This document shows, piece by piece, positions 1-27,700 of a stretch of 27,700 bases of DNA. This stretch comes from Methanotrichaceae archaeon (GTDB taxonomy: Archaea > Halobacteriota > Methanosarcinia > Methanotrichales > Methanotrichaceae), in assembly GCA_013329455.1 (NCBI GenBank), contig DUKF01000227.1, forward strand, positions 8,125-35,824. The letters are read 5' to 3'. Below the pieces are notes generated by a model, which was given only the letters and a program-made list of their open reading frames with translations, was not told the DNA's origin and did not search any database. Made by a program: the position numbers and the translations under genes. Position 1 is the first letter of the stretch; every line of letters begins with the position of its first letter.

Positions 1-2
1 CG

Positions 3-959
3 GGCTTCGCCCTCGGCTTTCTGGCAGGAGGTTATCTCACGTACTACATCTCCTGGAGGAGCATCTTCTTTGCGACGTTGCCGATAGATGCGATGGTCTT
101 AGCTCTCATATTCCTGAAGCTGCCCGGCGAGTGCGCCCTTTCTGAATGCAAACGACTCGACCTGCGGGGGTCGGCCCTGTGCGCAATCACCCTCTTTCTG
201 ATCATCGTCGGGTTCTCGAAGCTTCCGGAGATGGAGGGGATCATCATCCTGATAATCGGCTTTGCGGCCCTCGTCGGCTTCGTCCTTTTGGAGCTGAGAA
301 GCAACTGCCCCGTCATCGATGTGAAGCTCTTTGCCACCAACCGGTCCTTCTCACTATCGAACCTGGCGGCCCTCATCTACTTCACGTCGTCATTCGCCGC
401 CATATTCATCTTCAGCCTCTACATGCAGTACATCAGGGGGTTTGGCGAGAGGTCGGTGGGCATCCTTCTCCTGGTGTTCACTTTGATAATGGTCGGATTT
501 GTGAGCTATTCGGGAAGGCTCTCCGACAGGGTGCGGCCGCACAGGATCGCGTCCCTGGGTGTCGTGATCACGGCCCTGGGACTCCTCCTTCTTCGGATCT
601 TCATCGACGACGCGACCACGCCCGTCGAGCTGGTGATGAGCGGGCTGGTCCTCACCCTCATTGGGTCGGCCTTCTTCCAGCCGCCGGTGGTCAAGTGCGT
701 CCTTAGCTCGATCAGCAGGGACATGTACGGCGTGGGATCGGGGACTGTGGAGATGATGCGCCTGACCGGCCAGACGGTGAGCATGGCGGTTGTGATACTG
801 ATATTCACCTTGTACTTGGGCGGGACCGAGATCGTCCCTGAGAGCTATCCCGCTTTTCTCGACAGTCTAAAAGTGATCTTCAGCGTCCTTTTCGTCCTCG
901 CTCTGGCAAGCCTAGTTCTGATGGTCATGGTGGGGCGGTCGGAGAAAGTCTGCGTGTGA
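3..959 (+). CDS. MFS drug-efflux-type transporter, 5'-truncated by window edge
   Basis: The reading frame is open from the first bases of the window, so the gene starts outside it and about 318 C-terminal residues are visible. The hydrophobic helices, the early GFALGFLAGG-type segment and the central loop followed by further helices fit the C-terminal two thirds of a 14-helix DHA2 (EmrB/QacA-like) proton-driven exporter. A late conserved stretch, SAFFQPP...GVGSGTVEMMR (about residues 223-257 of the visible part), matches the family's helix 13 region. The gene ends with TGA. The substrate cannot be read from sequence. Three degenerate copies of its 3' end lie downstream, which suggests it is the surviving member of a repeated array. 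Family assignment is good; the specific function is unknown. Confidence 0.85.
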   Translation, partial: GFALGFLAGGYLTYYISWRSIFFATLPIDAMVLALIFLKLPGECALSECKRLDLRGSALCAITLFLIIVGFSKLPEMEGIIILIIGFAALVGFVLLELRSNCPVIDVKLFATNRSFSLSNLAALIYFTSSFAAIFIFSLYMQYIRGFGERSVGILLLVFTLIMVGFVSYSGRLSDRVRPHRIASLGVVITALGLLLLRIFIDDATTPVELVMSGLVLTLIGSAFFQPPVVKCVLSSISRDMYGVGSGTVEMMRLTGQTVSMAVVILIFTLYLGGTEIVPESYPAFLDSLKVIFSVLFVLALASLVLMVMVGRSEKVCV

Positions 960-1216
960 TTGTATGTGATTGCGGTTGCATGTGATTTGCCGTGACCGCA
1001 TCCCTTCTTTGGTGGTGATCACCGATGGGGTGGCGAAGGGAAAAATTCAAGCCCCAGGGCAGTTAAAAAGTTCATACGATATTTTATTTGTAAATTATTA
1101 TATGAGTGCTTCTGTACTTTATAGCGTTTTTAGGAGTCCTCGCGGTGATTAGATTTTAATAAGAGTGAGTTCGACACAATCTATCAAAATTAGAGAACTG
1201 TGCCGGAGAGTATAAT
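960..1216. other. Intergenic region with a promoter shared with a downstream paralogue
   Basis: No convincing gene is present. A short open frame at 970-1152 has no family features and looks like chance. The last 70 bases carry a promoter element that recurs upstream of the second small membrane protein. Confidence 0.5.
1147..1166 (+). promoter_or_regulatory. Putative archaeal promoter (TATA-like element), copy 1
   Basis: A 20-base stretch containing TTTTAATAAG is identical to 2970-2989. Each copy begins exactly 70 bases before the ATG of its small membrane protein gene. Conservation inside otherwise diverged flanks suggests a box A promoter element. Confidence 0.55.
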
Positions 1217-1642
1217 ATGAAAAGATCAGGCAAAGACGTTCCGACTGGAGTATTCATTCTTGCGGGGCTTGCTTTTATGAGAGGGTTCTACAGCTTATTA
1301 GGTGTGCTCATCCGCATCATAGGTCTTATCCTCTTTCTCTTTAGAGAGGGATTCAAGGCAGATATAATATACATCATAGCGCTTGTTCTGGACTTGTCTT
1401 TTTATGCTGCTATGGGCGGTCTCTTCATCCTTTGTGGTTCATGGCTGATCTCGCTTCAACCCCGAGGCTGGATGCTGGCGACGGTCGGCTCAGGTCTGTA
1501 TCTTCTCCTGGCGCTGGCAAATATTTCCCTCAACGGCAGCTCATATGGGAGATTGACATATGTTGTAATCGCCGCGATAATTTTAGTGTACTTGAATATA
1601 CCGGCTACTAAACGAGTCTTTGAAACTGATGGCATGCCATAA
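1217..1642 (+). CDS. Small membrane protein of unknown family, paralogue 1
   Basis: This 141-residue protein is mostly hydrophobic, with about four predicted membrane helices (roughly residues 11-45, 52-78, 84-105 and 117-133). A soluble-looking loop reading LISLQPRGWMLATVGSG lies at about 85-101, and the end is VYLNIPATKR. The start is ATG just after TATAAT, and the aligned paralogue begins with the same MKR motif, which supports it. It is closely related to the protein at 3040-3453: the QPRGWMLATVGSG loop and the C-terminal NIPATKR are identical. I do not recognise the family. It follows the MFS transporter gene in the same orientation but has its own likely promoter. Confidence 0.7.
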   Translation: MKRSGKDVPTGVFILAGLAFMRGFYSLLGVLIRIIGLILFLFREGFKADIIYIIALVLDLSFYAAMGGLFILCGSWLISLQPRGWMLATVGSGLYLLLALANISLNGSSYGRLTYVVIAAIILVYLNIPATKRVFETDGMP

Positions 1643-1679
1643 GAGCTGATTTTATCTCAAAGGGAGGGGGCAGAGATCG

Positions 1680-1845
1680 CAGCCTTCGTTGTCGTGGTCG
1701 CCTCCTTCGGCCACCCTCCCGCCGCCTGCGGGTCGAGGGCGCCCTGGGATCGATCGGCCGGGGGGATCTGCGGCGTGGGCTCCGGGACGGCGGTGATGAT
1801 GCGCCCGAACGGCACGACGGCGAGGATGGCGGCGGAGGCGCTGAA
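1680..1845 (+). pseudogene. Degenerate fragment of MFS transporter 3' region, copy A
   Basis: Translation gives ASFGHPPAAC followed, after a one-base frame change, by GICGVGSGTAVMMRPNGTT. These align colinearly with SAFFQPPVVKC and MYGVGSGTVEMMRLTGQT of the transporter at 3-959. Compared with copy B, a run of six G instead of GGGAG near 1759-1764 shifts the frame. There is no start codon or full domain, so this is a remnant. Confidence 0.7.
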
Positions 1846-1870
1846 AAACACGAAATTGCCGTTTATTTCG

Positions 1871-1950
1871 TTATTTCATAAGATCCCCGAATTCGTCCGC
1901 CGTCAAGTCCGCATCTTTCAGTATGCTTTTTAGTGAATAGTGCAATAAAA
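1871..1950 (-). pseudogene. C-terminal remnant of a HicA-like toxin
   Basis: Read on the minus strand, this stretch gives SLKSILKDADLTADEFGDL followed by MK and a TAA stop. That is the pattern of HicA C-termini (a GTLRSILKQAG..VEEFLDLL-type ending). The upstream part of the gene is missing. It lies just downstream of an intact hicA but is too different to be part of it, so it looks like the tail of a second, lost HicA gene. Family resemblance is from memory of the motif. Confidence 0.45.
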
Positions 1951-1983
1951 AGCGAAAGAACTCGATTCGTCGGCGTTGTCAGG

Positions 1984-2217
1984 CTAAACCTGATCAAGAA
2001 TTTTTAAGAACTCATCTTTTCCGATCTTGGCATCATGGGCTATCTGCCTCAGTAAGCCCCTGCCCAAATCTTCTCCGCTGTGAATCGGTATCACCGTGAC
2101 TCTGCCATCTGGATGTTTCATCACCAGATGGCTTCCCTTCTGTCTTGCGATCTCAAACCCCAGTTTGCTCAAGGCCTTTACGACCTTCTCCGCCTTAACC
2201 GGTCTCAGCTTCGACAA
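1984..2217 (-). CDS. hicA: HicA-type mRNA interferase toxin
   Basis: The 77-residue product has the whole HicA (YcfA) fold: an N-terminal KAEKVVKALSKLGF helix, then the catalytic strand RQKGSHLVMKHPDGR with the invariant GSH histidine, then VTVIPIHSGEDLGRGLLRQI and a C-terminal helix. HicA toxins are double-stranded-RNA-binding-fold nucleases that cleave mRNA and are neutralised by HicB. I prefer the TTG start at 2217, giving MSKLRPVKAEK, because a G-rich Shine-Dalgarno-like stretch lies 6 bases upstream; a TTG at 2232 is the alternative. It overlaps the end of hicB by 23 bases, so the two are translationally coupled. The gene order is antitoxin first. Confidence 0.85.
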   Translation of the reverse strand: MSKLRPVKAEKVVKALSKLGFEIARQKGSHLVMKHPDGRVTVIPIHSGEDLGRGLLRQIAHDAKIGKDEFLKILDQV

Positions 2218-2410
2218 CCTGGACCCCCACAAACTCCCCAGGAACGATCTCTTTCTCCACCTCGAGGTAGAGTTCTATAGCCTCTTTCGCCCGTTCGATG
2301 AGATCGTCCAGGCTCTTCGCCTGGGTATGGCATCCGGGGAGAGATGGGACGGTGGCGACGTAATATCCGTCTTCGTCCCGCTCGACGAGGACGTTGAACT
2401 TTGCCTTCAT
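2195..2410 (-). CDS. hicB: HicB-type antitoxin (short form)
   Basis: This 71-residue protein starts MKAKFNVLVERDEDGYYVATVPSLPGCHTQAKS, the typical partial RNase H-like HicB fold with the P.LPGC.T motif, followed by a helix (LIERAKEAIELYLE). It should bind and block HicA. It lacks the C-terminal ribbon-helix-helix or HTH domain that many HicB proteins use to bind their own promoter, so autoregulation would need the complex or another factor. The start at 2410 was chosen over upstream in-frame codons because the fold begins there and a promoter lies just upstream. Confidence 0.88.
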   Translation of the reverse strand: MKAKFNVLVERDEDGYYVATVPSLPGCHTQAKSLDDLIERAKEAIELYLEVEKEIVPGEFVGVQVVEAETG

Positions 2411-2412
2411 CT

Positions 2413-2442
2413 CTCGACTATTTTGCGTCGAGATTTTAAATA
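2413..2442 (-). promoter_or_regulatory. hicBA promoter with inverted-repeat operator candidate
   Basis: On the minus strand a TATA-like box (ATTTAAAA, 2434-2442) is followed by a perfect inverted repeat, CTCGAC-N8-GTCGAG (2413-2432), ending 2 bases before the hicB ATG. A repeat between TATA box and start is well placed to act as an operator. Confidence 0.5.
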
Positions 2443-2454
2443 CTTGGTTATTTG

Positions 2455-2620
2455 ATGAAGCCGAGCGCCTCCCATGCGGCCGAGGGCGCCCTGGGATCGA
2501 TCGGCCGGGAGATCTGCGGCGTGGGTTTCGGGACGCTGGAGATGATGCGCCCAACCGGCACGACGACGGGGATGGCGGCGATGGCGCTGATATTCGCCTC
2601 GTGCCTATGGCGGGGCCGAT
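2455..2620 (+). pseudogene. Degenerate fragment of MFS transporter 3' region, copy B
   Basis: One frame reads GALGSIGREICGVGFGTLEM and continues MRPTGTTTGMAAMALIF. This aligns without gaps to VLSSISRDMYGVGSGTVEM and MRLTGQTVSMAVVILIF of the intact transporter. The segment is bounded on the left by the hicBA promoter and has no start. A 28-base block (2482-2509) is identical to 1735-1762 and 3551-3578, so copies A, B and C are closer to each other than to the intact gene. Confidence 0.7.
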
Positions 2621-2787
2621 CTCGTCCTCGATCTCCTTCGCCCGCCCGGGGTTCGCTCGGCGGTCCTCTCGATGTCGCCAGCGGCCCCTTCGGGGTTGAG
2701 GCCCAGCTCCTCCTCGGTCCTAGAAAGTGTGGCTTCGACCCGAAAGAGGCACCGGAACCTGTACTCCTCCGATCAGAGACCCTTCAT
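2600..2787 (-). pseudogene. Possible decayed coding fragment of unknown family
   Basis: On the minus strand a protein-like stretch reads FRVEATLSRTEEELGLNPEG, continuing AAGDIERTAERT, and after a frame change AKEIEDEIGPAIGTR. It begins near an ATG at 2787 but is interrupted by a TGA after MKGL. The charged, helical composition looks real, but I cannot name the family. It lies between MFS fragment B and the promoter of the second small membrane protein. Confidence 0.3.
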
Positions 2788-2969
2788 CTCCGGATTTCCG
2801 TAACGAAACTCGATGGGATGAATCACCATAATCAAATTTCAAAGGAGTGATGAAACCGCGGATGAAAGGAGGTTTTGGTCGCGGGTAGCGGCAGCGGGGT
2901 GGGTTAGGCGATCGGCGTTGATGCGTAATTCATTTATCGGTTTGTAGCTGTTTTTAAGAGTTCTGATAT

Positions 2970-2989
2970 GATTAGATTTTAATAAGAGT
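2970..2989 (+). promoter_or_regulatory. Putative archaeal promoter (TATA-like element), copy 2
   Basis: Identical to 1147-1166 and at the same 70-base distance from the ATG at 3040. See copy 1. Confidence 0.55.
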
Positions 2990-3039
2990 AATATCAAGAT
3001 TATTTACTAAAGTTGGATAACTGGGCCGGTGGCTGCTAT

Positions 3040-3453
3040 ATGAAAAGAAAAGGCAGAGACATTCCAATAGGAGTATCAATCCTTGCTGGATTATTCCTCC
3101 TAATTGGATTCTTTATCGTGTTATTTAGCGTGCTCCTTAACATCATTGTTGTTATTTTAGCTGTTTTTGAAAGACCCGAGGAATATATGGGATTCCTGAT
3201 AGGAGCTATTCTGGCCCTGTCTTTTTATGCTGTTATAGGCGGTATCTTCTTCCTTTGCGGTTCGTGGCTGATCTCGCTTCAGCCCCGAGGCTGGATGCTG
3301 GCCACGGTTGGGTCAGGTCTGTATCTTTTTCTGAAGCTGGCGAATATCTACCTCAGCGGGAGCTTATCTGAGGGATTGTGGCGTGCCATAATTGCAGCGA
3401 TCATTTTGGTTTACCTGAATATACCTGCCACTAAACGGGCCTTTGGACGCTGA
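3040..3453 (+). CDS. Small membrane protein of unknown family, paralogue 2
   Basis: This 137-residue protein is predicted to have about four membrane helices and is the paralogue of the gene at 1217-1642. Shared blocks are the MKR..(R/K)D(I/V)P.GV start, LCGSWLISLQPRGWMLATVG and ILVYLNIPATKR. I placed the start at 3040 rather than the in-frame codon at 3013, because it aligns with the paralogue's start and lies 70 bases from the duplicated promoter, as in copy 1. The family is not recognised. The pair arose by duplication of a unit that also contained the MFS gene, judging by the MFS remnants on both sides. Confidence 0.7.
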   Translation: MKRKGRDIPIGVSILAGLFLLIGFFIVLFSVLLNIIVVILAVFERPEEYMGFLIGAILALSFYAVIGGIFFLCGSWLISLQPRGWMLATVGSGLYLFLKLANIYLSGSLSEGLWRAIIAAIILVYLNIPATKRAFGR

Positions 3454-3504
3454 AGGGCATGTCATAAGACCGATTCTCCCCAAAAAGCGAAGGTCACATC
3501 CCTT

Positions 3505-3809
3505 CGCATTGCGACCGCGGCCTTCGGCCACCCTTCCGCCGCCTGCGGCCGAGGGCGCCCTGGGATCGATCGGCCGGGAGACCTGCGGCGTGGGTTTCGG
3601 GACGGCGGAGATGATGCGCCCGACCAGGTGCGACGGAGGATGAGCGGCAGTGGCGCCGATAATCGCACAGTGCCTGGGGCGGGAGCAAGATTGGTCCGGA
3701 GGGCTGCCCCGCTTTTCTCGACGGCCTCAGGGCGATCTTCGGCGTCGTTTTTATCATCGCTCTTGCGAGCCTGGTCATGGTGGTGCGGTCGGAGAATGTA
3801 TGCGTGTGA
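3505..3809 (+). pseudogene. Degenerate fragment of MFS transporter 3' end, copy C
   Basis: This is the longest remnant. It begins with an ATAAFGHPSAAC-type segment, changes frame, continues GALGSIGRETCGVGFGTAEM, breaks again, and then matches the very end of the intact gene at DNA level. The CCCCGCTTTTCTCGACGGCC region (about 3707) corresponds to 850-868, and the final GCGGTCGGAGAATG...GCGTGTGA corresponds to the last codons of the transporter, including the stop. Several frame changes make it non-functional. Confidence 0.75.
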
Positions 3810-4092
3810 GTTGCGGTGAAAACACGCTTTAGTCCACTCGCGAGACTTAGCCAAAGCTTGGACAATGGTCGTATATGTCGTGACCGATCTAGTTCTCAAT
3901 TTTTAGACGTCTGCAAAGTCAAATTATGGCGGTGCGCCTAGCCGCAAGCAGCGGAGTATTCCGATAAAAGTATAACCTCAAATCTACCACATTCAGCATG
4001 ATCGAGTGATACAAACACAATGTCATTTCGATCTTGGCGGGCACACAACCACAAGTTTCATATTGGGCTAAATTATTAACGCCTAATTAAAT
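3810..4092. other. Intergenic region, no gene seen
   Basis: Composition shifts here from G+C-rich to A+T-rich. I see no open frame with family features. An A+T-rich TAAATTATTA stretch near 4069-4078 could be the promoter of the following protease gene, although it lies close to the ATG. Confidence 0.4.
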
Positions 4093-4965
4093 ATGGGTGA
4101 TGATGTAGACATTCTTATTGGGGAATCGCCTGTGAAAGGCATTATTCCACCTGAAGTGTTAGTAGGCAAAGTATTGCCCTCAATAGTTGCACTTGCATGT
4201 GGAAAGCGAAAAGACGGCTCATATAATGTAATCGGAACTGGATTTGGAATAGGGATCAGTCCCAGAGATGAGAATATAACATTGTTAGCTACTTGCACAC
4301 ATGTTGCTGATGAAATATATCGAATATGGGATCTCAATGAACCAGAAGGACGGAAAGAGGGACTAATTGATAATATTACACGAATTTGTGTATTTGAAGG
4401 AGGTAAATTTCTCTGGAAAAAAGTCGAAGATATGGAGCTAGGTGATATGCAATTGAATGGTATCAGTTTTTCAGAACAACATGATATCTGCATATGTAGA
4501 ATACCTGGGCTTAGAATTCCAAGCCTCTCGCTTTATGATGGTAGTAATTACAGATTAGCAAGTGAAGTTTTAATTATTGGCTACCCCGTATTTGGAAATC
4601 TTCAAACCGTGTCCGTTCTACCCTATGTTCTGAAAACAATTATTAGCAGTTTGGTAACCTATCCATTTAATAGAAATGGAAAGAAGGTTTTATCTCCTAG
4701 ATTAGCATTAGGGTGTATAATTGGTGGAGGATTCAGTGGCAGCCCAGTAATTTCGATAAAAGAAGGATTAGTAGTAGGAATGATAGATTATATGCCTATC
4801 GAAACTGATATAATTGATTTAAAGATAAGCAAACCGCACTGTATGGAAGGCGATATGCGTTTGGAGTACCCCGCAGGTATTACATTAGCCATTCCTTCAA
4901 TGATGATGAAAGGAAGTTTAGATACTTCACTTGAATATGAGATAAACTTAAATCGTTCAGATTGA
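4093..4965 (+). CDS. Trypsin-like (S1-fold) serine protease domain protein
   Basis: The 290-residue protein has the order of a trypsin-like peptidase: a first barrel with GTGFGIGI (49-55) and TCTHVAD carrying the catalytic His70; HDICICRIPG with Asp131; and GGGFSGSPV with Ser215 in place of the common GNSGGP. There is no signal peptide and no PDZ domain, so it is probably cytoplasmic and not a standard HtrA. Such stand-alone domains often act as effector or regulatory proteases, but no partner is adjacent. The gene is visibly A+T-rich and uses codons unlike its neighbours, which suggests recent acquisition. The start is the ATG at 4093. Its substrate is unknown. Confidence 0.75.
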   Translation: MGDDVDILIGESPVKGIIPPEVLVGKVLPSIVALACGKRKDGSYNVIGTGFGIGISPRDENITLLATCTHVADEIYRIWDLNEPEGRKEGLIDNITRICVFEGGKFLWKKVEDMELGDMQLNGISFSEQHDICICRIPGLRIPSLSLYDGSNYRLASEVLIIGYPVFGNLQTVSVLPYVLKTIISSLVTYPFNRNGKKVLSPRLALGCIIGGGFSGSPVISIKEGLVVGMIDYMPIETDIIDLKISKPHCMEGDMRLEYPAGITLAIPSMMMKGSLDTSLEYEINLNRSD

Positions 4966-5135
4966 CATCCATATTGGGATCCGATCAACGGGAATCATTA
5001 TTTTTATTTAGATCCTATTTCAAAACAATTTGTGCCGACCTTCATCGCGAACCGAAGTTTGAGGAAGATAATGGTGATTTTTACTTCACGGGGTTTGATT
5101 GGCGAAAACCAGAAGGCAGAGCCATTTTGAAATAG
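4966..5135 (+). pseudogene. Decayed coding fragment downstream of the protease
   Basis: Directly after the protease TGA, in the same frame, the sequence reads HPYWDPINGNHYFYLDP. Then a frame change gives DLHREPKFEEDNGDFYFTGF followed by DWRKPEGRAILK and TAG. Both parts look like real protein, rich in aromatic and charged residues, but there is no intact frame or start. The family is unknown. It could be the tail of a former downstream gene or a lost C-terminal extension of the protease. Confidence 0.4.
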
Positions 5136-5400
5136 AAATTTATTCAAGAGGTAGCGTTAATTGCGTCTTATATTCGCTCGTAACTTGCACGAAAGCCCCA
5201 TTGCATATTTAGATTAATATTTTTATTTATAATAAGCTTGACTTTTTCAAATTAAGTAATTTACGCGCCTACCAGCCGCATCCCAAAGACATCAGCACAT
5301 CAAACAGAAGAAGACACCCATTATTCGAGATATGAAAATAGAACCGAAACTTATCGATTCGGCAATCAATCGAAAATCGAGCTAAACATATACCCGAAAA
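5136..5400. other. A+T-rich intergenic region, no gene seen
   Basis: I see no coding signal on either strand. The low-G+C composition continues from the protease region and ends where the core gene mfnD ends, so the acquired segment probably spans about 3840-5400. Confidence 0.4.
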
Positions 5401-6315
5401 CTAACCACTAAAAATCTCTAACTGATCCTTCCTGAACTCACACACCCCCTCCACCGTCACCCGCTCCGGCAGGGAGCTGAATCTCGCCCTCAAGATGAGG
5501 TCCGCCAGCTCCTCGCGCATCACCTTCGATATACCGACGATGGAGGTGGTGGGCCTCGGGTTCACGTCCACGACCCGAGGGAGGTCGCCGACGACGAGGT
5601 CAATCCCGGCGTAGCCTCGCAGGTCGAGGGCCAGAGCCGCCATCTTCGCTACTTGCAGGATCTCCTCCTCCCGGTCCGAATGGTGAGGGACGATCCCGCC
5701 CACGTACTCGAAACCCGACTCGACGGAGACGAGCTGCTTGTTGACGGTCAGGGGCAGGACCCGGTCGCCTGAGGCGATGAGGCTCACGCTGAGGGCCTCG
5801 CCAGGGTGGTACTTCGTTGCAATTCTGTCGCCCAGATTCTCCGGCAGCGTTTCTACAAGCTCCATCCTTTCGGAACCGCAGCCGAACCTCGGCTTCAGGA
5901 CGAAGGGGCCGTCGTCATTCGAATCGGCGATCTCGGCGACCGGAACGCCCTCCTCTTCGAAACGGTGGGTGCAGGCGAGCTTGTCTGCGCAAAGCCTCGC
6001 GGCGGCAGGGGAGCAGCCGAGGTTGATTGTGTTGCCGTCTTCAAGGAGTTCCAAAAATCCGGGCAAAAGCTCGTCGGGAGCGATCACGAGGCCCGCGGTT
6101 GCTTCTAAATATTCGAGGAGATCCTCGAAATCCTCCTCGCCCCTGATGTGAATGCCCTCTCCCGCGCCGATGGTGGGTCCGACCGTCGGATAGATGACCT
6201 GGTGGCCGAGCCGCTCGAAGCTCCTCGCAAGGGTGGAGAGCATCGCTCTACCCTCGACCAGGTAGGTTCCGGGCATGCCCGTGGCGACGGCGTACTCGGC
6301 GATCAGAATCTTCAT
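5401..6315 (-). CDS. mfnD: ATP-grasp ligase, probable tyramine-L-glutamate ligase (methanofuran biosynthesis)
   Basis: This 304-residue protein has ATP-grasp features: an N-terminal MKILIAEYAVATG strand, the ATP-binding GPFVLKPRFGCGSERM segment, and a metal-binding VDVNPRPTTS motif near the C-terminus. The EYA.A.G...EGRAML start matches my memory of MfnD proteins, which join tyramine to glutamate in the methanofuran side chain, the C1 carrier of methanogens. The start at 6315 (ATG) was preferred over a codon 15 residues earlier because the fold begins there. It lies 17 bases downstream of proS, in the same orientation and probably co-transcribed. Another ATP-grasp ligase specificity cannot be excluded. 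Confidence 0.7.
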   Translation of the reverse strand: MKILIAEYAVATGMPGTYLVEGRAMLSTLARSFERLGHQVIYPTVGPTIGAGEGIHIRGEEDFEDLLEYLEATAGLVIAPDELLPGFLELLEDGNTINLGCSPAAARLCADKLACTHRFEEEGVPVAEIADSNDDGPFVLKPRFGCGSERMELVETLPENLGDRIATKYHPGEALSVSLIASGDRVLPLTVNKQLVSVESGFEYVGGIVPHHSDREEEILQVAKMAALALDLRGYAGIDLVVGDLPRVVDVNPRPTTSIVGISKVMREELADLILRARFSSLPERVTVEGVCEFRKDQLEIFSG

Positions 6316-6332
6316 GGAATCTCGGCGCCGCC

Positions 6333-7757
6333 TTAGTACTGCCTGGCGAGAAGGGCGCACCCCTCGGTATTCGCGCCGCAGACGATGCAGTGACGAGTCA
6401 GACGCTTTTCTTCAGAGCGCCACGGCTCGCCGAGGACGGCCGCGCCGACCTCGTCCTCGATCGCATGGCCGCACACCTCCGAGCCGCACCATCCGACCCG
6501 AGCAACTCCCGCCAGGGTCTGCTCTTTCGCCTCCTCGATCGTCTCGCAGTCCTTCACCTTGCTGTCGAGGAAGGCCTGGGCCTTGGCCAGCATCGCCTCT
6601 TGAAGGTCGTCGGCCTCCGCCTGGATCGTCTTCTCTAAGTCGTCCAGGGGGACGGTCAGCTTCTTTCCGTCACGCCTCGCCAGGACTGCAACACCGTTCT
6701 TGATATCCCGGGGCCCGATCTCGATCCTGATAGGAACGCCCTTCAGCTCCCACTTGTAGAACTTGGACCCGGGCCTCTCATCGCTCTCGTCGATCACAAC
6801 CCTCATCCCAGCGGCCGCGAGCCTCTCTTTCAGGGCCCGGCAGACCTCCAGAGTCATCTCCTTCTCCTTGAATAGGATCGGGACTATGACGACCTGGACC
6901 GGTGCCACCGACCAGGGGAGAACGAGCCCCTTGTCGTCCCCGTGAACCGATATCAGGGCGGCGATGCACCTCTCTGAGACGCCGTAACAGGTCTGGTTTA
7001 CAAACTCCTGCTCGCCCTCCGTGTTCTCGTAAGTTATCCCGTAGGTGGTGGCAAAGTTCGTCCCAAGAAGGTGAGCTGTACCTATCTGGAGCGTCCTTCC
7101 GTCCGGCATCACTGTGTCGAGGGCGATCGAGTAGTCAGATCCAGGGAACTTGTCCCAGGAAGGCCTCTTCGCAAAGAGGAAGGGTATCGCAAGACGCCGG
7201 TAAAACTCGGCATAGATCGAAAGAGCCGCCTCGACCTGCTCAGCCGCCTCCTCCCAGGTCGCGTGAACAGTGTGCGCCTCCTTGAATGAGGTGATCTCCC
7301 GCAGCCTGATGAGGGGCCTAGTGTGCTTCGTCTCGTACCTGAAGGTGTTCACGATCTGGTAGATCTTGAGCGGCAGGTCGGCGTGGCTTCTCACCCATAG
7401 CTTGAACATCGGATATATCGCCGTCTCGCTGGTAGGCCGAAGGGCCAGCTTGATGTCGAGAGGGCTGGTTCCGCCGTGAGTCACCCAGTAGACCTCGTCC
7501 TCGAAGCCCTTGATGTGCTCGGCCTCCTTCATGAACTCGGTCTCCGGGATCAGGAGGGGAAACTGGGTCTCCTGGTGGTCCGGGTCGAGCAGCTCCCTTA
7601 TCAGATCGTAAACGTTCCTTCGGAGAGCAAAGCCGGAAGGGTACCAGACGCACATCCCCTTAACCGGATACCTGACGTCGATTATCTCTCCCGCCTTCAA
7701 AAGCTCGTGATACCATTCGCTGAAATTTTCTTTGCTCGGTATTTTGGACTCGGTCAT
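6333..7757 (-). CDS. proS: Prolyl-tRNA synthetase, archaeal type
   Basis: The 474-residue product is a class II synthetase of the archaeal/eukaryotic ProRS type, which charges tRNA-Pro. Motif 2 is visible as [18 protein letters not shown], and [12 protein letters not shown] belongs to the proline-binding core. An anticodon-binding domain ([11 protein letters not shown] onward) is followed by the zinc-binding C-terminal domain with GWCGSEVCG and CIVCG. The chain ends in a tyrosine, as is typical of this type. There is no bacterial-type editing insertion. The ATG at 7757 overlaps the stop of the upstream gene as TAATG, so an upstream in-frame extension was rejected. Confidence 0.96.
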
Positions 7758-8377
7758 TACATCACCGGCGATGATTGTGAATCTACAAAGGGTTGGACGA
7801 AGTGTTGTATGAGAACCGGAGTTATGAAGGTCTCGATCACCGCTGCGATGAACAGGAGGAGAACAACCCACCGAAGGAGCCGTATCGCAGCCTTCAATTC
7901 ACCCTCCAGGTCGCCACCCCTTCCAAGGAGCGTCAAGATCATGAGGTGGCCGAGCCGAAACCCAACGCCGATGCAGACTAGAACCGTGGGAAGCTCGATT
8001 ATGCCGTGGGGCAGGATCGCAACTATCACAAAAGCAGGCCCACCAACCAACATCGCCTGATGGACGACCAGTCCCACCACGAACCCGTTCATGACGACTA
8101 CGACCGCCGGGACGATCCCAAAGCCCACACCCAAGAGCAGGGCCATCAAAGACGCAAAGAGGTTGTTCAGGAATATCGCCAGCATCATCTTGGGTGGACT
8201 CAGATCCAAAATCCACTGCAGCGTCTCCGCAACGTCTCCCACGTAGGCCGCCGCCAGCTCCGGATGCCGAACAGAGGCAACAACTCCGAGAGCTGCCGTC
8301 GCCAGGAATAGGTAAACGGACAGGAGTATGTATGGTCGGATGGACCTGAGGTACGCAGCGTCTTCTTTCCAGTTCAA
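7757..8377 (-). CDS. Stage II sporulation protein M (SpoIIM/DUF95) family membrane protein
   Basis: The 206-residue protein has about five membrane helices and the family hallmarks: a [20 protein letters not shown] helix, an NGFVVG turn, [10 protein letters not shown] and a GFRLG segment. In sporulating bacteria SpoIIM takes part in engulfment, but archaeal members are of unknown function and are often next to transport or membrane genes. The start is TTG at 8377, 7 bases after a strong GGAGGAG. It overlaps proS by one base (TAATG), so the two are probably co-transcribed. A TTATACG-like box lies near 8412-8420. Confidence 0.85.
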
Positions 8378-8462
8378 GCGAGATCTCCTCCCCTTTCACC
8401 CTCCGACATCGTATAAGATTCTGGCGATTTTCCCAGGAGGGGCACACGATTCAAAAGTCCTG

Positions 8463-9086
8463 CTAGCTGGCCCAAGCCCCAGCCAGGTAGCGGGCTCCGA
8501 AGAGGACAAGAAAGGTACCGCAGAGGGCGAGGGTCTTCCTGTAGTTTGCCTCGGATAAGAGAGTCCTTCCCCGGTCCAGACTCGTCGAGACGAGGGTGTA
8601 CCAGCCGAAGTCTGCACCCCAGTGGCCGATCATGAATATCATCGCGAGAACAAGCCCCTCCCGAAGCTCCGCCAAAACCAGGGCGGATCCGACGCTCAGC
8701 CACCAGACCCAGAAGTAGGGGTTTGCGACGCTGGTGAGGGCACCTGCAAGATACGGGTTTGAAGAAGCGCCCTTCGAGGATATCTTCAGGGTGGCGGTTT
8801 TGCTCCCCTTCAAAGTGAGAATGCCAAAGAGGATCAGGGCCGACCCGCCGACCACCGCGACTATGCCGGTCTGTTCCTCAGCTACCGTAGCAAGCCCCTT
8901 CACTATCAGGAGGAATATCACCACCTCGGCGAGAGCGTGACCGGCCGCCACCTTCGGCCCCATCGTCCACCCCCTCTGGAGGGATGAATTTATGGTGGCC
9001 ACCAGGGTTGGGCCGGGCGCAAGCGCTCCAGTCAGCCCGATGGTGAAGGCCAAAATCAGGGTCTCGATAACCCCTTGCATATCCAT
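8463..9086 (-). CDS. LysE/RhtB-family exporter
   Basis: The 207-residue protein has six hydrophobic segments and the typical LysE-family N-terminus (FTIGLTGALAPGPTLVATINSSLQRG), followed by a GHALAE helix and the mid-protein ANPYFWVWWLSVG motif. These proteins export amino acids or related small molecules; the substrate is not determinable. The start is ATG at 9086, with a second ATG two codons in. It is followed 85 bases later by the SpoIIM-family gene in the same direction. Upstream, a TATA-like box (about 9165-9174) lies between the arms of an inverted repeat. Confidence 0.88.
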   Translation of the reverse strand: MDMQGVIETLILAFTIGLTGALAPGPTLVATINSSLQRGWTMGPKVAAGHALAEVVIFLLIVKGLATVAEEQTGIVAVVGGSALILFGILTLKGSKTATLKISSKGASSNPYLAGALTSVANPYFWVWWLSVGSALVLAELREGLVLAMIFMIGHWGADFGWYTLVSTSLDRGRTLLSEANYRKTLALCGTFLVLFGARYLAGAWAS

Positions 9087-9105
9087 CTTCCATCACTTCT
9101 ATGGT

Positions 9106-9184
9106 ATCTGAACCTTTCGACCTGGAACGGACGGATGAAATTCGGACAAATAGAGATCCAATTCTGTTTTTAATCGGTTCAGAT
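9106..9184 (-). promoter_or_regulatory. Promoter region of the LysE-type gene with flanking inverted repeat
   Basis: ATCTGAACC (9106-9114) and GGTTCAGAT (9176-9184) are perfect 9-base inverted copies that flank the GATTAAAAAC box (minus strand, about 9165-9174). One arm is just upstream of the box, the other between the promoter and the gene. This could be a repressor site pair; it could also be chance. Confidence 0.3.
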
Positions 9185-9299
9185 CGTAATTTGAACGAAC
9201 CACCTATGAAAACGTCTTCTTGAGTCAAAAAAGATTGAAATCTGGGAACAAAACAGGCTGAGAAGGATTATGCCAGGATAAACGTCGGAAAAGCGCAAT

Positions 9300-9370
9300 G
9301 GACCGGTCGGGATTCGAACCCGAGGCCTCTACCATGCCAAGGTAGCGATCTACCCCTGATCTACCGGCCC
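9300..9370 (-). tRNA. tRNA-Ala(GGC)
   Basis: The 71-base sequence folds as a cloverleaf: acceptor GGGCCGG/CCGGTCC, anticodon stem CTACC/GGTAG around loop TTGGCAT (anticodon GGC), and T arm TCGGG-TTCGAAT-CCCGA. The third acceptor pair is G:U, the classic identity element of alanine tRNA. CCA is not encoded. There is no intron. Confidence 0.96.
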
Positions 9371-9396
9371 TCTGAGCGGGGCATATGCAGACCTAT

Positions 9397-9405
9397 CAAA
9401 TAAAG
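9397..9405 (-). promoter_or_regulatory. TATA box for tRNA-Ala
   Basis: CTTTATTTG on the minus strand lies 27-35 bases upstream of the mature tRNA 5' end, the expected spacing for an archaeal box A. Confidence 0.5.
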
Positions 9406-9455
9406 ATGTCGGTGCCCCTCGGGCCGCGATGCGACTGATAAGGCTTCGCCCACCG

Positions 9456-10235
9456 CTACTTCTTCAGGGTGGACTGGACCGTCTCAACCGCCGTGACGAC
9501 GTTTTTTCCCCAGCGGATCCCGTTCAGGACGTCTTTGACCGTCATCTCCTCCACCTTCGGGTAGTTAAGAAGCTTCTCGTAGTCCTTCGTGACGGCGTAG
9601 TTGTAGTGGCCGTAGGCCACCGTGACGCCGTAAGTGAGGAGCTTGTGGGCCCGTCTGGATGAAGTGTAGACCGCCTGGTCGGCGTCATAGACAGCATCAG
9701 CCCCGATCTTGAAGAGCTTCAACGAGAGGTCGTAGTCGTCCAGGAGAGAGATGTCCCTGTGGCCGCCAGTCCGCCGGTACGTCTCTCTTCTCATGGCCAT
9801 GTTGGAGCCGATCATGTAGCAGAAGTTGAAGGCTTTCAGAAGCTTGTAGGAGCTTCGCCATGCCCTCAGAATCTCGGTTCTGAGGTCCCTGTCCTGAAAT
9901 ATCACGGGCCCTGTGCTGGCCTCGTGCCACTCCAGGTTGCGGCTTACGACATCGAGCCAGCCCCTGGGAAAAGCGGTGTCGGCATCGGTGAAGGCGATGA
10001 TCCGGCCGGACGCGACCTCAGCCCCGTCCCTCCTGGCTCCGCCGATCCCGGGATGAGTCTGGACTATCACCCTGTCCGCGTACTCCTCCGCGATCTCGAT
10101 GGTCCCGTCATCTGAGCCCCCATCGACTACCACGATCTCGTAGCTCTCTATGCCCATGGATTGGCATGCAAGGGACCTCAGGGTCGCCTCTATCTGCTCC
10201 TCCTCGTTCAGCGCGGGGACGATGACTGATATCAT
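9456..10235 (-). CDS. Family 2 glycosyltransferase
   Basis: The 259-residue protein starts MISVIVPALNEEEQIEATL, the standard GT2 (GT-A fold) nucleotide-binding strand. It continues with EIVVVDGGSDDGT, the metal-binding FTDADTAFP (DAD motif) and a late LLDDYDLSLKL acidic motif. There are no strong membrane helices apart from a short hydrophobic C-terminal patch, so it probably works at the cytoplasmic membrane face. The acceptor is unknown; the adjacent UbiA prenyltransferase suggests a lipid-linked product, by inference. The ATG at 10235 lies inside the annotated end of the upstream frame. Confidence 0.88.
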   Translation of the reverse strand: MISVIVPALNEEEQIEATLRSLACQSMGIESYEIVVVDGGSDDGTIEIAEEYADRVIVQTHPGIGGARRDGAEVASGRIIAFTDADTAFPRGWLDVVSRNLEWHEASTGPVIFQDRDLRTEILRAWRSSYKLLKAFNFCYMIGSNMAMRRETYRRTGGHRDISLLDDYDLSLKLFKIGADAVYDADQAVYTSSRRAHKLLTYGVTVAYGHYNYAVTKDYEKLLNYPKVEEMTVKDVLNGIRWGKNVVTAVETVQSTLKK

Positions 10236-10995
10236 TCAACATACCTCTGACCGAATAGGTCGGATAGACCATCAGATAAAGGGCCGATGCCGCCGCCACC
10301 GCCAGGGAAAGCTGGAAGAGGCGAGCCGCTGTGAATACAAATACGAGAGAGAGAACCACAAGGCCGACCAGCATCAAGAGGCCGTTCTTCTGTCCGATCC
10401 TCGTCACAGTGGTGGTGGTCGACCCCAGATCCTCTGCATAATCCACGATCTGATGGGCTATCAGGGCTTCGCAGCCGACTATAAAGAAGATCAAAGATAT
10501 CAAGATTATCCCTCTAGAGGGGTCACCCCCGCAGAGCAGAAATCCGGAGATGAAGGGCAGCGCCCCAAACATCAAGCCGTGGCTGACCGTGTCCAAGAGG
10601 TAACGCTCCTTGAGCCGGACGTGGCTTGCGGAATAGGCGGTCAAGAGCAGCAAGTTGATCACGACGAACAAGGCGCCCGTCAGGTCCAAGCTGATGGAGA
10701 GGACCAGGGAGATCGAGACCAGCGCGAACATGAGCAGCATGACACCCCTCTCATCGACCTTTCCCGCGGCCATGGGGTTTGTTCCAGACTCCACCTTGCG
10801 GCGGTGTTGCCTGTCGATCTCGGCATCGAAGTAGTTGTTAACGACGAATGCGTAGCTTATGATGCAGATATATGCGATCAAGACAAGCAGCGTCTGACCT
10901 GGGCCACCTCCGGCCAGAAAGGCCCCCGCCAGCGGAAATAATGGATAGAACTTGATCCAGTCTTTGATGCGAAGCATTCTCAGATAATCGATCAT
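10108..10995 (-). CDS. UbiA-family prenyltransferase (C-terminus possibly frameshifted)
   Basis: The 295-residue frame encodes a polytopic UbiA enzyme with about eight visible helices. The first Asp-rich motif is NNYFDAEID (residues 53-61) and the second is HQIVDYAEDLGS. Such enzymes transfer a prenyl chain to a polar acceptor in the membrane; candidate products in archaea include ether lipids and quinone-like carriers, but this member is not assigned. The last 42 residues (after SVRGMLN) are arginine-rich, non-membrane and overlap the glycosyltransferase by 128 bases. In another frame a TGA falls next to the GT2 ATG (TGAATGA), so an indel near 10240-10270 is plausible and the natural end may be near 10235. 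Confidence 0.82.
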   Translation of the reverse strand: MIDYLRMLRIKDWIKFYPLFPLAGAFLAGGGPGQTLLVLIAYICIISYAFVVNNYFDAEIDRQHRRKVESGTNPMAAGKVDERGVMLLMFALVSISLVLSISLDLTGALFVVINLLLLTAYSASHVRLKERYLLDTVSHGLMFGALPFISGFLLCGGDPSRGIILISLIFFIVGCEALIAHQIVDYAEDLGSTTTTVTRIGQKNGLLMLVGLVVLSLVFVFTAARLFQLSLAVAAASALYLMVYPTYSVRGMLNDISHRPRAERGGADRGDPEVPCMPIHGHRELRDRGSRWGLR

Positions 10996-11129
10996 CTTTT
11001 GTCTCTCTCCCCGGTTGAGAGGACTGAATTCTTGTACACCCTTATCTACCTTTTCGAATCCTGATGCTGCATCTTGGGAGCGCGCTCCAGATATCTCATC
11101 GGGATATTTGGGTTCCCATCTTTTCCTGG

Positions 11130-11143
11130 TTAAATTTTTATAG
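11130..11143 (+). promoter_or_regulatory. TATA box for the repeat-containing secreted protein
   Basis: A TAAATTTTTATA stretch lies about 30-40 bases before the ATG at 11172, consistent with a very short leader. Confidence 0.5.
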
Positions 11144-11171
11144 ATCGTTCATCTAAAATGTGTTCGAGATC

Positions 11172-11690
11172 ATGAGATTATCGTCTTTCCTTCTGGTCTG
11201 TTTTGTGATCCTGCTCGCCACAGCCTTCGCCGGGGCGGAGGACGAGGACTACCTGGAGGTCATCGGATCTGCCGGGACCATGACCGGAGCCAACTACTCC
11301 GAGTACGGGTCGGCCTTCGAAGAGTTCGTGGCCAACGCTCCTGGAGAACGAAACCTATCTTCCTATCCAGACTACCTAGTCGACTTTCTGGAGGAAAGCC
11401 CAGAGCCGCCGGTGACGAACTACAGCCTCTACTCTCCAGCCTTCGAGAGTTTCATGAACCTGAGCACAGATGGTCATCTGAACCTCTCATCATACCCGGA
11501 TTATCTAAGTCAGTTTCTGAACCAGACCCCCGAAACGGTGAGAACGAACTACAGCCTCTACTCTCCAGCCTTTGAGAATTTCATGAACCTGAGTGCCGAA
11601 AAGCGTCTGAACCACTCACCATACCCGGATTATCTGGGCTGGTTTTTAACAGATAGCCCCGAGACGGCGAAGACGAAACAAACCGAATAA
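11172..11690 (+). CDS. Secreted protein with three 42-residue tandem repeats
   Basis: This 172-residue protein has a clear signal peptide (MRLSSFLLVCFVILLATAFAGA, cut near AFAGA/ED). Three tandem repeats of about 42 residues follow, each built as NYS.Y..AFE.F....., then SYPDYL..FL..(S/T)PE. They begin near residues 35, 77 and 119. Several N-glycosylation sequons (NYS, NLS, NQT, NHS) recur in fixed positions of the repeat, so a glycosylated cell-surface or sheath-associated protein is plausible. There is no membrane anchor or cell-wall motif. A GTG four codons upstream is a possible alternative start, but the ATG at 11172 gives a normal signal peptide. The family is not recognised. Confidence 0.72.
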   Translation: MRLSSFLLVCFVILLATAFAGAEDEDYLEVIGSAGTMTGANYSEYGSAFEEFVANAPGERNLSSYPDYLVDFLEESPEPPVTNYSLYSPAFESFMNLSTDGHLNLSSYPDYLSQFLNQTPETVRTNYSLYSPAFENFMNLSAEKRLNHSPYPDYLGWFLTDSPETAKTKQTE

Positions 11691-11832
11691 TAGGACAAAT
11701 AGGACACTCACAGGCACTTGGTTTGAGACTTCAGCACCCGTCATGTCAGAATTATATAAAATTATTTTGCGGCCTCAAAAATGCTTCGTTTGATGAGATC
11801 ACTGACAGTTCCATCGGCCTTCAATCTCGTCT

Positions 11833-12303
11833 TCAGTCGTTCTTTTCTCTCAGGGCTTCAATCCTCGATCTTATCCGGTCCAGCCTCTCTTCGATTGCGA
11901 GAATCTCCCGCTCCAGGAGGCTGATCTGGTCGTCTCTGGCAATATGCCCTGCCGATCCTTCCTCCTGGTTCCGCTCTCGGGCATATCCAATGTCTGCGGC
12001 CCCCTCTCTGAGGACGTAGCTTCCCCCACCGATCCTTATTCCCAGGCCGTACACCAGGGCGGATGCAACCTTCTTTCTCCCACTCCGTAGGTCGTTCCAG
12101 AAGGCCTTGCGAGATACGCCGACATAGATGGCAGCCTCCTGCTGCTGCAGCTCCAAAAGGTCGACGAGGCGAATCGCCTCCAGCTCTTCGAGGGTCAGGT
12201 TGACATCCTCCCCACTCGTTGCCCCCTCCGGATCAAACCGCCTCTTTTCGGGGATCTCTGAGATCCATCGCTGGCCGCGACGTCTGCCTCTGCCGGGACT
12301 CAT
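11833..12303 (-). CDS. DUF134-family DNA-binding protein
   Basis: The 156-residue protein matches the DUF134 pattern: a basic N-terminus (MSPGRGRRRGQRWI), LTLEELEAIRLVDLLELQQQEAA, then the helix-turn-helix GVSRKAFWNDLRSGRKKVASALVYG at about residues 62-86 (a variant of the family's GVSRQTFGR recognition helix). It is followed by GIRIGGG. A charged C-terminal coiled coil (LLEREILAIEERLDRIRSRIEAL) could dimerise it. DUF134 proteins are small regulators commonly found beside glycine-rich DUF5320-type genes, and such a gene is divergently transcribed here. A TATA-like box (12323-12332) sits about 25 bases before the ATG, which suggests a leaderless transcript. Confidence 0.85.
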   Translation of the reverse strand: MSPGRGRRRGQRWISEIPEKRRFDPEGATSGEDVNLTLEELEAIRLVDLLELQQQEAAIYVGVSRKAFWNDLRSGRKKVASALVYGLGIRIGGGSYVLREGAADIGYARERNQEEGSAGHIARDDQISLLEREILAIEERLDRIRSRIEALREKND

Positions 12304-12322
12304 GAAATGGTCGTATCTGGGA

Positions 12323-12332
12323 CTTTATATTT
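12323..12332 (-). promoter_or_regulatory. TATA box of the DUF134 gene
   Basis: AAATATAAAG on the minus strand lies about 20-29 bases upstream of the ATG at 12303, the spacing of a leaderless archaeal promoter. Confidence 0.55.
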
Positions 12333-12358
12333 GAAGTTTGTCAGGATCTTACAGAAAT

Positions 12359-12369
12359 CTTTAAATATT
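12359..12369 (+). promoter_or_regulatory. TATA box of the DUF5320-type gene
   Basis: A CTTTAAATATT stretch precedes the gene at 12453 by about 85 bases, implying a leader of roughly 60 bases that carries the GAGGTGA ribosome-binding site at 12439-12445. Confidence 0.5.
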
Positions 12370-12452
12370 AGATCTCATAAGAGACTTAATAGGACGTGTT
12401 CGTCGAAGAGCACCGCGACCGTCCTCAAACTGTCGAATGAGGTGAATAAAAG

Positions 12453-12794
12453 ATGCCAGGTGGAGACAGAACGGGTCCTGCAGGATTTGGATCCAGAACC
12501 GGAAGGAGCATGGGATACTGTTCGGGGTTTGATGCCCCAGGATACTTCAATGCAGGCTTTGGCAGGCCCTTTGGCGCTGGCAGAGGCAGAGGCGGCGGTC
12601 GAGGTAGAGGTGGCGGCCAAGGCAGAGGTTTGCAATTCTGGCCCAGGTCGCAGGGTGCCGTCTTTGGACCCAGCCAGCCAGTGGCCCCTTCTCCCGAAGT
12701 GGAGATGGCTGACCTGGTGGAGATGGCTGAAAGCCTAGAAGCCCAACTGAAAAACATAAAGGCCAGGATGGAGGAGATGAGATCCGAAAAGTGA
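12453..12794 (+). CDS. DUF5320-type glycine/arginine-rich protein
   Basis: The 113-residue protein starts MPGGDRTGPAGFGSRTGRSM, the conserved start of DUF5320-type proteins. An aromatic/glycine segment (GYCSGFDAPGYFNAGFGRPF) follows, then a low-complexity G/R-rich tract (residues 41-60). The C-terminal third (MADLVEMAESLEAQLKNIKARMEEM) is a coiled coil. A strong GAGGTGA site lies 7 bases upstream. Family members often neighbour DUF134 regulators and iron-molybdenum-cofactor-type small proteins; their biochemical role is not established. The divergent DUF134 gene is its likely regulator, by inference. Confidence 0.8.
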   Translation: MPGGDRTGPAGFGSRTGRSMGYCSGFDAPGYFNAGFGRPFGAGRGRGGGRGRGGGQGRGLQFWPRSQGAVFGPSQPVAPSPEVEMADLVEMAESLEAQLKNIKARMEEMRSEK

Positions 12795-12835
12795 CATCTT
12801 CCCGGCAACTCCTCCTTACAAGGCCCCTATTTCCG

Positions 12836-12846
12836 CGTTTTTTTCA
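12836..12846 (+). terminator. T-rich transcription stop after the DUF5320-type gene
   Basis: A run of seven T (GCGTTTTTTTCAC) lies about 45 bases past the stop, between convergent genes. Archaeal termination is commonly at oligo-T runs; there is no strong hairpin. Confidence 0.35.
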
Positions 12847-12853
12847 CTCGACT

Positions 12854-14323
12854 TTACGATCTCTTTGGCACCATATCGATCATATCCCATATCTTTTCCA
12901 TGTCCAGATACTTCTCGGTGGCAGAAGCCAGCTCATCGTACCCTTCGCCTGCGAGGGCCGATCTTCGGATCAGGTTCTTCCTTGCGTAGAGGTAATCCAA
13001 AAAGGCGTCTTTGAAGTTCTCGTTCTGGAAGATACCGTGAAGGTAAGTTCCTATGACGAGCCCCTCGCCACCAACGGCGCCGTCGTCCCCGAAGGCGGGG
13101 GGATCCTGGGAGGTCGTCTGGCCCATGTGAATCTCGTAACCCCAGACCTTATCCCCCTTTATCGGCCCAAGGATCGGGCCGTCTCCGGTCACGGTCTTCT
13201 CCACCTGGACGGTCCTTTTCTCGTACCGATCGAACCGTGTCTCTAAGTCCAAGAGGCCCAGGCCGGGTATCGAGTCGGTGGTGTTCTCGATCCCCAGATC
13301 GACGATGTTCCTTCCCAGGATCTGGTAGCCGCCGCAGATCCCAAGGACCGGAACGCCCTCGTCTCGAAGGGCCAGAATCTCCCGATCGGTCCCCCTCGTC
13401 CTCATATCCTCGAGGTCTGAGACGGTGTTCTTGGTTCCGGGGATTATGACGGCATCTGGCCTACCAAGAGGCTGGCCGGGGCTGACGTACCGGACCCTCG
13501 CCTCCCGCTCCAGGGGTTCAAAGTCCGTAAAGTTCGATATTCTCGTAAGCCTGATTACGGCGATCTCGACCCCCTTGCCCCCCTCGCCACCGCCCCTCTT
13601 GTCGCCCAGGGAGACGGAATCCTCGCTAGGCAGGTTGAGGTCGAGATAGGGCATGACGCCGAGGACCGGTACATCGGTCAGCTTCTCCAGCATGTCGAGA
13701 CCGGGCTCGAGAATCGCCGGATCGCCCCGGAACTTGTTGATCACAAGGCCCTTTACGAGGGGCCTGATATCGGGCGGAAGAAGCTTTATCGTCCCGTAGA
13801 GGCTCGCAAAGACCCCGCCCCTCTCGATATCGCCCACAAGGATTATGGGTGCCTGGAGCTTTGATGCGACGTAGATGTTGGCGATGTCCCGATCGTAGAG
13901 GTTGATCTCGGCACCCCCGCCAGCGCCCTCGACGACGATGTAGTCAAACTTGTGCTCAAGCTCCTCGAGGGCCCAGTCCACTACCACCTTCATCTCCTCG
14001 ATCCCCTGGTAGTACTCCTCGGCGGACTTGTCGGCTATGGGCACGCCGAAGACGATCACCTGGCTGGTCCGATCGCCCTTCGGCTTGAGGAGGATCGGGT
14101 TCATGATCTCCGTCGGCTCGACCCCTGCAGCCCAGGCCTGGACCGCCTGGGCGATCCCCATCTCCTTTCCCTCGGAGGTGACCCAAGAGTTGAGGCTCAT
14201 GTTCTGGGACTTGAAGGGGGCGACCTTCAGACCCCGGTTTTTGATGATTCTGCATAGGGCTGCAACGATAGTGCTCTTTCCGGAGTGGGAGGTGGTTCCG
14301 AGGACCACGATGAATCTGGTCAT
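12854..14323 (-). CDS. cobQ: Cobyric acid synthase (adenosylcobyrate amidation)
   Basis: The 489-residue enzyme amidates adenosylcobyrinic acid a,c-diamide at four positions in cobamide synthesis, a pathway methanogens need for their methyltransferases. The N-terminal domain has the P-loop GTTSHSGKST and the CobQ/CbiP signature KSQNMSLNSWVT...EMGIAQAVQA. The C-terminal class I glutamine amidotransferase domain has the catalytic Cys in LGICGGYQILG and the histidine in GTYLHGIFQN. The ATG at 14323 has a GGGAAGG site just upstream; an in-frame TTG eight codons earlier is less likely. It is convergent with the DUF5320-type gene. A degraded copy of its N-terminal region lies at about 16234-16441. 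Confidence 0.95.
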   Translation of the reverse strand: MTRFIVVLGTTSHSGKSTIVAALCRIIKNRGLKVAPFKSQNMSLNSWVTSEGKEMGIAQAVQAWAAGVEPTEIMNPILLKPKGDRTSQVIVFGVPIADKSAEEYYQGIEEMKVVVDWALEELEHKFDYIVVEGAGGGAEINLYDRDIANIYVASKLQAPIILVGDIERGGVFASLYGTIKLLPPDIRPLVKGLVINKFRGDPAILEPGLDMLEKLTDVPVLGVMPYLDLNLPSEDSVSLGDKRGGGEGGKGVEIAVIRLTRISNFTDFEPLEREARVRYVSPGQPLGRPDAVIIPGTKNTVSDLEDMRTRGTDREILALRDEGVPVLGICGGYQILGRNIVDLGIENTTDSIPGLGLLDLETRFDRYEKRTVQVEKTVTGDGPILGPIKGDKVWGYEIHMGQTTSQDPPAFGDDGAVGGEGLVIGTYLHGIFQNENFKDAFLDYLYARKNLIRRSALAGEGYDELASATEKYLDMEKIWDMIDMVPKRS

Positions 14324-14415
14324 GTCCTTCCCAGAGGGGATGTGCAAGTTTATTTGTCTTTTGGAAGGAGGGGTTTTGTGGATTAAAAGAGGGGCAGCAT
14401 CGTATGATTTGGTAC

Positions 14416-14428
14416 ATTATTTAATTTA
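14416..14428 (-). promoter_or_regulatory. Probable cobQ TATA box
   Basis: On the minus strand AAATTAAATAATG lies about 95-105 bases upstream of the cobQ ATG, the clearest TATA-like sequence in the short intergenic region. No cobalamin riboswitch-like structure was noticed. Confidence 0.4.
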
Positions 14429-14440
14429 AAAAACAATTTA

Positions 14441-14474
14441 AGAAAAAAATAATATAGTAATGCGCCCGATGGGC
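14441..14474 (-). terminator. Hairpin plus T-run after the zinc-ribbon gene
   Basis: On the minus strand, GCCC-ATC-GGGC (14464-14474) is followed by an A+T stretch and seven T (14443-14449), 33 bases after the stop of the zinc-ribbon gene. The short stem makes this tentative. Confidence 0.35.
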
Positions 14475-14506
14475 ACATGACTTCCTTATACAAGCCGTTG
14501 GCACGG

Positions 14507-14866
14507 TTAATCGATGGCTTTGGGACTGCCCCTTTTCCGCCAAGCCCAATTTATCTCCGGGTCAACCTGGTACTTCTTTATAAAATCTACCCGGCAGAAG
14601 GCGCGTCCCTTGTAGTCCTTCCAACCGTCTGGCGTGCGCCCTGTTGGAAGCTTTCTCTCTGAACCGGTGAAAGGTATGCACGCAAGCCACGTCTTCTGCA
14701 CTTCCTCCGCGATTTTTTCCGGGTTGTTAACGAACCCGCAATTACCGCAGATCAAGGTCACTTTCTTCCCCTTTTCTATCGCATTCTCAATCAGTTCTCG
14801 ATCGATCAAATTTTCTGCTTCACAGTCCATGTTTTTGCAATGCCAAGAAATTGTTTCTCCGCTCAT
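14507..14866 (-). CDS. Putative zinc-ribbon protein of unknown function
   Basis: The 119-residue soluble protein has four cysteines arranged C10-x4-C15 ... C40-x2-C43 (HCKNMDCEAEN and ICGNCGF), a probable zinc ribbon. The C-terminal half has conserved-looking aromatic and basic residues (GWKDYKGRAFCRVDFIKKYQ; PEINWAWRKRG). The ATG at 14866 is preceded by GGTGATGTT. I do not recognise a named family. It begins 31 bases after the stop of the secreted protein gene upstream, so the two may be co-transcribed, but their products are of different types. Confidence 0.65.
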   Translation of the reverse strand: MSGETISWHCKNMDCEAENLIDRELIENAIEKGKKVTLICGNCGFVNNPEKIAEEVQKTWLACIPFTGSERKLPTGRTPDGWKDYKGRAFCRVDFIKKYQVDPEINWAWRKRGSPKAID

Positions 14867-14897
14867 AACATCACCGTTTCAAACTCCCGGGTCTTGG

Positions 14898-15854
14898 TTA
14901 GCAGGGGTTCCATCCCAGAGGGGTCCGGGGTCTGTAGCCTATGAAGGCGATCCGCCTTCCATCGATCTCTTTGATCCCGCTCCCGTCCAGACAGCCCTCA
15001 GGTTCTTCGGCCTTATCAGGCACACCGATGACAGTTCCCACGATAATCAATTCTTCCTCGTCCTCTCGAATGACCTCGCCAAAAGTCTCCAGCTCGCCCT
15101 CGGTACCGTCGGAGAGAACTTCACTGATGGTACTTTCGCCATCGCTCACGCTGCCAGTAGTGCCGTCTGGCAAAGTGAGTTTGGTTGAAGGGATGCTCTT
15201 TACGAACTTCTTAGGCTCGCCCACCAAGAATACCTCTGTCTCTGACACCGTCACGTCTATCCGTCCGGTCTCGCTGGCCATATCGACAGATTCCAGCTTT
15301 TCCATCATGCTCTCCGGATCGAAACTGCTCGGACTGTCTACCATTTTGCCGTCATCTACAAGATTTGATTTCAGGTTGAAGCTGCCTAATATTTCGGTCT
15401 CCGCAATTTCGTTCCGAGTTTTGCCGTCGCTCGAATCTGTTATCCCTTCCGAGAGGGTTGCGCTCTTCGACTCAATCATGAAGTCTGTCGAGACCTGGTT
15501 CTCAGACTGGGTTATGATGCTCACCGAGCTTATATCCGAATCTGCGTACACCGATATGAAGTGCTCTAGGCCGTCTGGGCTGTTCATTTGGGCATAGTAA
15601 TGGTTGGTCCTACCCGACAGGTTGCTCCTAAGACCGTACTCTGATTCTAGGGTCGTCGCACTTTTCTGCAGGTTCAGATTCCTGATGTAGTTCTGGTCTC
15701 CGGTCCCGTTGATCTGGTCCTTTGCTGCATCGGTGTTCGTTCGAGCGAAGAGGTTTCCATCACCCTCAACTTCGATTTTTTCGTTGAATTGAAAGGCGAC
15801 CGCGGCCCCACAGATCGCCATCAACGATATTAATATTAAGATTCTCCGACTCAT
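14898..15854 (-). CDS. Predicted secreted protein of unknown function
   Basis: The 318-residue protein starts with a signal peptide (MSRRILILISLMAICGAAVA, cut before FQFNEK). The mature chain is acidic and rich in Ser, Thr, Asn and Glu, with no further membrane helix, so it is likely exported and free or loosely attached. Repetitive beta-rich composition (LFARTNTDAAKDQINGTGDQ near the start) and a terminal GYRPRTPLGWNPC are the only notable features. The start at 15854 was chosen because GGGAG lies 6 bases upstream and the signal peptide begins there; a longer frame to 15908 would spoil the signal peptide. No family is recognised. Confidence 0.65.
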   Translation of the reverse strand: MSRRILILISLMAICGAAVAFQFNEKIEVEGDGNLFARTNTDAAKDQINGTGDQNYIRNLNLQKSATTLESEYGLRSNLSGRTNHYYAQMNSPDGLEHFISVYADSDISSVSIITQSENQVSTDFMIESKSATLSEGITDSSDGKTRNEIAETEILGSFNLKSNLVDDGKMVDSPSSFDPESMMEKLESVDMASETGRIDVTVSETEVFLVGEPKKFVKSIPSTKLTLPDGTTGSVSDGESTISEVLSDGTEGELETFGEVIREDEEELIIVGTVIGVPDKAEEPEGCLDGSGIKEIDGRRIAFIGYRPRTPLGWNPC

Positions 15855-16233
15855 AATAACTCCCTGCAACTTCTTTTTTCTCCTCCCTCTCACCCTCTGC
15901 AGTTCCAAAGCACGATTGGCTAGCGTTATCGCGTCTTACTGGATGTCCCACCCCAAGATCTGTTGGGTAATTTTCAATCCAATCCCTTCAAACTATATAG
16001 TTTTATTGTCCGGGTCCATCAACCTTTGATACGACGTTGATCTGAAGAATACAATTTAAGATAAGGTCAATCACCCTTTGAGAAAAAGTATGAATAATTT
16101 ACAGAGTTTTATCGAAGCGTTTTGTTCCCATCCCAACGCCAAAAAGAGAAATAAATTGGTCCAGTTGAGGCCCGAGTTATTCCGACATCCTTCGGGGAGG
16201 ATGCCCTCGACCATTCGTCCAGCTTTCACATCA
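15855..16233. other. Intergenic region with a perfect palindrome
   Basis: No gene is seen. The notable element is the 14-base palindrome AAACTATATAGTTT at 15990-16003. It contains a TATA-like core and could be the promoter (either direction) for the secreted protein about 135 bases away. Confidence 0.35.
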
Positions 16234-16441
16234 TTTGTGTCCACGAATCTCCCTTCGACTTGAGGAGGATCAGATCCATGAGCCCCGTCAGCTCGACCCC
16301 TGCGACCTGGGACTGGACCGCCTCGGCGATCCCCATATCCCTTCCCTCAGAGATGATCGGGGAGCTGAGGCTCATCTTCATGGACTCGAAGAGGGCGACA
16401 TCGAGGCCTCGATTTTTAAAGATCCTGCATAAGGCGACCTA
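16234..16441 (-). pseudogene. Degraded fragment of cobQ (N-terminal region)
   Basis: This stretch is clearly homologous at DNA level to 14070-14265 inside cobQ. Shared runs include TTGAGGAGGATC, GTCAGCTCGACCCCTGC against GTCGGCTCGACCCCTGC, GGCGATCCCCAT, GAGGCTCAT and TTTTTxATGATxCTGCAT. It covers about 65 codons just after the P-loop, on the same (minus) strand as cobQ. It has no start, is truncated at both ends and has substitutions throughout. The duplication is internal to this locus, some 2 kb upstream of the intact gene. Confidence 0.85.
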
Positions 16442-16442
16442 T

Positions 16443-16460
16443 GTACTTATTCTTAAGTAC
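16443..16460. repeat. Short inverted repeat at the cobQ-fragment junction
   Basis: GTACTTA-TTCT-TAAGTAC is a perfect 7-base inverted repeat with a 4-base loop. It sits exactly where homology to cobQ stops. It may mark the recombination junction or be incidental. Confidence 0.3.
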
Positions 16461-16805
16461 GTTAAGGTTATCAATTCTCTTCCTGATGGCATGAATTACA
16501 CGGCTACCACAGAATCAAAGATCACAACACTCGAGGAAAATAAGTTCTACGTGATAACCGATTAAATAGACCAAATATTCCAGCAAATTTAGACCAATTA
16601 AGTCAATAACGGCATTTACAGCAAGCGATATGGGAAAGAATTAAAAGCGAACATGCTAATTGTCAATACTTAAGCATAAGTTGTCTAGCGAACGCACTGG
16701 AGGGGGTTGTAACAGAATGCCCTTGGCACCACCAGACAACGCTTAACCTCGGGTCAGATAACACTCCTCATTGGAGAACGACTGCCAGAATACTTTTTCA
16801 AAGTT
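16443..16805 (+). pseudogene. Broken plus-strand gene of unknown family
   Basis: Three in-order pieces look like one decayed protein. Frame 1 reads VINSLPDGMNYTATTESKIT then TLEENKFYV and a stop at 16563-16565. After a one-base shift near 16550 the next frame reads DNRLNRPNIPANLDQLSQ, then a TAA (16607-16609). It continues RHLQQAIWERIKSEHANCQY, LSISCLANALEGVVTECPWH and HQTTLNLGSDNTPHWRTTAR. The last part resembles a winged-helix segment (SPHWR..VR type) seen in some restriction-related proteins, but this is weak. No start codon remains. It begins directly at the end of the cobQ fragment and fades into the next gene at about 16805. Confidence 0.5.
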
Positions 16806-17016
16806 CCCCAGCCGCCTCCTCCAGCTTCGAGGTGCATAGATCCATCAGATCTGCAGCCGCCGTCACCTTCTCGGCCGCACGGGGACTTGTGGCCTCGATC
16901 TCCTTTGCCCTTTCCCGGAAGCTCTTACTGTGGCTCTTGTTGTGCTCGATCCAGTGCTCCATCAGGTGCTCGATCTCGTGCTTGTGCAATTTTTTCGCCT
17001 CCAACTCGAACTCCAA
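16798..17016 (-). CDS. Small His/Glu-rich helical protein
   Basis: The 72-residue protein is predicted to be all helical, with a striking histidine-rich N-terminal part (KLHKHEIEHLMEHWIEHNKSHSKS) followed by a second amphipathic helix (RAAEKVTAAADLMDLCTSKLEEAA). The pattern HWIEHN..H...FRERA recalls small helical domains found in archaeal and bacterial proteins of unknown or metal-related role. The only in-frame starts are TTG (17016 or shortly after) without a good ribosome site, since a stop lies three codons upstream; it may rely on transcription through idsA, which ends 39 bases upstream. Confidence 0.55.
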   Translation of the reverse strand: MEFELEAKKLHKHEIEHLMEHWIEHNKSHSKSFRERAKEIEATSPRAAEKVTAAADLMDLCTSKLEEAAGEL

Positions 17017-17055
17017 CCGCGCTCAGGCTACAAATCCCGTTTGTCGTTTTATGGA

Positions 17056-18027
17056 TTAATAACTTCTGCTTATCATGTAGTCGGCCAGCTCCAGCAGAAG
17101 GGCTTTGGCGTCGGAATCGTCCAGAACGTCGAGGGCCTCTTTCCCCTCACGCACGAGGCTCACGGCCTTGGACCGGGCGTAGCCTATCGACCCGCTGGCT
17201 CTGAGGACTTCGAGGGCGGCCTCGATCTCCTCGGAGGTCGCGTTCTTCTTGCCGAAGATCTCAACTTTGGCGCCGCTCTCCATGGCGTGGATCATGATCA
17301 GGGTCTTCTTCCCCTCAGCGAGGTCCCCGCCCCTCGGCTTTCCGAGCACTTCCATCGGGGCGGTGAGGTCAAGGACGTCGTCCTGGATCTGAAAGGCCAT
17401 CCCCACCAGGCGGCCGAACCTCTCGAGCCCCTCGGCTTGCTGTGCTGGTGCGCCGCTGAGGCGGGCGCCCATCCAGGCAGAAGCCCCATAGAGGACCCCC
17501 GTCTTCTTCTCGATCATCTCGAGGTACTCGTCCTCGCTGACCTGGTCCCTCCTCTAAAACTCCATGTCCAACCACTGCCCCTCGCAGATGGCGGCGCAAG
17601 TTCCGGCCAGCATCTTCACCGATGCGACCATGTCCTCGGGACTGGGAACATCAGCGGCCGCCAGGATCTCGAAAGCCTTGGAATAGAGGGTGTCCCCGGC
17701 CAAGATCGCCCCGGCCTCGTCCCACTTCACGTGGACCGCGGGCCTTCCCCGCCTGGTCTCGGCGTTGTCCATTATGTCGTCGTGGATCAGGGTGAAGTTA
17801 TGGACCAGCTCTATCGACACGGCAGCCGGGACGACGACCTTCGGATCCCCCCCCACAGCCTCAGCAGCCATGAGAAGCATGCTCGGACGCAGCCTTTTTC
17901 CCCCAGCATCCACCAGATGCCTTCCGGCCTCGTAGAGCTCCTTCGGATGAACCACCGGCAAGAGATCCCCGATGGCCCCGGATATCATATCAGCGCGCCT
18001 CGTCAGCTCCTCGTCAAGCATCACCAT
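17056..18027 (-). CDS. idsA: Geranylgeranyl diphosphate synthase (IdsA) with an in-frame TAG
   Basis: Two abutting frames together encode a complete 323-codon polyprenyl synthase, which builds the C20 chain for archaeal membrane lipids. The first part (start ATG 18027 after GGAGGCGTGAT) carries GGKRLRPSMLLMAAEA and the first Asp-rich motif LIHDDIMDNAETRRGRP. The second carries FQIQDDVLDLTAPM and GGDLAEGKKTL. They are in the same frame, separated only by TAG at 17554-17556, where relatives have an acidic residue or Gln (...DMEF-TAG-RRDQVSEDEYLEM). GAG to TAG is one substitution. Since the enzyme should be essential, a sequence error, readthrough or a very recent mutation are the options. The gene follows rnj by 30 bases. 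Confidence 0.9.
17554..17556 (-). other. In-frame TAG codon within idsA
   Basis: TAG interrupts the idsA frame at codon 158, between the two Asp-rich motifs, with the frame preserved on both sides. TAG is a normal stop for hicA, mfnD, the LysE gene, the GT2 gene, MEMO, rpoN and rpoK here, so general reassignment is unlikely. Confidence 0.9.
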
Positions 18028-18057
18028 CTTTTATCACGCCTCCTCCTTTTCCCCCAT

Positions 18058-19401
18058 TCAGGGGAGGACCAGCTGCTGACCGTTCCTCATTATGTGGAAG
18101 GTGTAGCCGAGCTCGTAGCCCGTATCCTCGGCCATGGAGAGGTACTTGCCGTGACTCTCGAAGGTTCCGTGGCTGGGTATCACGTGCTCCGGATTTATCA
18201 TCCTCAAAAGCTCCCAGTGGTCCTCGACGCAGGCGTGTCCCGAGACGTGGATGTTGTCGTAAACACTCGCGCCCCTCATCTTCAGCTTCGTCTCCACGAT
18301 GTGGCGGCTGGCCTTGTTGAGCGGCTGAGGTATGATCCCGGCACTGAAGACGACCTTGTCACCAGACTCGAGCTGATAATCGGTATCGCCGCTGGCAACC
18401 CGGCTCAAGACGGCGCCAGGTTCGCCCTGGTGGCCGGTCATGATCGGGAGGTACTTGTCCTTTCCCTCCTGCATCATCCTCTTGAAGAACTTGTCGACGC
18501 TCTTTCTCCTGCCGTACACCGGGAGGTTGTCGTCGGACTTGGGTGCGTACCCAACTCTCTTCGCTGTTCCCCAGTACTTCTCCATCGATCTGCCCAAAAG
18601 GACCGGCTTTCTTCCCATCTCATGGGCAGCCTCAATTATCGCCCTGATTCTGGCTATGTGGGACGAGAAGGTGGTCACCAAAACCCCCGACTTCGTCTCT
18701 TCAGTCCCCATCAGAACGTCCCAGACGAGGTCCTTTGCTATCTGCTCCGACGGGGTCTTTCCTGATACTCCAGCGTTGGTGGTCTCAGTTATCAGAGCCA
18801 AAACCCCCTCCTTCTCCAGCTTTTTCAACCTGGCAAAGTCAGGAGGCGGCCCCAGGGTCGGATTTCTGTCCATCTTGAAGTCGTTGGCGTAGAGGATCAC
18901 CCCTTTGGGGGTGTGAATGGCTGCGAAGACGCAGTCGACTATGCTGTGCTGAACCCTAATGAACTCCAGCTCGATGTCAGGCGCTATCTGCCTGCTCTTG
19001 CCGGCGTTCATGGTTATGACCTCGTTCTTCGTCCCATGAAGCCTCTCAGACTCGAACTCCTGTCTGATCAAATCTGCGGTAAAAGGGGTTCCGAAGATGG
19101 GTGCCCTGTACTTGTGAGCAAGCTTTGAGATCGCACCTATGTGGTCCAAATGGCCGTGAGTGCAGGCTATCGCCCTCACCCTCCCGTCCACGTCCTTCAT
19201 GATGCTGTCGTTGGGGATCGCCCCCATGGATATCAGCTCGGAGGGGCGGAGCCTCTCTACGTCTGTATCCTCGTGTATCTGAACTCTGTCCAATCGGAGA
19301 CCCATGTCCATTATCACTATGTCATGACCGATTTTGATCGCGGTCATGTTCCGTCCTATCTCTTCGTAGCCTCCGATCGCTACAATTCCAATATCCTTCA
19401 T
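18058..19401 (-). CDS. rnj: Archaeal RNase J (beta-CASP ribonuclease)
   Basis: The 447-residue protein is a metallo-beta-lactamase/beta-CASP nuclease of the RNase J type, a 5'-to-3' exoribonuclease acting in RNA decay. The zinc motif is THGHLDHIGA (residues 81-90, ligands His82, His84, Asp86, His87). Other motifs are YANDFKMD, the ETTNAG motif, the MTGHQGEPGAVLSR beta-CASP segment and the late HVSGHACVEDHWELL and VIPSHGTFE motifs. The bacterial C-terminal domain is absent, as expected for archaea. The ATG overlaps the fni stop by 4 bases (ATGA), and idsA follows. Linkage of rnj with isoprenoid genes is a recurrent euryarchaeal arrangement. Confidence 0.93.
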   Translation of the reverse strand: MKDIGIVAIGGYEEIGRNMTAIKIGHDIVIMDMGLRLDRVQIHEDTDVERLRPSELISMGAIPNDSIMKDVDGRVRAIACTHGHLDHIGAISKLAHKYRAPIFGTPFTADLIRQEFESERLHGTKNEVITMNAGKSRQIAPDIELEFIRVQHSIVDCVFAAIHTPKGVILYANDFKMDRNPTLGPPPDFARLKKLEKEGVLALITETTNAGVSGKTPSEQIAKDLVWDVLMGTEETKSGVLVTTFSSHIARIRAIIEAAHEMGRKPVLLGRSMEKYWGTAKRVGYAPKSDDNLPVYGRRKSVDKFFKRMMQEGKDKYLPIMTGHQGEPGAVLSRVASGDTDYQLESGDKVVFSAGIIPQPLNKASRHIVETKLKMRGASVYDNIHVSGHACVEDHWELLRMINPEHVIPSHGTFESHGKYLSMAEDTGYELGYTFHIMRNGQQLVLP

Positions 19402-20486
19402 CTCGACATCTCTCTGTGAATCGCAAACTTTTTCGTGTCAAACCCTCTCTGCTCCAGGATCTCTCTCGTCCTTCCAAAAACGATGATCCGCGCAGACCGA
19501 AGGTCCGATATGTCCTTCGAGGCGGTCAGGAACATGGCTGTCCTGAAGGCTCTCTTGTAACCTCTGAGAGCCTCAGCCACCTCGGAAGATTCTTTCGTTG
19601 CAGGGGCCAGGAATGGCAGAGCTGCCCCAGCCAAACTCGCACCCAGGGCGATGCTCTTTGCCACATCGATCCCGCTTCGAACCCCTCCGGAGGATATGAC
19701 CTTCGCCCCGGCAGAGGCGCATTCCACAACGCTCACTGGCGTTGGAACCCCCCAGTTCAAGAATAACCTTCCCATAATGGCGGACTCCGGATCCCCCCGT
19801 TCCTCCGCACGGTAGGCCTCGACCCCAGACCAGCTGGTCCCGCCCAAGCCCCCAACGTCGATTATCTCCACTCCCGCCCCCATAAGGGCCAAGGCATCCT
19901 CTCCAGATATCCCGGCCCCCGTCTCTTTGGCGATGATCGGAACACTCCTGTCGGAGGCAGACCTGATCGCCTCGATCGCCCCCCGACCTTCGGTCTCCCC
20001 CTCCGGCTGGATGCTCTCCTGGAGAAAGTTCAGGTGGACCGCTATGGCATCGGCATCGATCATCTCCGCCAGCCGGTCGACGACTTCGGGACCTTCCCTC
20101 TGGAGCTGCACCGCCCCGATGTTTCCGACGATCGGAATTTTCGGTGCTGCATCCCTCACCGCCGAGAAGGTCTCCTCGACCTCTGGGCTTTCGAGAGCAG
20201 CCCTCTGGGACCCGACGCCCATGGCCACCCCCACCTCCTGGGCAGCGAGGGCCAAATTCACGTTGATCTCCTTGGTGTCGGGGTGTCCCCCCGTCATCCC
20301 GGAGATCATCAAGGGAATGGCGAGATCCTTCCCCAGAAATTGGCACCTTGTATCTATCTCATCAGCGTCGATGCCCGGCAAGGCTCTGTGGACTAAAGCG
20401 AGGTCGTCGAAGGGCCTGCACCTCCCCTCTACTTTCTTTTCCAGACAGATCCTTATGTGGTCGAGCTTTCTCTTGCCTGTGGTCAT
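19398..20486 (-). CDS. fni: Type 2 isopentenyl-diphosphate isomerase
   Basis: The 362-residue FMN- and NAD(P)H-dependent enzyme interconverts IPP and DMAPP, the two C5 units for isoprenoid synthesis. Family landmarks are the N-terminal RKLDHIRICLEKKVEG, PLMISGMTGGH, the MGVGSQRAALE flavin/substrate segment, VHLNFLQESIQPEGE, KETGAGIS, the VGGLGGTSWSGVEAYR motif and the phosphate-binding SSGGVRSGIDVAKSI. Length is normal. It is joined to ipk upstream and rnj downstream by 4-base ATGA overlaps, so the three are translationally coupled. Confidence 0.96.
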   Translation of the reverse strand: MTTGKRKLDHIRICLEKKVEGRCRPFDDLALVHRALPGIDADEIDTRCQFLGKDLAIPLMISGMTGGHPDTKEINVNLALAAQEVGVAMGVGSQRAALESPEVEETFSAVRDAAPKIPIVGNIGAVQLQREGPEVVDRLAEMIDADAIAVHLNFLQESIQPEGETEGRGAIEAIRSASDRSVPIIAKETGAGISGEDALALMGAGVEIIDVGGLGGTSWSGVEAYRAEERGDPESAIMGRLFLNWGVPTPVSVVECASAGAKVISSGGVRSGIDVAKSIALGASLAGAALPFLAPATKESSEVAEALRGYKRAFRTAMFLTASKDISDLRSARIIVFGRTREILEQRGFDTKKFAIHREMSR

Positions 20487-21241
20487 ATTCTACCCTCCAC
20501 CAGGGTTCCCACTCTCTCGCCCATCAAGATCCTCTCGATCTGACCCGCCTTTTCGGCGTTGAATATCTGGGACTCGACGCCCTGATCGGCCAAATCCAAG
20601 AGCTCCTCGAGTTTTCCCCTCATGCCGCCGGTGACGTCCACCCCGGCCGACGCTCCCAGCTCCGAGCCGATTTTTGGAAGGGCCTCTCGCCTCACCTCGG
20701 CCAGGACCTCACCTCTGAAGATTACACCGTCAACGGCCGTTCCCAGGGCCACGATTTCTGGCTTGAGGGTCCTCGCCAAATGGGATACGAGCTGGTCGCC
20801 AGAGACGATCCCAGCGCCTATTGACCTGTCCATGGCGACGTCGCCGTGGAGGACCGGGACGAGACCATTATTCACCATCTCGATGACGGGTTCGGTTTCC
20901 ATGGCATCTATCCTCCCATCTCTCAGAAGGGTGCAGCTCAGAGGGTGGACAGGGACCGGGCGTGACCCCGCCCTTCTGAGGCTCTCGACCACGAGATCGT
21001 TCAGCCTGACTACCGACCTATGAGTCTCCAGGACCCCTTCGGGGCTGAACCTCTCGGCGAGGTTGTACTTTTTCGCGTGGATGTGGCCGAAGGACCCCGC
21101 ACCGTGTACCAGTATTAGACCAGACCCGTGCCTGGCGATCTCGGTTGCGATCCTCTCGATCTCTTCCATCCTCGCCGATTCCAGCCTTGTCTTGTCGGTC
21201 AGGACGCTCCCGCCGATCTTCAGAATTTTGATCTCGGTCAT
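20483..21241 (-). CDS. ipk: Isopentenyl phosphate kinase
   Basis: The 252-residue amino-acid-kinase-fold enzyme phosphorylates isopentenyl phosphate to IPP, the last step of the archaeal mevalonate route. It shows ILKIGGSVLTDK, the LVHGAGSFGHIHAKKYNL segment with the family-specific histidine, VHGDVAMD-like VLHGDVAMDRSIGAGIVSGDQ, and the late VDVTGGMRGKLEEL motif. The ATG at 21241 overlaps the mvk stop (ATGA) and aligns with the family start, so the longer in-frame extension to 21280 was rejected. With mvk and fni it forms a compact pathway block. Confidence 0.95.
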   Translation of the reverse strand: MTEIKILKIGGSVLTDKTRLESARMEEIERIATEIARHGSGLILVHGAGSFGHIHAKKYNLAERFSPEGVLETHRSVVRLNDLVVESLRRAGSRPVPVHPLSCTLLRDGRIDAMETEPVIEMVNNGLVPVLHGDVAMDRSIGAGIVSGDQLVSHLARTLKPEIVALGTAVDGVIFRGEVLAEVRREALPKIGSELGASAGVDVTGGMRGKLEELLDLADQGVESQIFNAEKAGQIERILMGERVGTLVEGRI

Positions 21242-22227
21242 CTTTCGTCCATGGGATCTTCGAGCCTCAGCCCCTGGCATCCCGTGACCACGGAGAAAGG
21301 CTCACCCCTCGCCTGGGTTATGGCGGTCATCACCCTCAGAACGTCCTCGGGATCTGTTCGCGGCAGGGCTATCATGCATCCTCCTCCGCCCGCACCTGTC
21401 AGCTTTGCGCCAAAAGCTCGGCCTGCGCCCCGGGAGGCGTAGACCAGCTCGGAGAGCTCCCGGGTCCCGACACCGATCGACTCTAGAAGGCCGTGGTTAG
21501 CGTTCAATAGCCCCCCCAGATCTTCCAGACGTCTCTCTCTGATGCAGTCCGGCGCACGCTTCGATATCTTTCCTATCGCCCGGAATATGGGATCGACGAT
21601 CTCTGGATATTTGGCCCTGAAGCTCTGAACCTTCTCGACCTCGGCCCGGGTGTCGTGAGGTCTGCCCGAAAACCCCACAACCAGTTTGATCTCTGGAAGA
21701 TCGATCGACCTTGCCGACCCTTCGACGAGCTGATACCCGCCAAAGGTGGCAAGAGCGGTGTCTGTGGGCGAGCCGTGCCCCTCCTGGACGGACTTCTCTA
21801 TCTTGTGGGCCTCTTTTGCGATCTCGTCCGCAGACAAATCCAGCTCCAGGTGACGGCTCAAGGCCCCAAGAGTGGCGACGATAACGGAAGCTGAGGACCC
21901 AAGGCCCGAGGCCGGAGGTATCTCCGACTCCACGGTGATCCTGAGATCTCTTGCCCCAAATTCTTTCAAAACTGCGGAAACGTACCTTGTAGCATGAACG
22001 GCGCCTTCGCTGACATCTTTCGTCAGAACCGCGCCGGTTAGGGGGTCCAAAGTTATCCCCTCCAGTGTCATCCAAAGGTCCGGGGCTGATATCTCAAGCC
22101 TTCCCGGCAAGTCCTCGATGCTGGCCCGAACCCTCAGATCCACCGCCGCGCCCAAAGCGGATGCTCCGGAGACAACGGCGTGTTCCCCAAAGAGGATCAC
22201 CTTGCCGGGAGCAGTGGCGGATGTCAG
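21238..22227 (-). CDS. mvk: Mevalonate kinase, apparently starting at CTG
   Basis: The GHMP-family kinase phosphorylates mevalonate. Motifs are the N-terminal APGKVILFGEHAVV, the ATP-binding PPASGLGSSASVIVATLGAL and the C-terminal KLTGAGGGGCMIALP. The only ATG/GTG/TTG near the N-terminus is the GTG that encodes Val of GKV, which would remove APGK. Upstream in frame there is CTG at 22227, giving MTSATAPGKVILFGEH, and it lies 7 bases after GGAGG (22236-22240) positioned right at the MEMO stop. I therefore annotate CTG as the start, giving 329 residues, normal for the family. A GTG start at 22200 is the conservative alternative. Confidence 0.92.
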   Translation of the reverse strand: MTSATAPGKVILFGEHAVVSGASALGAAVDLRVRASIEDLPGRLEISAPDLWMTLEGITLDPLTGAVLTKDVSEGAVHATRYVSAVLKEFGARDLRITVESEIPPASGLGSSASVIVATLGALSRHLELDLSADEIAKEAHKIEKSVQEGHGSPTDTALATFGGYQLVEGSARSIDLPEIKLVVGFSGRPHDTRAEVEKVQSFRAKYPEIVDPIFRAIGKISKRAPDCIRERRLEDLGGLLNANHGLLESIGVGTRELSELVYASRGAGRAFGAKLTGAGGGGCMIALPRTDPEDVLRVMTAITQARGEPFSVVTGCQGLRLEDPMDER

Positions 22228-22238
22228 ATTTTCGCCTC

Positions 22239-23036
22239 CTAGACGAAAGCTATCGCCCCGTAACCCACCACCTGGCTGAAATCTCCGATGACGTCGCCGC
22301 TGGTGGAGTAGCGGAGAAGCTTGCCACTCTGTGCGCCCAGGATCTTGGAAGCCGTTATGGTGGCCGAGATAGGGCCATACCCGCAGGCTGTGATGTTCAG
22401 GCTGTAGACCGTCTTGTAAACGCCGGCGACGTCCATTCTCAGAATCGCCTCGATCACCTGAGCGTCCTTCCTTCTCGCCTCTTCCTGGGGCTCGTAATGG
22501 GTGAAGTCACTGCTGGCGATGATGGTGCAGTCTCTCCCAAGGCTCTTGGCGGCCTCGCCCACAGCCTCGCCCACCTCAATCGCCGTCTCTTCATCCTGCA
22601 GGCCCATGCATATCGGGAGGATCTTGAAGCCTTCAAACCTGACTTGCAGAAACGGTATCTGGACCTCTAGGGAGTGTTCGTAGAGGTGGGCAGACTCGTC
22701 CACCTCAATTATGCTGCCCATCAGCGCATCGGCCAGCTCAAGGTCGCATTCTGCAACGCCCAAAGGCGTCATCCACGAGTCCCTGGAAAGAGCGACGGGA
22801 AGACCGAGGCCGTGGTGGTTCGGCCCGATCAGAACGTAGGTCTCTCTTTTCGGGAGCCTTGCATAGACCTCTGCAGCCACTCCCCCAGAGTAGATGTAGC
22901 CGGCGTGGGGAACGACTGCTCCTCGAATAGGGAGGGTCTCTACGCCAACAGCATCGCTGAAGGCCACCTTCAGCTCCTCGTTCAGGTCCTCGGGGTGGCG
23001 GGGGTAGAACTGGCCAGCCACTGCTGGGCTTCTCAT
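22239..23036 (-). CDS. MEMO1-family protein (AmmeMemoRadiSam system protein B type)
   Basis: The 265-residue protein starts RSPAVAGQFYPRHPEDL, the MEMO hallmark. It has the dioxygenase-like putative metal-site residues in VVPHAGYIYSGGVAAEVY, LIGPNHHGLG and ASSDFTHYEP, plus the conserved ITACGYGPI cysteine. MEMO resembles extradiol dioxygenases in fold; the archaeal function is not settled. Its fixed position between rpsB and the mevalonate genes is a recurring archaeal arrangement. It starts 4 bases after rpsB ends, and its own stop (TAG) adjoins the mvk ribosome-binding site. Confidence 0.93.
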   Translation of the reverse strand: MRSPAVAGQFYPRHPEDLNEELKVAFSDAVGVETLPIRGAVVPHAGYIYSGGVAAEVYARLPKRETYVLIGPNHHGLGLPVALSRDSWMTPLGVAECDLELADALMGSIIEVDESAHLYEHSLEVQIPFLQVRFEGFKILPICMGLQDEETAIEVGEAVGEAAKSLGRDCTIIASSDFTHYEPQEEARRKDAQVIEAILRMDVAGVYKTVYSLNITACGYGPISATITASKILGAQSGKLLRYSTSGDVIGDFSQVVGYGAIAFV

Positions 23037-23040
23037 CGAA

Positions 23041-23667
23041 TTAAAACTCCATCTCGAAGTCTGAAACCGAGTATCTGAACCGATCTTCCTCTCCCCTCTC
23101 CTTGAGCATCTCTTTGGCCAGGAGCCAGTAGATCAGAGTCAGGGCCTTTCGGCCTTTGTTGTTGGTGGGGATCACCAGATCGACGTTTGATGTCAGGTTG
23201 TTGGTATCGCAGAGGGCTACGACCGGAATTCCGACGTCGATAGCCTCGTTTATCGCCTGGTTGTCGCCGCTGGGGTCTGTGACCACCACAACGTCCGGCT
23301 CGACGTAGTCGTAGAAGTTGGGGTTGGTCAGGGTGTTGGGTATGAACCGCCCAACTACCGCCTTTGCTCCGACCGACTTGGAGAACATGGTCGCAGGACG
23401 CTGGCCGTACTGCCTCGCCGAGACAACCAGTATCTTGCTGGGGTCGTACTTGGCCAGGAACTTGGCTGCGAGCCTTATCCTCTTGTCAGTTGCCTGGACG
23501 TCGAGCACGTAGAGGCCGTCAGTGCGGACCCTGTATATGTAACCCTTCATGCTCTTCGTCTTTTGCTGCGTGCCTATGTGTATGCCTGCTGCAAGATACT
23601 CATCTATGGGAATAAGAGTTTCGTATTCTTCCGTTGGCGTTATCACTTCATCTTCCAAAAACTTCAC
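23041..23667 (-). CDS. rpsB: Small-subunit ribosomal protein uS2
   Basis: The 208-residue protein is archaeal/eukaryotic-type S2, with [16 protein letters not shown] near the N-terminus, [38 protein letters not shown] and the C-terminal [20 protein letters not shown]. The frame opens with GTG at 23667 immediately after the rpoK stop (TAG-GTG). A TTG three codons later (23658) has a better-spaced GGTGA and could be the real start; both give the complete domain. Confidence 0.97.
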
Positions 23668-23865
23668 CTACCTAGAGGTTCTACGATCCCGTTTAACGGT
23701 TATGGGAATGAATCCCAATCTCATCTCTTCAAGAGCAATTTCGAGGGGGTCTATGGACTCGGTCTTGATTAATACCGGGGCGCCCATCAAAACCTGTAAA
23801 GCTCGAGCCCCCACTATTCTGGCGCGTTCATATCGCGTATATTCTTCCGTCCTCGAATCCGTCAA
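23668..23865 (-). CDS. rpoK: RNA polymerase subunit Rpo6 (RpoK, Rpb6 homologue)
   Basis: The 65-residue protein has the Rpb6 core [24 protein letters not shown]...[21 protein letters not shown]. It stabilises the polymerase assembly around the largest subunit. It starts at TTG 23865, 5 bases after GAGGTGG, and ends TAG directly before rpsB. The typical archaeal length is kept. Confidence 0.96.
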
Positions 23866-23890
23866 GTGGCCACCTCAAAAGAAATGTTAA

Positions 23891-23968
23891 TGGTGGGGTT
23901 GCTGAGATTCGAACTCAGGTTACGGCGTCCCGAACGCCGAGGGATGGACCAGGCTACCCCACAACCCC
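23891..23968 (-). tRNA. tRNA-Pro(CGG), CCA encoded
   Basis: The cloverleaf has acceptor GGGGTTG/CAACCCC, anticodon stem CGGCG/CGCCG around loop TTCGGGA (anticodon CGG, Pro codon CCG), and T arm CTGAG-TTCGAAT-CTCAG. Discriminator A is followed by an encoded CCA (23891-23893), unlike the tRNA-Ala of this window. It lies between rpoN and rpoK in the ribosomal gene series. Confidence 0.96.
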
Positions 23969-23975
23969 ATACCTT

Positions 23976-24161
23976 CTACTGATACCGCCGAAGCACGTCA
24001 ACGATCTCCACGTGGGTCAAGAGCATGCGACGGCAGCAATAGCTTTCGATGCCCAGATCGTCCATTACCTTCCCCGGTGGCTCAGACTTGGTGCGCTCCT
24101 TGTACTCCTCCCATACATCAGAAACGACGTTTCCACATGTGAAACATCTAACAGGAATCAA
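23976..24161 (-). CDS. rpoN: RNA polymerase subunit Rpo10 (RpoN, Rpb10 homologue)
   Basis: The 61-residue zinc-binding subunit shows the invariant MIPVRCFTCGNV start and YCCRRMLLTHVE, with zinc ligands Cys6, Cys9, Cys42 and Cys43. The start is TTG at 24161 with GGTGA upstream. It lies 6 bases after rpsI and 7 bases before the tRNA-Pro gene, so the tRNA must be cut out of a polycistronic transcript or have its own promoter. Confidence 0.97.
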   Translation of the reverse strand: MIPVRCFTCGNVVSDVWEEYKERTKSEPPGKVMDDLGIESYCCRRMLLTHVEIVDVLRRYQ

Positions 24162-24167
24162 GCAAAC

Positions 24168-24566
24168 TCACCTGTAAGACTTCTGATATTTGCCTCTTGC
24201 ACCGGGGCCGCCGACCTTCTTGCGCTCTTTCTGCCGGTGGTCGTTGACCAGGAGAGATCTGTCGTACTCCATGTAGGCCTCTTTCAGGGCGGTGTCGCCG
24301 GTCCACTCCACGATCCCACGAGCGATGGCGGTCCGGATGGCGGCAGCCTGACCCATGAATCCGCCTCCGCGAACTTTGACGTTGATGTCAAGCCCCAACA
24401 CTTTGTCCTGGGCTAGCATCACCGACTCCATGATCTTCTGTCTGACGAGCTCAGGCTCATAGATCTCCAGGGGTTTGCTGTTGATCCTGACCCTGCCCTT
24501 TCCTTCGGTCAAGGTGGCCCTGGCGATCGCCGTTCTGTTTTTACCCGACGAGTTGGTTATCTTCAT
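24168..24566 (-). CDS. rpsI: Small-subunit ribosomal protein uS9
   Basis: The 132-residue protein has [48 protein letters not shown] and the basic C-terminus [24 protein letters not shown], whose tail reaches the P-site tRNA in the ribosome. The start is ATG 24566, 10 bases after rplM. Confidence 0.97.
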
Positions 24567-24576
24567 GTTGACCCTC

Positions 24577-24993
24577 TTAGAATTTGGATCCGAATTTTCG
24601 GCTTACGTCGCCAAGTTCCACGTATTTGGCCGTACTCAGCCGCGTCATCTTCGCGGCCTGTGGCCGCTCGATCTTCATGCCCTCGAACTCCAAAGGAACT
24701 CCTACGTAGATCCGGAGCCTGGACATGGCGTCGCGACCGCGCTTCGTCTTGTGGGGGAGCATCCCGCGAACCGTCCTCTTCATTATCCTCTCGGGCCGCT
24801 TGGGAAAGTGAGGTCCTTTTTCGGTGGAGCCTTTGTTGCTCATCTCCTCGTACTCCCTATAAACGCTCTCCCTTCGACCTGAGATTATGGCCTTCTCGGC
24901 GTTGACGATGTTGATCTCCTCTCCTGCGAGAAGCTCGGTTGCGGCAAGGCTTGCCAGACGTCCCAGGATCATCCCAGATGCGTCGATAATCAT
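24577..24993 (-). CDS. rplM: Large-subunit ribosomal protein uL13
   Basis: The 138-residue protein begins [18 protein letters not shown] and has [48 protein letters not shown] and LRIYVGVP, all standard for archaeal L13. The ATG at 24993 lies 4 bases after the rpl18e stop. Confidence 0.97.
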
Positions 24994-24997
24994 CAGA

Positions 24998-25360
24998 TCA
25001 CCTTAAAATAATTATGCCGGACCCCTTAGGGTGCTTTTCGGCCAGCTCTTTTATCTTGAGACATTCGCCACCGGCCGACTTTATCTTGGATGCGGCCTGT
25101 TCGCTGAATTGGAGCGCGGCAACGGTCACCTTGTGATCGATGTCTCCCGCCCCAAGCACCTTTCCCGTTACGAGAACCAGGTCGTCGGGGGTGGTGTGCC
25201 TGTTTATCTTGCTGACGTTTACTGCAGCGTAGTTTCGCCTGGGCTTCTCGAGCCTGCAGGCGACATCGCGCCAGATCGCCGCCCCATCTTCCCGGGTGGC
25301 GGCCTTGAGATCGTCGATAAGAGCGACCAATCTTGGATTTGTCTTCCTTACTATCTTCAT
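24998..25360 (-). CDS. rpl18e: Large-subunit ribosomal protein eL18 (L18e)
   Basis: The 120-residue archaeal/eukaryotic-specific protein shows [39 protein letters not shown] and the [26 protein letters not shown] motif. The ATG at 25360 was preferred over a start 16 codons earlier because GGAGG lies 6 bases upstream and family members begin MKI.R.TNP. It is the first gene of the visible series; rpoD, which precedes it in many archaea, is not present upstream. Confidence 0.96.
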
Positions 25361-25505
25361 CCTAATCCTCCGCATAGCCTCCTCAACGGAGACCGACTCA
25401 CGCGCCAAGGCGCGTTCAGACCGTCTAGTCCATGCGCCAGAGAGGGTGCGAGCTTGCGCTCCCTCTGCGGATCGCTACAACCACCTGATTAACAGTATTT
25501 AAGGG
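25361..25505 (-). promoter_or_regulatory. Promoter and structured leader of the ribosomal/lipid gene series
   Basis: On the minus strand a TATA-like box (CCTTAAATACT, about 25494-25504) would start transcription near 25470. The leader of about 110 bases before rpl18e contains two GC-rich hairpins: GAGGG-A-GCG/CGC-A-CCCTC (25442-25465, 6-base loop) and ACGCGC-CAAG-GCGCGT (25400-25415). The latter is followed by GGAGG. Such structure could serve ribosomal-protein feedback, by inference. Confidence 0.45.
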
Positions 25506-25577
25506 TTTTCACATCCTGGAACGCCGGAACGGGCTGCGGATCAGGGATGGTGGCAGTTGAGATGACGATACCGAAAA

Positions 25578-25587
25578 TCTTTTATCA
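25578..25587 (+). promoter_or_regulatory. TATA box of the TctA/DUF112-family gene
   Basis: TCTTTTATCA lies 27-36 bases before the ATG at 25614, consistent with a leaderless or very short-leader transcript. Confidence 0.45.
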
Positions 25588-25613
25588 GTCGGTTGTAGGG
25601 ACTTCTACCGAAA

Positions 25614-26876
25614 ATGGTCGACAGTCTTCTGGTGATATCGGTAGTGGGAGGCTTTCTCCTTGGGATCTGCAGCGGCCTTGCCCCCGGGCTTCACACCAAC
25701 AACTTTGCGGCCCTGCTGCTGGCCCTGTCGCCTGCCTTCCTCGACCTGGGGCTCGATCCCTTCGATTTAGCGGCGGCGATTTTGGCGGCGAGCGTCGCCC
25801 ACACCTTTCTGGACATAGTACCCTCGATATTTATAGGCGCTCCCGACGCCGATACGGCCCTCGCCGTCCTTCCCGGCCACGAGATGATGCTCGACGGAAG
25901 GGGGATCGAGGCCATCAGGCTCTCGGCTCTTGGGAGCGCGTCCTCCGTCATCGTGGCCCTGGTGCTGATCGTTCCGCTCTCCCTTCTCTTCAGCAGCTTT
26001 TACGACACTTTCATGAGCCATATCGGCCTGATCCTCCTTTCGATAGCAGCCCTCATGATCCTGACGGAGAGGGGCCGGGTGATCGAGGGTCAGGGGTCTT
26101 TAGTCCACCTCAAGTACAAGTTTTTCGCTCTCGCCCTCTTTTTGACGAGCGGCTACCTGGGCCTATTCGCCTTCGGGCACCAGGGTCTTGCCCTCTCGCC
26201 CCTGGGCTTCCAGACGGAGGTGCTCCTACCGCTTCTCGGCGGTCTCTTTGGAGCCTCGATGCTTTTGATAAGCCTAGCCTCCAAGGCAGAGATCCCGGAA
26301 CAGAGGGATACGGAGTTCGACCTTCCGGCGAGAACGATCGCAAGGTCGGCCTTTCTCGGAGGGCTCGCGGGGTCGGTGGTGGCGTGGGTTCCAGGGGTGA
26401 CCCCAGCCGTTGCCACCGTCGTCACCAGGCTAGGGTCCGAGGGGTCAGACCGAGAGTTTCTCGTCTCCGTATCCGGGGTGAACACCGCAAACTCCCTTTT
26501 CACCCTGGTGGCGCTGCTCGTCGTGGGCAGGCCGCGCAGCGGAGCTGCCATCGCCATAGAAGAGCTGGTGGCCCTGGACGGCAACCTGCTCCTGGTCATG
26601 GTGACGATTGTTCTCGGGGTTTCGATCCTCTCCTACATCGCCACCATCAGGGCCGGAAGGGTTGCTGCAAAAGTAGTGAGAAATCTGAACTACAGGAGGC
26701 TCTGCATCAGTGTGCTGGCCTTTTTGACAGCGATGACATTCGGCTTCACGGGCCTCTTCGGGCTATTCCTATATTTCGTCTCGACGGTGGTCGGGCTTGT
26801 GGCGCCCTTCGCCGGGATCAGAAAGACTCACGCCATGGGCGTTCTGATGCTGCCGCTCCTGGCGTATTACCTATGA
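25614..26876 (+). CDS. TctA/DUF112-family polytopic membrane protein
   Basis: The 420-residue protein has about ten to twelve membrane helices. It begins with a GGFLLGICSGLAPGLHTNNFAA glycine-rich loop and has the signature PSIFIGAPDADTALAVLPGHEMML..GRGIEA at about residues 70-102. A second glycine-rich re-entrant loop lies in the C-terminal half (GLAGSVVAWVPGVTPA). This internal two-fold pattern is that of the TctA permease/DUF112 superfamily. Bacterial TctA imports carboxylates with a binding protein and TctB; neither is adjacent here, and archaeal DUF112 members are of unknown substrate. The ATG at 25614 is 27 bases after a TATA-like box. Confidence 0.85.
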   Translation: MVDSLLVISVVGGFLLGICSGLAPGLHTNNFAALLLALSPAFLDLGLDPFDLAAAILAASVAHTFLDIVPSIFIGAPDADTALAVLPGHEMMLDGRGIEAIRLSALGSASSVIVALVLIVPLSLLFSSFYDTFMSHIGLILLSIAALMILTERGRVIEGQGSLVHLKYKFFALALFLTSGYLGLFAFGHQGLALSPLGFQTEVLLPLLGGLFGASMLLISLASKAEIPEQRDTEFDLPARTIARSAFLGGLAGSVVAWVPGVTPAVATVVTRLGSEGSDREFLVSVSGVNTANSLFTLVALLVVGRPRSGAAIAIEELVALDGNLLLVMVTIVLGVSILSYIATIRAGRVAAKVVRNLNYRRLCISVLAFLTAMTFGFTGLFGLFLYFVSTVVGLVAPFAGIRKTHAMGVLMLPLLAYYL

Positions 26877-26959
26877 GCTGCCACCCTTCTGACCGCTTCT
26901 GACAGACCTTCCGCCACCCCTTGTCAAAAACCCGGATCCGCTCTGCAGCTCTAAAGAGT

Positions 26960-27699
26960 CTAAAAAGAGTCCTCGATCTGGCTGACCGATATCGAGGCCA
27001 TGCCAAGCTCCCGGAGGTGGTGGGCCATCATGTTCGCCCTCTTCCCCTCGGGGTGATATATCAAAGCGGCCTTGGGGGAGATTTTCTCCATCATCCTCAT
27101 GAGCCCCTTGAAGTCGAGGTGGTCGCTGAGCCTGATCTGGGTGTAGGGAAGATCGTTCCTCCCGGTGAGGACGTACTTTCTCTTCGACTTCACATGATAG
27201 AGGTCCCTGGGCGTGACGACGTTCAGGTCGGTCCCGTTCTCCTCGACCGGGGTGTAGGGGCCAGAGCCCGGCATCAGCTCCCGGGTGAGGGCCAGGCTCT
27301 TTGGGCCCATCCCTATCTCCTCTTTGTAGCCGAGCGCCCTGATGAGAGAGACTGCCCTCTGGGCCTTGCCGAAGGCGTAGGCACCGAAGGTGGCGCCGGA
27401 GTCGACGGCGTCGCCGAAGCCGACGATGTCGTCCTCGAATCTGCAGCCGGGGTCCCAGGGGTCGCCGTAGTTCGCCTCGGTGACGAGGAGGTCGCACTTC
27501 GGAAGTTTCTCATAGTTCTTGACGTCGCCTGTGACGAGGACCCGAGTTCCGACCTCCGTCTCCCAGCCGAAGGCGACGGAGCCTATCGTGTGGCCTGTGG
27601 AGTAGGTCTTGACCTCCACATCGTCGACGAGGATGCTTCCGCCAACCGAAAGGTCCTTCCTTCGTACGCCTTCTCGTGCCGGATCTCAAGAGCCAGGGC
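26960..27699 (-). CDS. Beta-CASP-type metallo-beta-lactamase nuclease, truncated by window edge, with a frameshift
   Basis: About 245 C-terminal residues of an mRNA 3'-end-processing-factor-like exonuclease are visible. Motifs are TGHTIGSVAFGW, VTGDVKNYEKLPKCDLLVTEANYG, a DHLDF histidine motif and the late YHPEGKRANMMAHHL motif. These match the third and fourth lactamase motifs and beta-CASP motifs A to C. The N-terminal HxHxDH part lies outside the window. Upstream of about 27650 the frame hits TGA (27686-27688), but the neighbouring frame reads ALALEIRHEKAYEGRTF and leads straight into SVGGSILVDDVEVKTY if one T is added to the TTT at 27649-27651. It is convergent with the TctA-type gene. 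Confidence 0.8.
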
Positions 27700-27700
27700 C

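Follow-up and report, generated by a model that had tools for sequence, protein, structure and literature searches.

The window, that is, the whole stretch of 27,700 nucleotides that was analysed, lies on a contig of 35,824 bases in a draft genome of 2.17 Mb (273 contigs, 81.5% complete). Its minus strand carries an idsA-like gene for a polyprenyl diphosphate synthase, interrupted by a single TAG, and next to it on the same strand lie four uninterrupted genes, three of which are matched by isoprenoid-pathway models (Table 1). The sequence-only reading had noticed an in-frame TAG in an otherwise intact gene; this proved correct, and the strand, which had not been named there, is the minus strand, where the TAG occupies codon 158 of 323 and is the sole internal stop in the frame. 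Elsewhere in the window, positions 970-4000 hold short ORFs only.

Table 1 Features of the interrupted gene and its surroundings, and stops found ahead of open ORFs. Positions refer to the window unless a locus or contig label is given.
Feature	Position	Strand	Remarks
idsA-like polyprenyl (GGPP-type) diphosphate synthase gene	17056..18027	minus	323 codons and terminal stop, one interruption
In-frame TAG, codon 158	17554..17556	minus	CTA on the plus strand
Upstream half, 157 codons	17557..18027	minus	contains first Asp-rich motif
Downstream open frame, 153 codons	17056..17517	minus	from internal ATG; contains second Asp-rich motif
RNase J family gene	18058..19401	minus	uninterrupted; TIGR00649 over cut-off
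Type 2 isopentenyl-diphosphate isomerase gene	19398..20486	minus	uninterrupted; TIGR02151 over cut-off
Isopentenyl phosphate kinase gene	20483..21280	minus	uninterrupted; NF040647 over cut-off
Mevalonate kinase gene	21238..22200	minus	uninterrupted; TIGR00549 over cut-off
Second polyprenyl synthase gene, 285 aa	L002:663-1520 (G000 contig C203)		PF00348; in 9/9 genus genomes
Pre-start stops	L127 1497; L158 4783, 5717, 5738; L167 13800; C181 29428		

The reading frame is preserved on both sides of the TAG, as had been claimed from the sequence: in tblastn comparisons with the orthologues of four congeners, the frame aligns across the site with 84-89% identity and a single stop. Both Asp-rich motifs, which we take to be the catalytic ones, can be recognised by eye in the translation (HDDIMDN before the stop and QDDVLDL after it), confirming the earlier statement that they are intact. 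When the frame was read through the stop, PF00348 matched it with 249.3 bits against a curated cut-off of 27, which rules out a chance ORF. None of the NCBIfam equivalog models names the exact product, as all score below their cut-offs (gerfarn_diphsyn, 361 bits against 560; IdsA_Meth, 357 against 468; GGPP_syn, 276 against 500). The solved chains that match best, 5jfq and 1wy0, are both named geranylgeranyl pyrophosphate synthetase. The gene resembles the IdsA/GGPP synthase type (PF00348) of Methanothrix and Methanocrinis in its identity to the congeners, in both Asp-rich motifs and in its isoprenoid-gene neighbours, and differs from that type in having a single TAG at the position that is Glu in the listed homologues.

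We then examined the site in relatives. In an alignment of the best 120 of 7963 homologues, which includes the intact form P0003 described below and omits P0001, an antisense translation, Glu occupies position 158 in all 120 sequences, and the flanking residues (DMEF-x-RRDQ) are conserved. The expectation that relatives would have an acidic residue or Gln here thus held for Glu, and neither Asp nor Gln occurs among these sequences. The orthologue is uninterrupted in all eight congeners, with 80-89% identity to the window protein, and none of them has a TAG at the site. At the DNA level, the site is legible in four of the eight congener loci, each of which shows a Glu codon.

The protein search also returned an intact counterpart. 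P0003 has 323 residues, with Glu at position 158, and is identical to the window protein at the other 322 positions; its PF00348 score is 249.8 bits (cut-off 27). It is recorded on two contigs, which may come from separate samples or be alternative assemblies of the same reads, and the longest of them has 43,838 bases, compared with 35,824 for the contig carrying the window; the intact version is therefore present in another assembled contig. A search with the 157-residue upstream half gave ten proteins at E <= 1e-60, the best of them 87% identical, and no near-identical truncated record in a database clustered at 90% identity, where such a record might be hidden in another cluster. With regard to the provenance of P0003, the neighbouring RNase J protein used as a query had a best match of 96% and gave no lead; the plasmid collection gave no match.

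If the TAG were a sense codon, pyrrolysine would be the obvious candidate, and the sequence-only reading had allowed for it should the genome carry the pyl genes. The frame does continue open past the TAG, as in the pyrrolysine TAG genes of Methanosarcina and others, which likewise have an in-frame TAG with the frame open on both sides, and in a genome that is 81.5% complete the required genes may be missing from the assembly. However, the PylS C-terminal model (TIGR02367), PylD and PylB each had no match over cut-off in any of the nine genus genomes, seven of which are at least 90% complete, whereas the same three models were all over cut-off in Methanosarcina acetivorans. The PylS N-terminal model (TIGR03912) likewise had no match over cut-off in the genome itself. 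The Pyl models gave sub-cut-off matches only, and those of PylS fall within open frames 454-551 aa long that presumably encode different class II synthetases. A CTA anticodon is absent from all 30 reported tRNA matches. One CTA tRNA predicted by ARAGORN in intron mode, at L123 in the 517-kb sample described below, was judged false: it falls within an intact MBL-fold ORF of 249 aa and has no Rfam tRNA match. Three shuffles of the sample produced 0, 0 and 1 false tRNA. At L264:1500-1593 (contig C39), intron mode labelled a tRNA-SeC (tca), which may be another intron-bearing tRNA. In addition, this genome uses TAG as a functional stop. Among the 114 genes that passed a nearby-end filter out of the 160 orthologue pairs of the same sample, 22 terminate with TAG, with up to 268 open codons behind it, 73 with TGA and 19 with TAA. 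Unlike the Methanosarcina-type genes, then, the present case combines an absence of PylS, PylD and PylB matches over cut-off throughout the nine genomes with a site that is not conserved as TAG and with TAG serving as an ordinary terminator, and decoding as pyrrolysine is extremely improbable. Just as hard to credit is a real TAG, fixed in the strain, that an unknown suppressor or efficient readthrough decodes, so that a functional prenyl diphosphate synthase is made although the archaeon lacks pyrrolysine; if real, this would be a core lipid gene in which a stop codon is decoded in the absence of pyrrolysine.

Two further explanations would accept the stop as real and have the cell manage without decoding it. 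The product might consist of two cooperating half-proteins, made by terminating at the TAG and starting again from the ATG at 17517, the first start codon past the stop. The two halves are open frames with one Asp-rich motif apiece, but restarting there would omit the 12 residues that follow the stop, which belong to a stretch aligned without breaks in the printed homologues, and the existence of the intact P0003 also argues against it. This option, raised from the sequence, found no positive evidence and has scarcely any likelihood. Alternatively, the second prenyl synthase might make up for the loss of idsA; it is encoded on contig C203 and is the other PF00348 protein, uninterrupted. It is about 34% identical, however, and accompanies an intact idsA in all eight congeners; its best NCBIfam match, to the geranylfarnesyl diphosphate synthase model, is below cut-off and suggests another product. 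The protein is more plausible as an enzyme in its own right than as a spare, which makes the suggested backup copy doubtful, and we regard cover from this gene as very improbable, if marginally less so than the half-proteins. By eye, the C203 synthase has the second Asp-rich motif DDLNE, and a 387-aa ORF overlapping the end of its gene looks like a radical SAM protein.

The TAG is best explained by an error in the consensus or, otherwise, by a null allele present in a minority, with most likely no special biology (probability roughly 0.93). Four options had been left unranked in the sequence-only reading (sequence error, readthrough, half-proteins and a backup copy); among them, the existence of the intact and otherwise identical P0003 now favors a sequence error (or a rare broken variant), and pyrrolysine is unsupported. 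Under either an error or a variant, other data should contain an intact version with no further difference, and P0003 is one. The TAG would probably be a single-base error of the draft metagenome assembly; we infer a wrong base in the contig rather than one truly present in a rare strain. Failing that, the sampled population may contain it as a minority null allele. That the gene is truly broken in part or all of the population, as a null allele or a young pseudogene, fits a single clean substitution-type change in a frame that is otherwise intact, and strain mixtures are common in metagenomes. Against it stand the intact protein P0003, otherwise identical, and the consideration that a loss in the main strain would hit archaeal lipid synthesis, for which the paralogue is no evident substitute; we consider a truly broken gene unlikely, although well ahead of any form of decoding. 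The case for an error or a minority allele also agrees with what is generally known of isolated nonsense codons in draft metagenome assemblies, arising from consensus error or strain variation: the present TAG resembles them in the single base changed, in the intact counterpart on other contigs and in its setting in a fragmented draft with other small defects. The working gene of the organism most likely encodes a normal, intact prenyl diphosphate synthase that carries Glu at position 158. When a single stop appears in a gene presumed essential and the genome is a fragmented metagenome assembly, other assemblies should be compared before readthrough is proposed.

The background of small defects in the draft was estimated from 60 other contigs together with the window's own contig (516,809 bases), compared with 1.24 Mb of the congener G005. 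The final screen covered 160 orthologue pairs (42,578 codons) and returned 14 stops (3 TAG, 4 TAA and 7 TGA) and 3 frame breaks. One of the 14 is the TAG in idsA, and no other clearly conserved gene among these pairs was found to contain an internal stop. Six of the 14 stops lie ahead of the start codon of an ORF that has no interruption itself (Table 1); one of them, on the window's contig, corresponds to about position 21304 of the window, upstream of the ATG at 21280. Two stops in L179 (9952 and 10492) are antisense to an open 361-aa ORF; the codon-position filter of the final screen lets antisense frames with coinciding third positions slip through, as at these two sites. Four others (in L177, in L182, at L124 4876 and at L179 5312) fall within the last 9 codons of the reference ORF. 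At about L179 13580 (contig C215), a conserved stretch has a TGA where G005 is open, and neither strand there holds an ORF of 90 aa.

Two of the three frame breaks are one-base breaks in genes that are open in G005, namely a subtilase with a P-domain (L163, about 2350-2372; G000 contig C140) and an alkaline phosphatase (L124, about 14120-14133; contig C45), and these could be real pseudogenes. The third, at about L160 3268 (contig C125), consists of two N inside a conserved gene that by eye is a seryl-tRNA synthetase, Pfam returning nothing in the fragment. N bases also mark a break in a conserved ORF at about L129 3119 (contig C70), and the N bases at both loci are probably scaffold gaps. Together, the frame breaks and N bases look like small defects of a thin draft, with no preference for TAG.

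The screen had two earlier versions. One that chose the longest ORF (104 ORFs, 15 stops and 8 frame breaks) was set aside, since it had picked up antisense ORFs and overlooked idsA. An intermediate version returned 20 stops (9 TGA, 7 TAA and 4 TAG) and 6 frame breaks in 161 ORFs; its breaks in L129, L117, L193 and L168 were not kept in the final screen, and L117 proved to be an open 333-aa ORF. A control taken around idsA in G004 and G007 (80 kb), too small for a comparison of rates, comprised 33 ORFs with 6 stops and 0 frame breaks; the stops (5 TGA and 1 TAG) are all in G007 and in minus-strand reference ORFs.
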